This document shows, piece after piece, positions 1-64,000 of a stretch of 64,000 nucleotides of DNA. The DNA comes from a virus, in the IMG/VR virus record IMGVR_UViG_3300033429_000002, positions 1-64,000 of that record, one strand, 5' to 3'. The notes beneath the pieces were generated by a model, which was not told where the DNA came from, did not search any database, and was given only the letters and a program-made list of their open reading frames with translations. How positions within the stretch are numbered: position 1 is the first letter of the stretch; each line of letters begins with the position of its first letter. The position numbers and the translations under genes were made by a program.

Positions 1-253
1 AGTTTCTGTAAACCCCAAGTTTTCCCGGAGGTAACGCGTCTAGATGATCGTATGGCTCCAGCAGGTTAATTCCGCTGACTATTTTAATTCCGTAAATTGC
101 GGAACCTATATCTAAATACCACGCTCCGGTCCTTCTATACGGCTTGATTACCCACTGAAAATTTAATCTATATGTCTGTCCAGATAGCGTCGGAGTAGAA
201 ACAAACACCGGTGAACCCTGTTGTTCTATATTTAGCTCAATTTCAAATATCAT
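1..253 (-). CDS. Baseplate plug-like tail protein (C-terminus outside window)
   Basis: The reading frame starts at an ATG at 253 and is open to the window edge, so about 84 N-terminal residues are visible. The start overlaps the stop of the upstream Dit-like gene (ATGA). The visible part (QG-P-FV near the start, then 'AWYLDI' and 'LPPGKLGVY') resembles the small beta-rich baseplate plug family typified by cyanophage Pam3 gp18. The position after tape measure and Dit-like genes fits a baseplate role. The family assignment rests on a partial sequence from memory of the family. Confidence 0.6.
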   Translation of the reverse strand, partial: MIFEIELNIEQQGSPVFVSTPTLSGQTYRLNFQWVIKPYRRTGAWYLDIGSAIYGIKIVSGINLLEPYDHLDALPPGKLGVYRN

Positions 254-816
254 GCTAGCACCCCTATCGATTGCAACGACGCGCTAGTTGATACCGTTCC
301 CACGTTTAGCAATAATTTTGGGACAACCTTAAGCCTGTTAAACGCGTTTATTTCTGTTATTGTGTCGGTTACAGTGCTGTTTATGTTTACCTTTCTTATT
401 CCCCAAAGTTCAGCAGTGAAAAATATTGAAAACCCTGGCCTATCCTTTTGCAATTGAATGTTTTTGAATTGCATATCTTTGAAGAGGTGAAACCCGTCCA
501 TTACGTTAAACGTCTCCCTGGACACTGATAATTCCAGCAATCTATCAAACTGCTCCTTTGCGAGTCCTTTTCTAGCGAACAGTGGATTCATGGCCGCGCC
601 AACTAGATTTGTCATTCTTATATCACTGAACCCCCCTTCAATCGTAAGTTTGGGCGGAAGGTTTATAATATGATCCGTTGTCGGGCTTCCGTCTTCAATC
701 GGGTTTTTAGTGATTATGTTGTCGTATACTTCACCAACACGGGTAGTGATGTCGATAGAAATTCCACCAATATCAGATAGAACTGTTATGGGATTTAGAA
801 ACCTTATATCTGTCAT
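250..816 (-). CDS. Dit-like distal tail / baseplate protein
   Basis: 188 aa. The segment 'LPPKLTIEGGFSDIRMTNLVG' spans about residues 53-73 and resembles the N-terminal domain of Dit-like tail proteins of contractile phages, which form a hub ring between tube and baseplate. It sits directly downstream of the tape measure gene (4-nt overlap) and overlaps the next baseplate gene, the usual gene order. No catalytic motif is seen. Hub function is inferred from resemblance and position. Confidence 0.65.
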   Translation of the reverse strand: MTDIRFLNPITVLSDIGGISIDITTRVGEVYDNIITKNPIEDGSPTTDHIINLPPKLTIEGGFSDIRMTNLVGAAMNPLFARKGLAKEQFDRLLELSVSRETFNVMDGFHLFKDMQFKNIQLQKDRPGFSIFFTAELWGIRKVNINSTVTDTITEINAFNRLKVVPKLLLNVGTVSTSASLQSIGVLA

Positions 817-2051
817 AATCCACCACCTGGAGAATTGGGAACAATCGCACCGTTTCTAGCTCTTACATTTCGTATAGGCGTTATGACTTTATCATTTACG
901 ACTTGATTTGCTATCTGTTCGACGCGCTTCACGTCCATGCCTTGCGGCAAGTCCTTTCCTTCTATAACAATCCTTGTTTCTCCGCTAACCTCAACATTTT
1001 GAGACCCCTTTAGCATTTCCACAATTGGGCCTAGTATAATCTTAGCGATAGGCGTCAGCAGACCGTCCTCGAACGTTCCCCCCTCCTTAAACTGAGAGGC
1101 CACATTCCCCCTGAAGTCTCCCACTTCATTGCCGATACCGGCCTCACTTCTAGCCTCTAGCAGCCTTTTCTCTCCTTCCCCCTCTTCTCCACCACCAAAC
1201 AGCAACCTAGTTGCCTTTAGAAAAGAGCTTATTCCTTCTACCGTTGATTTAACAGTATTCCAGAATGATTCTGATTGGCTTATAAGGTCTATGGTTGTGT
1301 TGATTTCTTTCAGAAGATCTTTTATTGCCGGGGCTGTTTCTTTTCCGAATCTTGTAGCGAAATCTGATCCCGTTTCCTCTAATTGCTGGGATGTATAACT
1401 TAGCGTGTCTTTGTTCTTTTCTGCTAGTTCGTTTAGTCTGCCCTGACTTTTTATCAGAGTTTGCAGCGTTAATTCTGCTCTTTGCTGCTCTGTGATGTCA
1501 CCAAACGGCTTGCTAAACGTTGTTTTGCTTAATATCTCAAGCTCGTTTTTTATGCCGGGGACTAACTCTTGTAACGCCTGTAAATCTCCACCCTTTATGA
1601 CTTCTCTTAATTTCTGGGCGACGTCGTCGAAATCAAGGTCAAGTTTTGCGATTGATATTTTTTCAATAAACGGGGCAAGCTTCTCGACAATATCAAAGTT
1701 TGCGGTTATTGATGAAAGCGACGCGGCTGCCCTCGCCGCTTCTCGTTTTGATATAACATCACTCCTATCGGCTATTTTGTTAACTAGCGATAGGATTTTC
1801 TCCGCGTCTTCTTTTGACCTAGAGTAGAAATTAGTGTTTGCCGTTTGCGTTTCGAGGTCTTTCAAAGCGATAACCCCAGCCGCCGAGGCTGCTGTTATTC
1901 CACCTATGGCAACTTTGAATCCTGTCTTTATTGCGGTTGCAGCTCTGAGTCCGGACGACTTCATTTTACTGAATGCATTTTCAGCATTCTTAACCGTTCC
2001 AGGCTTGACATTAAAGCTGACTCTGTTGATTAATTCTCTTACGACAGGCAT
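813..2051 (-). CDS. Tail tape measure protein (short)
   Basis: 412 aa, largely helical, with a hydrophobic Ala/Gly-rich stretch at about residues 40-62 (AIKTGFKVAIGGITAASAAG), as in many tape measure proteins. It follows the frameshifted tail chaperone genes, the classic position. Tape measure proteins set tail length at about 0.15 nm per residue, so 412 residues imply a tail near 60 nm, short for a myovirus. The start ATG at 2051 lies inside the last codons of the chaperone frameshift extension, suggesting translational coupling. Function is assigned mainly from position and composition. Confidence 0.75.
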   Translation of the reverse strand: MPVVRELINRVSFNVKPGTVKNAENAFSKMKSSGLRAATAIKTGFKVAIGGITAASAAGVIALKDLETQTANTNFYSRSKEDAEKILSLVNKIADRSDVISKREAARAAASLSSITANFDIVEKLAPFIEKISIAKLDLDFDDVAQKLREVIKGGDLQALQELVPGIKNELEILSKTTFSKPFGDITEQQRAELTLQTLIKSQGRLNELAEKNKDTLSYTSQQLEETGSDFATRFGKETAPAIKDLLKEINTTIDLISQSESFWNTVKSTVEGISSFLKATRLLFGGGEEGEGEKRLLEARSEAGIGNEVGDFRGNVASQFKEGGTFEDGLLTPIAKIILGPIVEMLKGSQNVEVSGETRIVIEGKDLPQGMDVKRVEQIANQVVNDKVITPIRNVRARNGAIVPNSPGGGL

Positions 2052-2610
2052 CTTCTAATTACCGCTGTTGTTCGTTCGATTTGTGTTCGTTCGTATATTT
2101 CGCACACTATCCAGTAGTCGACATCATCGTCATAAGTCCATTGATCTGTCTCCCTGAGGTTTGGGTCATGAACATACATGCCATGAATCGCGCCCCTCCA
2201 CTTGTCGCAATCTATCAGATTTTTAAGGTCGTAACTCGCGCCACCTCTTCTGATGATGTCGTTTGCTCTTTTTTTTTATCCTCTGCAACTCCGAAGTAGA
2301 AATCGTAGGCCGTGTTGAATATTTCCATTACGGTTGACGCGTCCAGATCTTCATACACATCGCTATCAAGTTCCGGGGCCGCAACGACGCTCATGATCAT
2401 GTGTTTAAGCATCGTGACAACTTCACCGTGCACCCCTGCCATCTGAGCTTGGATATATTGAAAATTAGTTAAGTCCTCATCAATTGGCATTCCTGAATTA
2501 ATGATAATTTTCATGAAGATAGATTTCAATTCGAGCGCCGTTGATACGCCTTTTTTTACAATGTCGTAGTTGTTTCCGTTAATCGTGAATGTCTTTATAT
2601 TTTTCTTCAT
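2039..2610 (-). CDS. Tail assembly chaperone, -1 frameshift product (gpGT-like)
   Basis: If ribosomes slip -1 on the nine-A run at 2269-2277, the frame stays open for about 75 more codons to a TAA at 2039-2041, 13 nt inside the tape measure gene. I read the extension by hand: it begins RANDIIRRGGASYDLKNLID and ends TTAVIRRCLS. It is acidic and aromatic like a real protein and fills the otherwise empty gap 2052-2214. This is the conserved G/GT arrangement of long-tailed phages. The total would be about 190 aa. Direct evidence is the open frame and homopolymer; slippage itself is inferred. Confidence 0.75.
2215..2610 (-). CDS. Tail assembly chaperone, short form (gpG-like)
   Basis: 131 aa. It lies between the tube/sheath genes and the tape measure gene, where long-tailed phages encode a G/GT chaperone pair that coats the tape measure protein during tail assembly. 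Near its 3' end the coding strand has GAT followed by nine A then GAGC (T-run 2269-2277 on the plus strand), a site for -1 slippage. In the zero frame translation continues for 15 codons and stops at 2215. Sequence similarity to known gpG proteins was not recognised; the call rests on position and the slippery site. Confidence 0.75.
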   Translation of the reverse strand: MKKNIKTFTINGNNYDIVKKGVSTALELKSIFMKIIINSGMPIDEDLTNFQYIQAQMAGVHGEVVTMLKHMIMSVVAAPELDSDVYEDLDASTVMEIFNTAYDFYFGVAEDKKKEQTTSSEEVARVTTLKI

Positions 2611-3074
2611 ATATATAGTACTTGCCCGTAAACTGCTTGGATGTTGAAAATGAGTGTCCCGCCCTCTAAGCTGTATGACTCCTCTGGTTCATCTTGTATA
2701 AAAGAAAGAAACGCTTTTTTTTGTCTTACCTGATCGTTGTTCGAATCTTTTCCGTTATCTATGATTAAAAACGGCCACCCCAGAAAGCCTATCTCTTGCA
2801 ACCGTATCATTGACATAAGACTAGCAACCTGTGGGGACTTTTGCAAGATAGTCAACGAAAATAATCTTGCTTTATTTGGGATGTAATCAACAAATGGCTC
2901 ATTCGACACAACACCTTGCATAAAGTTGAATTGTTTTACACTTTTAGACTCTGACATTGATACCCAGTCTTCAATAGTTGTGCTGAGGATATTGAAGTTC
3001 AGGCCAAGCAATCCCTCAGGTGTAGACGGTAGTCCTATTTGTATCGTGTACTTATCAGGCTGGTAGGCTTGCAT
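2607..3074 (-). CDS. Tail protein of unknown function
   Basis: 155 aa, located between the tube-like protein and the tail chaperone, with ATGA-type overlaps on both sides. It has mixed beta-type composition and ends in VYGQVLYI. The same slot in DUF3383-sheath myoviruses usually holds a conserved tail protein of unknown role. No motif was recognised. Virion or tail assembly function is inferred from position only. Confidence 0.6.
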   Translation of the reverse strand: MQAYQPDKYTIQIGLPSTPEGLLGLNFNILSTTIEDWVSMSESKSVKQFNFMQGVVSNEPFVDYIPNKARLFSLTILQKSPQVASLMSMIRLQEIGFLGWPFLIIDNGKDSNNDQVRQKKAFLSFIQDEPEESYSLEGGTLIFNIQAVYGQVLYI

Positions 3075-3523
3075 TATGCCGGTGCCGTCCGTTCTAAAAA
3101 GTTAAGTTTGGATATCTTAATAGTCCATGATCTATCGCCGGCCGTTGTCCCTAGTGTGTAATCAGGTATTTTCATGATTTTCGGGTCAACCCCGGACGCG
3201 ATAGTCACATTTTCAGTATTTGAAATGCGCTTAAGCTCAGCCCGTTTCATGAAGTTTCCGTCTTCCTGTCTTTTAGAAACATAATTAAAATTGTCGTTAA
3301 GATCAGACCCCCACTGAGTAGCAACGGTTGTATTTGCCAACTTTGCAACCCTGATAGAGTCTTGAGTATCACCTTTAGCACCCTCTACGGAACTGACGGA
3401 ATCATTCACAAGAGTCAAAATTATAAAATCCCCGTCTATCTCACCCTTGGTCGAAAATGTAATATCCTCGTCCGTCGTAAAGTACCAAGCGTGGTTTGTA
3501 GCTGAATAAGGTTTGTCTGCCAT
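3074..3523 (-). CDS. Tail tube protein (DUF3277-like, probable)
   Basis: 149 aa. It lies directly downstream of the sheath gene, as tube genes do in contractile-tailed phages. The start 'HAWYFTTDEDITFSTKGEIDG' region and the C-terminal 'WTIKISKLNFLERT' resemble the small beta-barrel tube proteins labelled DUF3277. It overlaps the following tail gene by one base. The family name is from memory and would need a profile search. Confidence 0.6.
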   Translation of the reverse strand: MADKPYSATNHAWYFTTDEDITFSTKGEIDGDFIILTLVNDSVSSVEGAKGDTQDSIRVAKLANTTVATQWGSDLNDNFNYVSKRQEDGNFMKRAELKRISNTENVTIASGVDPKIMKIPDYTLGTTAGDRSWTIKISKLNFLERTAPA

Positions 3524-3530
3524 GCTCCGC

Positions 3531-4868
3531 CTATGTTGATAGTGTTAATGTTGCCTCGAGATTGTGAATTTTTCCACGAATCAGAGCGTTTATTTCTATC
3601 CCTTCCAATAATCTAGCTGTTTTGTTCGCTGAGGGAATTGAACCAAGATTCGGCATTGAAACGTTGTAGTTTTGACCGGCGTATACCCCTGACACAAAAG
3701 GAGTCAAGAATCCCTTGTCTATACCGTCGTCAAGTCTTGAGTTTATTGTTGACTGAACTTTCTGAAATCCTACCGCGTCATATCCAAGCTCTCCGCCCTC
3801 ATTTAAAATCAATTGAACAAGGTCAAGTGCAAGGTTTGTTTCCAGCCAATCGGACCCACGTTGAACGTCTATATATCTGCCTGACGCAAGTTTTCCACCG
3901 CCTCCGGGTTTTGGCCCTGATGTAGCGTTAACCCCGCCAATCGTAGCATACCAGTTTGCGTTTTTGGTGCCTAGAAAACCTTTTTCAGTGTCCGTCAATA
4001 CAGTTGCGGTTGAAAGCCCGCGACCGTCTACAATAACCCCAGCTAATGTCTGTACGTCCCATGTTGCTTTCCCAGCGTCCCTTGGTAGTTGCTTGCCCAA
4101 TATTGCAGCATCCAGCAAGTTGAAGTTAACCCATGCTTGTGTTGCTGTTGCGTCCGTTGCCGTGCCCGATGGAACCGTAAATGTAAAGTCATTTGCCCCA
4201 ACTGTTAGCAGCGTCCATGTAGAATTCAAAGCCGTTGTCGCAGAGTCCCAAGGAGCTACAGTGTCCCCGATCGTAAAGGGATTAGACCCGAACGCAGCTA
4301 CAAACGTGGTAACATCCGCTGTACAAGTAGTCCCGGCAACAGTCAGTGAATCAATTTCAAACTCAAGTCCGGCAGTCTTTGAGAACCAACCACCGGCCCT
4401 ATTATTAGACGCGGCTTGCAATACTGAGAAAATATCTGTTGACGCGGATGTTATAGCCTCTGCCTCTTGAGATGAAAATATGTATAGTTTTTTGTTTGCC
4501 AGGGCATAACTTGCCGCGCTTTGGTGATCTGCTGATACATCACCAGGAACTCCTATCGCGTACCAATCACCATCCACAAGAGCCGCCGCTGTTAGTGCTG
4601 CTGTAACCGTTTCTCCTGTTTCTCTTTTGATAACTTTAACTGATTCAGGAGTGTACGCTTGAGAGAAAAATATATTCGCAAATTGCCCTACAGGAGTACG
4701 AACAGGGAATACGGCTTGCAATGCTGAGAGTCCAGAATACGTCGCCACCCTTCCCGCTGCTGTTACACCGTGTTCGTGAACAATTGCCAGAATACCGAAT
4801 CCCGGCCTTGTTACGGTTATGTCTGAAATGCTTACTGTAATGTTCGCTCTGTTATCTGTTTCACCCAT
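3531..4868 (-). CDS. Contractile tail sheath protein (DUF3383-like)
   Basis: 445 aa. The opening 'ITVSISDITVTRPGFGILAIV', spanning roughly residues 10-30, is the typical start of DUF3383 sheath-like proteins, and the C-terminal half carries the conserved core (VDVQRGSDWLETNL-like segment and the final 'LRGKIHNLEATLTL'-type strand). A sheath contracts to drive the tube through the host envelope, so the phage is a myovirus. It precedes the tube gene. Length fits the family. Confidence 0.85.
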   Translation of the reverse strand: MGETDNRANITVSISDITVTRPGFGILAIVHEHGVTAAGRVATYSGLSALQAVFPVRTPVGQFANIFFSQAYTPESVKVIKRETGETVTAALTAAALVDGDWYAIGVPGDVSADHQSAASYALANKKLYIFSSQEAEAITSASTDIFSVLQAASNNRAGGWFSKTAGLEFEIDSLTVAGTTCTADVTTFVAAFGSNPFTIGDTVAPWDSATTALNSTWTLLTVGANDFTFTVPSGTATDATATQAWVNFNLLDAAILGKQLPRDAGKATWDVQTLAGVIVDGRGLSTATVLTDTEKGFLGTKNANWYATIGGVNATSGPKPGGGGKLASGRYIDVQRGSDWLETNLALDLVQLILNEGGELGYDAVGFQKVQSTINSRLDDGIDKGFLTPFVSGVYAGQNYNVSMPNLGSIPSANKTARLLEGIEINALIRGKIHNLEATLTLST

Positions 4869-4871
4869 TTT

Positions 4872-5504
4872 CTATATCTCCGCTAAAATGAGACCACCGT
4901 TATCTTCTGTTGGAGGTGTGATGCTAGTAAAATAATCTGTATCTTTTTCCACTGTTTGAACTATACCGCTGAATAGATATTCTATTGTTGCTTGATTTAT
5001 GTATTTGTCATCATCAACACTTGATAAAACGTTTGGTCTTATAGTCTGCCCAAGTGGGTGAAACGCTATATCCGCCGCTTCCAATATATTATTAACTGAT
5101 TGAATGTAAGATCTGTTTATGATGTTTTGTATGTAGCTATCAGCCGAGACTCTGATTTTTTTATGGTTCTGATCGTATGAGTCAACAAAGCAACTAATCT
5201 GCACCGACCACTTAAAAGGCTGAAAATATGTTGTCTCGTAATTGTCAGTTACAGAATTATAATTCTTTCTGAACCAAGGCTGGCCTTGAGTTGGTTGTGA
5301 AATTTTTGTAAGTAATATATAGGGCCGTACCCGATCAAATTCTGAACCCTCCCAGTATATCGCCCTCCCACCTGACAGGTGTTTTTTGTCGCTTGGCAAT
5401 GTTGACGTTGCGTAGTTAGGTAATGCTGAAGCCGTCTTTGCCCACGTTGCTATCGCATCCTCAATCGCTCTAAAATCAGTTATCTGTTCAATGGTTACTG
5501 TCAT
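4872..5504 (-). CDS. Neck terminator protein gp12-like (LIC_12616 family)
   Basis: 210 aa. It sits between head-closure genes and the sheath gene. The motifs 'RPYILLTKI' and a 'FSGIVQTV'-type strand near the C-terminus match the phage neck terminator family seen next to DUF3383 sheath genes. Such proteins cap the tube and join it to the neck. It overlaps the upstream gene by 4 nt (ATGA). Assignment is by resemblance and synteny. Confidence 0.65.
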   Translation of the reverse strand: MTVTIEQITDFRAIEDAIATWAKTASALPNYATSTLPSDKKHLSGGRAIYWEGSEFDRVRPYILLTKISQPTQGQPWFRKNYNSVTDNYETTYFQPFKWSVQISCFVDSYDQNHKKIRVSADSYIQNIINRSYIQSVNNILEAADIAFHPLGQTIRPNVLSSVDDDKYINQATIEYLFSGIVQTVEKDTDYFTSITPPTEDNGGLILAEI

Positions 5505-5896
5505 TCTACAAACACCGCTTTACATCCCTGAATTAAGTCCCAATCGTTTATGAATTTGACCTCGTACCAATGACCCTTGAATTCGAACTGATCCCCGAAA
5601 TCAAGGAACTCATCTTGTGAGCTTGGAAGTTGACCTTGTACATTTGGGACCACCATCACAAACCGCCATGATTTTTCTCTGAATCCCTCCGGTAATCTTG
5701 CATAATCTTGATCGCCAAGTGGTTGAGTCCTAATCCCGTTTATTGTTCTATATTCGTATTGGTCACCGGATAGTTCCCCGTGTTCGTCAAGTGCTCCCTT
5801 TCTTACTCTTCTTATTCTGTATGGCCTATTTGGATCATACGGTAGTCTATTTCCCCATGTTGTTATCTTTTGCGCTATTTCAGGATCAATTGGCAC
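5501..5896 (-). CDS. Head closure / head-tail connector protein (probable)
   Basis: 131 aa. It is located between the gpG-type tail completion gene and the neck terminator, the position of head-closure (stopper) proteins. It is rich in aromatic and charged residues ('FEFKGHWYEVKFINDW' near the C-terminus), suggesting a small beta-barrel. No diagnostic motif was recognised, so the role is inferred from gene order. Confidence 0.5.
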   Translation of the reverse strand: MPIDPEIAQKITTWGNRLPYDPNRPYRIRRVRKGALDEHGELSGDQYEYRTINGIRTQPLGDQDYARLPEGFREKSWRFVMVVPNVQGQLPSSQDEFLDFGDQFEFKGHWYEVKFINDWDLIQGCKAVFVE

Positions 5897-6438
5897 TATC
5901 CGACCTCGTAATCAATTGCGGCTCTTAAAATTCCCTTGTCAATCAGCGGTTGAGATGATTTCTTTTTTGCTATCGTGTATGGATGATTCGGCTTGAATTT
6001 CCCCTTTGTTGACATGGATTTCTGAATCTGTTGTTTGTGAGTTTGACCTACTTCGTTTAGTGCTTTCCTTCTAGTCGTTTTCCCTGCTAAAACTTCCTTG
6101 TCTTTTTCGTCGATCATTCTGAAAAGAATTGATTCGTTTTCGTCAAATGTCTGTCTCATGTATGGCCTTGACGGTATATTTATTACCTCAGTGCTTTTTG
6201 ATAAGTTCAGACCATTGGCAGATAAAAAACCTCTCATTTTAGGAGTTACTTGAATTTGTGCTCCATATTCCTGAACGGCCGCCAGTTCTGCAAGTGTTAT
6301 GTCTGATTGTTTCCCGTCGACCGGTGGACGTTTTTGCGCTCCTGGTTGGGTTAAAATACCAACGTCAACATATTCGACATCATCGAACGAATTCACGTAG
6401 TTATTCCATCCCTTATCAATGACCTCTTGATCTTTCAT
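5896..6438 (-). CDS. Phage virion morphogenesis protein (Mu gpG / HK97 gp10-like)
   Basis: 180 aa. It shows the family signatures 'IPSRPYMRQTFDEN' (about residues 89-102) and 'PLIDKGILRAAIDYEV' at the C-terminus, typical of tail completion proteins that attach at the head-tail joint. It has single-base to 4-nt overlaps with both neighbours. The conserved motifs make this one of the surer neck calls. Confidence 0.75.
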   Translation of the reverse strand: MKDQEVIDKGWNNYVNSFDDVEYVDVGILTQPGAQKRPPVDGKQSDITLAELAAVQEYGAQIQVTPKMRGFLSANGLNLSKSTEVINIPSRPYMRQTFDENESILFRMIDEKDKEVLAGKTTRRKALNEVGQTHKQQIQKSMSTKGKFKPNHPYTIAKKKSSQPLIDKGILRAAIDYEVG

Positions 6439-6851
6439 ATCATGATCCGTGTTTGCGGTCTTTGTGACATGATTTCATAAGCTTCAGTACCGTATTGATT
6501 CGCGTTCAGAAGGTCAGTGGCTGTTGAATTGTTTTTTGCCATGGTGTTTGACACACTAAATGCATCTATTGACACACCGGATAGTGAACCAGTACCGGCA
6601 GGTGTATCTGTAATAAATGCAGCGTGCCAAGCCCCGATTGCTATTTGCAGTTGTCTGACTAGCCCTATTGTTAAATCCTGAGCGTCTCCCGGTGTGCTGG
6701 TATCGCCTGGAATATAAAGCCAGTCATGGACAAACTGTAAAGTTGAATCCTGTTGGGCTTGAGAAAAGTTCGCGATCTGTAAAACGCCTGATGCGCGAAC
6801 TTTAATATCATCAAAGGTTATTAAAAGTGGAAGTATAAATGAAGTTGCCAT
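6435..6851 (-). CDS. Head-tail adaptor protein (DUF4054-like, probable)
   Basis: 138 aa. It follows the capsid gene block and precedes the gpG-like gene, where the adaptor that docks on the portal is encoded. The N-terminus 'FDDIKVRASGVLQIAN' and the helical body fit small adaptor proteins. It overlaps the upstream coiled-coil gene by one base and the downstream gene by 4 nt. No catalytic residues. Family assignment is tentative. Confidence 0.5.
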   Translation of the reverse strand: MATSFILPLLITFDDIKVRASGVLQIANFSQAQQDSTLQFVHDWLYIPGDTSTPGDAQDLTIGLVRQLQIAIGAWHAAFITDTPAGTGSLSGVSIDAFSVSNTMAKNNSTATDLLNANQYGTEAYEIMSQRPQTRIMI

Positions 6852-7396
6852 TATTTTTTAACTTTTAAATCCTTGTTTTCTTTTTCGAGTTTGTTCACTT
6901 CAAGTTTGAGTTTTTTATTCTCATCTTTCAATGAATCAACTTCTTTTTGCTTCTTGCCTTCGAAATCAGCAAGATCGACTTTTAAAGATTTTACCTCGGC
7001 TTCGAGATCCTTATTCTTTTGGATCTCCTCACCTCTGAGATTGACATATTTTTGAACTTCCGCTTGAAGCTCATTTTTCTGTCTTTTCAAGGCTTCCTCA
7101 TTTTCAGCCTTGAGTTCAGAAATTTTCTTTTTGTACTCAGCTTTCGGGTCAGACTTTTCGACGACATCTTCATCCGCTGTTTTAGCGGCCGCCATCTCTT
7201 TCTTTCCCGTTAGCCATTTGTACAACTTCTTTTGAGTCTTAGCCTGAAAGCCCAAATCCTCTTCCAAAACTTTCTTGTGAGAATTTGGAATTTCATTGAT
7301 GCCAAACTTAATTTGGTACTTAGATTTGACACCGTTTTCAGGTACTTCATAAGTCCAAGTACCCGTGGCTTTCGACTGTAGATAATTATCAGCCAT
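6851..7396 (-). CDS. Coiled-coil protein of the head module
   Basis: 181 aa. Residues 1-60 form a short globular part; residues 85-181 are almost entirely Lys/Glu/Leu heptads predicting a long coiled coil that ends in KKLKLEVNKLEKENKDLKVKK-like repeats. It sits between the major capsid gene and the adaptor gene. Such a protein could be a scaffold-like or head-completion component, but nothing identifies a function. Confidence 0.55.
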   Translation of the reverse strand: MADNYLQSKATGTWTYEVPENGVKSKYQIKFGINEIPNSHKKVLEEDLGFQAKTQKKLYKWLTGKKEMAAAKTADEDVVEKSDPKAEYKKKISELKAENEEALKRQKNELQAEVQKYVNLRGEEIQKNKDLEAEVKSLKVDLADFEGKKQKEVDSLKDENKKLKLEVNKLEKENKDLKVKK

Positions 7397-7403
7397 TTTT
7401 CCC

Positions 7404-8633
7404 CTATGGTGCTTGGATTGAATAACGTCTCACAAGAGCCTTGTTTCTGATCAACTTCAGTCCTGCAAAGTAATCATAGTAAGGAATTACCATTGACAAT
7501 CCTTGAAACTGAGTTGCCAACGGGGTTAAATCAGCGGCTTTCACGAAGCTGTAAGCCTCTGTATCATTTGGTGTCAGCATAAAACCTGCCGCCGTCCCGC
7601 TGTTAAACGCAGAATCAAACCCAAGGATTACTTGCCAGTTGGTAATGCCAGTGGCTTGCCTTCCCTCCAATGTGTTCAGGTAAGCCCACGTGCTTTGGGT
7701 AGTACCACCTGATGAAGTCAACATTGTGGTTGTGTAAAGAGCGTTCAAAGCTTCTAGAGGAAGGGTACACGTAAAAGTTGCCATATTCCCGGACAAACCA
7801 TCGTCCTGAAACGGACCACCCCATCTTCCTTCAGTGGCTGTATGAATCGCAATTCTAGCCCCTGCTAAATCACCAAACACAATCTCACGACCTGTTTTAT
7901 TGATCCAGTACTTCAATGAAGCACCAGGGCCAACGCCATTTGGGTCTTCGACAGAATCAACAACGGCCGCGTCATCGATACCAGAATCCATCAGCCCGAC
8001 AAGGTTGTCATTCCCGTATATTCCGAGAGTGTTTAGATCTTGGAGATATGCCCGTCTTACAGCCCTAGCTTTTCTTGCTTCTAGGGGAAGACCGGCAAAG
8101 TTTGCAGCGTCCATTTCTTGAATATTAAATTCAAGAGCTCCACCACCCATTTCAATCTTGATCGTGTACTCAGTCCCGGAAATATGAGACAATGGAAGAT
8201 CTCTTGCTGAACCTGTGATTCTTTTGTAATCACCTTGCAAGTCGTCAAGCTTGAAAGTATGCTGTGTTGCTCCCACCGGAATCATTGTGTTTTGCATCGC
8301 TGGCATCCAGTCAATATTCCCATACTCGACTTCCCGCATGATCTGGTCGAAATGTTCCAATTCCCTGTCCGTGAAAGCTGACAAGTCATCCATTGAAACA
8401 CCGTCCATTGACTCGGCTCCGAAATCCCGGATATTGGTCCCGATTCCCTTGCCGATGATCTGGTCGGTTGTCAAGTCCACTCCATTTAAACCAGCCATTT
8501 CTAGCTCTACCCGCGTGGTCAAGTCCTCAATCATCTTGACCTTTGTGTCATCCATCGAAACAATACCCGCCCTCTTTCGAGACACATAGTCATGCTTCAG
8601 GATATCGATGGTGTCCTGTGCTAATTTACCCAT
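7404..8633 (-). CDS. Major capsid protein (DUF2184-like, HK97 fold)
   Basis: 409 aa. The pattern matches the DUF2184 major capsid family: an internal 'RDLPLSHI' strand, 'EFNIQEMDAANFAGLPL' followed by an Ala/Arg-rich helix (ARKARAVRRAYLQDL), then 'YGNDNLVGLMD', equivalent to the family's GLLN turn. It is preceded by cement and protease/scaffold genes, the usual order. It forms the icosahedral shell. There is no N-terminal scaffold extension beyond about 60 residues, consistent with a separate scaffold. Confidence 0.85.
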   Translation of the reverse strand: MGKLAQDTIDILKHDYVSRKRAGIVSMDDTKVKMIEDLTTRVELEMAGLNGVDLTTDQIIGKGIGTNIRDFGAESMDGVSMDDLSAFTDRELEHFDQIMREVEYGNIDWMPAMQNTMIPVGATQHTFKLDDLQGDYKRITGSARDLPLSHISGTEYTIKIEMGGGALEFNIQEMDAANFAGLPLEARKARAVRRAYLQDLNTLGIYGNDNLVGLMDSGIDDAAVVDSVEDPNGVGPGASLKYWINKTGREIVFGDLAGARIAIHTATEGRWGGPFQDDGLSGNMATFTCTLPLEALNALYTTTMLTSSGGTTQSTWAYLNTLEGRQATGITNWQVILGFDSAFNSGTAAGFMLTPNDTEAYSFVKAADLTPLATQFQGLSMVIPYYDYFAGLKLIRNKALVRRYSIQAP

Positions 8634-8641
8634 TTTATCTC

Positions 8642-9145
8642 CTATACCTGATGCATATTAAGCTCGACGGCAACAATACCGGGGGCTGTTATGGTTTCTG
8701 CGAATGTCGCGTTTACGGCGTCGCACGAAGCCGCATCAGCGGTGTTGTAAGCCTCGCCAATCACGGCGGTTGTCCCTGCCACAAATCTAACGTAAACAGT
8801 TCCACCCTTAGCAGCGGCTGATCCACAATTAACGTACCGGCGACCAGTTGTCGCATAGGGAACAAGCTCATTTTGAATATACCCGGCTGTACCGGTTGAA
8901 CCAGGGGTTCTTTCCCTGTTTTCATTATCAACAGCGACCCCAAGCAAAACCGCGCCTGTTGCCCCACTGTCATCAATCATAACGTCGTCATCGGTAGCGC
9001 CTTGAGCCACGAAAAAACCCGGCTTGATCACAGTCGCTAACTCGTTTCTTCCTGTTTGAACATCGCCTACATTAAGCGCTTGATAATCAACCGCTGCCCC
9101 GGCCCTCTTGGTTGTGATGTTTTGCGTGTATGATGGTTGTCCCAT
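8642..9145 (-). CDS. Capsid cement / decoration protein (gp24-like)
   Basis: 167 aa, rich in Ala, Gly, Thr and Val with beta-strand repeats such as 'VKPGFFVAQ' and 'GAVLLGVAVDNE'. This composition, and its place directly between the protease/scaffold and major capsid genes, fit structural cement proteins that stabilise DUF2184-type capsids. The stop-start junctions are tight on both sides. No enzymatic motif is present. Confidence 0.65.
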   Translation of the reverse strand: MGQPSYTQNITTKRAGAAVDYQALNVGDVQTGRNELATVIKPGFFVAQGATDDDVMIDDSGATGAVLLGVAVDNENRERTPGSTGTAGYIQNELVPYATTGRRYVNCGSAAAKGGTVYVRFVAGTTAVIGEAYNTADAASCDAVNATFAETITAPGIVAVELNMHQV

Positions 9146-10329
9146 TATGCATTCCTCCGTTGAACGAGAGTTTTACCTCTTTTCAGCATTCCGATATCAA
9201 GCTGAGAGATAGAAACTTTCGTTTTATCGTCCATGCTTGAAACGTTTGCCAATGCCTTGTCAGACTCAATTTTCTTTTTGGTCTGCTTTTTATCGCCTAC
9301 GATACCCTTGTAAGCGCCGGGGATTTCAGCATCATCGAAAGATATTCCGGGTCTGGCAGTTTCGCAAATAAGCCTCATGCCTTCGCCGATATCCTTGACA
9401 ACGTCCTTAATTCCCCAAAATTTTGCTTCTTCTCTGACACTAGCCAGCTTGTCGGCGTATTCGCCAACGTCGTCCATGGAAACGGAGTTTTCTAACTGCT
9501 TTTCAAGCTCTTCGACCTTAGCGTTTTTCACTTTAAGATCGCCGGAAACGTCGCCAAGTTTCTCCTTGTGCTCTTGCTCTTTCTCATCCAACGAGCTTTG
9601 GAGATCCTTAGCGTATTTCACAAGCTTTTTTTCTCTGTTCGCAAGGGCCTTGATTGCACCCTCTGAACCCTCTTCGTATTCAATCTGGGCTTCGTCAAGA
9701 GAGAAAGCCCCGACTTCCACAGCGTTTAACGTCTGTTTCATCTGTTTTGCCTCTTTGTTTGGGTTTTGCTGTTTTGCGGGATAAATCCTTCCGGACTCAC
9801 TTTCCGCATCGTCGAGGCTGTACATTTCAGCCCCCTCTGCTCTCGGATTTAAACACCCGATTGCAATATGGTTGATGTCAATATTGGAAAAATCAAGTAC
9901 GTTCCCTTCCTTTGGGATTGCGTCCCTGAAATAACCGGCTGAGACACCAAATTTTCCTTCTTTAGCCGTGTTTATTGCTCTGTCTGTCTGTAGTATTAAT
10001 TCGTTTATCAACCACGGCTTACCGTCAATCTCTTCGATTGTGGCGGCGTCCGCTGAAACTCCTTCCTGATATAAGCTAACATCTGAAGAGTTTAACAAAT
10101 CAGGTGGATGTCTTACCGTGACAGGCTTTAGTCCAGCCGTTCCCTTGGCCTTCTCTAAATCAGCCAAGGTTATATTACCGTAATACGTCTTGCCATCTGG
10201 CGTGGTATATCTAAGCTTACCAGTCGTCATGATTTTAGCTTTTACTCTGACACGCCCGTGCTTATCTGGCACAAGCTTTTCAAAGTCCAGCTCATCAAGA
10301 CTATAAGGATTTGTTGCAAAATATTTCAT
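9145..10329 (-). CDS. Prohead protease-scaffold (DUF2213-like)
   Basis: 394 aa. The N-terminal 170 residues resemble DUF2213 domains: 'GRVRVKAKIMTTGKLRYTTPDG', 'VTVRHPPDLL', 'FGVSAGYFRD' and 'NHIAIGCLNPRAEGAEMY'. DUF2213 is regarded as a prohead protease domain. Residues about 210-310 form a charged coiled coil, as in phages where the scaffold is fused to the protease. The gene lies upstream of cement and capsid genes. The catalytic His/Ser pair is not certain from inspection. Confidence 0.7.
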   Translation of the reverse strand: MKYFATNPYSLDELDFEKLVPDKHGRVRVKAKIMTTGKLRYTTPDGKTYYGNITLADLEKAKGTAGLKPVTVRHPPDLLNSSDVSLYQEGVSADAATIEEIDGKPWLINELILQTDRAINTAKEGKFGVSAGYFRDAIPKEGNVLDFSNIDINHIAIGCLNPRAEGAEMYSLDDAESESGRIYPAKQQNPNKEAKQMKQTLNAVEVGAFSLDEAQIEYEEGSEGAIKALANREKKLVKYAKDLQSSLDEKEQEHKEKLGDVSGDLKVKNAKVEELEKQLENSVSMDDVGEYADKLASVREEAKFWGIKDVVKDIGEGMRLICETARPGISFDDAEIPGAYKGIVGDKKQTKKKIESDKALANVSSMDDKTKVSISQLDIGMLKRGKTLVQRRNA

Positions 10330-10694
10330 ATAATTCCTTCTACAAATTCAACTAGTACCAAAATCCAATTCCATCCACCTTCTAACATGTTCGCGATATC
10401 TGGTCCATATTCACCAATTAGAAGCATTGAAACCATACTGAGACCACCGTAAAAAACTGAAGCTCTAGCGTATGTTGACACTTTGCTTGGTAGTGGTTTC
10501 ATATTCCACGTTGCTTTTATTAGTGCTACCATGATCGCTGAGGCTATGAATACTTGCCAGTGTCTAGCCTTATTCACAGTCTCGTAGGCATTGGCACCGT
10601 CGGTCATCCAATTAGCCAATGTGCTCTCTGCGTTTAGAAATATCAATAGCAGCACGACTTGGATCTTTGGGATTATTCCCCGTAAGTTTTTCAT
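10326..10694 (-). CDS. Membrane protein 1 of the head-module insert
   Basis: 122 aa. The N-terminus (KIQVVLLLIFLNAESTLA) looks like a signal peptide with a cleavage site near residue 27, or a first membrane segment. Two more hydrophobic stretches follow (about 50-62 and 85-112). It overlaps the preceding gene by 83 nt in another frame and the protease gene by 4 nt. It could be a lysis factor such as a holin, but nothing proves this. Unrecognised. Confidence 0.55.
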   Translation of the reverse strand: MKNLRGIIPKIQVVLLLIFLNAESTLANWMTDGANAYETVNKARHWQVFIASAIMVALIKATWNMKPLPSKVSTYARASVFYGGLSMVSMLLIGEYGPDIANMLEGGWNWILVLVEFVEGII

Positions 10695-11118
10695 ATTTGT
10701 TTTCTACTTCATGAAATGTTTTTCCAGTTGCTACGAAGAAGGCAATTACAAAGGCGCAGAGCATAAAGAACCCAAGCTCAAAATAAGATATCCCGGTTAT
10801 ATTGCTAGCCCCTAAAATCAATCTATGCGCCACCGCTCCATATATCGCCATGAAAAGTAACCGGCTGCTTAGTCTAAAGTTGATTTCTTCACAAAAGACA
10901 ATCCAGAGGATAACAAAAAGCGAGACCATCACAACTAGTGTAATTGACATATAATCTACTGCATTCATTGAAACAGCGGCCCCTAGTTTTTTTGGTCCTG
11001 AATTCATGAACAGATAGAAAGCATGGCTAAGCAGCGCCCCAATTGGCGCGACTGCTATTACTCTATGACTTGCTTTCGGAGTCCTGAACATTGATTTTAA
11101 TTTATCTAATGCTTTCAT
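10612..11118 (-). CDS. Membrane protein 2 of the head-module insert
   Basis: 168 aa from ATG at 11118; a longer reading from a GTG at 11151 would invade the upstream gene and has no advantage. Three to four transmembrane segments are visible (about residues 21-40, 54-78, 83-105, 108-130), followed by a hydrophilic tail of about 40 residues ending RREHIG. It begins 1 nt after the stop of the upstream membrane-anchored protein gene. The long overlap with the downstream gene is unusual for this genome. Function unknown. Confidence 0.55.
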   Translation of the reverse strand: MKALDKLKSMFRTPKASHRVIAVAPIGALLSHAFYLFMNSGPKKLGAAVSMNAVDYMSITLVVMVSLFVILWIVFCEEINFRLSSRLLFMAIYGAVAHRLILGASNITGISYFELGFFMLCAFVIAFFVATGKTFHEVENKYEKLTGNNPKDPSRAAIDISKRREHIG

Positions 11119-11119
11119 T

Positions 11120-12067
11120 TTAGTTCTCGAAATCTGAAGCTTTAAAACCACACCTTGCTGGAAGTTTTACGTCGTCGCCGTCAACAAACACTTTTCCGTT
11201 TTCCTTATATGATCCATCTGGAATCGCAGCGTCTTTTACGTATACAAGATAATTGTCTGAAAACATCCCGTCACTATCGCTAGTCCATTCGGCGTAATCA
11301 CTTCTTTCCGATATACCAATATGAGGAAAGAACCCGTCTAACATCTCGCCTGATACAACTTTGGTTTCTATTAGCTCACATTGTTCTTCGGCATCATCGT
11401 AGTCAAAAAGTATCGGCTCATTATCTTTTTCGATCAGATCTTTCATGATAAAAGTTCCTCTGCCTACATACTTAAACATGGCCTTGAACGATAATTGCCT
11501 CTTTCCCTCAGCATCCACAAACTTGTCTTCTATTTCTTTGATAGCATCAGATTCATAGAGTGGGTGCATGTTTGTGATTATCATCACCTGTTCATCTTTT
11601 GTATCGTAGAACTCTTCAAGGGCATTTGCAGCACCTGCCGCGCTGAAGTTTTTCCATATCTCTGTGAACCTGTTCGGGTCATTTTCAGGGGCAAAGAATC
11701 TGTCCGCTAAGAAAAGCCCGACTGTGATCGCTACGAATATTTTTACGAACTTTGGTGATTGCTTAACAGTGTCAACAATCCAATTTTTTGTTTTAAGCCG
11801 CATAAGAGCGATTTTTCCGTACTCTTGAATTGCTTCGTCGATCTTTTGTACTTCAGCAGATTCGCTTGCTTCATGAAATGCAATCTCAACTTTCCTATTC
11901 AGGCACTCAGGAACAAACATAAGCGTTATAGCGCCGTTAGCAATTCCCTTGATTGTGGGATTTTTAGCGTTCGAACCCAACACCTCAGCAAACCATTGAA
12001 CAGTTGGATCACCTTCGAAGAGTATCGTTGTTTCAAGATTCCGGACTGTAAAACTCTTTGTGATCAT
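11120..12067 (-). CDS. Single-pass membrane-anchored protein of the head-module insert
   Basis: 315 aa. Residues 1-100 form a soluble domain; a hydrophobic segment (FVKIFVAITVGLFLADRFF, about 108-126) is followed by about 190 acidic residues, probably on the other side of the membrane. Between the gpF-like and protease genes one normally expects only capsid genes, so three membrane proteins in a row are out of place. No family was recognised. Injection-related, lysis-related or superinfection functions are all possible. Confidence 0.6.
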   Translation of the reverse strand: MITKSFTVRNLETTILFEGDPTVQWFAEVLGSNAKNPTIKGIANGAITLMFVPECLNRKVEIAFHEASESAEVQKIDEAIQEYGKIALMRLKTKNWIVDTVKQSPKFVKIFVAITVGLFLADRFFAPENDPNRFTEIWKNFSAAGAANALEEFYDTKDEQVMIITNMHPLYESDAIKEIEDKFVDAEGKRQLSFKAMFKYVGRGTFIMKDLIEKDNEPILFDYDDAEEQCELIETKVVSGEMLDGFFPHIGISERSDYAEWTSDSDGMFSDNYLVYVKDAAIPDGSYKENGKVFVDGDDVKLPARCGFKASDFEN

Positions 12068-12077
12068 TTTTATCTCC

Positions 12078-12983
12078 TTAAGCTGCTTTTTTGATTGCGT
12101 ATGAGCCGTCAGGCTGTTTGCGTAAACTGTTGATTGTTTGTTGGTCGAATACTACCAGCGCTATACATCTGCATTGTATATCTTGCGATGGATTGTTTCT
12201 TTCACCACTTCTACTACCCGTGGTTACTGTGATAGGGGGTTCCGAAAACTTGAATATTCTCCCGTTCAATCTAGCGTGGTCTTTTCTAACTCTTTCATCT
12301 CCTACCGTGTCCCATTCATAGAAGTCCCATCCGTTATTATGAGACCTAAGTTCTGTAAGGGTGCCATACATTTTATTTGATTGGTCCCTGGCTATCAACT
12401 TAGCTCTGTTTTCTGATATCTTAAGAATGTTCTGGATTTGGTCTTTTAGGAATGTTCTGGAATCTCCGCGTAAAACTGAGGAAGTAACTTGATTCTCTAT
12501 GCGGGTAATTGAATCGAGAGGTATATCTTTGATGAGTGAAACATTTTGAACTGTCCAATCTGCGAGATAACCCTTAAGCCACGGTTCGCCACGTAGTTTT
12601 TCACCACCCATTGATAAGGCGTTGTTACCGAATTTTATTTTATGGAATCTTGCTATTGACTTAGCCGCCTCTTTCACTCTGTTCTCTGTAGTCCTGCGAA
12701 ATGCAACCGTTTTGGGGTCTTGATTCTTATTGTAGGTTTGGTTGAAATACTTTTCCCGGAATGCTTTGAATAGAAAAGCTATCTTATCTGTGATTGATGA
12801 ATCCATTGACCTTTGATCCTCTGGAACTTCCACAATTTGATCACTCAATAGCGTTTCAAGTTCGGGCTCAATCATCTCCTTATATATACGCTTTAATCTT
12901 TCGACAATAGGGGATATCTCCTTATAGTATCTGGGAGCCAATTGCTTTGGGAACTTCTTCCAAGATTTAGTCGCTTTAACCAT
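12078..12983 (-). CDS. Minor capsid protein, Mu gpF / SPP1 gp7-like
   Basis: 301 aa. The C-terminal third has the Mu gpF signature: 'RAKLIARDQSNKMYG', 'WDTVGDERVRKDHARLNGRIF' and 'NPSQDIQCRCIALVV', the DxRvR...H...G...C-R-C pattern. Members are minor head proteins associated with the portal and early head assembly. It lies downstream of the portal as expected, though separated by the plus-strand island. It overlaps the previous gene by 8 nt. Confidence 0.85.
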   Translation of the reverse strand: MVKATKSWKKFPKQLAPRYYKEISPIVERLKRIYKEMIEPELETLLSDQIVEVPEDQRSMDSSITDKIAFLFKAFREKYFNQTYNKNQDPKTVAFRRTTENRVKEAAKSIARFHKIKFGNNALSMGGEKLRGEPWLKGYLADWTVQNVSLIKDIPLDSITRIENQVTSSVLRGDSRTFLKDQIQNILKISENRAKLIARDQSNKMYGTLTELRSHNNGWDFYEWDTVGDERVRKDHARLNGRIFKFSEPPITVTTGSRSGERNNPSQDIQCRCIALVVFDQQTINSLRKQPDGSYAIKKAA

Positions 12984-13302
12984 TAATGTCCGGCAGTGTT
13001 TTTAATTTTTTGATGAATTCGTATGGCTTTATTTTTGCCATCCCAAAACTGCCGATTATATCACTTTCACTCAATATTGACTTATATTTTTCTACGATAT
13101 AATCGTCGAAATCGTTATTATTTTCATGGCCGCACAAAGTACACCCTGCACCGCTTAATCCTCCGTCGTGTTGGCTTGCGTCTATAAAATCGCAAATATC
13201 AAAACTTCCGTCGTCGTTTGGCTTAATTAAAAAGCTCACATCAACCCCAAGCTCCTGCTTTACTCTTCTTATCGTTTTAAGAAAAATATCCATTCTATCC
13301 AT
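12976..13302 (-). CDS. Unknown small protein, possible paralogue of 17177-17581
   Basis: 108 aa. Its first 40 residues (a helix, then 'GVDVSFLIKPNDDGSFDICD' around residues 19-38) match in layout the start of the plus-strand protein at 17177-17581 ('GVMVRIHIGLSDDGESLIIRD'). This suggests distant paralogues on opposite strands. The middle holds C-x2-C and the C-terminus is basic. It overlaps the gpF-like gene. No function is known. Confidence 0.55.
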   Translation of the reverse strand: MDRMDIFLKTIRRVKQELGVDVSFLIKPNDDGSFDICDFIDASQHDGGLSGAGCTLCGHENNNDFDDYIVEKYKSILSESDIIGSFGMAKIKPYEFIKKLKTLPDING

Positions 13303-13735
13303 TCACTAATAAATTATATAAGAGTTTAGTTTCGTGTTTCGCCTTCGGAAGAGTGTATTCGTATTCCGGTATATTTGCCTCATTGACCAGAACAGTAGTC
13401 TTTTTGCTATCCCTAACCAAAAAACCGTATACAGAATATTTCCCGTTCACAATCGAACCATACTTAAGAATTTGCTTTCCTTTTCGTTTTGCACCTTCAA
13501 ATTGACAAGCCGCTAAATTTGTATCAGTAAAGTTTGCCCCGGTTAGATCAGCAGATGAAAAATCACACCCGCACATGTTCGACATTAAAAAGTTGCACCC
13601 TGAAAGATTCGCTTTTGAAAAGTCCTTTCCTTGTAAATCGATACCAGTTAGTTTTTCGCCTGAATAATCTTCGCCAGAATGATTATCTAGTTCTTGTATG
13701 ATTTCGATTAGTTCTTTGTCTTTTTTTTCTGCCAT
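13295..13735 (-). CDS. Pentapeptide-repeat protein
   Basis: 146 aa. Residues about 26-80 carry tandem pentapeptides of the A(D/N)LXX type (GIDLQ GKDFS KANLS GCNFL ... SADLT GANFT DTNLA ACQFE), predicting a short right-handed quadrilateral beta-helix. The remaining 65 residues are unrelated. Some pentapeptide proteins mimic DNA and protect gyrase; this one has only about ten repeats, so its target is unknown. It is the first gene of the leftward block beyond the divergent region. Confidence 0.7.
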   Translation of the reverse strand: MAEKKDKELIEIIQELDNHSGEDYSGEKLTGIDLQGKDFSKANLSGCNFLMSNMCGCDFSSADLTGANFTDTNLAACQFEGAKRKGKQILKYGSIVNGKYSVYGFLVRDSKKTTVLVNEANIPEYEYTLPKAKHETKLLYNLLVNG

Positions 13736-13888
13736 ATCTCTCTGAAGTAGTATGATTAAAGGATATCAGCAGGTCTTTGGTCTGTCCAATTTCACTATTT
13801 TACTTATTGTTACAGTCACTTAACTATATTGACATTTTACTTTTAGTATGTTACGCTTACTAAAAATTAACGTAAAACATGGGGTGCT
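13736..13888. promoter_or_regulatory. Divergent intergenic control region
   Basis: This gap separates the leftward pentapeptide gene from the rightward island. On the plus strand TTGACA at 13829-13834 is followed after 17 nt by TACGCT, a plausible sigma-70 promoter for the island. On the minus strand the 15-mer GTGAAATTGGACAGA (13781-13795) recurs exactly upstream of the portal operon at 23461-23475, in both cases preceded by AAGTAAA, so it may be a late promoter or activator site. Confidence 0.5.
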
Positions 13889-15109
13889 ATGGGGGCTTTT
13901 GCACACGACGAATTGGTACAGATAGACAACAACGGCAATCTAATAAAAGCCACGTCTACAGAGTGGGAAAGACACGAGAAGATTATTAAATCACTGAATT
14001 TGGACACCATAGATTTTAGGAATGGGCTCATGGCGAGGGATTCTTTGCCACACGGGGTCGATTCGCTCCACATTATTGAATCGCTTTTAAAAGGTTATGC
14101 GGTTATCGACAATAACTGGCACGTCACTTTCTTAAGTCAGTCGGCTGACCGTCAGTTGACAAGAAAAGTTTTATCAGCAATATCAGGAATAGTTATGGAG
14201 GAATGCCAGTCAAGAGAATCTGAGAAAAGCGGAGAAAAGCGGAGAGGAGTTGGCGTGTCTCTGGAATCATTCGATGATATAATAATGTCGTGTGATGAAT
14301 TGCTTGATGTTGAGACAGAGGTGAATAAGTCTTTTAAGAAGTGGAGCAAGACCGTCGTAGTAAAACCAGAGCTTGAGGAGTACGACGAAAGCGTGGTTGC
14401 AGGAAGTGTAACGTCAATCGGTTTTTTGATCGGGGGCGGGGGTTTGTTCGTGGCGGCTTCTAATATTTGGTTTTTGATTGTTTGGGGGGCGGCGGCGGTA
14501 CTTGGTGCGGCTGGACTTGTTGCTTTCTTAGCAGACCCTTTATTAAGAAATATATACAGAACAATAAAGAGCAAAAAACAAAGTAACCTGTCAGAAGCAG
14601 ATAGATTCGAATTCTTGAAAAATGCCTATGTTGGCACAATTCAAAAGCTGAATTCGAAATTAGACGCCGTTAAGGATAGAATAGATAATCAAGTCAGATT
14701 ACATGAAGAGGACAGGGAACAGATAAGAAAGTATTCTGACATCCTCGACAACACAGGCGAGGTTCTAGAAAAGATTGAGGGGGCTATCTTTGATTTAAAT
14801 ACGAGCAAGAGAAGAGTGTCCGATAAAAAAGGAGAGGTTAACAGGATTCTTGAGGAATATATAGGCGAAAACGGGCACATAGCTAAAAAAGAGGCTGAAC
14901 TAGAAAGGATTAAAATAGCCCAAGAACTATCTGATAGGATGAAATCAAACTTCAAGGCAACTATGGAGATAACCAAGAGCGTTGACGTGTTAACGGACGC
15001 TATTGTTCCCGGAATAAAAAGATTAATGGAGTTCAAAATACCGCAATTGATTAACGATATAGAATTTAAATGCGATAAAAACAAGTCATACTTACAGATA
15101 AGCCAATGA
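13889..15109 (+). CDS. Membrane-anchored coiled-coil protein sharing a C-terminal tag with the S2P
   Basis: 406 aa from ATG at 13889. Residues 1-170 are soluble, about 174-216 form two adjacent Gly/Ala-rich membrane segments, and about 235-390 are charged heptads typical of a coiled coil. The last 18 residues, NDIEFKCDKNKSYLQISQ, recur with one change at the end of the next gene, and the DNA is 57/59 identical (15051-15109 versus 15868-15926). It is the first gene of the plus-strand island. No family was recognised. Being co-transcribed with a membrane protease makes it a candidate partner or substrate, by inference. Confidence 0.7.
   Translation: MGAFAHDELVQIDNNGNLIKATSTEWERHEKIIKSLNLDTIDFRNGLMARDSLPHGVDSLHIIESLLKGYAVIDNNWHVTFLSQSADRQLTRKVLSAISGIVMEECQSRESEKSGEKRRGVGVSLESFDDIIMSCDELLDVETEVNKSFKKWSKTVVVKPELEEYDESVVAGSVTSIGFLIGGGGLFVAASNIWFLIVWGAAAVLGAAGLVAFLADPLLRNIYRTIKSKKQSNLSEADRFEFLKNAYVGTIQKLNSKLDAVKDRIDNQVRLHEEDREQIRKYSDILDNTGEVLEKIEGAIFDLNTSKRRVSDKKGEVNRILEEYIGENGHIAKKEAELERIKIAQELSDRMKSNFKATMEITKSVDVLTDAIVPGIKRLMEFKIPQLINDIEFKCDKNKSYLQISQ
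15051..15109 (+). repeat. Direct repeat copy 1, encodes shared C-terminus
   Basis: 59 nt, ending exactly at the stop codon of the coiled-coil gene, and 57/59 identical to 15868-15926 in the same frame. Both substitutions are T/C transitions and only one changes the protein (F to S). Identity stops at the stop codon. Confidence 0.9.
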
Positions 15110-15164
15110 TTTACAGCATCTTAATGTATGATAGGTTAACCTAAACAACTAACAACATGATTAC

Positions 15165-15926
15165 ATGGAATATATAATAGGAATATTTATTTTAGGTGCT
15201 GTAATAGCGATACACGAAATTGGCCACTACATCCCGTCTAAAATATATGGGGTAAAAGTAAAGGAATTCTCAATTGGCCTGCCTTTTTCGCCAAAAATAC
15301 TAACATTATTTAAGCATAAGGAAACTGAGTTTACTATCAGGGCTATCCCCTTGGGCGGTTTTATAGAGTTCCAAGACCATGAAGAAATAAGCAGGCTTCC
15401 GCTTATAAAACACGCCGTTGTAACTATTTCTGGTCCACTATTCAACATACTAGCCGGGTATATAATTATATTGTCTGTGTTTGTGTTTTTTACTGAGTTG
15501 TCGTTAATTGAATCAATATCAAGGGTTAATGAGTTTGTGATATTGGTTGCATCAGGGACATGGGGTTTATTCATAGACATCCTGCATCTTGGCGACGCGG
15601 TAGACGACACAATAGGGCCTATAGGGATCGTTAAATCGACGGGTGATCAGATAAATCTAGGATTTGTTAAGTCTGTTTTATACTTTTCGTCACTAAATAT
15701 AGGTGTTGGTTTTTTTAATCTCTTGCCGATCCCGATTCTAGACGGGGGGCAACTTGTACTGATATTTATTGAGTCCATAACTAGTAAAAAAGTAAGTTCT
15801 TATATAAGAACAGCTAGTCTCGCAATCGGGTTAGTTGCTGTTTTGTTGTTGTTGTCAATTACGCTGTTTAACGATATAGAATCTAAATGCGATAAAAACA
15901 AGTCATATTTACAGATAAGCCAATGA
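15165..15926 (+). CDS. Site-2 protease-like intramembrane metalloprotease (M50, RseP-like)
   Basis: 253 aa, hydrophobic. HEIGH at residues 17-21 inside the first membrane segment is the HExxH zinc site; 'NLLPIPILDGGQ' (about 184-195) supplies the third ligand Asp193 in the N-P-LDG motif; 'GPIGIV' is also typical. Bacterial RseP/SpoIVFB proteases cut membrane-bound regulators such as anti-sigma factors. The PDZ domain of RseP is absent, giving a minimal core. The C-terminal 18 residues equal those of the preceding gene. A phage-borne S2P in a late block is rare; catalytic residues look intact. Confidence 0.85.
   Translation: MEYIIGIFILGAVIAIHEIGHYIPSKIYGVKVKEFSIGLPFSPKILTLFKHKETEFTIRAIPLGGFIEFQDHEEISRLPLIKHAVVTISGPLFNILAGYIIILSVFVFFTELSLIESISRVNEFVILVASGTWGLFIDILHLGDAVDDTIGPIGIVKSTGDQINLGFVKSVLYFSSLNIGVGFFNLLPIPILDGGQLVLIFIESITSKKVSSYIRTASLAIGLVAVLLLLSITLFNDIESKCDKNKSYLQISQ
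15868..15926 (+). repeat. Direct repeat copy 2, encodes shared C-terminus
   Basis: 59 nt ending at the stop codon of the protease gene, two transitions away from copy 1 at 15051-15109. In this protein the tail directly follows the last transmembrane segment (LLLLSITLF). Confidence 0.9.
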
Positions 15927-15958
15927 AGGGATAACCGAAACAATCAACAAAGAGGACA

Positions 15959-16294
15959 ATGGAAAAACTAACTTACGATCAAGTGGTGTCAAACTTCACA
16001 AAGTCTGCAAACAAAAGAGGAACCGGTACTTTTATAACCCCGGACTTTGGCACCCTTATTATGGCTGTTGTAGACTCAATCAATGAGAATATATCATGGG
16101 AAGGTCTAACAGTTGCGTGTAAAAACAAAGTCATTCTTCCGCATGAATTAAATGTGTTTGAAAGGGATGAATTTGAAGCTAATACTAGTTTCGAATGTAT
16201 CTCGGATATGGACGATATGGTAAAGATACTGCATAGAGACGGCGCTTTTTATGAATCCCCTAAAGAATGGTTTTATATAGTGAAGGATAAATGA
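15959..16294 (+). CDS. Unknown small protein of the plus-strand island
   Basis: 111 aa, soluble, no signal peptide. It starts at ATG 15959, 32 nt after the protease gene, and its stop overlaps the next small ORF (ATGA at 16291). It has regular codon use and an acidic C-terminal half. No motif was recognised. Confidence 0.55.
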   Translation: MEKLTYDQVVSNFTKSANKRGTGTFITPDFGTLIMAVVDSINENISWEGLTVACKNKVILPHELNVFERDEFEANTSFECISDMDDMVKILHRDGAFYESPKEWFYIVKDK

Positions 16295-16464
16295 AAGATA
16301 TTAAAACAAAAGTACGTGAAAACATAAATAGAGAATTTGAAAAGAAAGGAATGATGAAAATGAGTAATGATTCGGACATTTTCAACGCAATAGCCGACGG
16401 AGTACAGAAGACCGTAAATGATGCGTTTAACGAGATTATAGAATATTATAGGTCATACAGGTAG
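16291..16464 (+). CDS. 57-aa helical protein of the plus-strand island
   Basis: A 57-codon frame from ATG 16291 to TAG 16462-16464, read by hand. It overlaps the upstream stop by 4 nt (ATGA) and ends 2 nt before the transglycosylase start, so it is placed like a translationally coupled gene. The protein (MKDIKTKVRENINREFEKKG...) is amphipathic helical with a charged N-terminal half. Function unknown. Confidence 0.5.
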   Translation: MKDIKTKVRENINREFEKKGMMKMSNDSDIFNAIADGVQKTVNDAFNEIIEYYRSYR

Positions 16465-16466
16465 AT

Positions 16467-17165
16467 ATGAAAATACTAACTACAATACTTATACTTATAC
16501 TATCCCCATTTGGAACTCACAGTGAAGAGTTGACAAAGGCTGATTGGATCGGGTTCTATCTTCGCGATTGCAGCACCGTGGGGTACAATTACGTATGCAA
16601 GCAGAAGTTAGAAAAGGCAATCTCAAGAATGAATCACTATCTTCCTATGGTGACGTTCCAGCTCAGAGAAAGGAATCTTCCCACTTATTTTGCACTGATA
16701 CCAATTATTGAATCACATTATTCAAATTTAGCGGTATCCATTGTTAACGGTGAAAAGTTCGCCCTTGGTAAGTGGCAGGTGAGTTGGAGAAATATAAGAG
16801 AGTATCACAAGAGACAGGATTTGACTTTAATGTCTAAAAAGCAGATAATCAGATCAAGACTATGGAGGCACCCAGAATTCAATACTAGGGTAGCTACATG
16901 GGTATTGAGCGGTTATCATAAAAAATATAAAAACGTGAGGGATACACTTTATGCATATAATGCAGGCAGTACGAAGGTTAACGCCTGGATTCGGGGCGAA
17001 GCGAAATTACCGGAAGAAACGCAAAACTTCTATATTCAATTTCTCGCTCTTGAGGAGATCGTCAGAAATCAAGAGAAGTATTCTATTAACGCTGAAGACT
17101 CAACAACATATTTAAGATATGTACTCAAAAATAAACTACAAGAGGCTTCAAACTGGTTTAATTAA
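16467..17165 (+). CDS. Secreted lytic transglycosylase (SLT domain)
   Basis: 232 aa. Residues 1-19 form a cleavable signal peptide. The SLT/MltD-like fold is shown by 'ALIPIIESHYSN' (catalytic Glu82), 'ALGKWQVSW' (the family's GLWQ motif) and 'LYAYNAGSTKVNAW' (the YNAG motif). It cleaves peptidoglycan between MurNAc and GlcNAc with 1,6-anhydro formation. With an export signal it could act as the endolysin or in wall remodelling. The start is 2 nt after the 57-aa ORF. Confidence 0.85.
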   Translation: MKILTTILILILSPFGTHSEELTKADWIGFYLRDCSTVGYNYVCKQKLEKAISRMNHYLPMVTFQLRERNLPTYFALIPIIESHYSNLAVSIVNGEKFALGKWQVSWRNIREYHKRQDLTLMSKKQIIRSRLWRHPEFNTRVATWVLSGYHKKYKNVRDTLYAYNAGSTKVNAWIRGEAKLPEETQNFYIQFLALEEIVRNQEKYSINAEDSTTYLRYVLKNKLQEASNWFN

Positions 17166-17176
17166 GGGGGTGGTAA

Positions 17177-17581
17177 ATGCTTGAGTTAATAAAAATCATA
17201 AAAGAAGTAGAACAAAAACACGGCGTGATGGTCAGGATACATATCGGGTTGTCTGACGACGGTGAGAGCCTTATTATAAGAGACACTATGGATTGCTCAA
17301 CAGAAAAAGCATTCTATAATCCAGCAGAAGGCGGGGCTATTATAAATCTGTTTGATGATGGGGAGGAGTCAGCTAGAATGAGAATAGATGCTGTTTACAG
17401 GGCTATGCGCCGTAGTTTTGATGAATTTTTCAAGCAAAACGGCGATGATAAATTACAAAATGGGAGCATAGGAAAATGGGGCTTTTGCGAAAAGCTTTTC
17501 TTTACCAGAAACCCGGATGTTGAGTACTTTAATTCAAAAAAATGGTATGGAAAAAATGAAAAGAAAGGTGATATCACTTAA
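17177..17581 (+). CDS. Unknown protein, possible paralogue of 12976-13302
   Basis: 134 aa with ATG at 17177 preceded by AAGGGGGTGG, a strong ribosome binding site. The N-terminal 40 residues follow the same helix-strand-'DDG'-strand pattern as the leftward protein at 12976-13302, suggesting distant paralogy. Its 3' end overlaps the next ORF. Function unknown. Confidence 0.55.
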   Translation: MLELIKIIKEVEQKHGVMVRIHIGLSDDGESLIIRDTMDCSTEKAFYNPAEGGAIINLFDDGEESARMRIDAVYRAMRRSFDEFFKQNGDDKLQNGSIGKWGFCEKLFFTRNPDVEYFNSKKWYGKNEKKGDIT

Positions 17582-17816
17582 GAATCAAACTGGTTCAACT
17601 GACCCATTGTTGCTACTAAAAAAACAAAGAAAGGCTCTTCAAAAAGCTATGGCGGATCTTGTTATGAAATGCTACCAGCCATCAATCATTGATGTTTCGG
17701 GGCAGGCTATTTATCACAAGTGGTCAAGCGAAAAAGCCGAGAATGCTTTTAAGAAAGCTCAGGCACTATTTATTGTTATCAGTAGAAAAATAAAGGAGCA
17801 AGATGAACTTTCCTGA
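17547..17816 (+). CDS. Small basic helical protein of the island
   Basis: About 89 aa if started at ATG 17547 (MEKMKRKVISLK); ATG 17556 is an alternative. Both starts lie inside the preceding gene. An open frame extends further upstream but without a better start. The protein is Lys-rich and helical, and its stop overlaps the YdjM-like gene start region. No motif was recognised. Confidence 0.5.
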   Translation: MEKMKRKVISLKNQTGSTDPLLLLKKQRKALQKAMADLVMKCYQPSIIDVSGQAIYHKWSSEKAENAFKKAQALFIVISRKIKEQDELS

Positions 17817-18258
17817 ACATCTCAAAGGTGGTATTATTGGGAGCATAGTAGTCACTGCTGGATTTTCGCTTGTCACTAAAGACCCGGACCACTTAGCCGG
17901 TATTTTTAGCTGCTGTCTTTACGGTTCACAGTTTATTGATTTGGATACCCATTCTAAGCCATCACAATTCACAGCTTTTGTCTTGACAATTGTAGGGGCG
18001 TGGGGTTTGATCATGAAAGAACCGTATATCCCGCTATTTTTAACAACCTCTTTTTGCTTTGTTAAGATATTCAGACACCGCGGATGGATACACACTTTCA
18101 CGGTTCCACTAATAGCGTTTTTTATAGCGTACAGGCTACAGTCGTTTTACTTCGTAGCTTTCGGGATGGGAAACATAATCCACTTATCGATTGATAAAAT
18201 ATGGCCGTGGAAGTTTTCCAATTGGCACGATTTTAGATTCAAAAGGTGGATTAAATAG
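17803..18258 (+). CDS. YdjM/YbcI-like inner-membrane metal-dependent hydrolase
   Basis: 151 aa, about four membrane segments. The family pattern of LexA-regulated YdjM/DUF457 proteins is present: 'DLDTHSKPS' near residue 46, 'FRHRGWIHTFTVP' near 90 and 'GNIIHLSIDKIWPWKF' near 125, with His/Asp residues placed as metal ligands at the membrane face. Family function is poorly known (membrane homeostasis or phospholipase-like). It closes the plus-strand island. Confidence 0.7.
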   Translation: MNFPEHLKGGIIGSIVVTAGFSLVTKDPDHLAGIFSCCLYGSQFIDLDTHSKPSQFTAFVLTIVGAWGLIMKEPYIPLFLTTSFCFVKIFRHRGWIHTFTVPLIAFFIAYRLQSFYFVAFGMGNIIHLSIDKIWPWKFSNWHDFRFKRWIK

Positions 18259-18397
18259 CATAGTCTCGTGTCTATTTTCTGATGGATTCTCGCGACATAT
18301 CCGTATTACGGCGGTTGGGTCTCATAATGCCCAACGGCGGGAGTGCTCCAAGCATAAATCAGTTCACGGGTAATGATTTGATCATGCGGGACTATGC
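18257..18397. other. Structured intergenic element between converging genes
   Basis: The two ends pair: 18257-18267 (GCATAGTCTCG) against 18387-18397 (CGGGACTATGC), 11 positions with one G-T. Inside are GTTGGG/CCCAAC (18314-18319 with 18330-18335) around a CTCATAA loop, and AAATCA/TGATTT near 18356-18380. It lies exactly where the rightward island meets the leftward head genes, so it could be a bidirectional terminator or a separate small RNA. It does not fold as a normal tRNA. Confidence 0.45.
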
Positions 18398-18400
18398 AAC

Positions 18401-18514
18401 TTACTTTTTCTTATCAGGCTTAGCTCTTGACATCCCCTTGTCCTTTGGTTTTTGATCTTTTGATGGGATAACGTTGGGCCTGTCTTTTTTCTCTTTCTTT
18501 TCTTTACACGCCAT
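18401..18514 (-). CDS. 37-aa lysine-rich peptide
   Basis: A 37-codon frame whose ATG (18514) overlaps the upstream stop as TAATG, so it looks translationally coupled. The product (MACKEKKEKKDRPN...) is about one third Lys with several Pro, ending KPDKKK. Its size and charge recall small DNA- or capsid-associated peptides, but this is guesswork. It ends at the border of the structured element. Confidence 0.5.
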   Translation of the reverse strand: MACKEKKEKKDRPNVIPSKDQKPKDKGMSRAKPDKKK

Positions 18515-18861
18515 TATCTTCTACCTCTTGCTAGTTTTTGTTTTACTGTTAACTTCTTTTTCCACTCTTTGCCGCCCGAAAATTTACCCTGCATAACTTC
18601 CATCATTTTTGGCGCGAACGTGTGATCTCTCTGTTGATAATCTATCCACTCAAGACCGTCCTCAATTCTCTGAATATGATCCTCTGAAACATAAATATAG
18701 TTCGGCCCTGGTAGATTCTTTTTACCTGGGATGATTTGAAACTTATTCTTTTTGTAGATTCTCTCTAATCTGGCAACCTCTTTCTCGGCTTGGTCTCTTC
18801 TGCTGCAATAACATCTATCAAGCCAAATTTTTCTGGTTGTGTCTAAGATCTGTATTATCAT
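18514..18861 (-). CDS. Unknown basic head-module protein
   Basis: 115 aa, rich in Lys and Arg with a final 'KQKLARGRR'. It overlaps the structural gene upstream by 4 nt and the 37-aa ORF downstream by 1 nt. Position between portal/fibre genes and the gpF-like gene suggests a head role. No family was recognised. Confidence 0.55.
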   Translation of the reverse strand: MIIQILDTTRKIWLDRCYCSRRDQAEKEVARLERIYKKNKFQIIPGKKNLPGPNYIYVSEDHIQRIEDGLEWIDYQQRDHTFAPKMMEVMQGKFSGGKEWKKKLTVKQKLARGRR

Positions 18862-19490
18862 GTTGTTAATAGAGTGTTAAGCGTAACTGTTGACGATGCT
18901 GGGACTGTTATCCCGCTTTGATCAATCCCAAATGAGGGGAGTTTTATATTAATTGACGCGCCTTGTGGCAATACCCAGAACGCTTGGTTTGTTAGCCTGT
19001 CATAGCTTGGAAGATATTTTCCAACTTTGAAATATCTAGAATCAGCGTACAGACCTAAATTTGTGGATGGTGTTGGGATCTCCATATAGTTTTGATTGTT
19101 GTTTGCGAACAGGTCAACTACATCTATGCCGCTTTCCCCGTCGCCGTCTGATAGATTTGCCGTAATCTTGCAGGTACTAGCAGCCCCAAGAGGCTCTACG
19201 CTTTCAACCCAACCGCCGAACGTTATTAGTCCGGATTGTTTTTTGGTGGTCGTATCTGCCATTATCCAATGATATTCTGTCAATACAGTTGGTGGAGTCG
19301 TTATGTTTGACAGCGCAAAATAGAAGTTCCCGGTAGTGCCAATTTCAACACATGCATTCGAGGTTACTGGTTCGATTGTTCCGCTCCCATTCGGATATAG
19401 ATCAATTGTCACGTCGTCAGCCGTTGCAAATACTCCATGATCCGAATATACTTTTAATGAACTGATTTCACTTAATAGATTTCTTGTCAT
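18858..19490 (-). CDS. Putative virion structural protein
   Basis: 210 aa, Ser/Thr/Gly-rich with alternating strands and almost no Lys/Glu-rich helices, the composition of a virion beta-structure or fibre-associated protein. It directly follows the collagen-like fibre gene. No motif or family was recognised. Confidence 0.5.
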   Translation of the reverse strand: MTRNLLSEISSLKVYSDHGVFATADDVTIDLYPNGSGTIEPVTSNACVEIGTTGNFYFALSNITTPPTVLTEYHWIMADTTTKKQSGLITFGGWVESVEPLGAASTCKITANLSDGDGESGIDVVDLFANNNQNYMEIPTPSTNLGLYADSRYFKVGKYLPSYDRLTNQAFWVLPQGASINIKLPSFGIDQSGITVPASSTVTLNTLLTT

Positions 19491-21878
19491 TTATACACCT
19501 TGTAATATTACGTTATCTGGAAGTGTAGCGTGTCCTGAAGTTCTCCAAAATTCCCCAGCGGCCGCCCCGGCTGCTATTTGAGTAGCTCCTGATTTCAACA
19601 AAGTTGTGAAATCGATAGCGGTCCCGCCTGTGTTTACTCTTGGGATTCCCTCGGCCGATAATGTAGACGGAGTATCTGTTAACGCCGCCCATGATGTTAC
19701 GCCGCCGCCGCCGCCTCCTCCTCCGATGGCGGCACCCTCCCTTAAATCTTCCGTATCAAATAGAGACCATGTCGTCCCGTCGGCCTGTAACACCATCGTA
19801 AAACGAGCAATCAGGAACCCTGTACCCTTGAATTCTCTTGGTATAGAGTAATTTGAATAGTTTAGCGCGTCGCTTACTGCAAGATCCGGCGCATTTTTGG
19901 CGTATGTACCAGACGGGAGGTTGCACATTAAATGCGAAGTTTCACCGGTCTTGTTTTGTACTCCCCATATCACAAATGAGAAACTAAAATTGGCCAGCGT
20001 TGCACCCGTCGACGTAAGGGTCTGCGTGTTTAGATTTGTAACAGTCGCATACGGGTTAGCCAAGTTGTTGACAACATGTATATCGTCAGTAGGCATTGAC
20101 TGGGCCGGAAACGTCTGCCTGTGTAGCTGATATATTACGCCGGCGGTGGTAGAAATATACACATTAGTCGGGAATCCCGACGCCGTTGCTTCAACCCCCG
20201 AGTCATGTTTAGCCGGTTCCTGTCTTAATCTCTCCGTTATATGTGGCAAGTGGCCTTGGAATGATACAGTATCCTCGATATGATCGTTTATATTTTGGTT
20301 CCCGAGCGCTCCGTCTGACTGAGTTATCGCGGCGGTTCTCAAGACAACCCTCGCCACTTTTATATGCTCAGTAGTGGGCCAGTCTGAAGTAGATAAGGTT
20401 AAAACCTTCGTGGACTTGGGGATATAAACAAAATTTAGTTGAGGAACACTGGCTGATCCTGGTGTAAGTGTTATTGTCTTAGGCGGTGTTGTGTCTAGAG
20501 TCGTGAACCCATCGCTAAACATCATGGTCATGTCTTCATGGCCGTTTTGCGGGCTAAGGCTTCCGGTTATGGTCGTTCCGTTGGATGTAATGAGGAACTT
20601 GAAAGTCTCTCTGAATACACCATTCCAGAAATTCAAAATAGTGTCATTTGCGTTATTATCAACCTTCAATGCAATAGCTCCGAACGTGGCATCGGAGAAT
20701 ACAGACTGACCTATTTGTATGGCGTAATCTGGGAACATTGGCTTGACGTCTGTCAGTTTTCCGTCATTGCCGGGACCAGCGGCGACCCATAGCGGAACCT
20801 GAAGCGCGAACCCTGCGGTATCAAAGTCTCGAACAGCTCCGAAATCCGCGACAAATCCGAAGCCGTCGACAGCTATGTCGGTTGTAGCGATGCCAATTGC
20901 TCCGAATAGTGTCTCATGTGAGGCGGCGTTAGCCTTTGCGACTGTCGGCCTTCCCTGGTAACTTCCTGTTACATAGGTAACGTCTCCGTTGCTTATGGCG
21001 ACCCCAGATCTATTACGCACATAAACAACCATCTCCTCGCCGACTTGTATGGTTGTTCCTAGTCCCGTGTTAATGTCCAGCGTGAAATCATTATTATTCC
21101 AGGTAACGATTCCCTCACCAGATGGTACTCCCGTGGCGTCCTTTGTGAAATTAATATAATTTGTATTTAGTGGGAGTGTTCCGTCCCCTGGTAGGCCGTT
21201 CTGCCAATCTGTTTGCTTGAGCGTGTTGTTTATATTATTTATCAGAGCTTGCCCAACCAAACCACCACCGGCTACGTACTTAGCCGGTATTGAAATAAGC
21301 CCTTTTTTTATTCTTAACTCTAAGTCTTTGACGGTTTTCTTGAGCGCCTTCTCAATCTCTGCCTTGGTTGTGAATTTTGACAGGTCAAAGTCTAACTCAT
21401 CCATTGAGACTGTTTTCCCATCTTTTCCCGGTTCACCTTTTTGACCACGCTCACCTTTTTGACCTTGCTTCCCGTCTTTGCCATCACTACCTGATAATCC
21501 TTGTGGTCCTCTTGGACCTTGTGGGCCTGTCAATCCTCTTATTGATTCACCGTCCCTGCCATCTTTTCCGGGAGCGCCTTTTTCTCCCTGTCTTCCGTCT
21601 CTACCATCAACCCCGTCTTTAATTAGTGGCTGTATCTTTTCTATTACCTGAATAGTTACAAGGGATATAAGGTCTTCGGTTATCTCAGCGTCTTTCCCGT
21701 CAATTCCATCCTTTGGTACTGGTATAGTGGCGAAGATATCCTTGATTATCCCCTTAAGATCAAGTCCAGCTATAACCTGATTTCTGATTTTAACAGACAA
21801 ACCACTTCCAAGTATTCTGTCTGCAACTCCCTTCTCTAATTTTTCAAGATCTTTACCGCTCAGTATGAATTCTGGCAT
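19491..21878 (-). CDS. Collagen-like fibre protein
   Basis: 795 aa. Residues about 87-155 are Gly-X-Y repeats (GVDGRDGRQGEKGAPGKDG and similar), which form a trimeric collagen triple helix; a coiled-coil region (about 165-195) follows, then about 550 residues of beta-rich sequence, and an eight-Gly run near residue 725. Phage collagen-like proteins are usually fibres. The gene overlaps the portal stop by one base, so it may be a head fibre rather than a tail fibre; this is inference from position. Confidence 0.7.
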   Translation of the reverse strand: MPEFILSGKDLEKLEKGVADRILGSGLSVKIRNQVIAGLDLKGIIKDIFATIPVPKDGIDGKDAEITEDLISLVTIQVIEKIQPLIKDGVDGRDGRQGEKGAPGKDGRDGESIRGLTGPQGPRGPQGLSGSDGKDGKQGQKGERGQKGEPGKDGKTVSMDELDFDLSKFTTKAEIEKALKKTVKDLELRIKKGLISIPAKYVAGGGLVGQALINNINNTLKQTDWQNGLPGDGTLPLNTNYINFTKDATGVPSGEGIVTWNNNDFTLDINTGLGTTIQVGEEMVVYVRNRSGVAISNGDVTYVTGSYQGRPTVAKANAASHETLFGAIGIATTDIAVDGFGFVADFGAVRDFDTAGFALQVPLWVAAGPGNDGKLTDVKPMFPDYAIQIGQSVFSDATFGAIALKVDNNANDTILNFWNGVFRETFKFLITSNGTTITGSLSPQNGHEDMTMMFSDGFTTLDTTPPKTITLTPGSASVPQLNFVYIPKSTKVLTLSTSDWPTTEHIKVARVVLRTAAITQSDGALGNQNINDHIEDTVSFQGHLPHITERLRQEPAKHDSGVEATASGFPTNVYISTTAGVIYQLHRQTFPAQSMPTDDIHVVNNLANPYATVTNLNTQTLTSTGATLANFSFSFVIWGVQNKTGETSHLMCNLPSGTYAKNAPDLAVSDALNYSNYSIPREFKGTGFLIARFTMVLQADGTTWSLFDTEDLREGAAIGGGGGGGGVTSWAALTDTPSTLSAEGIPRVNTGGTAIDFTTLLKSGATQIAAGAAAGEFWRTSGHATLPDNVILQGV

Positions 21879-23407
21879 TATTCTATCCTTAGCTTAAAGG
21901 ATTTTTCGTCTTGTGACGTTTCTTCTTTTTCCGGTTCTTCCGGTGTTTCCTCTACTGTTTTTTCTGCGATTGATTTCTGCATTTCTCTGTCAGCTTCAGC
22001 GGCTTCCTGTTCTGAAACCTCCATTTCTTCTAATTCTTCCTCAAACTCTTCCTTATCAAAATCAGGAGTAGCTTGACTGAATTGTCCTGATCCCCACCTT
22101 GCGTTAAGAACTTCTGATTCGCTTGCCCCGAGTGACTCGACATATATTTTATCAGTTTCCGCTGTTTTATTTTCAAGCTCTGCCTGCTCAATTGGAGTAT
22201 GGTCGTATGGAGATCCCCACTTGTATTGAATATCATCAATAGGCCATTTTTTACCACGTTCCAGGGAAACTAGCCTAACCATTTGTCTGACTAGCGGTGT
22301 CTGTTCATTGTTTTGGTCTGCTATCTTTTTAGAATACCATGTTTTTCTATCTTCCCCCGTTGATGATCCACCGAGTGACCCGGATTCGTTAGAAAACAGT
22401 ATAGACATTCCTATACCGGTAGCCATTGAAACATTCTGCATTTGTGAATTTGTCATTTCTCCTATCCCAGTCGTAGGTACTGCTTGTGAAGAAATGTCAC
22501 CATCAGCGTCTACGATAATGGCATTCATAGAGTTCCTTAATAACATTTGGTTCTGTACATACTCTCTCGTTTTTTCAAGGTCTGTGATCTTTCGCATGTC
22601 AGCAATTTTGAAAACGTCCATCACGAATCTTTGAAATAGTTGACTTTGTGATTGTAGACCGACCTGATACCCTTTTACAGCATCATATATGATCTGTACT
22701 GTTGAAGACGGCCATGTTATTCTCCTCGTTCTATCTCTTAATGATAGCACATCGTCAGAATGATACGCTGGAAATCTTATTAGACGTGACTCGTGGCAGG
22801 TGAAAGACTGGGCTTCCTTGAATCCTTGGATTGTAATCTTGTAGTGCATCGGTTGTCCTGGCTTTTCTTCGCCGAACAACGGGTACGATGTGATTGGATG
22901 TGCGAAGTATCTTTCAACAGGCCAGAATGAATTGACTCTTCGAACCCTTCCTTCATTTAGCGGGTCTTGTGGGTCTCCTCCATCATCAATATCAGCATAT
23001 AAAACACCACCTCCGTAATTGTGCTTAATCCCTACCATTTTTCTAGTCAGTGACACCCATTGAAAACGCTCGTCCATTTCTGACTCGATATCTTGAGCGG
23101 CGTCGGTCTTTTCTTTTGATACCAATTCAAGACCGTTTTTTGTGCCGTCATCCATATGTAAATGAATGACTCTTCTAATAAGAGCGTTTTGATACAGGTG
23201 TGTCAATTCAAGGTAGGTGAATTCGTAGGGAGGTAGATATATCGTGTTGAAATTAGGGTCGGTTTCAGGTCCAAAACTATTATTTGGATTATACCAACCT
23301 CCGGAGGGTGATAGTTGCCCGGTTGAGTCCATAGAGCTTGCCAGTGCTGCAAGTTCCGCGTTCTTAGCTTTTAATTCTCGCTTGAGTCGTGCCTTTGTTT
23401 TTGCCAT
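21878..23407 (-). CDS. Portal protein (DUF1073-like)
   Basis: 509 aa. Features of DUF1073-type portals include 'LPPYEFTYLELTHLYQNALIRRVIHLHMDD' (about 58-87), 'NYGGGVLYADIDDG' and 'NESGSLGGSSTGEDRKTWYSKKIADQ' (about 339-364), the conserved Gly-rich/'DRKTWY' region. The portal is the dodecameric DNA channel and docking site of the terminase. The C-terminal 80 residues are highly acidic. It begins the leftward head operon, downstream of a possible promoter at 23461-23495. Confidence 0.85.
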   Translation of the reverse strand: MAKTKARLKRELKAKNAELAALASSMDSTGQLSPSGGWYNPNNSFGPETDPNFNTIYLPPYEFTYLELTHLYQNALIRRVIHLHMDDGTKNGLELVSKEKTDAAQDIESEMDERFQWVSLTRKMVGIKHNYGGGVLYADIDDGGDPQDPLNEGRVRRVNSFWPVERYFAHPITSYPLFGEEKPGQPMHYKITIQGFKEAQSFTCHESRLIRFPAYHSDDVLSLRDRTRRITWPSSTVQIIYDAVKGYQVGLQSQSQLFQRFVMDVFKIADMRKITDLEKTREYVQNQMLLRNSMNAIIVDADGDISSQAVPTTGIGEMTNSQMQNVSMATGIGMSILFSNESGSLGGSSTGEDRKTWYSKKIADQNNEQTPLVRQMVRLVSLERGKKWPIDDIQYKWGSPYDHTPIEQAELENKTAETDKIYVESLGASESEVLNARWGSGQFSQATPDFDKEEFEEELEEMEVSEQEAAEADREMQKSIAEKTVEETPEEPEKEETSQDEKSFKLRIE

Positions 23408-23460
23408 AGACTATTTTTATTTTGTTTGTGTATAGTCTAATGGTATTTTTATTCTGTCTT

Positions 23461-23495
23461 TCTGTCCAATTTCACGGCTAGTTTACTTTAAGTCA
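23461..23495 (-). promoter_or_regulatory. Putative late promoter upstream of the portal operon
   Basis: On the minus strand TTGACT, then AAGTAAA and GTGAAATTGGACAGA. The last 15 bases are identical to 13781-13795, upstream of the other leftward late block. The -10 is not convincing, so a dedicated activator or a phage-specific promoter class is possible. Confidence 0.45.
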
Positions 23496-23627
23496 ACCAA
23501 AGTGTATAAGGAAATAGACCCCGGCAACAACCGAAATGATCATAATAACGGCTAGTTTAGTCGACTTGGTTGCTATCTTCATGATAGCTAGCCCCAAAAT
23601 CACGTACGCCAAAGCTAACTCTATCAT
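23493..23627 (-). CDS. 44-aa membrane protein
   Basis: 44 aa from ATG 23627, overlapping the upstream stop by 4 nt (ATGA). Two hydrophobic segments (ALAYVILGLAIM and LAVIMIISVVAGVYFLI) are separated by a short KIATKSTK loop, a hairpin topology like small holin-type or accessory membrane peptides. Found by hand because it is short. Function unknown. Confidence 0.5.
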   Translation of the reverse strand: MIELALAYVILGLAIMKIATKSTKLAVIMIISVVAGVYFLIHFG

Positions 23628-23800
23628 CCTATTGTATCATCTTTTATACTTATGTTGTATTTTTGTTCGAAATAATCGCACACAACCAGCCCCTTAAAAT
23701 CAACGAATTGATAGACCGCTCTTGAAACATACTCCAATAAGTTGTACGTTTCGCAAAATTCCTTCTTAGGACAGTTGTTGTTTATGCATTTAGTTTTCAT
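23624..23800 (-). CDS. 58-aa cysteine-containing protein
   Basis: 58 aa from ATG 23800, overlapping the upstream stop and coupled to the membrane peptide downstream by ATGA. The spacing C-x4-C-x5-C in residues 5-16, with another Cys near 42, suggests a small metal site. Unrecognised. Confidence 0.5.
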   Translation of the reverse strand: MKTKCINNNCPKKEFCETYNLLEYVSRAVYQFVDFKGLVVCDYFEQKYNISIKDDTIG

Positions 23801-24083
23801 CAACGCCCTTGCATGTAATAGAATCCGCGTACATGTTCATAAATCTAACCTTTTTACCAATTGACCTCGACCATTCGAGCGTATCTGATGAATCAGAACA
23901 CCATACTTTGTTCCAATCCCATGGATTTTGCGGGTATGTTGGATAAACAGGGAACTCTTTCTGAACATATGGAACGTAAATAAGCTCTTTAATTGAGTAC
24001 TTGCGTTTGATTTCTTCATGCTCGTTTTCTGTCAATTCTATTTCTTTGCCAGTGCTTAACTTAATCTTGATTGTCGTTTCCAT
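23790..24083 (-). CDS. Unknown small protein
   Basis: 97 aa. The N-terminus 'TIKIKLSTGKEIELTENEHEEIKRKY' predicts two strands and a helix; the middle is Pro/Trp-rich. It starts one base after the stop of the upstream gene. No family was recognised. Confidence 0.5.
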   Translation of the reverse strand: METTIKIKLSTGKEIELTENEHEEIKRKYSIKELIYVPYVQKEFPVYPTYPQNPWDWNKVWCSDSSDTLEWSRSIGKKVRFMNMYADSITCKGVDEN

Positions 24084-24419
24084 TTAGACTAACTCCCAGA
24101 AATGATCATCAGCCGTTTTAATAAACTCCCGCGGCATATCTTTTTGATTGTCAACAAATTTCTTCAGATTCTTAACCCTTAAAATATCTCCTGTTAATCC
24201 GTATTTCTGAAGATAGTCGGTGCTTTGCTTGATTAATTTTGAATCTGGTTTGAGTTTTTTTAGTTTTACCGCGTGCCTTCTGACTAACATAGATAGATCT
24301 TTTACAGTTTGGTGGTCATTCTTACCGCTTTCGAAAGCCTCAATCATATCTGAAGCCGTGAATATTACTTTTTCAGGGTGCTTCTTTGCGTATTGTTTGA
24401 ACCATTCTTTACTGTTCAT
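24084..24419 (-). CDS. Unknown helical protein
   Basis: 111 aa, basic and helical. The first 50 residues (EWFKQYAKKHPEKVIFTASD then a helical stretch) could be a DNA-binding-like fold, but no HTH signature is convincing. The ATG abuts the stop of the upstream zinc-site gene. Confidence 0.5.
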   Translation of the reverse strand: MNSKEWFKQYAKKHPEKVIFTASDMIEAFESGKNDHQTVKDLSMLVRRHAVKLKKLKPDSKLIKQSTDYLQKYGLTGDILRVKNLKKFVDNQKDMPREFIKTADDHFWELV

Positions 24420-24872
24420 TTAATACGTACCCCTCTCTGGATGCAATGGGTTTATGTATGGTCTTCCGTATTCGTCTCTTGATAAATCTTTGGTTGGATT
24501 GGCGTACTCTTCATCCAGTAAATTCCCGCTTGATTCGTTTTCTGGAAAACCAATATGTCTTGGCTTAGTGTTGACATGTTCCCAGTGATGCCCGTTATGT
24601 TTTATTTCATCATCACATAGCTTACAATGAATAGGGGTGTTTTCTATCTTGCTTTTACTCCATGCCTCTTTGCATTGTGGACATTTTTTCTGCCTACCAA
24701 ACTTATCAACATCTAATTTTGTTCCGGTGAATAGATTGCAAATGTACGGCCCGAAATCACTGGATAAGTCCATTCCTAGAAAACCACAACGCTGTAATCT
24801 TGTGCAATACACAGGGTCATCAAAAATCATTAGCTTGTCTATGTGTCTTGCTATGTTTATTTCAGTCATCAA
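24420..24872 (-). CDS. Zinc-ribbon-containing protein
   Basis: 150 aa. Two CxxC knuckles, 'KKCPQCKEAW' and 'IHCKLCDDE' about 20 residues apart, form a likely zinc ribbon in the middle, followed by a His-rich stretch (HNGHHWEH). The N-terminal part is helical. Role unknown. Confidence 0.55.
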   Translation of the reverse strand: MMTEINIARHIDKLMIFDDPVYCTRLQRCGFLGMDLSSDFGPYICNLFTGTKLDVDKFGRQKKCPQCKEAWSKSKIENTPIHCKLCDDEIKHNGHHWEHVNTKPRHIGFPENESSGNLLDEEYANPTKDLSRDEYGRPYINPLHPERGTY

Positions 24873-24881
24873 TAATACTCC

Positions 24882-24962
24882 TTATTCGTCTTTTTTAGTT
24901 TTTGCAAACTTAAGCACTGTTCTGATTAAAAATAGAAGTATTGCTATTAAAACTAGTCTCAT
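24882..24962 (-). CDS. 26-aa membrane peptide
   Basis: A 26-codon frame with ATG overlapping the upstream stop (ATGA). The product has one hydrophobic segment (LVLIAILLFLI) then a basic tail. The coupling argues for translation, but the size keeps confidence low. Confidence 0.35.
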   Translation of the reverse strand: MRLVLIAILLFLIRTVLKFAKTKKDE

Positions 24963-25285
24963 CTCTTCCTGTATTTTGGGGGGCACTTATCACGGTATGG
25001 GTCAGCAACTGCACACGTTCCCTTTTTGCTGTTATTATTCTTACCGCGTGGCATGACAACAAATTTTTCCGGCATGTCTGACAAATCAAACGTATTGTTT
25101 ACCTCTTCTATGATTGCTACAAACTTCCTCTGAGACTCTACCGGCAACTCTTCAAGGATTGACCTTTGCAAGATTACATAAGCCGAGTCGTCCTGGTAAT
25201 ACTCGCTTACAGTTCTACCGAAATCCTCCGTGAATGCTTCGATTAGTTTTTCTTCGCTTTCAAGCTTAGCTTCGCTTTTCTTCAT
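24959..25285 (-). CDS. Unknown small protein
   Basis: 108 aa, acidic helical N-terminal 75 residues, then a basic Asn/Lys-rich tail with two Cys (KGTCAVADPYRDKCPPK). No family was recognised. It precedes the 26-aa membrane peptide. Confidence 0.5.
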   Translation of the reverse strand: MKKSEAKLESEEKLIEAFTEDFGRTVSEYYQDDSAYVILQRSILEELPVESQRKFVAIIEEVNNTFDLSDMPEKFVVMPRGKNNNSKKGTCAVADPYRDKCPPKYRKR

Positions 25286-25300
25286 TACTTTTATTTATCT

Positions 25301-25507
25301 CTATTGTTGATAATCTGTTGGTCTTACAATTGGTTCAGGCGGTTTACTTGTAACTTTTTCCGGCCCATTTACTTTGCAGTCTATTACTGACGTAATCCAT
25401 TCATATTCATGGTCGCGTGCTATCTTTGATTTGTAATTCCAATGCGTCGAAGAATACGCACCTGAAATAGCTATGAAAGTCCCAAGAATTCGCAGATGAT
25501 AGGGCAT
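25301..25507 (-). CDS. Small exported or membrane-anchored protein
   Basis: 68 aa. The N-terminal hydrophobic stretch (ILGTFIAISGAYSS) after a basic start resembles a signal anchor, with a soluble Pro-rich C-terminus. It is the first gene after a strong promoter (-35 at 25558-25563, -10 at 25535-25540). Confidence 0.45.
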   Translation of the reverse strand: MPYHLRILGTFIAISGAYSSTHWNYKSKIARDHEYEWITSVIDCKVNGPEKVTSKPPEPIVRPTDYQQ

Positions 25508-25534
25508 ATTCTAATATTTTTTATTCATGTTTTA

Positions 25535-25563
25535 AGTATATACATTTATTTTGTGTTGGTCAA
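25535..25563 (-). promoter_or_regulatory. Sigma-70-like promoter
   Basis: Minus strand TTGACC (25558-25563), 17-nt spacer, TATACT (25535-25540). The -35 lies in ATTGACCAAC, also found at 32707 and 33590. Transcription would start near 25528, just before the 68-aa gene. Confidence 0.7.
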
Positions 25564-25605
25564 TCTGTTTATTTGTAGCTGTTTCTTCAGTTGTTTTTAG
25601 TGCCA

Positions 25606-25773
25606 TTAGTCTCTATGCTCCCACGGTGTTACCTCTTTGCAGCAATTCGGCACGTTGCATTTTTCATTTTCTGAAACATACCCGCCACAAATAGAATACT
25701 GATATTGTGAAAAACCATACTTGCAAATCCTCTTTCCTTCTCGGTATCCAGTACATTCTTTGTCCTTTTTCAT
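25606..25773 (-). CDS. 55-aa cysteine-rich protein
   Basis: 55 aa read by hand from ATG 25773. Six Cys in 55 residues (positions about 7, 17, 29, 39, 44, 45) suggest metal binding or disulfides. It begins 10 nt after the stop of the upstream gene. Confidence 0.5.
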   Translation of the reverse strand: MKKDKECTGYREGKRICKYGFSQYQYSICGGYVSENEKCNVPNCCKEVTPWEHRD

Positions 25774-25782
25774 CTATCCCCA

Positions 25783-26058
25783 TTATTGATAATTACCTGT
25801 AGATTTTACTTCGTCCTTAGTTATTAATACCCAATCATCCCTTTCAAGCTCTTCAATTGTATACTTGACTTGATGAAAACAAACTTGCCTGACTGTTGGC
25901 GCCTGCGCGTCTCGTACCTCAGTAAAACAAATCCATGCCCACTGGTCAAAATCAGAATGGACCGGCATTTTGACAAACCAAGGTGTCTGAAAGTAGCCAG
26001 GAAGAACTATCCTGTCTAGTCTATCAGTTGCTTTCTTACATGCCTCTAAAAATTTCAT
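25783..26058 (-). CDS. Small protein with faint DUF2829/Tad2-like pattern
   Basis: 91 aa. 'MKFLEACKKATD' at the start and 'YTIEELERDDWVLI' at the end recall the general pattern of DUF2829/Tad2-type proteins (a start helix, then a final 'edilA-DWe' segment), some of which counter Thoeris defence by sequestering signalling nucleotides. The match is weak and the middle differs, so this is a hint only. Confidence 0.45.
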   Translation of the reverse strand: MKFLEACKKATDRLDRIVLPGYFQTPWFVKMPVHSDFDQWAWICFTEVRDAQAPTVRQVCFHQVKYTIEELERDDWVLITKDEVKSTGNYQ

Positions 26059-26071
26059 TCTAAATACCTCC

Positions 26072-26281
26072 TTAAGTTATGTTTTTTTTGGCTAGTTTAC
26101 TCTTTAACCAATTATCAAAATTGCTATTGTATTCGATGTATAGGTCCATGAGTTTAGAATTATCAGCATGTATATCCATTGAGCATACTTCCCCATAGTT
26201 CTTTTCATTCGTAGATTTAGGCGTTACCCATTTGCGTGTATACTCAATTTTTAAATTTCCAGCAATTGATTTTACTTCCAT
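26072..26281 (-). CDS. Unknown small protein
   Basis: 69 aa, two or three beta strands followed by a helix ending KSKLAKKNIT. No motif was recognised. Ordinary composition for this genome. Confidence 0.45.
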   Translation of the reverse strand: MEVKSIAGNLKIEYTRKWVTPKSTNEKNYGEVCSMDIHADNSKLMDLYIEYNSNFDNWLKSKLAKKNIT

Positions 26282-26320
26282 CTCATCCCCTATCAGTTTA
26301 AGTTGTTCGGAAATCCCGAA

Positions 26321-26392
26321 CTACTGGTTTAAAAATTTACGAAGATTATTCCAGATCCTAAAAAACCCCGGATCGTCGAATTTTTTAGCCAT
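26321..26392 (-). CDS. 23-aa ORF
   Basis: MAKKFDDPGFF... followed by a helix and a TAG. It lies in the gap between the 69-aa gene and the tRNA-like gene. Preceded by GGCACA rather than a clear ribosome site, so translation is doubtful. Confidence 0.25.
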   Translation of the reverse strand: MAKKFDDPGFFRIWNNLRKFLNQ

Positions 26393-26522
26393 TGTGCCTC
26401 TAATGGTGGAATATTTTTAAGAATGAGCGCCCGGCAATGGAGCAAGGCGGGTTTTAATCTTCCTTGCAATTACAGCCGTCACTATCAGGACTAACATTTT
26501 GTTGCCGCCACCGCTCCAATAT

Positions 26523-26648
26523 TGGTTGGGCAAGCAGGGTTCGAACCTGCAATTTTTAGTAAAATAGAGTTCCTTTTCTATCGAACCTCAGATTAAGCGC
26601 GCTGCTCTGCTATTTTACCGACGTGTCTACCAATTCCACCACTACCCA
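26523..26648 (-). tRNA. tRNA-Leu-like gene with an internal insertion
   Basis: On the minus strand a complete 5' acceptor (TGGGTAG) and Leu-type D-arm (GTGGAATTGGTAGACAC) pair with a 3' half made of T-arm GCAGG-TTCGAAC-CCTGC, acceptor TTGCCCA, discriminator A and encoded CCA. Between them lie 71 nt instead of about 31. This insert opens with GTAAAATAG and closes with CTATTTTAC (9 bp) and holds tRNA-like pieces (AGAGCAGCGCGC, a CTTAATC loop, GGTTCGA). No standard anticodon stem can be drawn. It begins 5 nt after the upstream gene ends. Confidence 0.6.
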
Positions 26649-26653
26649 TTATT

Positions 26654-26842
26654 TTAGCACTCTTTCTTCTCTTTGATTTCTAGCAGATTAATCTTATCTC
26701 CCCAATAGTCACGGGCTGACTTTTTGCTTTCAAATACGAGTGCCATACCAATACAACCTTTAGGGAAAATTAGATTTCTATGCTTGACCCCGTCGACCAG
26801 AATCTGGCCTTGGTGAGCCTTTAGAGCTATTACTTTTTTCAT
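26654..26842 (-). CDS. Unknown small protein
   Basis: 62 aa, strand-rich start (KVIALKAHQGQILVDG) and a basic helical end. Immediately upstream of the tRNA-like gene. No family was recognised. Confidence 0.45.
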   Translation of the reverse strand: MKKVIALKAHQGQILVDGVKHRNLIFPKGCIGMALVFESKKSARDYWGDKINLLEIKEKKEC

Positions 26843-26866
26843 GTCTCTATCATCTTATTTATTTTA

Positions 26867-26968
26867 TCAGTAACATGGTTCTGCAAACCACCGTTTCCTC
26901 TTTTGTTGAGAGAGCGGCAGGGCTTCTCGTGCCTTAAATGCCTGGATTAGCATTCCGTTTGTTTCCAT
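26867..26968 (-). CDS. 33-aa ORF after the rRNA-like element
   Basis: 33 codons from ATG 26968 with AAGGA 5 nt upstream. Inside it, CCGCTCTCTCAAC (revcomp at 26905-26917) resembles the boundary repeat of the two structured RNAs. It could be a real peptide or a decayed repeat. Confidence 0.35.
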   Translation of the reverse strand: METNGMLIQAFKAREALPLSQQKRKRWFAEPCY

Positions 26969-26986
26969 CTTATTCCTTATAGTTAA

Positions 26987-27155
26987 GAGAGCGGTGTGCT
27001 ATTACGCCAAAGGAGCAAAGACAGTCCACACGCCGTTTTCACTACTTGTTTTGTGTGCCGTTCTAGCTGTTCTTATGTCAAGCTACCCAGTTTATTTAAG
27101 GTTACCCACTCCACTCTTTAAAAGGTGGCTGCCTCTAAGCCAACTTCCCGCTCTC
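26987..27155 (-). ncRNA. Structured RNA resembling the 23S rRNA GTPase-associated centre
   Basis: Minus strand, closed by a perfect 8-bp stem GAGAGCGG/CCGCTCTC (27148-27155 with 26987-26994). From the 5' side it reads GUUGGCUUAGAGGCAGCC (27127-27144), one change from E. coli 23S nt 1059-1076, then UUUAAAG (27116-27122), about 105 nt of insert, then GCGUAAUAGC (26998-27007) followed by ACAC. These are the two loops of helices 43-44 that bind L11 and contain A1067 and A1095 in E. coli. The insert carries its own hairpins and the 10-mer UAGCUUGACA also found in 23S. It lies between two small genes with no overlapping minus-strand ORF. Confidence 0.75.
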
Positions 27156-27161
27156 ACGTTT

Positions 27162-27524
27162 TCACTTCTCTTTGAGCTGTTCTATCTTATCAGTGACATA
27201 GCTTTGATAATCTGAATGGTTCGTTTGGATAAGCCATTTTTCCAGGGTTTCTGCGAATTCGTTCCAACCTTCTTTTCTGCTTTCTGTAGCTGTGTTAAAC
27301 GGAACCGGTGTTTTATCATTCCACTCTTGAAACACTGATTTTGGTGGTTCGTAGATCCATGTTTCTGAAAAATCTGCAACATCAAGCCGGAACGGTTTTT
27401 TATCAATCTCAGAATAAACAGACGTTCCAGAGATGTAATAAAAAATATCCCCGGATATATGCCTGAACCTTCCCCCGTTTTCATCGCACATCTCAACGGC
27501 TTCCTTCAAAGTACATTCTTTCAT
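27162..27524 (-). CDS. Unknown protein
   Basis: 120 aa, no membrane segment. The N-terminal half has Gly/Tyr-rich strands ('GRFRHISGDIFYYISG'); the C-terminal half is helical with two Trp. The ATG abuts the stop of the upstream gene. Its stop is 7 nt before the rRNA-like element, so both may share a transcript. Confidence 0.5.
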   Translation of the reverse strand: MKECTLKEAVEMCDENGGRFRHISGDIFYYISGTSVYSEIDKKPFRLDVADFSETWIYEPPKSVFQEWNDKTPVPFNTATESRKEGWNEFAETLEKWLIQTNHSDYQSYVTDKIEQLKEK

Positions 27525-27734
27525 TTATAGTACCTCTCTTGATTTACCTTCAATTATACCGTTTATTTCTCCGACCCTTTCCAGATAAGCCGCTGACATA
27601 GCTTTTCCATGTTCATCTTCTCCTAATGTGCTATCTTGCAAATCAAACACAAAATTATTAATTGATACTCTGACGGTCATCGCTTGGGCCGGAGTTAGTT
27701 TTACGCCATTTATGATGATGATTGGCTCACTCAT
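27525..27734 (-). CDS. Unknown small protein
   Basis: 69 aa. 'IIINGVKLTPAQAMTVRVSINNF' suggests a strand then a helix with the recurring phage motif 'LT.AQ'; acidic C-terminal helix. No function is known. Confidence 0.5.
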   Translation of the reverse strand: MSEPIIIINGVKLTPAQAMTVRVSINNFVFDLQDSTLGEDEHGKAMSAAYLERVGEINGIIEGKSREVL

Positions 27735-27748
27735 AATACCTCTTGTAG

Positions 27749-27964
27749 TTAAAAGTATTCAGCATTGAATTCCATTATATCATCCGCAATATCAGATAAT
27801 AACTCAGGGGATTCAATGATTGGAGCGTCTGATTGCATTATACATTCCCCACTGAAACTCTCATGTTTTTTGAAAAAATCCACAACCTTGTCGTAGACTG
27901 CTTTGATCTTTTCCGGTGTTTCTTCCCATGTTACTTTCATGTCTTCAGTCTTATACTCTTTCAT
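27749..27964 (-). CDS. Unknown small acidic protein
   Basis: 71 aa from ATG 27964, chosen because it overlaps the upstream stop as ATGA; the longer frame (to 28024) adds Thr/Arg residues that are out-of-frame shadow of the upstream gene. Acidic and helical. Unknown function. Confidence 0.5.
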   Translation of the reverse strand: MKEYKTEDMKVTWEETPEKIKAVYDKVVDFFKKHESFSGECIMQSDAPIIESPELLSDIADDIMEFNAEYF

Positions 27965-28455
27965 TGTTCCTCTAGTTGTTCGAGTTGTTCGAGTGCTAAA
28001 TGAATTAACCGAAAGGCTTTCCATGATTTATCACGTAGTTTTTCAGGATCAATAGACCCTAGCAATAAATCAGCATCTTTAATGGCATCAATAACCGGTT
28101 GCGTTCTTTTGCGCTCGTTTTTTTCTGCTGATTTTGCCAACTCTAAAAGCTCACTTGCAGTGTATGGGGTCGCCCTAGCGTCGGCTATTGAATCGTCGTA
28201 CTTTGCTTTAAACATTTTTAACAACTCCTCAGCACTAACCGGTCCATCTTCGATTGGTTCTAGCCATGAATCAGGGATGTCTTTAAAAAACCAATTCCAT
28301 CCCGCTAGAGTAGTTCCTGAAATTATTTCCTCAACTATAAAATCATTACAATCCTGCAATGAGTATAGTCCCTTCTCATTTAATGCCATGACAATATCAC
28401 AGTCTTTGCGCTGGACCATCTCAGGAATAACTAATTTATATCTTTTAGTCATCAC
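27961..28455 (-). CDS. Unknown helical protein
   Basis: 164 aa. Ends in a Leu/Glu-rich helix (HLALEQLEQLEEQ). Middle segment 'FFKDIPDSWLEPIEDGPVSAEELL' and the 'YTASELLELAKSAE' helix are regular but not recognised. ATGA coupling to the downstream gene. Confidence 0.55.
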   Translation of the reverse strand: MMTKRYKLVIPEMVQRKDCDIVMALNEKGLYSLQDCNDFIVEEIISGTTLAGWNWFFKDIPDSWLEPIEDGPVSAEELLKMFKAKYDDSIADARATPYTASELLELAKSAEKNERKRTQPVIDAIKDADLLLGSIDPEKLRDKSWKAFRLIHLALEQLEQLEEQ

Positions 28456-28473
28456 ATCCCCTTTTGCTATATG

Positions 28474-28752
28474 TTATTGTTTGTTTAGTAGCTCCGTAAA
28501 TTGAAGGTCATCGATATCATAGTCATAAATTGCCTGTTCTAGTCCTTTTTCAAGCTCTGCGATTCTACCGTTCTTCCACACTGGACAGTATTCTTCGTGG
28601 TACTTCCGCTCAGGCGTTTTTGTCAGGCATTTGCAAAGTTCGTGAAGGCGTGAATTTTTTCCAGCAAGCTTATTCATCAGATCCGCAGATGATTTTATTT
28701 CATCAGGTATTATCCCAAAATTCTTAATTTGCTGTTCAGCTTCTTTTTTCAT
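28474..28752 (-). CDS. Unknown small protein with Cys-His cluster
   Basis: 92 aa. 'ELCKCLTKTPERKYHEEYCPVW' contains three Cys and one His and may bind metal; flanks are helical. It directly follows the ClpX-type zinc finger gene. Unrecognised. Confidence 0.5.
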   Translation of the reverse strand: MKKEAEQQIKNFGIIPDEIKSSADLMNKLAGKNSRLHELCKCLTKTPERKYHEEYCPVWKNGRIAELEKGLEQAIYDYDIDDLQFTELLNKQ

Positions 28753-28947
28753 TTATTCCCACATATGTTTGAACTTTCTTTGCCGATTGTCTCTTTCGAG
28801 AAGATTGATTTTTTTGGCTGATTCTTCGAATATAATCTCAGTGCAAAGCAATACGCACTTGTCGCAGATTGACACCCCTGGACCTGCGATAATAAACATG
28901 ACGTCGTCTTGGTTTTTTCCGCAGAATGAACAATTTATATTTAGCAT
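28753..28947 (-). CDS. Free-standing ClpX-type C4 zinc-finger protein
   Basis: 64 aa. '[19 protein letters not shown]' then '[13 protein letters not shown]' is a near-perfect ClpX N-terminal zinc-binding domain (CxxC...CxxC with the 'LIAGPGV.ICD.CV.LC' signature). In ClpX this domain dimerises and recruits adaptors and substrates such as SspB and lambda O. Here it is encoded without the AAA+ domain and followed by a 25-residue basic helix. It might compete for adaptors or attach to ClpX; that is inference. Confidence 0.75.
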
Positions 28948-28982
28948 TTTTATCTAAGCATAGCATAACAGACGACGTTTGT

Positions 28983-29642
28983 CTATCTGTTCATGAATTC
29001 CCATCCATCAATCAGCCATTGAAAATATATCTCTGATTCTTGTTGTGAACCGTACCACCCGCAAGCATAGGGAGGATGAACCTCAACAAGCGCAAGCTTA
29101 CCGTGAGTTGTGGACCCAAAATCAAGAGTTCCGCAGAACCCCTCTTTTATTTTAATCTGGAGATCTGGAGCGTGTAAATCTTCATTTTTACCTTGATACC
29201 ACCAACCTCCAAGATTGATACCATTAGAAATATAATAGCGCCATTCATTCACAAAACGTGTTATCTCTGAGTACCAAAAAGGAGGTTTTTTCTTTTTACT
29301 GTAAGTGCCTCTTGTTATAAACCCGTCAAATCTCTTAAACCTATCAGCTGGCTTCACAAAATATCGCTCACCCAGAATCCATCCGTTAGACTTCCATACT
29401 TTTCTGTGCAGATATCCAGACAACCATTCAGGGTAGTAATCAGGTGTAGGTCTATACCCTAGTATCTTTTCACAAAACTCAACACTGCCACATGGGACAT
29501 GGTTATGGATTATGGTATCTTTGCTATAACTTCTCTTGATCTCAATGTCATTAACCAAGCAATACACTGATAGCTGTTTTGCTTCAGGTGAATGATCGTT
29601 TTTATCGAGAAGAAACCCGTTAAAGTTTTTTAGATTTATCAT
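28983..29642 (-). CDS. ATP-grasp domain protein (DUF4343-like)
   Basis: 219 aa. 'RYFVKPADRFKRFDGFI', 'VNEWRYYISNG', 'GTLDFGSTTHGKLALVEVHPPYACGWYG' and 'FQWLIDGWEFM' follow the phage ATP-grasp pattern: lysine-containing nucleotide site, EWR strand, then the Mg-binding E-V-x-P-P-Y-A. These enzymes ligate a carboxylate to an amine using ATP; the phage substrate is unknown. Catalytic motifs look intact. Confidence 0.7.
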   Translation of the reverse strand: MINLKNFNGFLLDKNDHSPEAKQLSVYCLVNDIEIKRSYSKDTIIHNHVPCGSVEFCEKILGYRPTPDYYPEWLSGYLHRKVWKSNGWILGERYFVKPADRFKRFDGFITRGTYSKKKKPPFWYSEITRFVNEWRYYISNGINLGGWWYQGKNEDLHAPDLQIKIKEGFCGTLDFGSTTHGKLALVEVHPPYACGWYGSQQESEIYFQWLIDGWEFMNR

Positions 29643-29741
29643 TTATTTTACGCGTATTCGTAGTATTGATGTTTTATTTTACGAGTTATGCGGTTTTATC
29701 TTCGTGGGGATACTCTGAATTCGTAGAATTTGTTTTCTTAT
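29643..29741. other. Short AT-rich gap
   Basis: About 100 bases with repeated TATTTTACG-type words and no convincing ORF, promoter or hairpin. Confidence 0.4.
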
Positions 29742-29948
29742 CTAATATCTATCATCTGTAAACAGCTGAATATCACACTTGAAAAACGGATTATGTTTCT
29801 CGCCGCACATATGGCAATAAATTCCGTCTGGGTCAAATCCATCTGGATATTCTCCAATTTGGTCGAGTTCTTCTTTTTTATTTTGCGACCATTTAACCGC
29901 TAGTAATAAGACGGCCACTACTATAATGCCTATGATTATTTGTTCCAT
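29742..29948 (-). CDS. Small membrane protein with metal-site tail
   Basis: 68 aa from ATG 29948, preceded by CGAGGAT; an upstream start at 29993 would overlap the preceding 24-aa ORF. One N-terminal membrane segment (IIIGIIVVAVLLLAV), then an acidic region and 'YCHMCGEKHNPFFKCD', a likely zinc knuckle. Function unknown. Confidence 0.5.
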   Translation of the reverse strand: MEQIIIGIIVVAVLLLAVKWSQNKKEELDQIGEYPDGFDPDGIYCHMCGEKHNPFFKCDIQLFTDDRY

Positions 29949-29961
29949 ATCCTCGTTATTG

Positions 29962-30036
29962 TTAACGTTCCTCAACTGTTGCATACCATCCAATTGGTAT
30001 AATTTCTCCGCATTTTGGGCAAGTAAAATCTAACAT
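29962..30036 (-). CDS. 24-aa zinc-knuckle peptide
   Basis: MLDFTCPKCGEIIP... from ATG 30036 with AGGGGAA 8 nt upstream. One CxxC knuckle in 24 residues. It lies just downstream of the structured RNA at 30055-30142, as the 33-aa ORF does for the rRNA-like RNA. Confidence 0.4.
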   Translation of the reverse strand: MLDFTCPKCGEIIPIGWYATVEER

Positions 30037-30054
30037 GCTTTCCCCTATAGTTAA

Positions 30055-30142
30055 GAGAGCGAGGAAAGGAAACTCGACTTGCTTAAACGGTCTTTACGTC
30101 CTGGCATCCAATCTTTTATAGTCTTTTTTATCCTCCACTCTC
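30055..30142 (-). ncRNA. Second structured RNA sharing the boundary of the rRNA-like RNA
   Basis: Minus strand, 88 nt. Ends pair as GAGAG/CTCTC and GAGG/CCTC around small internal loops; GACU pairs with AGUC further in. The 3' boundary CGCTCTCTTAACTATA (16 nt) is identical to that of the RNA at 26987-27155. A TATAAA lies 3 nt upstream, as a -10 for transcription starting at the GAGAG. The core (GAUUGGAUGCC and GACGUAAAGA) has short resemblances to rRNA (16S 790 region or 23S 5' end) that are too short to decide. Confidence 0.5.
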
Positions 30143-30179
30143 AATTTATACTACACTAGCATAGTTGAAGTATCTTTGT

Positions 30180-30341
30180 CTATGTCATCCCCGATTTCCT
30201 GATAAACACAAAATAGAAGGAAACTACCAAAATACAAGCCCAGAGAGGCCATAATCTTAGGCACATCTCGAACCCCGTTCCGGCGTTTAGTAGAAATAAA
30301 TCCCAGAATGATAATTGAGATAGTAGTAGTTCTTCACACAT
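30180..30341 (-). CDS. 53-aa membrane protein
   Basis: 53 aa from ATG 30341, two bases after the terminase stop. One clear membrane segment (LWPLWACILVVSFYFVFI) near the C-terminus then a short basic tail. Unrecognised. Confidence 0.5.
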   Translation of the reverse strand: MCEELLLSQLSFWDLFLLNAGTGFEMCLRLWPLWACILVVSFYFVFIRKSGMT

Positions 30342-30343
30342 AT

Positions 30344-32017
30344 TTAATTCCTTGTCATTATATCAAATACTGATGTAGTTGAGGCGAAGTATCTAGCAAA
30401 GTTGCAAAGAGCAAGAGAGTCTGATTCATCGGGACTTGTTTCGCCTGTTCTTTTCTTGTAATCTTCCTTTGATTCTATCTTAAGTCTGCCCTTACTGTCA
30501 ACATCTTTGCGTATTGTGGGTAATTGTTTTGAGTATGTATCGTCTGATATTAGTCTAAGCGTTTTCTTGATATCCATAGCTAGCAAATCGAACATTTTTG
30601 CTTTAAAATTGGCGTAGTTTTCCCGGTCTTCCTGTACTTTCCTGTCATCCCATCGCTTACGCCTTGTGAATTCATCACACCATCCATAATGAAACATTAC
30701 CCAGTCAGACGATCCGAAATTGATCTCTAATATCTCAACCTTTGACAGAATATTGTAAACCCGAATACTTTCTAACTCTTCTTTTTCTGGATTCTGTTCT
30801 TGCAGCTCCTTAAGCCTGTCAATTACACCGTGACCAAACCCGCCATCAATTGCCAGTCTCCAATTAGACACGTTTGGATACTCATCTTGTAACCATTCGA
30901 GATAGTTGAGTGTGTTTCCTACCACCTGATTAGTATCATTCTTTGACATGGCGCGTTTGATTCTTTTCCCGTTGAACTCTGCTTTATTGTCATCGGTCTG
31001 TTGCAGTCCTACCATTGAGCTAAGGATTGACTTATCAATCCCAAAACGAGCAACGTCAAGACCGACATACCCCTCTTTTTCATCGTCTATGTCTTGCCAA
31101 GGTCTTTCTTGTGACTTAATAACATGCTCTTCTGATATGATCGAGTCAGAATCTTCAGTTGGGAATTCTCCTATCACTTTCCCTAAAAATAATGGATGCG
31201 ATACTCCCCATTCAATAGCCTTTTCTATTACCCACCTTGTATTGATCAGGTATGGAACAGGGCACAAATAAGATGATAGCCTGTCGATTGCCTCATCATC
31301 TGGTAGAGATTCAATGATCTCAACCTCTGCCTCTATGTCTTCAATGGAATTTATATTGTTGGCTTTCAGGTTGGGAGAATCGAAGCAGGTGATTGAGAAT
31401 TTCTTCCACGATCTGTCTGAAAAGCATTTAAAGAACTGACAATTTCTTGACGTTGGGTTACCGATGGCTATAATCAATACTCTGTAACCTGAGTTGAGAA
31501 GACCTTCAGCTTGCTCCCATAGTTGCGGATCTATCCCGGTTGCCTCATCGAAGATAATAGCAGTCATAAACTTGCCGTGGTACCCTTGGAACACTGAATC
31601 AGTGCCCTGGCCAGTCTCGGACTTAACCCTTCTTTGTGGGCTGAATCCTCTAGCAAACGTTTCAGAGTTAATCCATAGCTCTGTCTCGTTTAACTTGCCT
31701 CTTTTTAATTCTGGGAGTTTATTGTTATAGGCGGTTGTCCATTCCTTCCATAGAAGATCATGAACTTGTCTATATGTTGGTGCGGTTGATATGAGTTTGA
31801 CTTCATCGTAGCTACCCATAATGGCATCACCAATACGGGCATTTGTGAATGTCTTACCTACTGCATGGCAGGCTCTGATTGCTATTCTTTGGTATTTTCC
31901 GGAGTCTATCGCGTCAATGATGGGCTCAAAGTATGGTTGTATTTCGTCACCATGGCCTACCTCGATATAATTGCCGATTGATGAGAGGATGTAGTCAAGT
32001 TGGTCATCTGTGAGCAT
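30344..32017 (-). CDS. terL: Terminase large subunit (packaging ATPase-nuclease)
   Basis: 557 aa. ATPase: variant Walker A 'ACHAVGKT' (about 49-56) and Walker B 'IIFDEA' (about 153-158) with 'GNPTS' as the coupling motif. Nuclease (RNase H-like): 'GLDVARFG' with Asp321, 'DGGFGHGV' near 390 and 'DESDSLALC' near 535. It cuts concatemers and pumps DNA through the portal. It overlaps the small subunit gene by 14 nt. Length and motif order are normal. Confidence 0.9.
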   Translation of the reverse strand: MLTDDQLDYILSSIGNYIEVGHGDEIQPYFEPIIDAIDSGKYQRIAIRACHAVGKTFTNARIGDAIMGSYDEVKLISTAPTYRQVHDLLWKEWTTAYNNKLPELKRGKLNETELWINSETFARGFSPQRRVKSETGQGTDSVFQGYHGKFMTAIIFDEATGIDPQLWEQAEGLLNSGYRVLIIAIGNPTSRNCQFFKCFSDRSWKKFSITCFDSPNLKANNINSIEDIEAEVEIIESLPDDEAIDRLSSYLCPVPYLINTRWVIEKAIEWGVSHPLFLGKVIGEFPTEDSDSIISEEHVIKSQERPWQDIDDEKEGYVGLDVARFGIDKSILSSMVGLQQTDDNKAEFNGKRIKRAMSKNDTNQVVGNTLNYLEWLQDEYPNVSNWRLAIDGGFGHGVIDRLKELQEQNPEKEELESIRVYNILSKVEILEINFGSSDWVMFHYGWCDEFTRRKRWDDRKVQEDRENYANFKAKMFDLLAMDIKKTLRLISDDTYSKQLPTIRKDVDSKGRLKIESKEDYKKRTGETSPDESDSLALCNFARYFASTTSVFDIMTRN

Positions 32018-32648
32018 TCTTTTTCTTTGTCATACGGGCCTTGATGCGCTCGTCTAGATCTGTGTTGCTTGTTTCTTTTCCTTCTTTCTTATCTAGGTTA
32101 AAAGCTGTTCTTTCTAGCTTGATACACTCTGAATGTATTCTTGTTAGTTTATTAAGAACATCTGTAACCGTCTCCGTGTGACTTGTTAACTCTGAGAACC
32201 TTGCCACTGCCACCGATCTCTCTGCCTCGTCTGAGCTTAGTACACCTGAAATTATCTTTCCTATTTTACCTGCGCTTTCCTTTAGTGTTCTTATATCTTT
32301 TCTGTGTTCCCTTACTACCTCAACCCCAATTTTAGCAGCATCTTTTACGACGTCCCTGTCCTTTTCCCTATCCTTGTCTGTTTTAATTTTAGGACCACTC
32401 TGCGAACTTTTGTAAGGTTCGCACTGAGCACCGTCTTGTTTTTCCTGAGAATCTATCTCGATTAGTTGTGTTTCGACCTCCTCTTGATAAGCAGATATTA
32501 GCTCTTTCTTCCACCCCTCTTTTTTTGCTCTTTTTCTTATCGCAGCCTCTGAGATTCCATGCTTTGACCCCATCGCCCTATTTGAGTACTTACCAGTCCT
32601 GTAATCGTTGTATATCTCTTCCCAGTCTATCTTGTTTATTTTTGTCAT
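32004..32648 (-). CDS. terS: Terminase small subunit
   Basis: 214 aa. An N-terminal HTH, 'YSNRAMGSKHGISEAAIRKRAKKEGW' across residues about 22-47, is typical of TerS DNA-recognition domains, followed by charged linker and a helical oligomerisation region. It lies immediately upstream of the large subunit and behind a strong promoter (32684-32712). Confidence 0.8.
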   Translation of the reverse strand: MTKINKIDWEEIYNDYRTGKYSNRAMGSKHGISEAAIRKRAKKEGWKKELISAYQEEVETQLIEIDSQEKQDGAQCEPYKSSQSGPKIKTDKDREKDRDVVKDAAKIGVEVVREHRKDIRTLKESAGKIGKIISGVLSSDEAERSVAVARFSELTSHTETVTDVLNKLTRIHSECIKLERTAFNLDKKEGKETSNTDLDERIKARMTKKKNAHR

Positions 32649-32683
32649 TTACCCCGGTATATTTTTATTTAATTTATACTCTT

Positions 32684-32712
32684 AATATACCGATTATTTT
32701 TTGGTTGGTCAA
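32684..32712 (-). promoter_or_regulatory. Sigma-70-like promoter of the terminase genes
   Basis: Minus strand TTGACC (32707-32712), 17-nt spacer, TATATT (32684-32689), about 35 nt before the TerS ATG. The -35 is again within ATTGACCAAC. Confidence 0.75.
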
Positions 32713-32715
32713 TTT

Positions 32716-32934
32716 TCAGTCTTCGATAATCTCGCTAGTTGCCAGTTCAAACCTGAAATTGTGATCAGGTAGCTTATCCCTATACCATTTTATCATACTT
32801 TTAGAGGCGTCTCTACCTTTACGGAAGTCTTCATCGTTCTCACTATACCACTCGTCAATAGCTATCCAGTTTTCTTTGCCTGTTAGTATTTCGCTTATTT
32901 TTGACTCTACCTGTAGTTTTATAGTTGTCTTCAT
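32716..32934 (-). CDS. Unknown small protein
   Basis: 72 aa, helical N-terminus then 'WIAIDEWYSENDEDFRKGRD'. Acidic. No family was recognised. It ends just before the terminase promoter. Confidence 0.5.
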   Translation of the reverse strand: MKTTIKLQVESKISEILTGKENWIAIDEWYSENDEDFRKGRDASKSMIKWYRDKLPDHNFRFELATSEIIED

Positions 32935-33019
32935 ATTTTCTCTTAGTTTTCAGTGTGTGAAACTTCTATTCTTAACGGTTCTTCAGACTCATGCATCCAT
33001 CCCGGTAGGTTATTTATTA

Positions 33020-33241
33020 TTAGGTGTAGTTCATAACTTTCAACATCGTCCTGTACTCTTTTCCAGACGGTTCAACCTCGAAGGCATTAACCCATGAACT
33101 TTCTCTTGATCCATCTCTTACCCACACAACCCTATATTGTATTTGGTCCCGTTCGCCTATAATGACTTCTGCTATTTTGGCGTCTATCTCTCCACCAACC
33201 TTAACATCCATTCCACATGAGTATATTTCGATTGTTTTCAT
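33020..33241 (-). CDS. Unknown small beta-rich protein, possible frameshift at its end
   Basis: 73 aa, mostly short strands ('YRVVWVRDGSRESSWVNAFEVEP'), ending KVMNYT. In the -1 frame from about 33066 to 32950 a further protein-like stretch of about 40 codons continues (VQDDVESYELHLIINNLPGW then MHESEEPL) without its own good start. The gene may be longer through frameshifting or broken by a 1-base change. Confidence 0.5.
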   Translation of the reverse strand: MKTIEIYSCGMDVKVGGEIDAKIAEVIIGERDQIQYRVVWVRDGSRESSWVNAFEVEPSGKEYRTMLKVMNYT

Positions 33242-33252
33242 ATTATTCCTTG

Positions 33253-33552
33253 TTATCTACCTATGTACCTGTCCGATCTGTCATTGTCTGCTTTTTCATA
33301 ATCGCCACACTTGACAAGCATAGGGTCCTCGAAGAACAAAAAATCATGGAGACCACATACCGTAACCTCTTTTGCTTTGGACCCGCCACTTGCGTAGTAT
33401 TTGAAATTTCCATGCTTGCAGAAGTAGCAACAATCGTTGACAGGGTGCAGGAATTTTATCTTGTTAGACATTCCCTCCTCGTATTCAACCGAGAGTCGTT
33501 CGCTTTCATTCGCCAACATTACAGCGTGTTTTCTCATACCTTTGTCTTTCAT
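33253..33552 (-). CDS. Cysteine-rich putative zinc protein
   Basis: 99 aa. 'DCCYFCKHG', 'VCGLHDF' and 'VKCGDYE' supply five Cys and a His with zinc-site spacing, a recurrent phage small-protein design. Basic N-terminal helix. Preceded by its own promoter (33567-33595). Confidence 0.5.
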   Translation of the reverse strand: MKDKGMRKHAVMLANESERLSVEYEEGMSNKIKFLHPVNDCCYFCKHGNFKYYASGGSKAKEVTVCGLHDFLFFEDPMLVKCGDYEKADNDRSDRYIGR

Positions 33553-33566
33553 TCTATCTACCTTTA

Positions 33567-33595
33567 GTTTTACCTTGATTTTACCGGTTGGTCAA
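33567..33595 (-). promoter_or_regulatory. Sigma-70-like promoter
   Basis: Minus strand TTGACC (33590-33595), 17-nt spacer, TAAAAC (33567-33572), 15 nt before the 99-aa gene. Shares the ATTGACCAAC -35 block with two other promoters. Confidence 0.55.
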
Positions 33596-33776
33596 TTTTC
33601 GAACCCCTGCTTTTCAACTCAATGATCTCATCGATTAGCCTATCATTCCTGTCTTGTGCTTTGTCTAGAAGCTTGTTTGTCTTATCTAGAATCACACTTT
33701 GAGCTTCGTGCGTTTTGCTTAATTCTTCATAAAGAGATTCCCAGTCGTAAACAGTCTTTCTATTGAACATCCCCAT
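33570..33776 (-). CDS. Small coiled-coil protein
   Basis: 68 aa, almost entirely an amphipathic helix with heptads (about residues 13-55: LYEELSKTHEAQSVILDKTN and onward). Its end overlaps the promoter of the next gene. Unknown role. Confidence 0.45.
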   Translation of the reverse strand: MGMFNRKTVYDWESLYEELSKTHEAQSVILDKTNKLLDKAQDRNDRLIDEIIELKSRGSKIDQPVKSR

Positions 33777-33777
33777 C

Positions 33778-33996
33778 TTAATAAAACTCCTTTTCTTCTT
33801 CTGTTAGTTCTTTGCTGTATACGAAATGGTCTATTTCTCCCTCTCTGTATTCACTGACTAGGTTCAATGATCTGACGTACACCTTGTAATGGTAGCCGGG
33901 TTTGCGCATGGTAGAGTTTAGCCACGTCTTGACAATAACTCCTATCTGGTCATCATCAACCACCACAATCTGTCCAAATTGAAATCTTGGTTTCAT
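33778..33996 (-). CDS. Small SH3-like beta-barrel protein (inferred)
   Basis: 72 aa. 'FGQIVVVDDDQIGVIVKTW' and 'YHYKVYVRSLN' give the strand-turn-strand pattern of small SH3-like barrels common in phage accessory genes. It starts one gene ahead of the coiled-coil protein with a 1-base gap. Function unknown. Confidence 0.5.
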   Translation of the reverse strand: MKPRFQFGQIVVVDDDQIGVIVKTWLNSTMRKPGYHYKVYVRSLNLVSEYREGEIDHFVYSKELTEEEKEFY

Positions 33997-34028
33997 ATTA
34001 ACTCTGTCTTAGTTATTATAGCGCTCAT

Positions 34029-34400
34029 TCATTGAACCTGCTCTAAGTTTGAATATTCAGTATAGTAGAATATGCTGCCATCTGCATTCCTGACGATAGC
34101 TAAATTGTTCTTATGGTCTACCTCTTTTACAATAACGGTGCATCCTGAAAGTCCGAGTGGTGAAGCGTCCGCTTTTGATAGACTTTTTTCAATCTTTATT
34201 AGGTTGTTGCTGGCTATACGAACCGCGTCGATATCCCATTGTATATCCATCCATGATCTAAATAGATTTTTAAAAAATCCTGTGTCTTTTTTCACCCTTT
34301 CCTTAACACTTGAAAGATTCTTTTTGGCTCTTTCTGCCTCTTTCGTCAGTAACAAATACTCAGCTCTTGGCTGGTCTTCCACCAATCTCATCTCTATCAT
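34029..34400 (-). CDS. Unknown protein with helical N-terminus
   Basis: 123 aa. Residues 15-75 are charged helices; residues 85-120 are strands ('GCTVIVKEVDHKNNLAIVRN'). Overlaps the upstream gene by 4 nt. No family was recognised. Confidence 0.5.
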   Translation of the reverse strand: MIEMRLVEDQPRAEYLLLTKEAERAKKNLSSVKERVKKDTGFFKNLFRSWMDIQWDIDAVRIASNNLIKIEKSLSKADASPLGLSGCTVIVKEVDHKNNLAIVRNADGSIFYYTEYSNLEQVQ

Positions 34401-34642
34401 TTATTAAATCTGTCAAATATCTGCTCTGACATAGAGCAAAATTCATCGATAATAGAATTGTTTGTTACTTCACCGGTTCTTCCACTATTTATAAGAGCAC
34501 ATACCATGTCCTTAGCCATCTGCATCTTTATTGCTGCATCTTCCTTACTGTTAACTCTTGGCGGTTTGCATGGCGGCATGGCTGGTATTTTTGACTCGTC
34601 CATGTCTGGCGGTGGATTGTATCCTTTTATTTTATCAGTCAT
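34397..34642 (-). CDS. Unknown small protein
   Basis: 81 aa, Pro-rich first 30 residues (NPPPDMDESKIPAMPPCKPP) then helices. No motif was recognised. Confidence 0.5.
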   Translation of the reverse strand: MTDKIKGYNPPPDMDESKIPAMPPCKPPRVNSKEDAAIKMQMAKDMVCALINSGRTGEVTNNSIIDEFCSMSEQIFDRFNK

Positions 34643-34666
34643 ACTAGTTACCGTTGTTTATGTGTT

Positions 34667-34966
34667 TTATTTTATCCTTTTTGACCCGGACTTGAACAAC
34701 CACACGCTAGATGAACTTGAACAGTCCGTTATTTTGCATGATAGATTCGCATACTTCACGTACCCTCCTTTTACGTTTAAAATTATGTAGTCTATCACTG
34801 GGTATTCAGAAAACGGGTTTGGGCTTTCATACCTCCATACTTCCCCAATATCAGGCGTTGAATCTTCTATGTATTCGGCAGGTTCAATTTTATATTCATC
34901 CAGACCGCTATCGCACCCCATGATAATAAGAATTGTAAATAGTATTACTGTTATAGTTGTTTTCAT
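34667..34966 (-). CDS. Putative lipoprotein
   Basis: 99 aa. A signal peptide (MKTTITVILFTILIIMGC) ends in a lipobox with Cys at residue 18, so the mature protein is probably lipid-anchored. Two more Cys near the C-terminus. Phage lipoproteins are often involved in superinfection exclusion or lysis (spanin), but neither is shown. Confidence 0.6.
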   Translation of the reverse strand: MKTTITVILFTILIIMGCDSGLDEYKIEPAEYIEDSTPDIGEVWRYESPNPFSEYPVIDYIILNVKGGYVKYANLSCKITDCSSSSSVWLFKSGSKRIK

Positions 34967-35208
34967 AGGTCAACCAGTGATATTGTGTATGAGTTAAGAT
35001 CGTTCCACCTCTCTTTCGCCTGCTCTTCTGTTTTTCCATAAACATAGGTTGAATGGTCAATGAAAGGGAACCTGACGTTAAAAACGTCCTCTTCATCAAG
35101 GCAGCACTCGATACAATAAGCCTCCGCGGCACAACCATTCACGGAAAGAGTTATAGGATACTGGCCATCAGGCTTGCCGCCGCATATTTTGCACCGTGCT
35201 ATTTTCAT
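34963..35208 (-). CDS. Lar-like zinc-ribbon protein
   Basis: 81 aa. 'CKICGG' near the start, 'CIECC' in the middle and 'TEEQAKERWN' near the end follow the design of Lar-family restriction-alleviation proteins (two Cys knuckles and the 'eeAi..WN' end). The resemblance is structural rather than strong, and anti-restriction activity is not established. Confidence 0.5.
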   Translation of the reverse strand: MKIARCKICGGKPDGQYPITLSVNGCAAEAYCIECCLDEEDVFNVRFPFIDHSTYVYGKTEEQAKERWNDLNSYTISLVDL

Positions 35209-35273
35209 GATAATATAAAAGCGTAGGTTAATATTATTATCCAGTATATGCAGTAAGCGTCGAATCCTATCAT
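35205..35273 (-). CDS. 22-aa membrane peptide
   Basis: A 22-codon frame with ATGA overlaps at both ends, bridging two genes. The product is one hydrophobic segment (YWIIILTYAFILS). Coupling favours expression, but size limits confidence. Confidence 0.4.
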   Translation of the reverse strand: MIGFDAYCIYWIIILTYAFILS

Positions 35274-35518
35274 AGGTAGTCTTTTAGAATTTTATATTCA
35301 TAGCTATCGAGCGCAATACCTTTCATTTCTTTAACACAATATGACGACAAACCTCCAATTTCACACACAACGTATAACTCTTGAAGGCCGACGTCTTTCG
35401 GCCATATCGTCACCGGCTCACCTTTCTTTAATTCCGTATCTATTGAGAACCCGTGTTCATGTAGTTTTCTTACACACGCATCCATAACGCGAATGCTATC
35501 CATCTTTATATGTGCCAT
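35270..35518 (-). CDS. Unknown small protein
   Basis: 82 aa with a helical start and central strands ('GEPVTIWPKDVGLQELYVVCE'). Overlaps its upstream neighbour by 13 nt. No family was recognised. Confidence 0.5.
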   Translation of the reverse strand: MAHIKMDSIRVMDACVRKLHEHGFSIDTELKKGEPVTIWPKDVGLQELYVVCEIGGLSSYCVKEMKGIALDSYEYKILKDYL

Positions 35519-35706
35519 TGCAGTTCCTTAAAATCGTGACGACAATACATGTCTAAGCAAGACCCAATATGACTATTATATTCTCTTATTGGTAAAGTTG
35601 AAAAGGATTTTAACCAGTCTTTCCAGTCTCGTTTGGTAAAATTCCAGTAAGCTTTATTCCATACATGGTATGGTTGATATTTGCCGGGGGTCATCTTCTC
35701 GATCAT
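35506..35706 (-). CDS. Unknown small aromatic-rich protein
   Basis: 66 aa with six Trp, five Tyr and several His ('HVWNKAYWNFTKRDWKDWLK'). No motif was recognised. It is the first gene downstream of the tRNAs. Confidence 0.45.
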   Translation of the reverse strand: MIEKMTPGKYQPYHVWNKAYWNFTKRDWKDWLKSFSTLPIREYNSHIGSCLDMYCRHDFKELQWHI

Positions 35707-35763
35707 CTGTTAACACCTAAGTTGTTTGTGGATCATATTCTATTGTTTTAGATCTGCAATCGT

Positions 35764-35836
35764 TGGCGACTATAAAGAGACTCGAACTCTCATAATCCAG
35801 CTTGACAGGCTGGTGCATTATTCCTATTTTATACTA
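35764..35836 (-). tRNA. tRNA-Asp (GTC), 5' half unusual
   Basis: Minus strand: anticodon arm CCAGC-CTGTCAA-GCTGG (anticodon GTC), T-arm GAGAG-TTCGAGT-CTCTT, 3' acceptor TATAGTC, then GCCA with encoded CCA. The 5' acceptor (TAGTATA) pairs at only five of seven positions and the D-arm is shortened and AT-rich, so the gene may be decaying or may give a non-standard tRNA. Confidence 0.65.
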
Positions 35837-35844
35837 TATGGACA

Positions 35845-35921
35845 TGGTACTGCTGACATGGCTCGAACCTGCGATGACCACGTTGAAAGCGTGGTGACTT
35901 AACCTTCTTATCCACGGCAGC
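35845..35921 (-). tRNA. tRNA-Glu (TTC)
   Basis: Minus strand, 77 nt with encoded CCA. Acceptor GCTGCCG pairs with CAGCAGT (one mismatch), anticodon arm CCACG-CTTTCAA-CGTGG has anticodon TTC, T-arm GCAGG-TTCGAGC-CATGT (one mismatch). It starts 9 nt after the 3' hairpin of the large structured region, so processing from one transcript is likely. Confidence 0.7.
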
Positions 35922-35930
35922 TAATTGAAA

Positions 35931-36930
35931 CGCCTGTTTAACATGGACAGGCGGCACGGCAATATTGTTTGTTCGGGGGTATTGTTCGGCTTCCTTAACA
36001 TCGAGATTTTCGAGCGCTCTTTTCGATGCATTGAGGGTTCCCCTGGAGTATCACATTGCAAAAATTCCGCTGCGCGTTATCTGCATTAAGCAGATCCATT
36101 CTGTCGCCCGGTCTAGGTCCTCAGTTATTCCCCGGCTTGGAGGACTCCACGCTATGTGGTATCTCAAATGAATGCCGGGCCAGATGCTACCATGTCAACC
36201 GAGCTGGGTAGCCCACGTTCGTAAATTAGTTAATGAGGTGATGAGCTGCAGAGGTATTACGCTAAGATTTTCAGAATTTAAACCCATCACCTCTTTTGTA
36301 CTTCTATTTATCCGGCCAGGAATTAACATAATCGAATTGCGATCAGAGGTGCTGGCATGACCTAACTATGGTCCGCCGAGTGCCGGTGCAGTATATAGCC
36401 TTGACTATCATCAAAATAATCACGAGTAACGGGTTCAAACCGTTTCGATTGGCCTTTGATCAGATACTCAAATATCTGTGTTTCTGTGTCCCGTTAGGGC
36501 GTCGTCAAACATCTTTGGTTGATCTTATCTATTGTCTTATTCTGGTTTTTGATGAATCGCCTTAAGCACTCACCAAGCGGAGTAGTCACGCTAGTTATTT
36601 AGTATAATCCTTTCATGCCTCACGACATTACCCGATAGCGCTTTGGGACGGATGGGTTTTTCCTCCTATGATTGAAGTTAAAAGTATATTTTTAAGATTC
36701 TCTTTTCTTCTTTATCAGGCAGAGATGTATCGATTAGGGACTCTGGGCATCCTTTCGCTACCATCAGTTTTAACATCTCATGGCTAATTCAATACACCTC
36801 TTAGATCTTGGACCGCCTCGGATTTGCCATACTCGCTTTTCTTTCCTGCCAGGACTCCCCGATACTTTTTATTTTCTCACGGCGATCATTGAGAAGACTT
36901 TCAACTTCTCATGCTGTTTTGTAGGTTTAA
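35931..36930 (-). ncRNA. Candidate giant ornate non-coding RNA (GOLLD/ROOL type)
   Basis: About 1 kb with no minus-strand gene in a genome that otherwise packs genes end to end. It is full of perfect inverted repeats: 35931-35937/35947-35953 (7 bp), 36079-36084/36090-36095 (6 bp), 36131-36136/36174-36179 enclosing 36147-36150/36156-36159, 36235-36243/36285-36293 (9 bp), and 36428-36432/36440-36444 with a T-loop-like loop. A TTGACA lies at 36954-36959 at its 5' side (weak -10). Its 3' end is next to tRNA-Glu. Giant phage RNAs GOLLD and ROOL are often tRNA-adjacent; which class, if any, is unproven. Confidence 0.7.
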
Positions 36931-36964
36931 GCATCTCATGATTGATGTTATTCTGTCAAGATAA

Positions 36965-37795
36965 TTATATGCTGTTTACTATTACAAGGTTGAACCGCTC
37001 CTGGCACAACTCACCGATATAGTCGGCGAACTCAACCGCAACCCCGCCACGTGCACAGACCCCCGCAGCGCGTTTGTAGTGTATTATCCCCGCTATCTTG
37101 ACAACTTCCGAGTCGTCTATGGCGTGGACAGTTGTTTCAAAAGTTCTGCCAGTCCCGTCTTCGTAAACGGTACACCTTACAACAGATGGCAGCTCAGATA
37201 TTAACTCAATCATGCCTTTGTGAATCGTATCATACCAACAATCTTCATACTTATCAGCGCTTGATTCTGATTTCTCAAACACATAACCGTCTGTATTGTT
37301 AGCTTTCATAGTGTGCGGATCTCGGTTGTTGTACCCGTCCGATAATCTGACTGTCGAGCTAATAGAGTGTATTTTTCCGGGAAGCTGGGCACTTACCGTA
37401 TCGTATAACCGTTTGCTGTGTTGCTCTTTGGGTGTTCCGTAGTGCTTATTTAGAACGTCCGTGAAATCTTGGACATCTTTGTCCGTTATTTCATCACTTC
37501 CGCTGGATTGATCCACTGAATATAGATCCGCGCTTGATTTATCAGGCTCAAAACTACAGAGATTTTCGCCTTTTTCACCGTCTTCTAAAAATCTCCACGT
37601 TCTGCTCGCACACCCAATATCCGGTAATCTGTCAATCTGACCGTATTCTATTTCTCTGATTTTCGCCCCTGCCATGTCGTCAATAATCATTAGGAGAGTG
37701 TCCGCAATCTCTTCTATCTGATCTCTATTTTCTAAGATGATTGACTTCGCCTCGGCGTATTTTCTTTCTTTGATTAGCTTTGATAGTGTTTTCAT
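36965..37795 (-). CDS. Unknown protein
   Basis: 276 aa. N-terminal helices ('LSKLIKERKYAEAKSIILEN') then an acidic, Ser-rich middle, and a C-terminal domain with 'VYEDGTGRTFETTVHAIDDSE' strands. No family was recognised. It lies just upstream of the large structured RNA, and the TTGACA for that RNA follows its stop. Confidence 0.5.
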   Translation of the reverse strand: MKTLSKLIKERKYAEAKSIILENRDQIEEIADTLLMIIDDMAGAKIREIEYGQIDRLPDIGCASRTWRFLEDGEKGENLCSFEPDKSSADLYSVDQSSGSDEITDKDVQDFTDVLNKHYGTPKEQHSKRLYDTVSAQLPGKIHSISSTVRLSDGYNNRDPHTMKANNTDGYVFEKSESSADKYEDCWYDTIHKGMIELISELPSVVRCTVYEDGTGRTFETTVHAIDDSEVVKIAGIIHYKRAAGVCARGGVAVEFADYIGELCQERFNLVIVNSI

Positions 37796-37798
37796 GAT

Positions 37799-38164
37799 TT
37801 ATACCGGGTAAATGATTTGTTGCCATTCAATCACGTCTATTCCCTTTTCAGAGTCATTGTACAGCGTCCACCTGTTATATCTTAGTGAATAGTGGGCGAT
37901 GATGACACCATTTTTTTTTGTTCTCACAAAATATTCGCCTTTTTTAGCTGGTCTTGTTTCTGTCCACCCGCTGTCGATAATGTTGTCTTTTTTGATCGCA
38001 AGCTTTTTACAAATTATTGATAGCTTGTCAGGCTTGGGGACCGTGCCTCTTAGCCAATTATGAGCCGTTGATAACGACGTGTTCGTGTATGCTGCGAGGT
38101 CATGCATAGTCCACCCGTTATCGTTCATCCTTGATTTTACTAGTCTTGTATTTAACTTTTTCAT
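37799..38164 (-). CDS. HTH (Cro/C1-type) protein with DUF551-like C-terminus
   Basis: 121 aa. Residues 14-50 form an HTH ('MHDLAAYTNTSLSTAHNWLRG' region) of the XRE class. Residues 65-118 ('WTETRPAKKGEYFVRTKKNG' to 'DVIEWQQI') look like the W-P-Y-W layout of DUF551-like phage domains. The combination suggests a small regulator with a sensor-like partner domain; its target is unknown. Confidence 0.65.
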   Translation of the reverse strand: MKKLNTRLVKSRMNDNGWTMHDLAAYTNTSLSTAHNWLRGTVPKPDKLSIICKKLAIKKDNIIDSGWTETRPAKKGEYFVRTKKNGVIIAHYSLRYNRWTLYNDSEKGIDVIEWQQIIYPV

Positions 38165-38312
38165 TTATTATTTCATTCCAAAATTCATCGAAGTCTATAT
38201 TCATGTACTCCTGTTCTAATATTTTACAGAGAGCTTGATATAGTTCGAGGTTGTCTGTTGATTCTGTTATCGCTTTCTTTATACTTTTTGATAGCTTCTT
38301 TGCACTCTTCAC
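38118..38312 (-). CDS. Unknown small basic protein
   Basis: 64 aa, Lys-rich helix then acidic helix and basic tail. Overlaps the HTH gene by 47 nt and the next gene by 89 nt in another frame, so either this or the overlap partner may be mis-called. Unknown. Confidence 0.4.
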   Translation of the reverse strand: MKSAKKLSKSIKKAITESTDNLELYQALCKILEQEYMNIDFDEFWNEIINEKVKYKTSKIKDER

Positions 38313-38514
38313 ACTTTCTAAACTTTGGGTGATCTGTCATGAATAGGTAATTTTCAGGGTGACCGGTGCTAAAAAATTCGCACTGCCCTGAGTTTGTAAG
38401 ATTTTGGCATCTATCATCAGGAAGTTTCTGCATACTTAACAGTTTTTCACAACAATATTCAGGGTCTTCAAAAACGTCTACATCTACGGTCCCAATGTCA
38501 ACTTTTATTATCAT
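38224..38514 (-). CDS. Cysteine-containing small protein
   Basis: 96 aa. 'EYCCEKLL', 'DRCQNLTNSGQCEFF' and 'RKCEECKEAI' give six Cys in a probable metal site. It begins immediately after the 36-aa gene stop (TAAATG). Confidence 0.5.
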   Translation of the reverse strand: MIIKVDIGTVDVDVFEDPEYCCEKLLSMQKLPDDRCQNLTNSGQCEFFSTGHPENYLFMTDHPKFRKCEECKEAIKKYKESDNRINRQPRTISSSL

Positions 38515-38625
38515 TTACCAACCTCTGAATAATACCGTATCAAAGCGTTCATTCTTGCCCCAGCTTGTTTTTGATGATAGGGCTTTTTCTTCCTCCTCCT
38601 TTAAAATTTCAATGAATCTTTTCAT
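38515..38625 (-). CDS. 36-aa ORF
   Basis: 36 codons from ATG 38625 to TAA 38515-38517, then directly ATG of the next gene. Acidic helix (IEILKEEEEKALSS). It contains AAGGAGGAGGAA near its 5' end. It overlaps the upstream gene stop by 4 nt. Likely real given the tight coupling. Confidence 0.45.
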   Translation of the reverse strand: MKRFIEILKEEEEKALSSKTSWGKNERFDTVLFRGW

Positions 38626-38810
38626 TTTATGATAAACCTCTCTAAGTCTGCTAATTTTAGCTGATCTTGAATCTCTTTCCTGAATATTTCGACGGTCCTT
38701 GAAATGTAAAAGTCTGAGTTTATGATCTCGAGTAGTACTTCTTTTGCTGTCGTTCCTTTGAGGAGATTGTCAAAGTCTGATCGCCCTATGATTTCAGGTT
38801 TTAGTTTCAT
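38622..38810 (-). CDS. Unknown small protein
   Basis: 62 aa, helical; 'IIGRSDFDNLLKGTTAKEVLLEII' is followed by a charged helix. 4-nt overlap with the upstream gene. No family was recognised. Confidence 0.5.
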   Translation of the reverse strand: MKLKPEIIGRSDFDNLLKGTTAKEVLLEIINSDFYISRTVEIFRKEIQDQLKLADLERFIIK

Positions 38811-39007
38811 CGTTCTTCCATCTCGCTTATTTTATCATTTTGACCGAATATATTTGAATCCTGATAGAACGTTTGATCAGTCTCGACCTTGTCGATCCTT
38901 CCACCACGTTTTAAGAATTCAGACACCGCACTTTCGATAAATTTCGAATTGGGATTAAACCCTTTTTTCGATTTGATTTGTTTATTCGTTACTTGTTTCT
39001 TTTTCAT
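38807..39007 (-). CDS. Small basic protein with RGGRI motif
   Basis: 66 aa. 'FIESAVSEFLKRGGRIDKVE' is a common motif of small phage proteins ('FL.RGGkIt...'), also visible in the 71-aa protein at 60026-60241 ('FKARGGRVTRL'). Possibly nucleic-acid binding; function is not known. Confidence 0.5.
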   Translation of the reverse strand: MKKKQVTNKQIKSKKGFNPNSKFIESAVSEFLKRGGRIDKVETDQTFYQDSNIFGQNDKISEMEER

Positions 39008-39008
39008 T

Positions 39009-39278
39009 TTAGTTTACTTTTATCGCAAAAACCATCACCTCCCTGTTGCCAAAGTGCGGGTGTTTTATTATTTTTATTTTATAACCACTGTATGGTCTGA
39101 CTATCCTTCTTGACTCGTCTTCCCTTTTTGGGTACCCCTTCGTAATAGTTACGGTTTTGAAGTCCTTGCCGTGTATCCTTTTTTTCCAATATTTATTATA
39201 TAGCCTGTACTCATACTTCTTGGCCCCGGACAATATCTCGTTGAAATACTCAGTTTTTACCGGAAGAGTCAGGTTCAC
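39009..39278 (-). CDS. ASCH/PUA-like domain protein
   Basis: 89 aa. 'LPVKTEYFNEILSGAKKYEYRLYNKYW', 'VTITKGYPK' and the final 'MVFAIKV' give the small beta-barrel layout of ASCH domains, which bind RNA or modified nucleosides. Its stop abuts the upstream gene. Assignment by pattern only. Confidence 0.6.
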   Translation of the reverse strand: MNLTLPVKTEYFNEILSGAKKYEYRLYNKYWKKRIHGKDFKTVTITKGYPKREDESRRIVRPYSGYKIKIIKHPHFGNREVMVFAIKVN

Positions 39279-39523
39279 TAATATTCCTCATCTTGTGATA
39301 GTTTTATCAGTTCTTGAACCATCATCATTGTTGCCACGTGGTTTTTCCCCTTGATGACTGAGAACGCAAATTCAGACCTTAGTCTTTCTGATCTCGATCT
39401 TATTTCTTCGATAAATGCATCGGCGTCGATTGATCCGGCGTCGCTATCATCAACAAGAGACTCATAAACAGCGTCTTGAATGATGTCTTCTATTTTAACT
39501 AAATGATCTTTATCGTATTCCAT
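39278..39523 (-). CDS. Unknown small acidic protein
   Basis: 81 aa from ATG 39523 (MEYDKDHLVKIED); the longer frame to 39589 would overlap the DHH gene and its extra residues are shadow sequence. Acidic helical protein ending SQDEEY. No family was recognised. Confidence 0.5.
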   Translation of the reverse strand: MEYDKDHLVKIEDIIQDAVYESLVDDSDAGSIDADAFIEEIRSRSERLRSEFAFSVIKGKNHVATMMMVQELIKLSQDEEY

Positions 39524-39530
39524 TTGTTTA

Positions 39531-40355
39531 TTAAACCAATTGAGTTTTTGAATAAAAACCAGCGGCCCCTTTATGGCCACCTCCGCCATATTTAACAGCT
39601 ATTTCTGAAACGTCGACGCTGTCTTTTGTTGAATACAAAGAGTATTTGTATTCTCCTTGTTTGATACCAAATAGTACCATAATGTCATGCTTTTCAGGGT
39701 CATATACGGAGTCGAATATTTTTGAATTAGAAAAAGCTTTGTTAATTACAATTGCTCTCAGCCCTTCTAATTCTGATTCGTAGCTCATACCTTTCGCATA
39801 GATCTTATTTTGCTTTCTTTCATAATCAATTATTGTCATCCCCAAACTGATTATTCTGTCAATATCATCTGGGTTAGGCAAAAGAATATATTCCCATATT
39901 TCCGACTCTGGAAGAGTATCGGGAAGCGACCTAAATCCATATTGAAACGGTAGCACATCAGGATTTACATGATCCCACACATCATATCTGCCAAGGAGTT
40001 TTACCGATCTTGGCATTGAAATCGGGTGCATATATTCCCATGTTAGCTCACATCCTGCCTTACCTATTTCCCTCGCGCCACTGCATTCGATTGATTTACA
40101 TTTCTCAATTGCTGATTTATGATGATCTATCCATACTAAATCTGTATGATCATTTAGATACTCCATATCTGACAGTGAAAATGAAAAATCAACAACAAAA
40201 ACAGTTTCACCTGATTGAAAACACCCTCTCATCTTTAATGAATCTAGTGAATCGGTGTAATCAACGCCTATCATTTCACATTCTGGATTTTCTTGTCTTA
40301 TGATAGCACCTGAGCAATGACCATCTAAATCAGACTTGTGATAAAAACATTTCAT
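39531..40355 (-). CDS. DHH-family phosphoesterase (NrnB-like)
   Basis: 274 aa from ATG 40355, chosen for the AGAGGGA site 8 nt upstream. 'SDLDGHCSG' (residues 8-16), 'VVDFS', 'WIDHHKS' (DHH motif) and the C-terminal 'GGGGHKGAAGF' (DHHA1) are all present. Members degrade nano-RNA or cyclic dinucleotides with Mn2+. In a phage it could recycle oligonucleotides or remove cyclic-nucleotide signals of host defence; the latter is speculation. Confidence 0.8.
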   Translation of the reverse strand: MKCFYHKSDLDGHCSGAIIRQENPECEMIGVDYTDSLDSLKMRGCFQSGETVFVVDFSFSLSDMEYLNDHTDLVWIDHHKSAIEKCKSIECSGAREIGKAGCELTWEYMHPISMPRSVKLLGRYDVWDHVNPDVLPFQYGFRSLPDTLPESEIWEYILLPNPDDIDRIISLGMTIIDYERKQNKIYAKGMSYESELEGLRAIVINKAFSNSKIFDSVYDPEKHDIMVLFGIKQGEYKYSLYSTKDSVDVSEIAVKYGGGGHKGAAGFYSKTQLV

Positions 40356-40447
40356 TATTAATCCCTCTAAAAATTTATTGCTATTGCCGCCCAAACTACA
40401 ACCAGGAAAGGAGAGTAACCTGAGTTCGAGCGGCTGTTTTTCCTTTG

Positions 40448-40476
40448 ATCCTACTTGTTTTATGGTGTTTTGTCAA
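40448..40476 (-). promoter_or_regulatory. Sigma-70-like promoter of the DHH gene
   Basis: Minus strand TTGACA (40471-40476), 17-nt spacer, TAGGAT (40448-40453). The leader to the ATG is about 85 nt. Confidence 0.65.
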
Positions 40477-40478
40477 TA

Positions 40479-40835
40479 TTATTCGTTTATGATAATAGCG
40501 CCCTCTTTGCCCCAAAATTTACCGGCCGTTATGTAGTAAATGAATGAGTCGCCCTTGGATAGAGCGTCTGAAAATGCCTTGAATAGGTTATCAATATCTG
40601 GTGTTTGCTGGTGTGGTTTGCCTTCCATCTCGGACTTCCTCTTTTTTGTCCATGATTTAGGCATGGGAATAATGAACGTCACCCCGACGGACTCGCCTAT
40701 CTCATACTTGGCAAGATTACATTTATATCTGAGTTCGTCGGCGAATGATCTGTACGCAACAACACACTTCCTTTTATTCCACTTGTCAGAAACAGTTTGC
40801 CTCGGCTTTGAAACCGGGTCTATTTTTATTATCAT
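40479..40835 (-). CDS. RusA-like Holliday junction resolvase
   Basis: 118 aa. 'IPMPKSWTKKRK' and 'TPDIDNLFKAFSDAL' with Asp80, Asp82 and Asp90 form the RusA metal site, and length fits the family. RusA cuts four-way junctions, here to resolve replication/recombination intermediates before packaging. It lies among replication genes. Confidence 0.85.
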   Translation of the reverse strand: MIIKIDPVSKPRQTVSDKWNKRKCVVAYRSFADELRYKCNLAKYEIGESVGVTFIIPMPKSWTKKRKSEMEGKPHQQTPDIDNLFKAFSDALSKGDSFIYYITAGKFWGKEGAIIINE

Positions 40836-40838
40836 ACA

Positions 40839-41402
40839 TTACCACCTTACCCGGACGGCCATAATAATAGCCGTATAATTACCGCACTGACTTGTTATTT
40901 TAACAGGGGCATTTTTATTCTTAAACCAAACCTTTACGACTTCTTTTTGAGTCTTTGAAAACCCGGTCAGCGCCTTCTCTAAAAAATAAGCGTTTAGACC
41001 TGAATAATTATCGACCGGTTTTTTGTCGTATTCGGTTGCAATGAGTCTTTCTAGGTTTGGGTATTCTGTTTCTGACTGCACATATTTTAACGCAAGGTCG
41101 CCACATTTTAAAACAGAACTAGAAATTTCAACGTTGTCCTGCCTATTCTCAAGCCTGCAAATTGATTCAAACAGGGATAATACTTTTTTATGAATTGAGA
41201 AATTTTTAAACCCTGACCCGCCGATCTGCTCAAATTTAACACGTTTTATAATAAACGAATCGGCCGCGGTGAAATGGATAATGTCTCTGTTTACACTCTC
41301 AATATTTAGAACGGTTAGATTTTTCCTAGACTCGTTATCACCAATCGCCGGTTTTAAAAACTTGGTGTATTCTAAAAACTCCTTCCTGTTTATTGTTACC
41401 AT
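40839..41402 (-). CDS. DNA sliding-clamp-like protein (half-size)
   Basis: 187 aa from ATG 41402, coupled to the upstream stop as TAATG. 'FTAADSFIIKRV', 'ETEYPNLERLI' and the final 'PVKITSQCGNYTAIIMAVRV' resemble parts of the DnaN beta clamp, including the C-terminal 'ilMPmr' strand. DnaN is about 366 aa with three domains; here only about half is present, so it might act as a trimer or differ in function. Confidence 0.55.
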   Translation of the reverse strand: MVTINRKEFLEYTKFLKPAIGDNESRKNLTVLNIESVNRDIIHFTAADSFIIKRVKFEQIGGSGFKNFSIHKKVLSLFESICRLENRQDNVEISSSVLKCGDLALKYVQSETEYPNLERLIATEYDKKPVDNYSGLNAYFLEKALTGFSKTQKEVVKVWFKNKNAPVKITSQCGNYTAIIMAVRVRW

Positions 41403-41740
41403 TAAAAACTCACCTGTTTTGGTTTTTCTTCTTTTTCCTTCCAATTATTGAATTCTTTCGGTGTCATTCGTTTTATATTCCAAACGTAATTGTCACCAAG
41501 ACCGCTATTGTATTTTTTAAGGCCCTCGGCAAAATACATGTCAACTGTTGGCTCGTCTATTGAATGACCCTCGCTTAGTAGCCTTACTTCGGTAGCCAGT
41601 GCTGCGTTTGCGTCTTCTGTTGATTTCAACGCCTTGTTACCTTCGCATAACCAGATAGTAAGTTTTTCAGTTCGCTTGCCGGTTGTTTTTGATGATCTCA
41701 CTTGCAAGACAAACTTCCAATTATACGTTTTCACTTTCAA
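41402..41740 (-). CDS. Unknown protein coupled to the clamp-like gene
   Basis: 112 aa. Strand-rich start ('NWKFVLQVRSS', 'LTIWLCEGNKAL') and a 'YVWNIKRMTPKEFNNW' helix near the end. Its stop overlaps the clamp-like start. No family was recognised; replication role by context only. Confidence 0.5.
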   Translation of the reverse strand: MKVKTYNWKFVLQVRSSKTTGKRTEKLTIWLCEGNKALKSTEDANAALATEVRLLSEGHSIDEPTVDMYFAEGLKKYNSGLGDNYVWNIKRMTPKEFNNWKEKEEKPKQVSF

Positions 41741-41849
41741 TCCTGTTCATGATTGCCTTGTATCCGGACACGATCTCATTGGCGTATTTATACACTAGAA
41801 CAACCGCGGCCATTGATACAGCGGTTAGAATTATTATTTTATTTTTCAT
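41721..41849 (-). CDS. 42-aa membrane protein
   Basis: 42 aa from ATG 41849; the longer frame to 41930 overlaps the upstream gene. One membrane segment (IIILTAVSMAAVVLVY) then a basic tail. Overlaps the next gene by 20 nt. Confidence 0.45.
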   Translation of the reverse strand: MKNKIIILTAVSMAAVVLVYKYANEIVSGYKAIMNRIESENV

Positions 41850-42024
41850 GGTCCCCTTGTTTTTTAGAGAATTTGCATTCGTTGAATCTACCATCGCAGA
41901 ATAGGTCGCATATCTCAGGATGATGATCATCGCACACTTTAATGCTTACGGGTTTTTGTTCTTGATCGGGATTCTTAACCGCTTTTTCTGATACGTGTTC
42001 GCTTCTTATTATGCTTTCAGTCAT
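41839..42024 (-). CDS. Small Cys/His-rich protein
   Basis: 61 aa. 'VCDDHHPEICDLFCDGRFNECKF' holds four Cys and two His within 25 residues, a likely metal site. Unrecognised. Confidence 0.45.
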   Translation of the reverse strand: MTESIIRSEHVSEKAVKNPDQEQKPVSIKVCDDHHPEICDLFCDGRFNECKFSKKQGDHEK

Positions 42025-42068
42025 TTTCCACCCCTGCTAATAATTTTACGGATTGCCCCGGATTTTGG

Positions 42069-42275
42069 TTAAATCCATCTCCAAAGTGATTCTCTAGAAA
42101 CCCATTGTTTAGTAATCTGCTGGACTTTAAAAGCTTTTCTTTCTATTTCTCGATAGTGTGACTTTGGAACCCATGCTTGATGATGACATCCTCTATCAGC
42201 TCCAAAGTCTAACAAAACTGCCTTTTCTGTCTGCTTTACTAGTTCAGCATCAACATCTATCCATTCGCTGGTCAT
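42069..42275 (-). CDS. Unknown small protein
   Basis: 68 aa from ATG 42275, chosen because GGAGAGAGGAA lies directly upstream and the promoter at 42318-42346 would not transcribe the longer frame's start. 'AVLLDFGADRGCHHQAWVPKSHY' suggests a small beta-domain found in many phages. Function unknown. Confidence 0.55.
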   Translation of the reverse strand: MTSEWIDVDAELVKQTEKAVLLDFGADRGCHHQAWVPKSHYREIERKAFKVQQITKQWVSRESLWRWI

Positions 42276-42317
42276 TTCCTCTCTCCGGTTCGGGTTTATT
42301 GCTGATTTGTTGTCTAA

Positions 42318-42346
42318 TCTTAACCCTAAGTAAATAACTATGTCAA
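42318..42346 (-). promoter_or_regulatory. Sigma-70-like promoter
   Basis: Minus strand TTGACA (42341-42346), 17-nt spacer, TTAAGA (42318-42323). It lies in the end of the upstream gene and fixes the start of the 68-aa gene at 42275. Confidence 0.6.
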
Positions 42347-42585
42347 TACTTTTCTTTACTAAATTCAATCTCTAGCAACTCCTTTGTTTTCAACCACTCG
42401 CGGACAGCCTTTGGCACTTTCTCGAAACTTTTTCTTTTATTGTAGTGCGATTGTTTACAGTCAGCCCCACTAAGAAGACCGTTTTTCCTGATTATTTCCG
42501 AAAATAACGATCTTCCCCCTTTCGTTTCGAGTTCCGGAATTGTTTTATCCATCCACTCTTGTATTTCTTTAGGTAGTTCTGTCAT
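42343..42585 (-). CDS. Unknown small protein
   Basis: 80 aa, helical and basic ('YNKRKSFEKVPKAVREWLK'). Overlaps its upstream neighbour by 4 nt. No family was recognised. Confidence 0.5.
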   Translation of the reverse strand: MTELPKEIQEWMDKTIPELETKGGRSLFSEIIRKNGLLSGADCKQSHYNKRKSFEKVPKAVREWLKTKELLEIEFSKEKY

Positions 42586-43043
42586 AGTTTTAGATTCTTC
42601 GGGTTTACATGTTCGTTTTCGAGTAACCAGATAAGAGCATCCGCTCTTGCCTGTGCTTCTGTTTTACCAGTGAAAAAACCGTCGTGCTTTTCATCATCCC
42701 TGTGTGTCCTTTTTGGGTAAACAATCACATCTTGATATATATCCTCATACCAAATATCAATACCCCAACCCCTCTTTCTTTGAAATATAACAACCTCATC
42801 TCCCTCATAATCTTCTTCCTCATTCGGAAGCGAAATAGGCAACAAAACACCAAGCTCTGCCACTGTGTAAGCTGGGATAAAAGAACAATATTCACTTTCT
42901 CCACAAAATTCTATATTGAACTGAAGTTTGTATATATTGTCAGATCCTTTCCCCCACACAAATAAAGTTGATAGATTTTCAACACCGGAATTGTGTATTT
43001 TTTTTGCCTGTTCAAACGTACAAACCATATCTTCTTTTTTCAT
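42582..43043 (-). CDS. Conserved phage hypothetical protein
   Basis: 153 aa. The pattern 'PAYTVAELGVLLP' in the middle and 'TEAQARADALIWLLENEHV' near the end belongs to a widespread phage protein of unknown function. Acidic linker between. 4-nt overlaps on both sides. Confidence 0.6.
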   Translation of the reverse strand: MKKEDMVCTFEQAKKIHNSGVENLSTLFVWGKGSDNIYKLQFNIEFCGESEYCSFIPAYTVAELGVLLPISLPNEEEDYEGDEVVIFQRKRGWGIDIWYEDIYQDVIVYPKRTHRDDEKHDGFFTGKTEAQARADALIWLLENEHVNPKNLKL

Positions 43044-43276
43044 TCCACCACTCCTATTGTTACAGGTTTAGCACCAAACGTTGTTTTATGGCACCTAATA
43101 AACTCGATTTGCCTATTCTTGAACCTCTGAGCTTCATAAATAAATTTAACGCTGCCAGGGACTATTTTAGACCCCTCTTGCTTGCATTTTTGCGAGAACT
43201 CGAACTCGTTTAAGTGACCTGGTAGCTTTACTTCCTTTGTTTTGCCGTTTGGTGATGTGTATTCGTATAGGTTCAT
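43040..43276 (-). CDS. Unknown small protein
   Basis: 78 aa, two short strands, a helix, then strands ending 'AKPVTIGVVE'. Overlaps both neighbours by 4 nt. Not recognised. Confidence 0.5.
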   Translation of the reverse strand: MNLYEYTSPNGKTKEVKLPGHLNEFEFSQKCKQEGSKIVPGSVKFIYEAQRFKNRQIEFIRCHKTTFGAKPVTIGVVE

Positions 43277-43500
43277 TGTTTGCCTTTTCTTTTTGTACTT
43301 GCCTGGTTTATGGTAACTAATACGACAACACTTATCATGTGTTCTCTGAAATCAAATTCAAGTTGGATACCAGCAAGCCAAAAAATAATATACTCTTCAT
43401 TATTGCAATCTTGGATTGCTTGCACTAGCAATGCGAGTAAGTCACTTTTTTTAAAGTCTTTTGGTAGCTCAACATCATGTATTACTGTACTCACAATCAC
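43273..43500 (-). CDS. Unknown small protein
   Basis: 75 aa; 'DLLALLVQAIQDCNNEEYIIFWLAG' could be an amphipathic helix and strand; basic C-terminus. Not recognised. Confidence 0.45.
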   Translation of the reverse strand: MIVSTVIHDVELPKDFKKSDLLALLVQAIQDCNNEEYIIFWLAGIQLEFDFREHMISVVVLVTINQASTKRKGKQ

Positions 43501-43522
43501 CTCCTATTTAATGTTTAAAGAA

Positions 43523-43729
43523 TCATTCATTTATATCAACGTATGCATCAATGGCACGCCACATTCCTTCTAGCAGCCATAGCATTACCGTAGGGTGTTT
43601 TTCATGCACCAGATGAATAGCTTCATACCATGTTTTAGTATTTTGGTAAGCATTCTGCATTTCATAAGCAGCTGCGGTTAATTCGTCCCTATCTGACTCC
43701 TTTATAGTTTTCCCTATCATTTCACCCAT
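43523..43729 (-). CDS. Unknown small helical protein
   Basis: 68 aa, helical with 'YQNTKTWYEAIHLVHEKHPTVMLWLLEG'-like segments. First gene after the promoter at 43787-43816. Not recognised. Confidence 0.45.
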   Translation of the reverse strand: MGEMIGKTIKESDRDELTAAAYEMQNAYQNTKTWYEAIHLVHEKHPTVMLWLLEGMWRAIDAYVDINE

Positions 43730-43786
43730 AATCTACCCTCGTTTAATGTTGAATTTCACTATGATTTATAATTAATGTATTGTTTG

Positions 43787-43816
43787 ATTCTACTATAGTT
43801 CAATGGATTATGTCAA
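43787..43816 (-). promoter_or_regulatory. Sigma-70-like promoter
   Basis: Minus strand TTGACA (43811-43816), 18-nt spacer, TAGAAT (43787-43792), upstream of the 68-aa gene. Confidence 0.6.
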
Positions 43817-44082
43817 TTGTTATTTTTACTAGGTAAGTCACACCCGAACACCTTAATAAATCCGTCATCTTCCTTAACAGCTCCTGCGGTGATAAGCCTC
43901 CCATAAAATCTACACCACGTCCTATCATTGAGATAATTCGCAGATTCAAACGAGATTGACGCCCCCAGTAAAAAGAAGCTGACAATGAGCACGAAAAGTA
44001 AAGATGTGTCACTCCTCTTGCGATAGAAAAAATACAACGACACCGCTGAACAAATAAAAAACGATACTATTGCCCCGATCAT
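43813..44082 (-). CDS. Small two-pass membrane protein
   Basis: 89 aa. Two membrane segments (IGAIVSFFICSAVSLYFFY and LLFVLIVSFFLLGASI) separated by 'RKRSDTS', then a soluble C-terminus. Overlaps the upstream gene by 4 nt. Role unknown. Confidence 0.5.
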   Translation of the reverse strand: MIGAIVSFFICSAVSLYFFYRKRSDTSLLFVLIVSFFLLGASISFESANYLNDRTWCRFYGRLITAGAVKEDDGFIKVFGCDLPSKNNN

Positions 44083-44312
44083 GATTCACCCCTAATTATT
44101 CGTTTCATCTCTAGCATTAGAGACATTGAATTGTGTTTGCTTGCATCTATCTTGTTTAGTGCTGATAGGATTCTGACTCTCTCTTCTTTTGTTGCGTATG
44201 ACCAAATAAATCTAGCCTTTTCATGTGGGATGGTTATCTGTTCGAGATCTTGGTGGTTTTTATACCATTCATTGAATATTGACACGTCTTCAGCTGGTTG
44301 TTCTGGATTCAT
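44079..44312 (-). CDS. Unknown small helical protein
   Basis: 77 aa, helical ('ATKEERVRILSALNKID'). It follows the helicase gene with a 4-nt overlap. A replication role is suggested only by context. Confidence 0.45.
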   Translation of the reverse strand: MNPEQPAEDVSIFNEWYKNHQDLEQITIPHEKARFIWSYATKEERVRILSALNKIDASKHNSMSLMLEMKRIIRGES

Positions 44313-45706
44313 TGTTTCTCGTTAAAGTGATTAGGGTTAAATGTCTCTTTAAAAGATCGGGGCGGTTGATTGATTTGTGACATGTTAAAAAACCTTGTGT
44401 ATTTTCCTTGAAAAACTAGTTCGGCCATGCCGGTTGGCCCGTTTCTGTGTTTTGAAAATATTATCTCGGCTATTCCTTTTTTATCTGTATTTTCGTTATA
44501 AACCTCATCACGATAAACAAAAATAACGATATCCGCATCCTGTTCGATTGATCCTGATTCTCTTAAATCAGACAGTTTCGGCCTTTTGTCGGACCTGTTT
44601 TCTAGTGCCCTGTTAAGCTGGGATAGTAATATCACAGGTATCCCTAAATCCTTCGCTAGACCTTTCAACGCTCTTGTTATTGATCCTAGTTGTTGATCTC
44701 TATTTTCTGATTTGTTTCCGCTCATCAGTTGCAAATAATCAACTACTACCGGACCGACACCGTATTTTAATTTCTTGTCGTAGTGCCTTACAGTTGAAAT
44801 TATTTCCTGGACTGTGATTGATGATCGATCATCTATTATCAAGCTAGACCCTGAAATAATATCTGTCGCCCTGCCAAGTTTATCCCAGTCCTCTTGCTCA
44901 AAATTTCCGGACCTTAATTTTTTATTATCTATTTTAGACTCTGAAGATAGGAGTCTCATACCTAATTGTTCTTTTGACATTTCGAGGCTGAACATTAAAA
45001 CAGCGCCCATTTCTTGATGTTTTATAGCCACATAAGAAGCTATATTTAAGGCTAGTGATGTTTTTCCCATCGATGGCCTTGCAGCTAAAATTATCAAGTC
45101 AGTAGGTTGTAAACCACTCATCATCCTGTTAATATCAACAAACCCCGTTGGAGTTCCTGTTATTTCTCCCTTGTTAGCTGATATATGCTCAAGCCTGTCG
45201 AAGTTCCTCATCAAAATATCTTTGATTGGCTCTGAGTGGTTTTCTTCAATCCTGATAGCTGTTACTTTTTCTATTGCTTCATTTATAAGCTCTTTTACTG
45301 ACTGCTGCGGATCTCTTGCCTTTATTCCTATATCTGAAGTTGTGCGAATTAAGTCTCTCAGTAGCGCGTGTTCTTGGATTATTTTTGCATAATAAACGAT
45401 ATTTCCTGAACTTGGAACGCAATCCACCAACTCAGCAAGATATGCGTAACCGCCGCAATCTTCAAGCTTTCCGAGTTCCTTTAGCTTATCGCCTATAATA
45501 ACCTCATCGATAGGCTTTGACTCTGCACATAACTCTATAATTGCTCTGAATATTTGTTTGTGTGTTTCTTCGTGAAAGCTATTTGGTGTTAAAATGCTGC
45601 CCACTTCATCAAACAGAGAGTTATCATAAAATATAGCTCCAATAACAGATTGTTCGGCTTCAAAATCGTGAGGTATAGTTAGAACCGATTTGTTTTCAGA
45701 AATCAT
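44309..45706 (-). CDS. dnaB: Replicative DNA helicase, DnaB family
   Basis: 465 aa. N-terminal domain starts 'PHDFEAEQSVIGAIFYD'; Walker A 'ARPSMGKTSLALNIA' (about 209-223); 'VVVDYLQLMSG' (Walker B region); 'LLSQLNRALENRSDKRPKLSDLRESGSIEQDAD' arginine-finger region. It unwinds DNA at the fork. The length equals bacterial DnaB. The small upstream gene is probably its loader. Confidence 0.95.
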   Translation of the reverse strand: MISENKSVLTIPHDFEAEQSVIGAIFYDNSLFDEVGSILTPNSFHEETHKQIFRAIIELCAESKPIDEVIIGDKLKELGKLEDCGGYAYLAELVDCVPSSGNIVYYAKIIQEHALLRDLIRTTSDIGIKARDPQQSVKELINEAIEKVTAIRIEENHSEPIKDILMRNFDRLEHISANKGEITGTPTGFVDINRMMSGLQPTDLIILAARPSMGKTSLALNIASYVAIKHQEMGAVLMFSLEMSKEQLGMRLLSSESKIDNKKLRSGNFEQEDWDKLGRATDIISGSSLIIDDRSSITVQEIISTVRHYDKKLKYGVGPVVVDYLQLMSGNKSENRDQQLGSITRALKGLAKDLGIPVILLSQLNRALENRSDKRPKLSDLRESGSIEQDADIVIFVYRDEVYNENTDKKGIAEIIFSKHRNGPTGMAELVFQGKYTRFFNMSQINQPPRSFKETFNPNHFNEKQ

Positions 45707-45987
45707 GCGTAATCCTCATTGAGCATTTTTCTAGTTTCATCAATCTTTTTTTGAGCCGCTTTATTTCCGTGCGGGTCATCGTGCTTTAGATATGACATAA
45801 ACTTTGCAGGAGTAGGCATAAATCTATCTTCGGCATGTTTGCAATAATATTTAATAGCTAATTTTAGCTTGTCACACTGAACATCCTCTAACCCGGTTTT
45901 CCAAATATACTCTAGAGTTTTTGTTTTTTCTTTTCCACACATTTCACAAACTATCTCTAGCACTTGCGTTTTTATATCATTGTCCAT
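45703..45987 (-). CDS. Putative helicase loader (G39P-like)
   Basis: 94 aa. All-helical, with 'DRFMPTPAKFMSYLK' typical of small phage loaders/inhibitors of DnaB-like helicases, and encoded just upstream of DnaB with a 4-nt overlap. Function is inferred from position and fold pattern. Confidence 0.55.
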   Translation of the reverse strand: MDNDIKTQVLEIVCEMCGKEKTKTLEYIWKTGLEDVQCDKLKLAIKYYCKHAEDRFMPTPAKFMSYLKHDDPHGNKAAQKKIDETRKMLNEDYA

Positions 45988-46756
45988 TAGCTATCTCACT
46001 TAGTAGGTTTTTTGCACCCTCTGACAGGTTTCCGCTTGACTTCTTTTTTATTTTCTGTGAATGCCTCAGCTTGATCTCGTTAAACCTCTTGTGAAATTTT
46101 GACGGGCTGAGAATGTTAGGTATAAAGAAAGATTCACTTTGTACGTATCTCACAAGGCTTTTTAACTCGTCGACGTTGCCTGAATCATTTCTAAGAATAA
46201 TACTAAAATCTTTTGACCATTTCTGTAAATCAGGTGTTTTGAATTCTGGTAAGTTCTTTCTAATGTTATTCATCAAATAAGAAGACAACCGAAACTCGGT
46301 AGAGTCTTCGGAATATTCTTTAGGTTTAGGCTTAGGTTTAGTATCAGGTTCCTTAGTTGTGTCGTGGTTCATGTTTTTTTCTTGTCGGTTTAATGATTTT
46401 TTTATGTTTTTTTGTCTCTGCTCCTCACTGTTATCAATGAATCTTTTATGTTTTTTTAATGCAGGTTTAATGTCGATTTGTTGTTGGTTTAATGTTTTTT
46501 TTATTTTACCTTTTTGCTTCTTAAATGATTTAGTATCTTTATCATATTCTATCTCAACCCATATATCAGCAAGGAATTTTCTAACCTTGTCCCTTGACCA
46601 CCCCCATCTACCAGAGCAACCAGAAATAGTAACAGGAGTATCATTATCAAAGTCCAATTGAAGCGAGTAAACGGCTTCGAGCTCTGTGAATTTCCTAGTT
46701 CTAGGTAGTGAATCGGCAAAAGCCTTGCTAATGGGAACCCAATACCCATTATCCAT
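45977..46756 (-). CDS. Phage replication initiator/replisome organiser
   Basis: 259 aa. N-terminal winged-helix-like region ('TISGCSGRWGWSRDKVRKFL' around residues 43-62), a long Lys-rich linker (70-145) and a C-terminal helical domain ('TPDLQKWSKDFSIIL' ... 'FFIPNILSPSKFHKRF'), the layout of phage replication proteins that recognise the origin and recruit helicase. The origin could lie inside the linker-coding repeats, as in many phages; this was not demonstrated. Confidence 0.7.
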   Translation of the reverse strand: MDNGYWVPISKAFADSLPRTRKFTELEAVYSLQLDFDNDTPVTISGCSGRWGWSRDKVRKFLADIWVEIEYDKDTKSFKKQKGKIKKTLNQQQIDIKPALKKHKRFIDNSEEQRQKNIKKSLNRQEKNMNHDTTKEPDTKPKPKPKEYSEDSTEFRLSSYLMNNIRKNLPEFKTPDLQKWSKDFSIILRNDSGNVDELKSLVRYVQSESFFIPNILSPSKFHKRFNEIKLRHSQKIKKKSSGNLSEGAKNLLSEIANGQ

Positions 46757-46760
46757 ATTA

Positions 46761-46949
46761 TTAAAATAGCTTTACAAACTCATTAATCCGATAGAGCGTA
46801 TTCGCCCTTGGTTGTATTCTTCCCTTTTCGATTGAAACAATTGTAGGTCTGGAGACCCCAGTTTTATCCGACAACTTTTCCTGAGTTATATTATTTTTCA
46901 TTCTGAAGTTGTAGAGCTCAGTTTTTGCATTGTCTCTTGTTATTTCCAT
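46761..46949 (-). CDS. Small XRE-family HTH regulator
   Basis: 62 aa. 'MKNNITQEKLSDKTGVSRPTIVSIEKGRIQP' spans about residues 17-47 and is a textbook XRE helix-turn-helix. Only the DNA-binding part is present. The upstream region carries TTAACATTAA-type repeats suitable for autoregulation. It heads the replication gene cluster. Confidence 0.8.
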   Translation of the reverse strand: MEITRDNAKTELYNFRMKNNITQEKLSDKTGVSRPTIVSIEKGRIQPRANTLYRINEFVKLF

Positions 46950-46969
46950 AGTAGTTTAATTTATCTTAC

Positions 46970-47001
46970 ATTAAGTTAACATTAATAAACAAACGAGTCA
47001 A
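46970..47001 (-). promoter_or_regulatory. Promoter with candidate operators for the XRE regulator
   Basis: Minus strand TTGACT (46996-47001), 17-nt spacer, TAACTT (46973-46978). The plus strand reads TTACATTAAG then TTAACATTAATAA within 46967-46988, two similar half-sites overlapping the -10. A 6-bp inverted repeat AGCACT/AGTGCT lies just upstream at 47012-47032. Confidence 0.5.
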
Positions 47002-47040
47002 GTTTCACAATAGCACTTATCAATACAGTGCTTTATAAAT

Positions 47041-47199
47041 TCACCATTCATAAATCTCATATCCATAAGCCTGAGCAGCTCCACTGTCAGCGGTCCACTC
47101 TTCAGCCTTTTCGTATGATTCGAATAGTTTTATGTTATCCTCATCTTCTACGATTGGCATTGGTTTCCCGTTTGGGTGTCTTAGCATTATAAAATACAT
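47041..47199 (-). CDS. 52-aa unknown protein
   Basis: 52 aa from ATG 47199, read by hand. 'FESYEKAEEWTADSGAAQAYGYEIYE' is typical of small phage proteins with a C-terminal strand-helix-strand. Ends before the XRE regulator's promoter. Confidence 0.5.
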   Translation of the reverse strand: MYFIMLRHPNGKPMPIVEDEDNIKLFESYEKAEEWTADSGAAQAYGYEIYEW

Positions 47200-47212
47200 T
47201 GTTTATCCTATG

Positions 47213-47692
47213 TTATGATTCATTCGCCCAGTGTCTGACGTTCATATTTTCAAGAAAACACGCCGTGTTTCTGAATATCTGTTTAAGTTCATCAGAATAC
47301 CCAAACCTCTCCTGATTCATATTGATGCTTTCATAAATATTCCCGTCTTCATGTCTCAATGTGGCTGAATACCAATCGCAAATCATCTCAATTAGATCGA
47401 CTAGGCACATCCCTTTTATACCGTTTTGGTGGTTTTCCGGGTGATGAGTATTGACTGAATTATGATGATCAATAGCAACTTTCATTTCCTTCATGTATTG
47501 CTTATATTCAACAGACCCGTATGTTATACCCCTGAGCTTTGGCGTGTACTCCTCGAATATTTCAACCTCTGGCGATTGAAGTTTAGACTGATCATGCATT
47601 TCAGCCCTATCCAACAGATCATGGATAACCACGTTTAAATAGTTTCTTACTGTTTCAATATGCCGCATAGTTTTAAATTTTGATTCGCTCAT
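47213..47692 (-). CDS. DUF5662-like protein
   Basis: 159 aa. 'HDQSKLQSPEVEIFEEYTPKL', 'AIDHHNSVNTHHPEN' and 'MICDWYSATLRHEDGN' match the His/Asp pattern of DUF5662 proteins, which look like helical HD-type metal hydrolases of unknown substrate. All pattern residues are present. 20-nt overlap with the upstream gene. Confidence 0.7.
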   Translation of the reverse strand: MSESKFKTMRHIETVRNYLNVVIHDLLDRAEMHDQSKLQSPEVEIFEEYTPKLRGITYGSVEYKQYMKEMKVAIDHHNSVNTHHPENHQNGIKGMCLVDLIEMICDWYSATLRHEDGNIYESINMNQERFGYSDELKQIFRNTACFLENMNVRHWANES

Positions 47693-48011
47693 TTTTATCC
47701 TGTTTTGGAATTCGGTTAACTATTTTTACCTTGTAATCAGAATACTGCTTAAAATTAAACGATATCTGCCTATAGTGAACTAAAACACCAACCAGGGAAT
47801 AGTAATTGATAGGCAAGTGAAGAAAATCTCCAGTGTCATCGATGAAAACTATCTCGCCGTCTGATATATCAATCCCGTAATGACATTCTTTTGAATATGA
47901 TCTAAACTCTTCTTTCGCGCAATACTCTTCCAATTCCCAACCGTTAGCGATTAGAAAACGTATGCATTTGTCTAATTCGCTTAGTGGTTTATGCCTGTTT
48001 GTACTTTCCAT
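47673..48011 (-). CDS. Unknown protein
   Basis: 112 aa; helical start ('LDKCIRFLIANGWELEEY') and acidic strands ('DISDGEIVFIDDTGDFLHL'). Not recognised. Confidence 0.5.
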   Translation of the reverse strand: MESTNRHKPLSELDKCIRFLIANGWELEEYCAKEEFRSYSKECHYGIDISDGEIVFIDDTGDFLHLPINYYSLVGVLVHYRQISFNFKQYSDYKVKIVNRIPKQDKNERIKI

Positions 48012-48041
48012 TTATGGCCCGTATTTCTCATTATTATCCAG

Positions 48042-48728
48042 CTAAAAATATAAATATGTCACTTTGCCGGGGATGTATTCCGTTTTTTCTTTTATTAGCC
48101 CGTCCCCGTGTGGGACGCCAGTGCATCCCTTGTGCTCTCTCATGGTCGTGTCAAGTATGCAAAAATCCCCTGTTTTCATTCTCGCCGCGTTCGAATCAAT
48201 GGGAAGACCGCCAGAATCTTTTATACTCTTCACGACTTTGATCGACTTAAGCCCGTAGTGTTTTATTAAATGGTCATGCTTTCCGCCGTAACTGGCGGTC
48301 AATGTCAAATTGCGTGGCATTCTACCAAGCCGCTTTATCCAAAAATTAATACTCTTTGTAAACGCCCAAAATTCTACAAGCGGGTTATTCTCGCAAACGC
48401 CCAACCACATGTCGAGGTATTCTTGGCTGAAAAAATCTCCGCTCTGGTGAATCCTTACACGCTTACACTTATACGGAATATCGACAACGCCACCGGCCGC
48501 CACATAATCGTAGTTCAGCCAACGCCTTTTTCTGGCCGTCGGGTATCTCTCAGCGCTCGCCGCGTAGCATCTAAACCGTGAACTCTCATCGTTAAACTTA
48601 CCGGTTTTTCTATCAACTGAAATCTTACAAACCAAGGCCGACGGGCAAGTGTGACCAGTCGGGAGATTAAACTCGTGGGCCGTTTGGGAATAATACGACC
48701 TATTAATAGTTAATTTGTAACTTTCCAT
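48042..48728 (-). CDS. GP88-family phage protein
   Basis: 228 aa. 'GHTCPSALVCKISVDRKTGKF', 'FRCYAASAERYPTARKRRWLNYD', 'VRIHQSGDFFSQEYLDMWL' and the C-terminal Cys/His residues match the mycobacteriophage gp88-like family (conserved Cys, 'RIH.SGDFF'). Its biochemical role is unknown; a metal or iron-sulfur site is plausible from the conserved Cys. Strong promoter upstream. Confidence 0.75.
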   Translation of the reverse strand: MESYKLTINRSYYSQTAHEFNLPTGHTCPSALVCKISVDRKTGKFNDESSRFRCYAASAERYPTARKRRWLNYDYVAAGGVVDIPYKCKRVRIHQSGDFFSQEYLDMWLGVCENNPLVEFWAFTKSINFWIKRLGRMPRNLTLTASYGGKHDHLIKHYGLKSIKVVKSIKDSGGLPIDSNAARMKTGDFCILDTTMREHKGCTGVPHGDGLIKEKTEYIPGKVTYLYF

Positions 48729-48736
48729 AGTTATCT

Positions 48737-48764
48737 ATTATACAGATTTTATTCGAATTGTCAA
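48737..48764 (-). promoter_or_regulatory. Consensus sigma-70 promoter
   Basis: Minus strand TTGACA (48759-48764), 16-nt spacer, TATAAT (48737-48742). Both hexamers are perfect. The gp88-like ATG is 9 nt downstream of the -10, so the mRNA would be leaderless or nearly so. Confidence 0.75.
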
Positions 48765-48771
48765 TAATTAA

Positions 48772-49152
48772 TTATACCAGCCATGTTTTAATCAATGCCA
48801 GCTTCCACTTGTTTTTCCACTCATAAAAGCGCATTGTAAACGCCTCTTGAGTTTCTTCTATCCTCTTTGATGGCTTTTCTGACATTTCAGTTCCACATAA
48901 GTGATGACCCCAAACGGTTAACTGATCAGGGATCTTTCCGCTAGTTATGCCTCCCCCTGACAGGAATTTTATGTCAGGGTCTTCGCAGTGATGATAATAG
49001 CTGGTATCGTCGTCTGGCTCCCCGCAGAAACGGCAATGAAACCTATCAGGTTTTTCAATCTCCCTGATCTTTTTACGGGAAGTTTTTTTTACTTTCTTGA
49101 TCTTTTCCCCAGGTTTTGGGTGTGCCGGGCCGTGTTGATTATTTGTTATCAT
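48772..49152 (-). CDS. Zinc-binding protein of unknown function
   Basis: 126 aa. Basic start, then 'FHCRFCGEPDDDTSYYHHCED' and 'GHHLCGTEM' forming a probable Cys/His metal site. It overlaps the HNH-type gene by 14 nt. Not recognised beyond this. Confidence 0.5.
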   Translation of the reverse strand: MITNNQHGPAHPKPGEKIKKVKKTSRKKIREIEKPDRFHCRFCGEPDDDTSYYHHCEDPDIKFLSGGGITSGKIPDQLTVWGHHLCGTEMSEKPSKRIEETQEAFTMRFYEWKNKWKLALIKTWLV

Positions 49153-49711
49153 TCCACAATATACCCCTGATGACAGCTCTTATGTTTTGGTCACTTACCC
49201 CAAAAACCTGGGATAGTTCACCGGAATTATAGTTTCCTGTTTTATGGAGATCTCTTATCATCTCGGCCTTAAGCATACTGAGCTTCATAGACCTTCTAGC
49301 CCTTAAATTGTCAACTCTTCTGACAAACCTACAATTAGACGGCTCATAGTCACCGTTAGGATCTATGCGGTCTATCTCGAGTCCTTTCTCGTATCCGTTT
49401 TCACGCGCCCAAATTATAAAAGACTTCGACGAAGATCTCCACTCTTCACACACTTTTATTCCCCTGGCCCCGTACCATCTATAACTTGAGCATGTTTTTG
49501 TATAACACCTAAGCTTCATCCCGTGCCACACTACCCACTCCGGTTCATATCTTTGACCATTTTTCCAGCACCCGCAAGATTTATATTTTTTACCGTCATA
49601 AAGACCCCTTTCCACCTCTTTTTTGCATTTGTGGCAATAGAACAACCCAAATCTAACAACGCTGAACCCGTTTTCACGCTTTCTAATATCCAGCTTTTTT
49701 ATCAATTCCAT
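49139..49711 (-). CDS. HNH-type endonuclease, freestanding
   Basis: 190 aa. 'FYCHKCKKEVERG' and 'KSCGCW' form a zinc knuckle; 'EIDRIDPNGDYEPSNCRFV' is the HNH-like core seen in phage homing endonucleases; residues 140-190 contain an HTH ('NSGELSQVFGVSDQNIRAVI'). Such genes spread by cutting alleles lacking them. It lies between small accessory genes. Confidence 0.75.
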   Translation of the reverse strand: MELIKKLDIRKRENGFSVVRFGLFYCHKCKKEVERGLYDGKKYKSCGCWKNGQRYEPEWVVWHGMKLRCYTKTCSSYRWYGARGIKVCEEWRSSSKSFIIWARENGYEKGLEIDRIDPNGDYEPSNCRFVRRVDNLRARRSMKLSMLKAEMIRDLHKTGNYNSGELSQVFGVSDQNIRAVIRGILWNDNK

Positions 49712-49835
49712 TTTTTATGATATTTCTACGCGGCCTATCCCAATAAGGACTTTTGCACATTGGGCACCACTTCGGTTTGGCGGGTTTTCTCTTGTACCAA
49801 TTATGCCCGCATCTTAAACACAATTGTGTTTCCAT
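49683..49835 (-). CDS. 50-aa zinc-ribbon protein
   Basis: METQLCLRCGHNWYKRKP... with a second knuckle 'WCPMCKSPYW', a C2-C2 zinc ribbon typical of small phage proteins. ATG 49835. Its last 29 nt overlap the HNH gene start in another frame. Confidence 0.6.
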   Translation of the reverse strand: METQLCLRCGHNWYKRKPAKPKWCPMCKSPYWDRPRRNIIKNGIDKKAGY

Positions 49836-49872
49836 ATTACTATCCTTATATTATTATAATAGTATTGTCAAT

Positions 49873-50301
49873 CTAAACATTCGCATTTAGCCATGTTTTT
49901 TCTTGGTTTCCCCATTTTTTAAACAGTTTTGATTCAAATTCGGTCGGTTTTATGTCGTATTGATAAAGGTAACCAATATCTTTGAACGTCATACTGTTTA
50001 GAATTAGAACAGTCTCCATTCGATTGATTGAATCCCTTCGTGAGCGATAAAATTTAATTAGGTGTTTTTCGTGGTCTGAGTGGGTGCCATTTGCCTTTTT
50101 TGCTCTGGCTGAAGACAGATCCCGCCCTTTTTTTTTGATAAAATTATCATCGACGCTACAGATCGCTACTCCACGGCTAATAATGCCGTCTCCGTTTTTA
50201 ACTAAACATACCGTGATTACCGGGTGTCTACCGTACCCGATAGCTCTTAAATAATAAAATTTGTGTTCCATCGATTCATCCTTTATTTTAATTCTAAGCA
50301 A
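49873..50301 (-). CDS. Unknown basic protein
   Basis: 142 aa, possibly starting at Met11 (MEHKFYYLRAIGYGRHP). Basic centre ('FIKKKGRDLSSARAKKANG'), helical end. 8-nt overlap with the DUF1367-like gene. Not recognised. Confidence 0.5.
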   Translation of the reverse strand: MLRIKIKDESMEHKFYYLRAIGYGRHPVITVCLVKNGDGIISRGVAICSVDDNFIKKKGRDLSSARAKKANGTHSDHEKHLIKFYRSRRDSINRMETVLILNSMTFKDIGYLYQYDIKPTEFESKLFKKWGNQEKTWLNANV

Positions 50302-50731
50302 ATCCTAGAATCTCGTTTACTGCATTATCAAGCTCTTTTTCTGAAACCCCTTTCAGAACCTTGCTTAAAACAACCCCAACCGAATCAGAATAGTATTGGT
50401 TGAATTCATCGTTTTCCATCTTGTCAAAAGCCACGGACCCAACCTCTTTCATCATTTCACCGGTTAACATATTCTGTTTTACAATTGTGATATCTAGAGC
50501 CCATTTTATATCATGGTGAAGGTCTTCTTTGTTTCTGTACGTTTCTGTGTTTTCGACCGCAACGCCAAGCATAGTCCAGTATTTTTGAAGTAGCTTGTAA
50601 TTGCGCTGATCTTTTACCTTCTTAACATCGAAATAGTAGACTGTTTCAAGCTTGCATTTCTTGTGGTACTTTTCTGAATCTTCATCAGCTGGACTAAAAC
50701 CATTTAATGATTTCTTGAGATATACTTTCAT
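50294..50731 (-). CDS. DUF1367-like protein
   Basis: 145 aa. 'LNGFSPADEDSEKYHKKCKL', 'RNYKLLQKYWTML' and 'VAFDKMENDEFNQYYSDSVGVV' match DUF1367, a phage family near recombination and NinB-like genes. Fits in the replication/recombination region. Role unknown. Confidence 0.65.
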   Translation of the reverse strand: MKVYLKKSLNGFSPADEDSEKYHKKCKLETVYYFDVKKVKDQRNYKLLQKYWTMLGVAVENTETYRNKEDLHHDIKWALDITIVKQNMLTGEMMKEVGSVAFDKMENDEFNQYYSDSVGVVLSKVLKGVSEKELDNAVNEILGFA

Positions 50732-50765
50732 TCTCTTCCGTAGTTATGGGCGAAAGTTTTTTGTT

Positions 50766-51038
50766 TCATTTAAAACTTGGCTTTTCAAAGATGTAAAATC
50801 CTTCCACTGTTGTGTCTGAAAAATTTATAGAATAATCGATCACATGGTTAATCGTGATAAATAATCCCCATGTCTCAGGGAATCCATACCAGTAGCAATC
50901 CTTAGAAGGATCATCAACATTTATTGATAGGGGATGGTTGCCACGTGTCGCTAAAATAGCACGCCCATCCTTTCTTTTGCACCAAACAAGCGTGTTCGGC
51001 TCTGGCATCGATTCTTTAGATAGATTGATAAATTCCAT
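50766..51038 (-). CDS. DUF551-like small protein
   Basis: 90 aa from ATG 51038 (AAGGA site upstream); the longer frame to 51101 is less likely. 'PEPNTLVWCKRKDGRAILATRG' and 'W..P..WGLF..NHVIDYSI' resemble DUF551-like phage domains. Function unknown. Confidence 0.5.
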   Translation of the reverse strand: MEFINLSKESMPEPNTLVWCKRKDGRAILATRGNHPLSINVDDPSKDCYWYGFPETWGLFITINHVIDYSINFSDTTVEGFYIFEKPSFK

Positions 51039-51063
51039 CACTTTCCTTGTATAAAATATATGT

Positions 51064-51216
51064 TTAATCAAAAAGCTCAAAGCGGTTTGTATCCAGATCA
51101 TGAATTATTACTTTATTTAGTTCATCATCATAAACAATACGCGAATTGTATTCTTTGAGAATTTCCTTAATTTTATCCAGACACTCTGTGAGTGTTTCTT
51201 CTTTATGCTTTTTCAT
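51064..51216 (-). CDS. 50-aa unknown protein
   Basis: 50 aa from ATG 51216, read by hand; basic helix (MKKHKEETLTECLDKIKEIL) then strands ending NRFELFD. A GTAGGG lies upstream. Not recognised. Confidence 0.45.
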   Translation of the reverse strand: MKKHKEETLTECLDKIKEILKEYNSRIVYDDELNKVIIHDLDTNRFELFD

Positions 51217-51261
51217 TCCCTACCCTGTATAAAATAATCACTGTTAAGAATAGTTCTTTAA

Positions 51262-51546
51262 TTACACAAACATGCCAAGACAGTCATATTCTTCGTTATA
51301 GAAAACACCGCATCGAACAAGTTCTAATATCTGACCGTCTGATAGTTTCTCAATGTGTTTCTCTTCGAGATCTATGAATATTTCATCGTGCTCGGCCGCT
51401 GATATAATATCACTCCCATAGTTAGGGAAAAACTTATCAAGCGTAATAAATGCATGAAGATCAGGTCTTGTGCTTTTCTTGTTCTCAACTTTTTCAAATT
51501 TTAAATGGTCGTCATTGTACAGCTCGAATCTATCGTTTATATTCAT
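51262..51546 (-). CDS. Unknown acidic protein
   Basis: 94 aa, acidic, with 'SDGQILELVRCGVFYNEEYDCL' near the end (a common phage 'l..g.i..d.e.dcl' ending). Not recognised. Confidence 0.5.
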   Translation of the reverse strand: MNINDRFELYNDDHLKFEKVENKKSTRPDLHAFITLDKFFPNYGSDIISAAEHDEIFIDLEEKHIEKLSDGQILELVRCGVFYNEEYDCLGMFV

Positions 51547-51563
51547 TTAATTCTCTTCTGTAG

Positions 51564-51821
51564 TTATTCCAAAATTTGCAGATATGAGACTGTTCTCGGT
51601 GGATTTTCAAGATCAAATAAAACAACGTCACCTTTAAACAGTGATTTTTTAGGACGTGGCAATTTCTCCCATTTATAGCACTGAGAACGATCAGTGCAAA
51701 CCGGCTCTATCTTCCACGCCCAATACTTTATCTCACCGCAATGATCAGACCTGAAAACGTAATCACCTGATTCAAGGCTAATTATTCCTTGCGGTTTTAT
51801 GCGTAAAATTGTAAAAGCCAT
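51564..51821 (-). CDS. Unknown small beta-rich protein
   Basis: 85 aa, strand-rich with two Cys and Trp clusters ('YWAWKIEPVCTD'). Overlaps the nucleotidyltransferase gene by 25 nt. Not recognised. Confidence 0.45.
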   Translation of the reverse strand: MAFTILRIKPQGIISLESGDYVFRSDHCGEIKYWAWKIEPVCTDRSQCYKWEKLPRPKKSLFKGDVVLFDLENPPRTVSYLQILE

Positions 51822-52765
51822 TTTTCGTATTTTTTAGAGTCTACCTTTTTAGGTAGATTGGAATTTGCACAAAGATCCTCAACTTCATCCATTAACGATT
51901 CAAGCCTAGGCGCTACCTCTGACATATAATCGCATTCACCATTTTTGACTTTTAATAGCTCACCAGCCTCCGGCAATGGGAAAATAATGTCACCATCACG
52001 ATAAACAGACCTCATTTGATAAGCACATCTTAAAGCGTGTGACACTGCTTTCCAGTCAATCCCCTCATTCTTAGCCGCTAGTTTTGCCCGTTCTCCATAT
52101 GACTTGTAAAACTTTTCAATCACATCATATGCATATTGAACGGTTACGGTTGACTGTACTTTTCTGTTACAAACTTCATACATTGGAAACTGAAAACCAT
52201 TTTCTGGATTAGCAGGAATAAATTTAATATGTTCCCCACTCGGTAAATTGTTCCAATGTAAGCCAATTGTTTCGGAAGGTTTTTGATTCTTAAGAAAATC
52301 AAGCACTTTTCGAGCATCATTCAACCGACTTCCTTTAATCCCATATTTAGCAGCTTGAGTGCGACAATAACCAACAAATGCACGTAGATTAGTCGTATAG
52401 AAATCATTTCTATTCTCATAAAGTTCTACAAAAATAGTACTATGCTGCATGATTGCATTGTCATCACTCCAAGCGTGTAGAATATCGAGAGCCCCGGTGT
52501 CTCCCTTTTTCAACAATTCTAGGTAATAATGCAGTGAATACAGTTCAACGTCGATATCCTCAGACGTGTTTTTCTCGTCGTTACTTGACTTTGAATTGTA
52601 CGTTAATGACCTCGGGATCTTATTCAAAAAGCACTGTTCTTTTGTCGGTAAAAAAATACCTTTGATATCAGTATCAGAATTTTCCGTTGCAGTTCCGTAT
52701 AAATGTGAACCGAACTTGCACAAGAAAACAATGTCCAGGTCTTTCGTGAATTCTTTTAGATTCAT
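51797..52765 (-). CDS. RlaP-like nucleotidyltransferase
   Basis: 322 aa. 'FGSHLYGTATENSDTDIKGIFLP' across about residues 18-40 is the pol-beta-type GS...D-x-D site (metal ligands in SDTDIKG). The rest ('RKVLDFLKN', 'KAVSHALRCAYQMRSVYRDG') matches the RlaP/YcgL helical part. RlaP proteins occur with RNA ligases in RNA-repair operons, and here the next upstream gene is an RNA ligase. Probable function: nucleotide transfer during tRNA or RNA repair. Confidence 0.75.
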   Translation of the reverse strand: MNLKEFTKDLDIVFLCKFGSHLYGTATENSDTDIKGIFLPTKEQCFLNKIPRSLTYNSKSSNDEKNTSEDIDVELYSLHYYLELLKKGDTGALDILHAWSDDNAIMQHSTIFVELYENRNDFYTTNLRAFVGYCRTQAAKYGIKGSRLNDARKVLDFLKNQKPSETIGLHWNNLPSGEHIKFIPANPENGFQFPMYEVCNRKVQSTVTVQYAYDVIEKFYKSYGERAKLAAKNEGIDWKAVSHALRCAYQMRSVYRDGDIIFPLPEAGELLKVKNGECDYMSEVAPRLESLMDEVEDLCANSNLPKKVDSKKYEKWLLQFYA

Positions 52766-52848
52766 CTTTCAATTAACTCCAATGATGGTATTATTTAAGG
52801 TCGGCAGTTCATTACTCCTGATGTATCTTTGTTGTGTTTGAAGTTCAT

Positions 52849-53871
52849 TTATTGACTCATTTTCTCGCGCTCAAAGAAATAATTCCTGGCCTGATCGGAG
52901 ACAGTTTTCCCGATATCCTTCACAGTTAGACCAGCGTCGGATAGAACGTCAATTTCTTCTTTCACAACGTCTGAAAGTACAGCCCTGATGTAATCCCCCA
53001 GCTTTTTCCTGTCGGTATCCTCTCCGACCACTTCGTTAAAAAACTGGTCAAGCCTCCAAGTTGGAAGGACTTTGTTGACAGTCTCGTTGACAAGATTAAT
53101 CTTGGCGTCATCGACCTTATTCAGCTTTTTAATCTTTGACTTTCCGGCGTGCTTCTCGCCCTTAACCTTGAACGTGTATCTATTTTCTTTGTAATCTCCG
53201 ACAAAAACAAGACCCTCGCCAATGCCTGACACTCCGAGTTCTTTGGCAACTGGACATTCTTTTTCGATCTCAGCAACCAGAGCAACCAGCATATTCTGAG
53301 CAACATGCGGCTCTGAGCAATCGACCGAAGCTTTAAACGTAGGGAAATTGTAAATATTGAATATTCTGTTTTCTATGTCGTTTTTAAAGTCAACCGGGAG
53401 GTATGACGTTCTCAGGACTTCGTTGTTTTCGTCTAATGTTTGCATCTTCAAAGCAAATGCATAAAAAGACTTTTCCAACTCGGAAACAGCGACCCCTCTT
53501 TGAATTCCAATTCCTGCCCACTCGCCATATAGATAGACAACTTGATTCTCTCCCAGCGTAATAGCTTTGAGAATATCATGGAACATCTCTTCTTTTTTGT
53601 GAACAAACTGGGCGAATCCGTGATTATCATTCAACGGCGTGATTATGTTCGACTTGCTCTGAGCCCAGATATTTCCGATATGATCGTATCCAACAGAGGC
53701 GTTTGTCCCGTGCAGTTTAATCGTTCCAGTAAATTCAACGACTGGTTTCGGCTCAAGTTTGTCATAAATTGGCTCGCCCTCATCTGACATGCCCATGAAT
53801 TGAGACGAATTAATCAAATGCTTAACTACATTTCTGTATTGCTCGATTGAACTCATTTTTCCCAGTTTCAT
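52849..53871 (-). CDS. RNA ligase (Rnl2/REL-like)
   Basis: 340 aa from ATG 53871, preceded by GAGGTTAAT. Nucleotidyltransferase motifs: I 'KLHGTNASV' with Lys52 as the adenylated residue, III 'YLYGEWAGIG', IV 'GEGLVFVG', V 'TFKVKGEKH'. It seals nicked RNA with ATP. The longer frame to 53949 adds a non-conserved N-terminus. Adjacent RlaP-like gene and tRNAs suggest repair of host-cleaved RNAs. Confidence 0.8.
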   Translation of the reverse strand: MKLGKMSSIEQYRNVVKHLINSSQFMGMSDEGEPIYDKLEPKPVVEFTGTIKLHGTNASVGYDHIGNIWAQSKSNIITPLNDNHGFAQFVHKKEEMFHDILKAITLGENQVVYLYGEWAGIGIQRGVAVSELEKSFYAFALKMQTLDENNEVLRTSYLPVDFKNDIENRIFNIYNFPTFKASVDCSEPHVAQNMLVALVAEIEKECPVAKELGVSGIGEGLVFVGDYKENRYTFKVKGEKHAGKSKIKKLNKVDDAKINLVNETVNKVLPTWRLDQFFNEVVGEDTDRKKLGDYIRAVLSDVVKEEIDVLSDAGLTVKDIGKTVSDQARNYFFEREKMSQ

Positions 53872-53963
53872 ATTAACCTCTTTATATGTTGTTATGCTGC
53901 GAAATATTCGTCTAAAATTTCTACCGGGTACGAATTCACAAAGCCCCATCTTTCGTCCGGTAT

Positions 53964-54452
53964 TTAAATAAATTTTCTCAATGCGGACACGGCTCTTTCG
54001 AATGTAATGTCAAACCATTCTCCCTTCAACCTATGGTCATTAAAAAAATCATGTAATTGTTTTTCTATGCTCTTATAGTCCTCAGTACGTTCTGAAACAA
54101 AGAAATTTTCAAAACTTTTAGGGTTTGAAGTTTGCAAAGAGTTGATCCTTGATTTTGGGTCAATTGAAATTCCTATTTTAGTCATATCATCATAGGAAAC
54201 AATATAAATGTATCCTGACTCTTTATCACCTTCATTAGCCACAACATTTACATTCTCTGACACTTTGACTATGGCATGATTCAACCCTTCGCTGTATTCT
54301 ATAAAGCTTCCAAGATTTACAGATAACGAAAAGAATGTTTTTTGCAAACTTCTCAACTTATCCATTCCAAAAACGATCCCTCTGGATTCAACGTCTTGAA
54401 TAAACTCTACATACATCTTTAAAATTTCATTCTCAAATTCTTTTACGTTCAT
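53964..54452 (-). CDS. GIY-YIG nuclease (T5orf172/MUG113-like)
   Basis: 162 aa. C-terminal 'GYIYIVSYDDMTKIGISIDPKSRINSLQTSNP' (about 80-111), then 'SIEKQLHDFFNDHRLKGEWFDI' with the conserved Glu, give a GIY-YIG domain of the T5orf172 type. The N-terminal 75 residues are helical. Freestanding nuclease, preceded by its own promoter and an unusual structured leader at 54466-54560. Confidence 0.75.
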   Translation of the reverse strand: MNVKEFENEILKMYVEFIQDVESRGIVFGMDKLRSLQKTFFSLSVNLGSFIEYSEGLNHAIVKVSENVNVVANEGDKESGYIYIVSYDDMTKIGISIDPKSRINSLQTSNPKSFENFFVSERTEDYKSIEKQLHDFFNDHRLKGEWFDITFERAVSALRKFI

Positions 54453-54465
54453 TCTTTCCTTAAAA

Positions 54466-54562
54466 TTAAAAAGCCCAAAAATCTAAGAGTTGTCCAGCGA
54501 AAAGAAATAATATCTAATTGCACTCTTGACTTTTGGGCTTATTTCTTCCAACTGGACAAGAT
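54466..54562 (-). promoter_or_regulatory. Leader with interleaved inverted repeats, copy A
   Basis: Minus strand order: CTGGACAA partner TTGTCCAG (54552-54559, 54490-54497) and AGCCCAAAA/TTTTGGGCT (54531-54539, 54472-54480). The pairs alternate (P1, P2, P1', P2'), so both cannot form as nested hairpins; they make a pseudoknot or a switch. P2 is followed by a T-run (GGGCTTTTT), terminator-like. Same design as 56433-56520. Confidence 0.7.
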
Positions 54563-54564
54563 AA

Positions 54565-54593
54565 GCATTACATATATAGACCTATTATGTCAA
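54565..54593 (-). promoter_or_regulatory. Promoter of the GIY-YIG gene leader
   Basis: Minus strand TTGACA (54588-54593), 17-nt spacer, TAATGC (54565-54570). Transcription would begin at about 54558, at the first stem of the interleaved leader. Confidence 0.6.
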
Positions 54594-54600
54594 CGATTAT

Positions 54601-55008
54601 TTACCTCTGCGGAGGTGTTTGGTACGGATCGTATTGATTCCCCTGATTGCTTTGTTGCTGACTCTGATTTCCTGATGGTTTAGAGTCGAGCATTTGCATT
54701 TGAGAAACAACAATTTCAGTTGTGTATTTTTCGATATTATCCTTATCGGTCCACTTTCTTGTCTGAAGTTTACCTTCGACATAAATAAGAGATCCTTTTT
54801 TGCAATAAGTCGAAACAATATCGGCGACTTGATTCCAGAATACCAACTTATGATATTCTGTTGATTGCTGCTTTGAACCGTCTTTTCCTTTGTACGATTC
54901 ATTCGTAGCGAGCGAAACGGAAACCACTGAATGACCTTGAGGCGTAGATCTTTTTTCTGGATCTTGGCAGAGATTTCCGACTAAAATTACTTTATTTATT
55001 GCTGGCAT
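54601..55008 (-). CDS. ssb: Single-stranded DNA-binding protein
   Basis: 135 aa from ATG 55008 (MPAINKVILVGNL); the upstream in-frame start at 55053 lies in the ERF gene. OB-fold signature 'NKVILVGNLCQDPEKR', 'FSVATNESY'-type strand and 'KGSLIYVEGKLQTRKW' is clear. The C-terminus is Gln/Asn-rich and ends PYQTPPQR, without the usual acidic DDIPF tip used to recruit host partners. Confidence 0.9.
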   Translation of the reverse strand: MPAINKVILVGNLCQDPEKRSTPQGHSVVSVSLATNESYKGKDGSKQQSTEYHKLVFWNQVADIVSTYCKKGSLIYVEGKLQTRKWTDKDNIEKYTTEIVVSQMQMLDSKPSGNQSQQQSNQGNQYDPYQTPPQR

Positions 55009-55651
55009 TTTGCTCCTTTGGGAATTTTTTAATATATCCGATTTGCCGATCATTTAAAGCATGTTTTATCTTATCTTTGTAAACTGTGTTTCCTTCATAC
55101 ACTATACCGTCCCACGAATTATAGAAATCCATCCACGAATCGTGCGGTATTTCTGGCAGATGATTTGAATCGCTTTTCCCTGGGGGCGTGTCAGTTGTTT
55201 TCCCGTCCGGGTCTTTCTCTTCCTTGCTTGACACTTGAAACAATTTAAAATAAAACCTTTTGCAAGCTTCTGTTATCGCCTGCCCACAACTCTTTCCGCC
55301 AACGTCCTGATCTGCACCAACCCACATTTTAACAATAGAATACCCGGTGTCTATATCTATTATCTCGAACTTCATTTTTACGATTGACCTGATCCACTTC
55401 CCGTCTTTTGATTCTGAATAGTCAACAATTTCAGGAATAATCGAAAGCCTGTGACTCTCAAGATGCTCCCTCATTAAAGCAACCATTTTATTGCTTGTTA
55501 TGTACTCATAATTAGAGTGGGTGTTTTTCCCATCCTCTGCAACCGCACCAAAGGACTTAAGCATTTTGCTTATTTTTTCTCCTAATTTCGCTTTTTGGTC
55601 TGCATACTGGTGGTTACATGTACAGCTTGCTTTATCAAATTCGTTTTCCAT
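54992..55651 (-). CDS. erf: ERF-family single-strand annealing recombinase
   Basis: 219 aa. 'HSNYEYITSNKMVALMREHLESHRLSIIPEI' region (about 45-75), 'IDTGYSIVKMWVGADQDVGGKSCGQAITEACKRFYFKLF' region (about 100-138) are diagnostic of P22 Erf-like annealases. It lies with SSB and a PD-(D/E)XK nuclease, forming a recombination set interrupted by an HNH gene. Confidence 0.8.
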   Translation of the reverse strand: MENEFDKASCTCNHQYADQKAKLGEKISKMLKSFGAVAEDGKNTHSNYEYITSNKMVALMREHLESHRLSIIPEIVDYSESKDGKWIRSIVKMKFEIIDIDTGYSIVKMWVGADQDVGGKSCGQAITEACKRFYFKLFQVSSKEEKDPDGKTTDTPPGKSDSNHLPEIPHDSWMDFYNSWDGIVYEGNTVYKDKIKHALNDRQIGYIKKFPKEQNASNK

Positions 55652-56423
55652 TCTTCAACTCCTTTTTATAGTCAATCTCATATTTTTTTATTCTTCTACA
55701 CAATGTAAGAGTATTTACTCCAAGCACCTCGGCTGATCGTTTGAGTGTACAGTTTTTATTTAGCGTGTTTAGAATTTTATATTTCGTTAATGATTTCGCG
55801 TTGTTCCTATAGATCCCGTAGTATTTCTCCCTCTTTTTTATGTTGTCAATTGACATGCCTAGATATTCGGATGCCTCTGTTTTTGTATTGAATTTTCTAA
55901 GTGCATCTATCAGTACATCTTTCGTTATGTCTTTCCTCCATTGCCAGTGGTCCTCTTTCCGGTGCTTGCCTGACATTCTTTTTCGCATCTTCTCTATCGT
56001 TTCTTGTTTTAATTTTTTCCCCTTTGGGTTATGCAATGAAGAATGTTCAGATTTTGTCATTAGATCCAGGTTTTCAACTCTGTTGTCAGCACGATCCCCG
56101 TTCTTGTGGTGGACAACTTCGCCTTTTTTTACAGGTCTTCCTATTAGCTCCTCCATGACTATATATTGTTCAGGCATTCTTTTTCCGTTATGATGCACCC
56201 ACTTATACCCGTTATTATTACCTCCTTTCCATGATGTGCTCTTATCACCTGTCTTTATACGGCCATTGCTTTTTGCCAAGTCTGAAGCCTCCTTTAGGCT
56301 TCTTCTCTTAACCCCGCTTGTTTTTATGTGGTAATACACTGTGTGAAAATTCATCTCTAGCTCTTCCGATATCTCCAGCCCGCTCATACCAGATAAATAC
56401 ATCCTCGATATTCTTTCTTTCAT
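55635..56423 (-). CDS. HNH homing endonuclease
   Basis: 262 aa. N-terminal HTH-like start, then 'KGEVVHHKNGDRADNRVENL' (about 99-118) with 'SEHSSLHN', the HNH core, then a NUMOD-like region and C-terminal HTHs ('TEASEYLGMSIDNIKK', 'RSAEVLGVNTLTLCRRIKK'). It splits the exo and ERF genes of the recombination set and overlaps the ERF start by 17 nt. Preceded by its own promoter and a structured leader. Confidence 0.85.
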   Translation of the reverse strand: MKERISRMYLSGMSGLEISEELEMNFHTVYYHIKTSGVKRRSLKEASDLAKSNGRIKTGDKSTSWKGGNNNGYKWVHHNGKRMPEQYIVMEELIGRPVKKGEVVHHKNGDRADNRVENLDLMTKSEHSSLHNPKGKKLKQETIEKMRKRMSGKHRKEDHWQWRKDITKDVLIDALRKFNTKTEASEYLGMSIDNIKKREKYYGIYRNNAKSLTKYKILNTLNKNCTLKRSAEVLGVNTLTLCRRIKKYEIDYKKELKNGKRI

Positions 56424-56432
56424 GGTCTCTTA

Positions 56433-56520
56433 AAATAAAAAAGCCGCGTATCAAGAGGTGTCAACAGATCAGAGAAAATGATTTGACTCTCAATGCGCGG
56501 CTTAATTTCTCAACTGTTGA
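56433..56520 (-). promoter_or_regulatory. Leader with interleaved inverted repeats, copy B
   Basis: Pairs AAGCCGCG/CGCGGCTT (about 56442-56449 with 56495-56502) and GTCAACAG/CTGTTGAC (about 56459-56466 with 56514-56521) alternate along the strand as in copy A. The GC stem is followed by TTTTTT on the minus strand, terminator-like. Arm sequences differ completely from copy A but pair perfectly, while the linker 'TTGAGAAATTAAGCC' resembles 'TTGGAAGAAATAAGCC' of copy A. Confidence 0.7.
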
Positions 56521-56527
56521 CTATCAA

Positions 56528-56557
56528 ATAGTAGCACCAGCGACTAATAGTTGTCAA
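56528..56557 (-). promoter_or_regulatory. Promoter of the HNH gene leader
   Basis: Minus strand TTGACA (56552-56557), 18-nt spacer, TACTAT (56528-56533). Transcription would begin near 56521, at the first stem of leader B. Confidence 0.65.
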
Positions 56558-57491
56558 TCCAAATTCTCTTTTTTATCGTCTTCTTTATTCCGGAAACTGG
56601 CTTACCATTTTTAATCCACTGGTCGCACTCATGCGCTAACTTTGTGTATTCTGAGTAGCAATCTTCCAATGAATAGTCAGAAACCATAAACGGGGCTACG
56701 AAAAACGGGTCTGTCTTTGTGGCCACTATAAATATCATTTGCGGGTATTTATTAAACTCCTCGAACTCTTCAACATAGTCTAGCCCCTCGAAATAATGAA
56801 ACCCTTGCAAAATATAACGGCTTCTCGTATTTTTGAAAGATTGATGCATTCCAGATAATGAAACGACATATTTTAGATCGAGAGGGCATATCCATGCCTC
56901 GCCTTTTCTTTCAAAAAAAACAACCATGTCGTACAGGGCCTTCTTTTTAATTCCGTTCGATTGCCAATAAACCGGATGTTGCCAAAGAGTCCTATCGTTT
57001 ATAAGTTCGGAAAGTTTATAAAATTCATTGTCGAACAATTCGATTTCCATGCTTAGCAATCTATCTATGCTAATCTGCATTGATAAATAATCACTGAGTG
57101 TAATCGGGTACCTTTTCACTCCTCCAAAATATAATTCATCTGTGAGGCACTGGAATATCACATCGTGCAACGACTCCTTAGTTTTGCTGAACTCTCCTTT
57201 TTTTGTATATGTAAAATGAGATGTTAGTGGGTCACTTGATTTGTACACATCAATAAACGACTCAGGTATTTTTATATCCTCACAAATGAAGAACTTCTCA
57301 GGGAATAATTTAGACCCGGTTAGTCTATCCTGAAAAACCCTCTCCATTGCTTTTCCTGCCTCAAAATAAGTCTTTGGCGAGGTTTTAGCCACTGCCACAA
57401 GTGGATCATCCGCAAACTTTCCGAGTAGTGTCGAGTTTAGTCCGGGATGACTAAAATATTCTAACATCTCTTTGCTGTATAGCTCAGCCAT
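56544..57491 (-). CDS. PD-(D/E)XK exonuclease
   Basis: 315 aa from ATG 57491, which overlaps the upstream stop as TAATG. 'YDMVVFFERKGEAWICPLDLKYVV' supplies the D...DLK catalytic set and 'YILQGFHYFEGL' the QxxxY helix of Cas4/RecE-like nucleases. With ERF and SSB it would form a Red-like recombination system: nuclease, annealase and SSB. Confidence 0.75.
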   Translation of the reverse strand: MAELYSKEMLEYFSHPGLNSTLLGKFADDPLVAVAKTSPKTYFEAGKAMERVFQDRLTGSKLFPEKFFICEDIKIPESFIDVYKSSDPLTSHFTYTKKGEFSKTKESLHDVIFQCLTDELYFGGVKRYPITLSDYLSMQISIDRLLSMEIELFDNEFYKLSELINDRTLWQHPVYWQSNGIKKKALYDMVVFFERKGEAWICPLDLKYVVSLSGMHQSFKNTRSRYILQGFHYFEGLDYVEEFEEFNKYPQMIFIVATKTDPFFVAPFMVSDYSLEDCYSEYTKLAHECDQWIKNGKPVSGIKKTIKKRIWIDNY

Positions 57492-57745
57492 TAACAACCC
57501 TCGTTATATTCGTTCACCCACTCCCACACTTTTTTACCGTAAACGCACTCCATTGCACTCTCAAAAATATAATGCGAACCGTCCTTAGAGTATCCTTGTT
57601 TGGCATAATCTTCCATTACAGACTCGCATGTTTTAGTTAACTCTGAGAAGTCGGGGCGATTTATTGGAGGTGGTCTTGTGTCATTTGCGGTTCTTTTCTT
57701 AAGTTCTTCTTTTAGCTGATCAGTTGTTATATTTTCTAATGTCAT
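57491..57745 (-). CDS. Unknown small protein
   Basis: 84 aa from ATG 57745 (AAGGTG site); an in-frame GTG at 57751 is an alternative. Helical start, Pro-rich middle, acidic end. Coupled to the nuclease gene. Not recognised. Confidence 0.5.
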   Translation of the reverse strand: MTLENITTDQLKEELKKRTANDTRPPPINRPDFSELTKTCESVMEDYAKQGYSKDGSHYIFESAMECVYGKKVWEWVNEYNEGC

Positions 57746-57747
57746 AT

Positions 57748-58524
57748 TCACCTTATTGATTTTGATATTCTGTCTAATTGCAATGATAATTTAATAGCTT
57801 CTTTCTTGTCCGGGGCTTCTCTGACTTGCTCCGATATCTCTAGGATCTGAGATGCTAGAGATTCTGACTTGTACCGCTTGACTTCTTTGTGTCGTTCTGA
57901 CGTTTTTTCTGCCATGTCAAAAATTGGATTACACGTATTTGCAATTTTGATACTTATATTCTCAATCATTATCTTAAACGCCTTCCTTGTTTCTGGGCAG
58001 TGCTCTTTTTCAATGAAGGGAAGTTTCGAGTCAAAAAAGTGGCTGTTGATAATCGGGTTTATAGATTCAGCAAGCTGCTTGATTGCGTTCTCATTTCCTA
58101 GTTTAATCACAGAGTCGAAAATCAATCTCTGCAATCCTTCAGTGTTCTTTGTGTACCAATTCTCAATCTCGATCTCTTCAGTTGATCTTAAGCTATCCAT
58201 GATAAAACCGGGGAATTCATTCTTATATAGAAGTATCCTTTCCCGCTTAAACCCTTTGTACTTATCCTCGTTAATCAACCCCAAAAAACTTTCTATTCTG
58301 GACGTGTCAAGGCATAGCAATTTACGCAGTGGTCTTCTACCGCATCCTATAGACGTTTTTTTTATGAAACGATCAAAACGAAACTTAACTTTTTTATACT
58401 GCGCTGACCAGTTAACCCCTATCCCATTCACTATTGATCTTAAACCTACCAAGTTTTCAACATCATTTACAAAAAAGTTGATAGGGTCGTCGTAGAATCT
58501 TACTACAGAGTGGTTGTATTTCAT
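57748..58524 (-). CDS. P22_AR_N-like antirepressor
   Basis: 258 aa. 'VVRFYDDPINFFVNDVENLVGLRSIVNGIGVNWSAQYKKV' in the first 45 residues follows the P22 antirepressor N-terminal domain ('...V.lRpIc...Gi.w.sQ..ki'). The rest is helical. Antirepressors inactivate phage repressors. The leader contains nested stems TACCGT/ACGGTA and AGCCGG/CCGGCT. Confidence 0.65.
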   Translation of the reverse strand: MKYNHSVVRFYDDPINFFVNDVENLVGLRSIVNGIGVNWSAQYKKVKFRFDRFIKKTSIGCGRRPLRKLLCLDTSRIESFLGLINEDKYKGFKRERILLYKNEFPGFIMDSLRSTEEIEIENWYTKNTEGLQRLIFDSVIKLGNENAIKQLAESINPIINSHFFDSKLPFIEKEHCPETRKAFKIMIENISIKIANTCNPIFDMAEKTSERHKEVKRYKSESLASQILEISEQVREAPDKKEAIKLSLQLDRISKSIR

Positions 58525-58585
58525 ACTATATACCGTTTTAATTGAGCCGGTGTCGACTTCAATAATTATCCCGGCTTATATTTTC

Positions 58586-58615
58586 ACGGTACACTGTTTT
58601 ATGTCTTTCTGTCAA
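58586..58615 (-). promoter_or_regulatory. Promoter of the antirepressor gene
   Basis: Minus strand TTGACA (58610-58615), 18-nt spacer, TACCGT (58586-58591). The -10 is also the first arm of a leader stem. Confidence 0.5.
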
Positions 58616-58619
58616 GGTA

Positions 58620-58844
58620 TCACAAAGACTTGATATACTTCTCAACTAAATTGTAAGCCTCTTCTTTGGTCTTGCACCCGTTCTGAATTTTAAGAGCCTG
58701 ACCTGGGTACGGTTCTTTTTCAAAGAAAGGAATGTAAACGTCGTCTTCAAATATCACCATAGCGCAGTGATTATGATCTTTTGCGTCCACTACTGATCTG
58801 AAAAAGTAAGTTGTATTACTATTACCATCATGTTTTACTTGCAT
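58620..58844 (-). CDS. Unknown small protein
   Basis: 74 aa, strand-rich ('YFFRSVVDAKDHNHCAMVIFED') with a helical end. Overlaps the 52-aa gene by 10 nt. Not recognised. Confidence 0.45.
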   Translation of the reverse strand: MQVKHDGNSNTTYFFRSVVDAKDHNHCAMVIFEDDVYIPFFEKEPYPGQALKIQNGCKTKEEAYNLVEKYIKSL

Positions 58845-58993
58845 GTCTCCGCCATTCTGTAATATTTTTTGCTTTTTTCAGCATTGAGCCTTCTGATTTC
58901 TCTCATTTTTCCGCTGAAATACCTGAACTCTTTCAGTTCATAGATTGCTGTCTTCAGATTACGAATTGCCTCTTCAAAGTTGCTTTGTTTCAT
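58835..58993 (-). CDS. 52-aa helical protein
   Basis: 52 aa from ATG 58993, read by hand. Almost entirely charged helix (FEEAIRNLKTAIYELKEF then GKMREIRRLNAEK). GGGGATC upstream. Not recognised. Confidence 0.5.
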   Translation of the reverse strand: MKQSNFEEAIRNLKTAIYELKEFRYFSGKMREIRRLNAEKSKKYYRMAETCK

Positions 58994-59000
58994 GATCCCC

Positions 59001-59240
59001 CTAAACGGCTTTAGTGTTCATGATTGCATTGTAAACTTTATTATAGGAAAGTAACATTTTGTCTTCTAAATTTTCGAATGTCGTAATTTTATTAACATCA
59101 TGAAGAACAGACTTACGTGTAATTTCGTCCTGCTCTTCTAGCGCCCTTTCAATCGCGTCAATCGTTAGTTCCCTGCGAACTCCCTTGTATAGTTCAATAG
59201 CGTCTAACATTATCTCCGCCCGTTCTCTTGCTGTTTTCAT
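59001..59240 (-). CDS. Unknown small helical protein
   Basis: 79 aa, helical with 'AIERALEEQDEITRKSVLHDVN'. Not recognised. Confidence 0.45.
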   Translation of the reverse strand: MKTARERAEIMLDAIELYKGVRRELTIDAIERALEEQDEITRKSVLHDVNKITTFENLEDKMLLSYNKVYNAIMNTKAV

Positions 59241-59250
59241 GGTCTCCTAT

Positions 59251-59460
59251 CTAATTGAAGTTCATAACTCTATCAAAGATCTCCTCATCATGGAGCTTTG
59301 CGAAGAATCCGCTTTCATCCATTACGAGGTTTTTCTTGAGATCAACTATGATCTGTAAGGCGTTGCAAACTTGAATCTGTTCTCTTGCTTCTCTGCTAAG
59401 TCTGCCGTGTTTTTTGACGATTTCGCTAAACCGCCCGCTTTCTCTTTCTAGAGTTTTCAT
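59251..59460 (-). CDS. Unknown small helical protein
   Basis: 69 aa, helical, basic start then acidic end. It lies just downstream of the long inverted repeat at 59481-59550. Not recognised. Confidence 0.45.
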   Translation of the reverse strand: MKTLERESGRFSEIVKKHGRLSREAREQIQVCNALQIIVDLKKNLVMDESGFFAKLHDEEIFDRVMNFN

Positions 59461-59480
59461 TCGTACCTTGTTTTAAAACA

Positions 59481-59550
59481 CCCCGGCGGAGCTACTTGTC
59501 TCTGACTTTTTTTAAAAGGATTCGCGCCTTCTAACTTTCGCTCCGCGGGG
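59481..59550 (-). other. Long GC-rich inverted repeat in the leader of the 69-aa gene
   Basis: CCCCGGCGGAGC (59481-59492) pairs with GCTCCGCGGGG (59540-59550), 11 bp with one bulge, across a 47-nt loop containing AAAGGATTCGCGCCTT. It sits between two small genes and ends in GTGTTTT on the minus strand, so it may be a terminator or a leader RNA. Confidence 0.5.
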
Positions 59551-59560
59551 ATGCCAGGAT

Positions 59561-59827
59561 TTATTCTATTTCTTCCAGTTCACAACCACAAACCACACAC
59601 GTTTCGCCGTCTTCCAATGTCAGATAGTCGTCATCGCATTCCGGGCAGTATCGCCAAGTGTATTCGATCATATCAACCCTATTGAGTTTTGAAATGAACT
59701 CTTCCGCTTCGCGTATTGTGTCAAATTCATCACCATTTATAGCGATAGTTCCGTCGTTATTATCAACCAACTGTAGACCCCTGTTGGTACATGGTTTTTT
59801 TAGGTTTTGTATAAAAGCTTTGTCCAT
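59561..59827 (-). CDS. Zinc-ribbon protein
   Basis: 88 aa. C-terminal 'YCPECDDDYLTLEDGETCVVCGCE' with CPEC and CVVC knuckles; N-terminal half has strands and a helix ('DGTIAINGDEFDTIREAEEFI'). Not linked to a known function. Confidence 0.5.
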   Translation of the reverse strand: MDKAFIQNLKKPCTNRGLQLVDNNDGTIAINGDEFDTIREAEEFISKLNRVDMIEYTWRYCPECDDDYLTLEDGETCVVCGCELEEIE

Positions 59828-59828
59828 G

Positions 59829-60011
59829 TTATACTCCTATTTTTAATATACCGGTTGTGTAAAAATAGAACGCCAAGCATGATATCCCGACAAAAAAAGG
59901 TAAAACCTTGAACAAAACTGCACTTATGAGGTTGTCCGTGTTAAGTATAAGAGCCATCGTCACAAGCCATAGTCCAGCAACTAACGGCACCACCTGCATG
60001 AAAAAAATCAT
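59829..60011 (-). CDS. Small two-pass membrane protein behind a G10 tract
   Basis: 60 aa. Two membrane segments (VVPLVAGLWLVTMALIL and LPFFVGISCLAFYFY). Just upstream of the ATG is a run of ten G (C-run 60016-60025), occupying the ribosome-binding region; length changes in it would alter translation. Confidence 0.5.
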   Translation of the reverse strand: MIFFMQVVPLVAGLWLVTMALILNTDNLISAVLFKVLPFFVGISCLAFYFYTTGILKIGV

Positions 60012-60025
60012 ACCACCCCCCCCCC

Positions 60026-60241
60026 TTAAGCCTGTAAGAATTCGATTGCTTGGATAGCCGTATCACTCACAGATACGAATGCATGAAAGTTGTCTTCTGT
60101 TGCTTGTAATCTTGTGACTCTACCGCCACGAGCTTTGAAGTTTTCAATCGCTTCATCAATCAGGGCTTTGTTTCTTTGTGCCGGTGTCATGTTGCATGAT
60201 TCTGCAATTCTCTTGATCATCTCTTTTGTTTGTCGTCGCAT
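60026..60241 (-). CDS. Small protein with RGGRV motif
   Basis: 71 aa from ATG 60241 with AAGGAGAAACG upstream. 'AIENFKARGGRVTRLQ' matches the motif of the 66-aa protein at 38807-39007. Helical start. Function unknown. Confidence 0.55.
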   Translation of the reverse strand: MRRQTKEMIKRIAESCNMTPAQRNKALIDEAIENFKARGGRVTRLQATEDNFHAFVSVSDTAIQAIEFLQA

Positions 60242-60263
60242 CGTTTCTCCTTTTGCGTTTGGT

Positions 60264-60410
60264 TTAAAATTTCTTGAGTTCGCTCGATCTATCAATCAAT
60301 TGCTGAGTTATTTTGATGTTTCTCATCATGTCAATGATCAGATAAAAATCGCCGGGACTTTGCAAATGACTCTCTGCCAGTTCTGCTAAAATTCTTAACT
60401 CTTCATTCAT
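60264..60410 (-). CDS. 48-aa helical protein
   Basis: 48 aa from ATG 60410, read by hand, GGAG upstream. Helical ('LRILAELAESHLQS', 'NIKITQQLIDRSSELKKF'). First gene after the promoter at 60453-60480. Confidence 0.5.
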   Translation of the reverse strand: MNEELRILAELAESHLQSPGDFYLIIDMMRNIKITQQLIDRSSELKKF

Positions 60411-60452
60411 TTTTATCTCCGGTATAGGTTTGTTTCCGACTCTGTTAAACCT

Positions 60453-60480
60453 AGAATAGCAAACTGAAAGATAATGTCAA
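60453..60480 (-). promoter_or_regulatory. Sigma-70-like promoter
   Basis: Minus strand TTGACA (60475-60480), 16-nt spacer, TATTCT (60453-60458), upstream of the 48-aa gene. Confidence 0.6.
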
Positions 60481-60665
60481 GAACTTTCTTTACTATCATG
60501 CATTTTATTTCTGATCTCTTTGATTCTATTGAAGAACTCTTTGTGTCTTTTTAATCTTTCGAGTGCTTTCCTGATTTTGAAAGCATCGTTTTTTCCCAAA
60601 CTTCCCGTTAATTTCCGATTTTTATCGAAAACATAATACCCTAAGTAATTTTTTTTAATCTCCAT
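60477..60665 (-). CDS. Unknown small basic protein
   Basis: 62 aa, start strands ('YLGYYVFDKNRKLTGSLG') then Lys/Arg-rich helices. Overlaps the upstream gene by 25 nt and the following promoter. Not recognised. Confidence 0.45.
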   Translation of the reverse strand: MEIKKNYLGYYVFDKNRKLTGSLGKNDAFKIRKALERLKRHKEFFNRIKEIRNKMHDSKESS

Positions 60666-60913
60666 CGTCTTTTTTTACTCCTCAATTCAATTGCCCACTC
60701 TCGCAGGAATTTAACGCCATCGTCAGAGAAGAGATACCCGGTGTATTTGCCTTTTTTGTGTTCCTGGTAATGCTCATCTTTCAATAATGGATCTTTACAC
60801 CTGATAGGCGTTTTATTCATCATTCTGCGTACTTGCTGCTTTGAGATTGGTGTGAGCAATTCTTTTTTCAGCAAGCGGTTTATTTGAGCTAAGTTTGTTT
60901 CGAATTCATTCAT
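60641..60913 (-). CDS. Unknown basic protein
   Basis: 90 aa. 'LLKKELLTPISKQQVRRMMNK' and 'GYLFSDDGVKFLREWAIELRSKKRRW' suggest small helices with a basic tail. 8-nt overlap upstream. Not recognised. Confidence 0.45.
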   Translation of the reverse strand: MNEFETNLAQINRLLKKELLTPISKQQVRRMMNKTPIRCKDPLLKDEHYQEHKKGKYTGYLFSDDGVKFLREWAIELRSKKRRWRLKKIT

Positions 60914-61550
60914 TTAGTAGGTTCCTCTTGCTGTTTAGCGAATCAATTCCTAGTTTGTTAATCAGACCCGTAACCATTGAGTCTATATCCGATTTAGCCT
61001 CGACCACTGATTTGTCCATCACTTCATTAAATACTTCCTCAACAAATGGAATATTTGATCTGAAGTGACTTTCAAGCGTTTCGAGATCACGTAAAATTAT
61101 CTCGTTATCTTTTTTTGTGGTTGTCTTTTTTACAGAGTTTTTCTCGACTTGATCCCTTATGCGCGAGATACGCAACAGTAGCTTAGACATAACTTCCTTA
61201 AGCATAGAGTCTGCAACTTCACGCCTGTTCGTTCTTTCTGCTCTCTCAATTCTTCCCTTTCCTCTTATCCAGTTTATAGTGCATGGCACACCCTCGCCGA
61301 CATTCATAGTGGTTATCAACTCAGAGAATTGGTTAGGTGATAAATAAACCTCTATAATTCTGCCTTTGGACCTATGTTTCGCCTTTCCGAATGACTCAAC
61401 CTCTGACGATTCATTTATTCTTATAGCAATTACAGAGGTGTTCATTATGCTACTACCAAACAAATCCATTCCACCGGTTGATATCCTGCTGATACTCATT
61501 GACCCGTAAGAATCATGATTCTTCTCGTTTTTATCCACGATATTCTCCAA
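60906..61550 (-). CDS. Conserved phage protein of unknown function
   Basis: 214 aa. The start 'SMSISRISTGGMDLFGSSIMNTSVIAIRI' and 'IIEVYLSPNQFSELITTMNVGEGVPCTI' belong to a conserved phage hypothetical family often near replication genes. Residues 110-214 are helical. First gene of this leftward operon, after the promoter at 61567-61595. Confidence 0.6.
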   Translation of the reverse strand: MENIVDKNEKNHDSYGSMSISRISTGGMDLFGSSIMNTSVIAIRINESSEVESFGKAKHRSKGRIIEVYLSPNQFSELITTMNVGEGVPCTINWIRGKGRIERAERTNRREVADSMLKEVMSKLLLRISRIRDQVEKNSVKKTTTKKDNEIILRDLETLESHFRSNIPFVEEVFNEVMDKSVVEAKSDIDSMVTGLINKLGIDSLNSKRNLLNE

Positions 61551-61566
61551 TTAAAGTTATAGCTAG

Positions 61567-61595
61567 AGAGTATCAGAATGTTTACTATAAGTCAA
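61567..61595 (-). promoter_or_regulatory. Sigma-70-like promoter
   Basis: Minus strand TTGACT (61590-61595), 17-nt spacer, TACTCT (61567-61572). A palindrome GTGTAC-N7-GTACAC lies at 61613-61631, close enough upstream to be an operator. Confidence 0.5.
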
Positions 61596-61640
61596 CTATT
61601 TGATTAGATAAGCGTGTACAAATTACGTACACTATTGAAA

Positions 61641-62036
61641 TTAATCGCGGTATATTTCTAGGGGAGTTAAGCGAGGGAATTTGATTTGTATGTATTCGAG
61701 TTTGTTTTCCTGGGTCTTGTATTTGTACCCGTCATCATCTTTTCTTGTGTTCCTTATTGAAAAAATGATCCCGTTTGTTTCGTCGAGAATGCCTACTTGG
61801 GTTACCTCCCCGCAAGGCATTCTGAATATGTAATAAGCGTTTGGAGCTCCTTCCGCATTGTTTGACACCCTCATCGCTCGGTGACAAAACTTTGGCGCTT
61901 CCTCGACTTCTTCCGCTGGCTGTTCTGTCTGTTCCTTAATCTCAGACTCTTCAGCCTCGCCCTTGAACCACGATGTTATTCCGGCGTGAGCGTTGAAAGA
62001 GGTCAAAATAAAGATCAGTACAAGTATAGTCTTCAT
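61641..62036 (-). CDS. Small exported protein
   Basis: 131 aa. Signal peptide MKTILVLIFILTSFNAHA with cleavage after residue 18; acidic linker (EESEIKEQTEQPAEEVEE), then a strand-rich domain with Cys50 and Cys75 that may form a disulfide in the periplasm. Start codon overlaps the upstream gene. Function unknown. Confidence 0.6.
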   Translation of the reverse strand: MKTILVLIFILTSFNAHAGITSWFKGEAEESEIKEQTEQPAEEVEEAPKFCHRAMRVSNNAEGAPNAYYIFRMPCGEVTQVGILDETNGIIFSIRNTRKDDDGYKYKTQENKLEYIQIKFPRLTPLEIYRD

Positions 62037-62662
62037 TAGTTGCCTATCGGGACAGAGAACATGATAGAGACAACTGAAAATGAACCATCGCCTTGTATTT
62101 CTGAGATGTGCTTATCTTCCTGATCTGTCATTTTCGCGTCAATGAACCTGTATGAAGTCACCAGCTTATTATCCCCGATTGGGTAATCATACGAGATTCC
62201 CCTTTCGACTGCCGTGTCTATTGATGGCTCAGAACTGTTTTCATTTTTGAGCCATATTTTACCAGCGGAGGCGTAGATACTTATCTCTCTTGATAGGTAC
62301 ACACCAAACCCGGCAAAAAGCATTTGAGAATCCCATTTTGGCTTATATACTGAACCCTCCATGTCATCCTTAACCGCATTTCTGAATCCTGCCCACGTAT
62401 AAGCGAAGAGAGTTTTTGATAGGTTATGCCGAAGATACGCGTCGTAATTTTCGGCTGTGAATGCATAACCACCACCTGCTGGATTGTCAAGAACCCCAAG
62501 TCTGAAACCGATCTCCCATGATGGTTTGGATTTTGATGTTAAAGACTCCTCGCTTGGTTGAGCAAATTCCGTAACTTTCTCTTTAGCTGACTTATAGACA
62601 TCAAGCCCGTAAGCAGGCAATGAGAATAAAATCAATGATAGTGCTAGAATTAATTTTTTCAT
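62036..62662 (-). CDS. Exported beta-barrel-like protein
   Basis: 208 aa from ATG 62662, which overlaps the upstream stop as TAATG. Signal peptide KKLILALSLILFSLPAYG, then alternating aromatic strands ('WEIGFRLGVLDN', 'LFAGFGVYLSREISIYASAG', 'SVVSIMFSVPIG') with a C-terminal strand, like a small outer-membrane barrel. In a phage this might alter the host surface or belong to the particle; undecided. Confidence 0.55.
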   Translation of the reverse strand: MKKLILALSLILFSLPAYGLDVYKSAKEKVTEFAQPSEESLTSKSKPSWEIGFRLGVLDNPAGGGYAFTAENYDAYLRHNLSKTLFAYTWAGFRNAVKDDMEGSVYKPKWDSQMLFAGFGVYLSREISIYASAGKIWLKNENSSEPSIDTAVERGISYDYPIGDNKLVTSYRFIDAKMTDQEDKHISEIQGDGSFSVVSIMFSVPIGN

Positions 62663-64000
62663 TAGTCTAACCATGCTCCTTTCAGTAGTTTGTATCTTCC
62701 GTAAACCGGGTTCAAAGTTTGAGGGGCTGCCCCTAGCCAGCTTACACCGTCAGCCGAATATTGGTTTCTGGAAAAATCGACAAGTTCACCTGATTGACAA
62801 AGACCACTTGGTTGATACCCTAAATCAGACCAAAACACAACATACACCGACGTTCCTACAGGTATCGTGTGGTTTTTTATGGACGCCGAAAAAGATTGCG
62901 GAACTGAATGCGTGTCGTCGCTGGCGTCTTGGTACTGTCCGGTAAAGAAATCGGCCGGTATTCTTCGCACATAGTCTACAGCGTCGCCGGTGGCGTCAAG
63001 AAAGATGTCCAATGGGGCATTTGGGGTGTCGTCGCTCGTGTCTATTGTTCCATGGTCGTCTACAGAGTATATTGACATGTATTCGCTGTCAAAGTTTGCT
63101 GTAAAATAATTCGATGTTGATATGGTGCTATCAAATACAACCGGGTTCGCGAAGAATCTCTGGTCTGCTGTGTCAAATGATAAATTACACGAGTCAGATA
63201 TTCTAGTGTGTCCTTTTATTTCATGGGCCTCGACTATAATATCAACGTAAGAATCCGGGTCGTCGTCGTTTCTTATCCCGTCGAAGTCGTGATCAAGGTG
63301 GTTATAGTACCTGTTCGCTTTCTTATCAGGCAGTCCTATTGACGCGAATTTCGACTCAATATTGCTATTTGTCTGAACAAGGTCTATATCTTTCGCTAGT
63401 GTTAATAGTTCATTTTTAAGAGCAAGATCGCCAGACGCCGACAGGGCCAAAGAGTCGCCCACGCTGGCCATTAAAGACGCTTGTTGCGACGTCGTACTCC
63501 TCGCGTTTAGAATAATAACCGACACGGCTTGGTTTATCTGGTCCATTTTGGTGTCGCCTGATATATCACCATCTTGTAACTCTTCCCCCGGAGCGGATGG
63601 CATGTTGAAAAAGTTTAAAACTCTAGTTTTTGCCTCGGCTCTGGCATTGTTCCACTTGTCAGGCATCGGCTGTGCGGCATAATCAACCTTGACTAATTTT
63701 TCAAAAATAGGAGTCTCGATAGTTGTTAAGACATTGGCATGTTTTTCACCAAGATCAGAGCCGCGTATATAACCGTGTAAATTCATGACGTCGCTAATAG
63801 TATTCCTTATTTCATCATGAAAATGGGCCTGAATAAAGAGATAATAGTATTGATCAGGTATTGACCCGAAATCGTACAGTCCCTCGTGATTAGCGATGTA
63901 ATCAAGGTAATTATTCCCTGTTTGCTGCAAGTCGTTTGTTGGGTCGGTCCCAGCCGCCCTGGCAAGTCCGCCATACTCAGGCAATCCCTTATGTGCATAA
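62662..64000 (-). CDS. Large Ca-binding-motif protein (start outside window)
   Basis: About 446 visible residues; the frame is open to the window edge, so the N-terminus is missing (a TTG at 63984 is unlikely to be the true start). 'DHDFDGIRNDDDPDSYVD' is a thrombospondin-type-3-like Asp-rich calcium loop. The rest is beta-rich with few Cys. With the two exported proteins downstream it forms a small cluster; it is probably an exported or virion protein. Confidence 0.6.
   Translation of the reverse strand, partial: YAHKGLPEYGGLARAAGTDPTNDLQQTGNNYLDYIANHEGLYDFGSIPDQYYYLFIQAHFHDEIRNTISDVMNLHGYIRGSDLGEKHANVLTTIETPIFEKLVKVDYAAQPMPDKWNNARAEAKTRVLNFFNMPSAPGEELQDGDISGDTKMDQINQAVSVIILNARSTTSQQASLMASVGDSLALSASGDLALKNELLTLAKDIDLVQTNSNIESKFASIGLPDKKANRYYNHLDHDFDGIRNDDDPDSYVDIIVEAHEIKGHTRISDSCNLSFDTADQRFFANPVVFDSTISTSNYFTANFDSEYMSIYSVDDHGTIDTSDDTPNAPLDIFLDATGDAVDYVRRIPADFFTGQYQDASDDTHSVPQSFSASIKNHTIPVGTSVYVVFWSDLGYQPSGLCQSGELVDFSRNQYSADGVSWLGAAPQTLNPVYGRYKLLKGAWLD

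Follow-up and report, generated by a model that had tools for sequence, protein, structure and literature searches.

A family of phage RNAs resembling the GTPase-associated centre of 23S rRNA, encoded among tRNA genes and possibly directed at host ribosomal protein L11

Small stable RNAs of unknown function, rnaC and rnaD, are encoded inside the tRNA cluster of bacteriophage T4. Two other phage RNAs of unknown function, GOLLD and ROOL, are found in or near tRNA arrays (PMC12286853). For the ribosome itself, it has been established that the C-terminal domain of L11 binds helices 43 and 44 (H43/H44) of the 23S rRNA fragment 1051-1108, the GTPase-associated centre or GAC (PMC3592554), and that without Mg2+ the GAC RNA has negligible affinity for L11 (PMC8373061), so that it is the folded GAC which binds. 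The N-terminus of L11 is required for the activation of RelA, where it contacts deacylated tRNA (PMC4974054).

Here, the DNA analysed (the window) is a stretch of 64,000 nucleotides belonging to a phage record of 70 kb, in which terminase and portal genes and genes on the minus strand are found. A first-pass annotation had read positions 26987-27155 as a phage RNA mimicking the GAC; the coordinates are correct and the strand, not stated at the time, is minus (Table 1). The element directly follows a small ORF, starting after its stop codon, and is ordered GAGAGCGG-GAA-GUUGGCUUAGAGGCAGCC-ACC-UUUUAAAGAGU-101 nt-UUUG-GCGUAAUAGC-ACA-CCGCUCUC. In E. coli numbering, it holds a complete GAC (1051-1108), in which the hairpins of H43 and H44 are both present, position 1058 pairs with 1080, and a stem, P1, substitutes for the top of helix 42. 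The two loops of the L11-binding domain, said to be in order and almost unchanged, were recovered as such on the minus strand: the 5' half GUUGGCUUAGAGGCAGCC (27144..27127) is identical to E. coli 1059-1076 at 17/18 positions, and is the sole match within the window even when 3 mismatches are allowed (expected 0.11), and the 3' half GCGUAAUAGC (27007..26998) is identical to E. coli 23S at 10/10. The private closing stem is likewise there, as the 8 bp formed by GAGAGCGG and CCGCUCUC, and the interruption of about 105 nt consists of 101 nt plus UUUG, placed exactly between 1090 and 1091. One detail did not survive: the word UAGCUUGACA within the insert, taken for a piece of 23S domain V, is a chance match, as a 10-mer or longer is shared with 23S in 121/500 shuffles of the insert and by 29/149 other inserts, none of which contains the word itself. 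The P1 word GAGAGCGG is repeated in intergenic DNA at 26906-26918, about 75 nt downstream of the element, possibly within another hairpin.

Table 1. Coordinates of the GAC-like RNA, its parts and related features (window positions unless a locus is named).
Feature	Position	Strand	Remarks
Whole RNA element (GAC mimic RNA)	26987..27155	minus	covariance-model match 27159..26983, 78.9 bits, E 1.4e-17 (rough)
P1 5' strand, GAGAGCGG, in place of helix 42 top	27148..27155	minus	pairs with 26987-26994; covaries in 104 representatives and in the 48-sequence alignment
GAC 5' half (23S 1056-1090): GAA, helix 43 hairpin GUUGGCUUAGAGGCAGCC, ACC, UUUUAAAGAGU	27113..27147	minus	
Insert arm, 101 nt, between 23S 1090 and 1091	27012..27112	minus	closing helix GGAG (27112-27109) / CUCC (27015-27012)
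GAC 3' half: UUUG + GCGUAAUAGCACA (23S 1091-1103, U1101 to A)	26995..27011	minus	U1090-A1101 pair
P1 3' strand, CCGCUCUC	26987..26994	minus	
tRNA-like RNA, 49-nt insert in anticodon loop (context)	26522..26647	minus	ARAGORN, introns allowed
tRNA-Asp and tRNA-Glu (context)	35764..35921	minus	same strand as element
L1 stalk copy (E. coli 23S 2110-2180)	L123:1641-1711	minus	element's strand; 51/71 identical
Isolated L1-stalk carriers (E. coli 2109-2180)	L123, L239, L240-L242, L244-L249, L251		

At gathering thresholds, Rfam found no rRNA or other family in the window, tRNAs only; the group I intron model (RF00028) had no match in the window, and neither ARAGORN nor Rfam recognized a tRNA or tmRNA at the element. 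Two covariance models were searched against the window. The bacterial LSU model (RF02541), at a relaxed threshold, gave 18.5 bits (E 0.0023) against a curated cut-off of 50, and there is no flanking 23S sequence. A covariance model built from 48 other phage sequences, the window being excluded, gave 78.9 bits (the E-value is approximate, the calibration having been short), and the same model gave 45.2 bits on E. coli 23S. The folding energy of the element alone is unremarkable (z = -0.41), so that comparison has to carry the argument for a structure.

The 5' half, searched as an exact 20-base pattern, matched 104 viral contigs. In 103 of these the GAC is isolated, with no surrounding 23S; the exception, L093, is a real 23S gene. 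A pattern of the 3' half alone matched at least 120 viral contigs, and the two patterns together give at least 180 loci in which both halves are present, a count in which two named phages and the record of the window itself are included, with 149 non-redundant loci among the matches listed. The patterns confirm each other. Many of the loci are incomplete contigs, and among those with enough sequence the 3' half was found in 75/76 of those selected by the 5' half, and the 5' half in 71/73 of those selected by the 3' half among the matches listed. In GTDB, one scan picked out 25 contigs, and in at least 17 of these bacterial sequences both the RNA and its closing stem are present (Clostridia, Deltaproteobacteria, Bdellovibrio, Nitrospirota and others); no match was found in the plasmids searched. 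Eleven distinct named phages in culture are carriers: Pseudomonas phages Milchi, Astolliot, UNO-G1W1 and pf16, Aeromonas 4_4572, Cronobacter GAP32, Pectobacterium CBB, Serratia BF, Erwinia Kaldavass, and Xanthomonas XacN1 and XaC1. No RNA is annotated at the element in any of the 11, and a few of the records have short hypothetical ORFs called across it. When the whole E. coli 23S was compared by BLAST with 50,697 phage records, leaving aside a few chimeric records of ssRNA phages and those with long host 23S, only positions 1054-1089 were matched, in five of the 11 named carriers, and the GAC was the sole piece of 23S found in genuine phages. Paenibacillus phage Pd_22F was dropped as a carrier, as its GAC belongs to a full 23S. 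Lack of conservation in related phages had been named as grounds for abandoning the idea, and the outcome is the opposite, a widespread family. We found no description of such an RNA in the open-licence literature searched or among Rfam families.

The members share a single design, P1, the GAC 5' half, a covarying arm at 1090/1091 and UUUGGCGUARYAGCACA, all of which are found in the window element. Over 104 representatives, the nine pairs of P1 are paired in 77-100% of cases, with five or six pair types at each except the two innermost, and the helix that closes the insert, which starts right after 1090 and stops right before UUUG, covaries across its four pairs and is 70-100% paired. The 1058:1080 pair is held in 104/104 (43% expected if the positions were independent). 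In the 48-sequence alignment, 91.8% of cells are paired, versus 66.5% in shuffled and at most 53.8% in slid controls; double changes number 314 versus 110 in shuffled alignments, and the covariation score is 0.626 versus 0.149 (0/500 shuffles). Kinship of the rows can inflate the contrast with the shuffles; the slid controls, in which relatedness is kept, reach at most 0.193. The private stem seen in the window is one that covaries in relatives, and the comparative evidence strongly supports the original reading of a phage RNA that presents the 23S GAC. By sequence and covariation the window element is predicted to fold accordingly, with the H43 and H44 hairpins, U1060-A1088, G1059-C1079 and 1058:1080.

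U1060, A1088, G1059, C1079, A1077, A1085 and G1087, which we take to form the tertiary core of the GAC (U1060, A1088, the G1059-C1079 pair, A1085, G1087 and A1077), are invariant across the 104 representatives. The tips are looser (A1067 in 92/104, G1068 in 87/104, A1096 in 72/104), with A1095 kept in 101/104, so the target loops U1066/A1067 and A1095 are mostly retained. Within the regions used for the motif searches conservation arises partly by selection, of which the covariation and A1101 in the 5'-selected set are free. A1101, present in 75/75 of these unselected members, is a signature absent from rRNA, as both E. coli and the rRNA consensus (Rfam, used here for comparison) have U. In all, it is nearly certain that a family of GAC-mimic RNAs exists in phages. 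The insert is 43-365 nt long across the family (median 136); CACCCC-N6-GGUAAGG is common to 35/149 inserts, that of the window being without it, and we propose that the variable arm may serve as a species-specific handle. Ten loci (L114, L127, L132, L148, L149, L159, L163, L175, L177 and L179) show a second, apparently hairpin-like insertion in the GAC, after CAGCCA (around position 1077).

Every tRNA on the family loci lies on the element's strand (1098/1098). A tRNA is found within 40 nt of 62/149 elements (4.3% under random placement) and within 1 kb of 94/149 (35% under random placement); in pf16 the element fills the gap between tRNA-Asn and tRNA-Pro, and in UNO-G1W1 that between tRNA-Trp and tRNA-Arg. 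All 34 carrier records tested encode tRNAs, 2 to 71 each. The neighbours vary, being tRNA species of many kinds, upstream or downstream, or ordinary genes, with no constant downstream gene. In the window, the nearest tRNA-like gene lies 340 nt downstream. Its insert is too short for a group I intron and resembles parts of another tRNA (a GUAAAAUAG...CUAUUUUAC stem and GGUUCGAU); a 26-nt stretch of it had no exact match in the viral contigs. Phage tmRNA genes lie near the element at L019, L024, L050, L099, L126, L136, L177 and L188 (with tags such as ANTNFALAA and ANENFALAA), that of L099 ending 7 nt before it, and a permuted tmRNA-like RNA is found about 110 nt upstream of it at L007:6723-6932 (-). 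At L066:4597-5025 (+), a group I intron (64.8 bits) has the GAC RNA in its P6 region and interrupts a gene that, by our reading of its sequence, is presumably helicase-like; the GAC RNA is carried there as a predicted excisable RNA. Matches to the bL12 C-terminal domain exceed the cut-off in 5/34 carrier records, two of them full-length (the five are G004, G005, G010, G017 and Pseudomonas phage UNO-G1W1).

A BLAST comparison of all loci with E. coli rRNA gave 179 GAC matches and three others. The only other piece on the element's strand is an L1 stalk in L123, about 50 nt before a tRNA-Arg; a 27-mer resembling the 16S 530 loop in L114, on the strand opposite to the tRNAs, was set aside, and the family loci contain no copy of the sarcin-ricin loop. 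A scan with a core word of the L1 stalk found 16 contigs. After removal of L093 and of three that may be true 23S (L238, L243 and L250), twelve isolated copies remain, which fall into roughly six sequence types. For most of them the match spans 71-76 nt with 72-79% identity (the copy in L251 is cut by the end of the stored contig, and the match in L247 covers 25 nt only), and in the better types the base is closed by stems of differing but complementary sequence. Both L123 and L249 carry an L1 stalk together with a GAC RNA, as probably does L241; four copies lie just before a tRNA-Arg(ACG). The cultivated phages in the collection have no L1 stalk outside host 23S. The isolated L1 stalk is possibly a second mimic of an rRNA domain, and the pairing of an L11 site with an L1 site is notable because in E. 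coli a single operon has L11 and L1 as its two products. We tentatively extend this to the view that large tailed phages practise rRNA mimicry, in which the L11-site RNA family, probably of one origin, and in some phages the L1-stalk RNA, might act in trans as traps for both proteins of the host's L11-L1 operon, so that stringent control would be disabled or ribosomes remodelled during infection. Short 16S-like fragments were also seen in Enterococcus phage vB_EfeBG-143 (PQ433353.1:42558-42725) and in the Streptomyces phages Stella and Omar (OP751154.1:45557-45596; NC_054662.1:48645-48702), for which capture, an attachment site or contamination are options.

What might such an RNA do? We give an even chance to the reading that it is a stand-alone, trans-acting structured RNA that mimics the 58-nt GAC, binds host L11 and damps L11-dependent functions. 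The element would be transcribed together with the phage tRNAs, freed as a stable RNA by tRNA processing, and fold as a GAC; it could then bind host L11 through the C-terminal domain, and the bound L11 might be kept from ribosomes, drawn off them or presented elsewhere. That L11 is the direct partner seems to us a balanced proposition. The retained tertiary core fits L11 titration, and a strict core with loose tips, as inferred from the alignments, would be expected if selection acted on the fold and on the binding of L11 more than on that of factors. A homologue of L11 was found in 0/35 carrier phage records, so that the ligand would be the host's protein. On the other side, host L11 is abundant, and titration would therefore need a very abundant RNA; EF-G, release factors, or an rRNA-directed nuclease or methyltransferase as ligands would give the same conservation of the core; and the insert arm is kept throughout the family though unconserved, which also counts against this explanation. 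Of the functions that might be damped, the activation of RelA by deacylated tRNA is the best candidate, and its damping would leave a relaxed, relC-like host. Such damping could be useful to the phage because it floods the cell with its own tRNAs, raising the load of uncharged tRNA; a damped stringent response is nevertheless a doubtful branch. The next candidate is altered function of release factors or EF-G. Titration of the L10-L12 stalk, also raised in the first-pass annotation, is unlikely in view of the L10 site on rRNA, since an unrelated stem stands where the lower part of helix 42 would be.

An alternative that we regard as unlikely is that the RNA is a counter-defence decoy, bait for a host nuclease, modifying enzyme or toxin that recognizes the ribosomal GAC. 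The target loops are mostly kept, yet the tips presumably read by such enzymes (1067, 1068, 1096) are the less conserved part, and we know of no phage-defence effector that acts on the GAC. The element does have phage tRNAs as its neighbours, and RNAs of that class have been shown to evade defences directed at tRNA (PMC10264068, PMC11555353). It is also unlikely, and ranks next, that the direct partners of the RNA are translational GTPases or release factors, instead of L11, with a resulting shift in elongation or termination: the factor-recruiting bL12 domain in five carrier records would suit this, but the tip bases that contact factors are relaxed relative to the core, the loci lack a sarcin-ricin loop, and suppressor tRNAs are so rare on them (11/912) that stop-codon recoding was rejected as a general reason for the element. 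An improbable reading is that of a cis-acting element, which would regulate or punctuate a nearby gene or the array of tRNAs, host L11 serving as the sensor. Control of mRNAs by ribosomal proteins through leaders that resemble rRNA is established, and the element is always co-directional with the tRNAs, but its neighbours differ, without a constant downstream gene, and one copy lies inside an intron. Finally, functionless captured 23S debris or host contamination, which does occur in some phage records (Pd_22F, small records), can hardly account for the family given the strong covariation in the alignment, the cross-test of both halves, the exact common insertion point, the A1101 signature, the lack of flanking 23S in 103/104 contigs and the restriction to the GAC, of all 23S, in genuine phages.

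In many large bacterial viruses the tRNA genes are accompanied by a copy of the L11 site that had escaped annotation, which suggests that a ribosome look-alike may serve to capture some of the host's translation machinery. If the trans-acting L11 reading is true, these phages would influence host translation in a manner new for viruses, through a copy of a functional ribosomal domain that stands by itself. Such an RNA is easily missed, since it sits in the gaps between annotated tRNA genes and since rRNA-like sequence is commonly filtered out in RNA discovery. It offers a specific candidate answer to two questions: why there are gaps without a tRNA in the tRNA arrays of phages, and by what means a phage might cope with RelA when it brings in many uncharged tRNAs. 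It is also testable, as carriers have been isolated for Pseudomonas, Aeromonas, Serratia, Erwinia and other hosts.

Among known systems, the closest is the GAC of 23S rRNA itself (inside RF02541), with which the phage RNA shares both loop sequences, the secondary structure, the U1060-A1088 and G1059-C1079 positions and the 1058:1080 covariation; it differs in being isolated, outside any rRNA gene, and in its private P1, the arm at 1090/1091 (101 nt in the window), the added UUUG and A in place of U1101. The ribosomal-protein leaders (the L10 leader, RF00557, and the L1 leader of the L11 operon) are also RNA copies of a ribosomal-protein site on rRNA, but are cis-acting mRNA leaders of ribosomal-protein genes, whereas the phage RNA lies among tRNAs with no adjacent ribosomal-protein gene; Rfam found neither the L10 leader nor other such leaders in the window or in the 25 loci searched, and the 35 records lack an L11 gene. 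The T4 RNAs rnaC and rnaD resemble it as non-tRNA RNAs within a phage tRNA cluster, and were rejected as relatives, the family model giving only an out-of-place match of 12.9 bits in the T4 cluster. GOLLD and ROOL, whose Rfam models had no match in the window or in 25 loci, share the location in or near tRNA arrays; the phage GAC RNA is much smaller and contains an rRNA domain. Phage tRNAs and tmRNAs, lastly, are phage-encoded RNAs of translation from the same operons and strand, but the RNA described here mimics the ribosome itself and not a tRNA.

Follow-up and report, generated by a model that had tools for sequence, protein, structure and literature searches.

Short leaders in front of two nuclease genes of a virus appear to act as a 5'-terminal pseudoknot attenuator of homing-endonuclease cassettes, limiting their expression. 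We give this reading, which was reached from sequence comparison and structure prediction, a probability of about 0.55. The design of the leaders is probably a built-in volume control that travels with endonuclease genes. The two leaders lie in a window of 64,000 nucleotides (the whole stretch of DNA that was analysed), which belongs to a virus record of 70,071 bases.

Two nuclease genes with interleaved leaders

Both nuclease genes sit in a minus-strand recombination operon with the gene order 317-aa ORF, HNH, ERF, SSB, GIY-YIG, RNA ligase. An HNH_3 endonuclease gene (56423-55635, minus strand; 262 aa with helix-turn-helix segments; HNH_3, E 6e-13, and HTH_8, 1e-8, in Pfam) is inserted between the 317-aa ORF and the ERF recombinase gene, and a T5orf172/MUG113 nuclease gene of the GIY-YIG clan (54452-53964, minus strand; 162 aa; MUG113, E 5e-15, and T5orf172, E 5e-13, in Pfam) between the SSB and RNA ligase genes. 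The initial annotation had placed each leader before a nuclease gene of one of these two types, and Pfam agreed. Overlap of the HNH gene with the ERF recombinase gene (55635-55651) takes in the start and the ribosome site of ERF, so that the leader promoter would also drive ERF and SSB. A third endonuclease-like ORF (49139-49711, minus strand; MELIKKLDIRK..) overlaps the gene upstream of it and is leaderless; by eye it resembles the HNH gene downstream of a leader in another locus, L072.

The leader of the HNH gene extends on the minus strand from 56521 to 56441, with its helices interleaved as P1-P2-P1'-P2' and then a U-run. P1 (56521-56514, GTCAACAG) forms 8 of 8 pairs with P1' (56467-56460, CTGTTGAC), which lies within the loop of the terminator. 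The 5' arm of the terminator hairpin is P2 (56503-56487, AAGCCGCGCATTGAGAG) and its 3' arm is P2' (56457-56441, CTCTTGATACGCGGCTT), with the U-run (56440-56432, TTTTATTTT) directly 3' of the latter. P2:P2' contains one C.A mismatch and two G-U pairs, and the stability of the hairpin corresponded to a z of -2.8 against dinucleotide shuffles. P1' has a second possible local partner in GUCAA of the hairpin, which is a true alternative pairing. The promoter (56557-56528, minus strand) consists of TTGACA (56557-56552), 18 nt, and an extended -10, TACTAT (56533-56528); it scored 10/12 matches with TG present in the promoter scan, and its -35 overlaps the last codons of the upstream ORF. P1 lies about 7 nt past the -10 box, and the predicted +1 falls on it.

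The leader of the GIY-YIG gene (minus strand, 54559-54471) has the same order of helices, followed again by a U-run. P1 (54559-54552, TTGTCCAG) forms 8 of 8 pairs with CTGGACAA; P1' (54498-54490, GCTGGACAA) gives 8-9 bp with P1. P2 (54540-54522, AAGCCCAAAAGTCAAGAGT) pairs with P2' (54489-54471, ACTCTTAGATTTTTGGGCTT) leaving a small internal loop, and the U-run (54470-54462, TTTAATTTT) is directly 3' of P2'. The terminator hairpin had a stability z of -4.0 against dinucleotide shuffles. The promoter-like sequence (54593-54564, minus strand) comprises TTGACA (54593-54588), 18 nt and AATGCT (54569-54564), i.e. a perfect -35 and a poor -10 with TG upstream of it; the weakness of the -10 explains why the promoter scan missed this copy. 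Thus, of what the initial annotation had proposed, perfect pairing holds for P1 in both copies and not for P2, which has a mismatch or a small internal loop, while the promoter that predicts a transcription start at the leader is good in the HNH copy and has a poor -10 in the GIY-YIG copy.

Each window cassette therefore has the anatomy of an attenuator, with a GC-rich hairpin and an immediate U-run between promoter and gene: its own promoter, a P1 on which the transcript is predicted to begin, a P1' lodged within the loop that P2 closes, a P2' serving as the 3' arm of an intrinsic terminator, and the ribosome site and start codon directly behind. The ATG codons (56423 for the HNH gene, 54452 for the GIY-YIG gene) are 18-19 nt past the hairpins, and the leaders stand directly 3' of the upstream stop codon. 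The Shine-Dalgarno-like sequences (AAGGAAAG/AAGAGA) are 3' of the U-run, outside P2, and their extra pairing with L1 is weak. No promoter-like site was found from P2 to the start codon in either window leader.

Homology of the two leaders

When the window was scanned on both strands for P1-P2-P1'-P2' followed by a T-run, the two leaders and one weak plus-strand match came up, with no further convincing copy, while ten shuffled windows gave 2 matches in total (about 0.2 per window). The common order of the four strands and the T-run noted in the initial annotation is thus supported by both scan and shuffles. Local alignment of the two leaders, from the P1 end to the ribosome site, gave a score of 52, to be compared with 20.3 ± 3.5 (maximum 33 of 500) for shuffles. 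This indicates that the two leaders are homologous, whereas the nuclease genes behind them are, from their sequences, unrelated. The initial annotation was right that the arms differ, but the leaders are not merely alike in design. The arms have been altered on both sides with retention of pairing, and nothing else in the window argues as strongly for maintained pairings and an exchangeable leader as this homology with re-paired arms; homologous leaders before unrelated nucleases mean that a leader is shared between nuclease families. A simple sequence search with the leader found no match in phage records. Near relatives of the window phage were found neither in viral contigs (by HNH or neighbour protein) nor in phage records (by neighbour protein), and there is consequently no empty site for the window itself.

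Occurrence before other endonuclease genes

The pattern TTGACA-AAGCC-GGCTTTTT brought in several P1-P2-P1'-P2'-U leaders from viral contigs. Patterns for the conserved tail were discarded as a leader finder, as they mostly retrieved ordinary terminators (L005, L009, L010, L011). A strict scan of 300 loci and 2.5 Mb yielded 30 matches versus 4 in shuffles, many of the 30 being copies of a few families; since the loci were chosen by terminator-favouring patterns, these numbers show existence and not frequency. Because this bias had to be avoided, an unbiased set of 113 endonuclease genes was fetched by coding motif only (NUMOD4, WKDI-x-GYEG). Under a similarly strict criterion, a U-run leader preceded 11 of the 113 NUMOD4/HNH genes; among the remaining genes of these loci it preceded 4 of 1002, and it was found 0, 1 and 0 times in shuffled upstream regions. 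Restricting the comparison to genes whose upstream non-coding stretch was 60 nt or longer gave 7/42 versus 4/416 (Fisher p 8e-6). If the U-run was not required and strong helices with P2' at most 30 nt from the start codon were taken instead, the figures were 23/113 versus 33/1012, with 2-4 in shuffles. Of 14 cases, 13 had a -10 (TATAAT-like) or Bacteroidetes -7 (TAnnTTTG/A) motif at a distance of 2-17 nt upstream of P1, compared with 31% of background positions, indicating that the design exists with two quite different types of host promoter, sigma70-type and Bacteroidetes-type. Several of these statistics rest on one pattern-fetched set. Bacterial genomes, considered as a second set, contained the NUMOD4 pattern too rarely (0/395 and 2/398 genomes).

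About 90% of NUMOD4 genes are without the U-run form, and most endonuclease genes are without the leader design. The design is not exclusive to endonucleases either, as it also occurs before a methyltransferase gene, replication-type genes and tRNA-like RNAs. It is not general to phage promoters: at generic loci with a promoter and a T-run, P1 was present in 4 of 110, no more commonly than in shuffles (0-3).

Compensated changes and mobility

Comparison of homologous leaders in other phages showed, in agreement with the initial annotation, that the pairings are real and compensated. The leaders of L177 and L410 are 80% identical, and two neighbouring P1 pairs are changed on both sides (..GAGTTAAG/CTTAACTC.. 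to ..GAGGCAAG/CTTGTCTC..); their inner helix P3 is wholly different, with pairing kept. L405, L319 and Polaribacter phage P12002S, the last of which was selected by its protein and not by its leader, have P1 and linker sequences in common, and their P2 arms are TTCTAAGC/GCTTAGAA, GCTGAATT/AATTCAGC and CTATGTT/AACATAG.

The idea of a mobile element was also borne out, in that leader and gene behave as one cassette, in addition to the homologous leaders found before unrelated nucleases. In pairs of otherwise dissimilar phage loci (L365/L317, L367/L393, L405/P12002S and L319/P12002S), homology extends from P1, or from at most about 12 nt away, into the nuclease gene. An empty site was provided by the close relatives P12002L and P12002S: in P12002L, a segment made up of promoter, leader and HNH gene (27918-28523) separates two genes that P12002S has side by side. 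Promoter, leader and nuclease therefore come or go together.

Forms of the leader in other phages

The initial annotation had envisaged other examples in phage genomes, and the design did recur in many phages, ahead of endonuclease genes belonging to several families. The leader of an HNH gene in L072 has a 19-bp P1 with a promoter just upstream of it. L177, a chance find, likewise with a promoter close to P1, has a leader before a NUMOD4-HNH gene with a P1 of 14 bp and a P2 of 22 bp. In L085, the leader, again with a promoter just upstream of P1, precedes a ParB-like/methyltransferase gene. Among named phages fetched by protein, the U-run form is present at the endonuclease of Flavobacterium phage FCV-1; variants were found in Polaribacter phages P12002S and P12002L and in phage D6E, and an int-alpA-like form at the endonuclease of Dulem virus 33, all but FCV-1 being recognised by reading the sequence and not by the strict criterion. 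No leader was present at the operon-internal endonucleases of Efquatrovirus LG62 and Aramis and of Lactococcus AM6, nor at the T5-like T5orf172 (GIY-YIG) genes of named phages. In L365, L317, L400, L303 and L316, P2' overlies the Shine-Dalgarno sequence and not a U-run; L365 and L317 are examples of a minimal H-type pseudoknot, with GGAG(G) or AAGGGAG at its end, and the other three are similar. What all forms have in common is that the final helix strand sits on whatever decides expression.

Several related arrangements were observed alongside. U-run leaders stand before replication-initiator-like genes in L112 (upstream of 2697) and L394 (upstream of 470). In L122 (reverse complement, 5109-5196) and L242 (859-933), tRNA-like sequences lie directly behind P1-P2-P1'-P2'-U leaders; they have acceptor and T arms and odd anticodon arms, and ARAGORN made no call. 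The leaders of L112, L122 and L242 also have a promoter just ahead of P1. L040, L118, L123, L104, L113 and relatives have a promoter, pseudoknot and terminator with no ORF behind, a covarying P1, a 23-bp P2 and a conserved trailer (GATAACTGTCAGGGCGCATTAGCTAATAGAG); this family looks like a small RNA gene. In L025, L030, L091 and relatives, the leader (TCGCGTC..GAAGCCTTTTAG..CTAAAGGGCTTTTTTCATGG) has the start codon directly on the U-run and precedes small conserved genes (MAIELTPEEQA.. or MGIYLYSQKA..). In Vibrio phage PS10B.1 (MW824430.1, upstream of 33897; L433:80-147), a GIY-YIG-like gene has a perfect 12-bp terminator hairpin (GCCGCCTCGTAG..CTACGAGGCGGC TTTTT) just before its ATG, with the -10 in the hairpin loop; read-in transcripts would thus be stopped, and those from the own promoter would be without the 5' arm.

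Proposed mechanism and alternatives

In the mechanism that we propose, RNA polymerase would start at the cassette promoter and P1 would capture P1' as this emerges, 17-19 nt before the U-run. P2', synthesised after P1', would close the terminator, and P1:P1' would determine how often it does so in time. The majority of transcripts would end at the U-run and a minority continue into the nuclease gene, with the consequence that a strong promoter would give little nuclease. Transcripts reading in from the upstream operon would face the same terminator. In the members with P2' on the Shine-Dalgarno sequence, equivalent control would be exerted at translation. The leader would travel with the nuclease gene and be transferable between nuclease families. 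A sensor of read-in based on an upstream anti-P1 was considered and rejected: the longest P1 complement in the 60 nt upstream was 3.3 versus 2.5 expected, and L400 alone was significant, so that it is not general.

The initial annotation had proposed that alternative pairing switches the terminator on or off. P1 and P2 use different nucleotides, and such a switch would therefore rest on geometry and kinetics only; what survives of the proposal is an exclusivity derived from loop length. Rod-and-tether estimates, in which L1 has to bridge the distance between the P2 base and the distal end of P1, separated an exclusive class (linker of 0-3 nt versus 20-23 bp; L177, L410, L328, L112, L242) from a compatible one (15-25 nt versus 7-14 bp), with the window leaders at the limit (tight class; 10 nt versus 24-25 pairs). 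With a linker of 0-6 nt and a P2 of 15-23 bp, paired P1 would block or nearly block the full terminator, and act as an antiterminator or a timer; with 15-25 nt, P1 and P2 could coexist, locking the hairpin. The estimate was 'compatible' in 11 of 21 leaders, which counts against a switch.

The P2 hairpin alone explains attenuation, and P1 could thus serve mRNA stability instead. An unlikely but still appreciable alternative is that the leader insulates the start of the gene, the terminator blocking read-in and ending the upstream unit, and P1:P1' hiding the 5' end to stabilise the mRNA or a short leader RNA. P1 is at +1 in most cases, where its pairing would enclose the 5' end, the leaders are directly behind the upstream stop codon, and in PS10B.1 only read-in transcripts would be stopped. 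However, the window promoter is upstream of the terminator, so that the cassette's own transcripts would be stopped too, and protection of a 5' end does not need P1' to be in the terminator loop every time.

We consider it rather improbable that the attenuator is controlled by a factor or ligand (as a riboswitch, or a site for a phage or host protein) that would switch the gene on at a fixed stage of infection. The interleaved helices with P2' on a terminator or Shine-Dalgarno sequence have the topology of small pseudoknot riboswitches, and long A-rich linkers of similar length are kept in Bacteroidetes phages, but the leaders contain no conserved aptamer-like sequence and those with a T-run have no Rfam match.

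The chances seem slight that the leader is an antidote to its own nuclease, the terminated pseudoknot being a small RNA that would bind the protein and block it, as type III toxin-antitoxin and AbiF-like systems do. The order of promoter, structured RNA, terminator and nuclease matches, and AbiF-type RNAs neutralise their protein via direct binding (PMC12373285). Yet leaders that are homologous to each other are found with unrelated nucleases, endonucleases that are related have an unrelated leader or no leader at all, replication-type and methyltransferase genes also have the design, there are no tandem repeats, and the nucleases are DNA endonucleases. Finally, that these are ordinary terminators with accidental P1/P1' complementarity is very hard to credit: P1 is just 8-9 bp in the window and many promoter-proximal T-runs of phages lack it, as the generic loci showed, but the shuffle and gene controls, the compensated changes in homologues and the tie of P1 to the start site contradict it.

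Significance

A homing endonuclease puts the phage that carries it at risk, and to our knowledge the only worked-out examples of control of such enzymes are those of T4. If the leaders are attenuators, control of expression belongs to the mobile unit itself, which would explain how such units can land between essential operon genes, here those of recombination. Attenuators of this kind would also offer compact RNA switches for experiments in phages that can be cultured (P12002L/S, D6E, FCV-1), and would suggest a possible function for int-alpA, an orphan RNA. More tentatively, and at odds that we would put a little under even, endonuclease cassettes across several bacterial phyla may share a pseudoknot RNA with its 5' strand at the transcript start and its 3' strand in the terminator or ribosome site, int-alpA RNA being one form of it; this would be a self-contained, factor-free dose limiter that recombines between nuclease families.

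Comparison with known systems

A search of the open-access literature (subscription papers being outside it) found no description of such leaders. In Rfam, the window leaders and other T-run leaders had no match, only tRNAs reaching the gathering threshold. An HDV-like self-cleaving RNA and an IscB omega RNA, candidates suggested by the topology, were dropped in view of the absence of an Rfam match and of the wrong order of helices. The order P1-P2-P1'-P2' with P2' on a terminator or Shine-Dalgarno sequence is that of riboswitches of the preQ1-I/SAM-II type, but the leaders are without a conserved ligand pocket, their arms are fully divergent and the genes are non-metabolic. Type III toxin-antitoxin and AbiF systems share with the leaders the succession of promoter, structured RNA, terminator and nuclease gene; they differ in that the leaders are exchanged between unrelated proteins and, for type III, in that a single unit replaces tandem pseudoknot repeats and the proteins are HNH_3 and MUG113/T5orf172 in Pfam and not of the ToxN fold.

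Int-alpA RNA (RF02996) is filed as an sRNA of unknown function. It resembles the leaders in having an outer helix (P1) with inner hairpins, a U-run, and possible pairing between an inner loop and purine-rich sequence further downstream, and differs in its conserved core, which the window leaders lack; these gave no match to it at the gathering threshold or at E up to 5. The leader of the D6E endonuclease (L428:945-1008, GU568037.1) scored 31.2 bits, below the cut-off of 35.8 (E 0.0028), and Dulem virus 33 (L444), L350 and L378 have the int-alpA core UAGGGU-GCUCCCGA in common. In this group of endonuclease leaders, the second hairpin has a loop that can pair with the ribosome site of the gene behind it. 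In Dulem virus 33, as read from the sequence, the loop UACCCU of the second hairpin is pairable with AGGGUA of the ribosome site, and the int-alpA consensus has CCUU in the loop of the second hairpin and AAGG downstream. Int-alpA RNA is thereby a candidate Shine-Dalgarno-masking pseudoknot, which we offer as a lead and not as a result.

T4-type homing endonucleases (I-TevI, I-TevII, I-TevIII, segB and Aeh1 mobE), among them intron-encoded and some free-standing ones, are kept at low expression by RNA hairpins that cover the ribosome site; these form only on early read-in transcripts, a later promoter making hairpin-free RNA, and mobE and segF contain terminators, with about 30% termination in mobE (PMC2988022). 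Both systems place a structured RNA in cis ahead of a homing-endonuclease gene of a phage, both serve unrelated nuclease families, and low expression, as in the T4-type genes, is predicted for our leaders. T4-type genes have a single hairpin, in contrast with the two interleaved helices that here start from +1 of the cassette promoter. Their ribosome site is in the main stem, as in L400, L303, L316 and L365 and unlike in the window leaders, and they have a second promoter within the structure, which is absent in the window, a -10 in the hairpin being seen only in PS10B.1. The leaders would thus do the job of the T4-type hairpins by a different anatomy.
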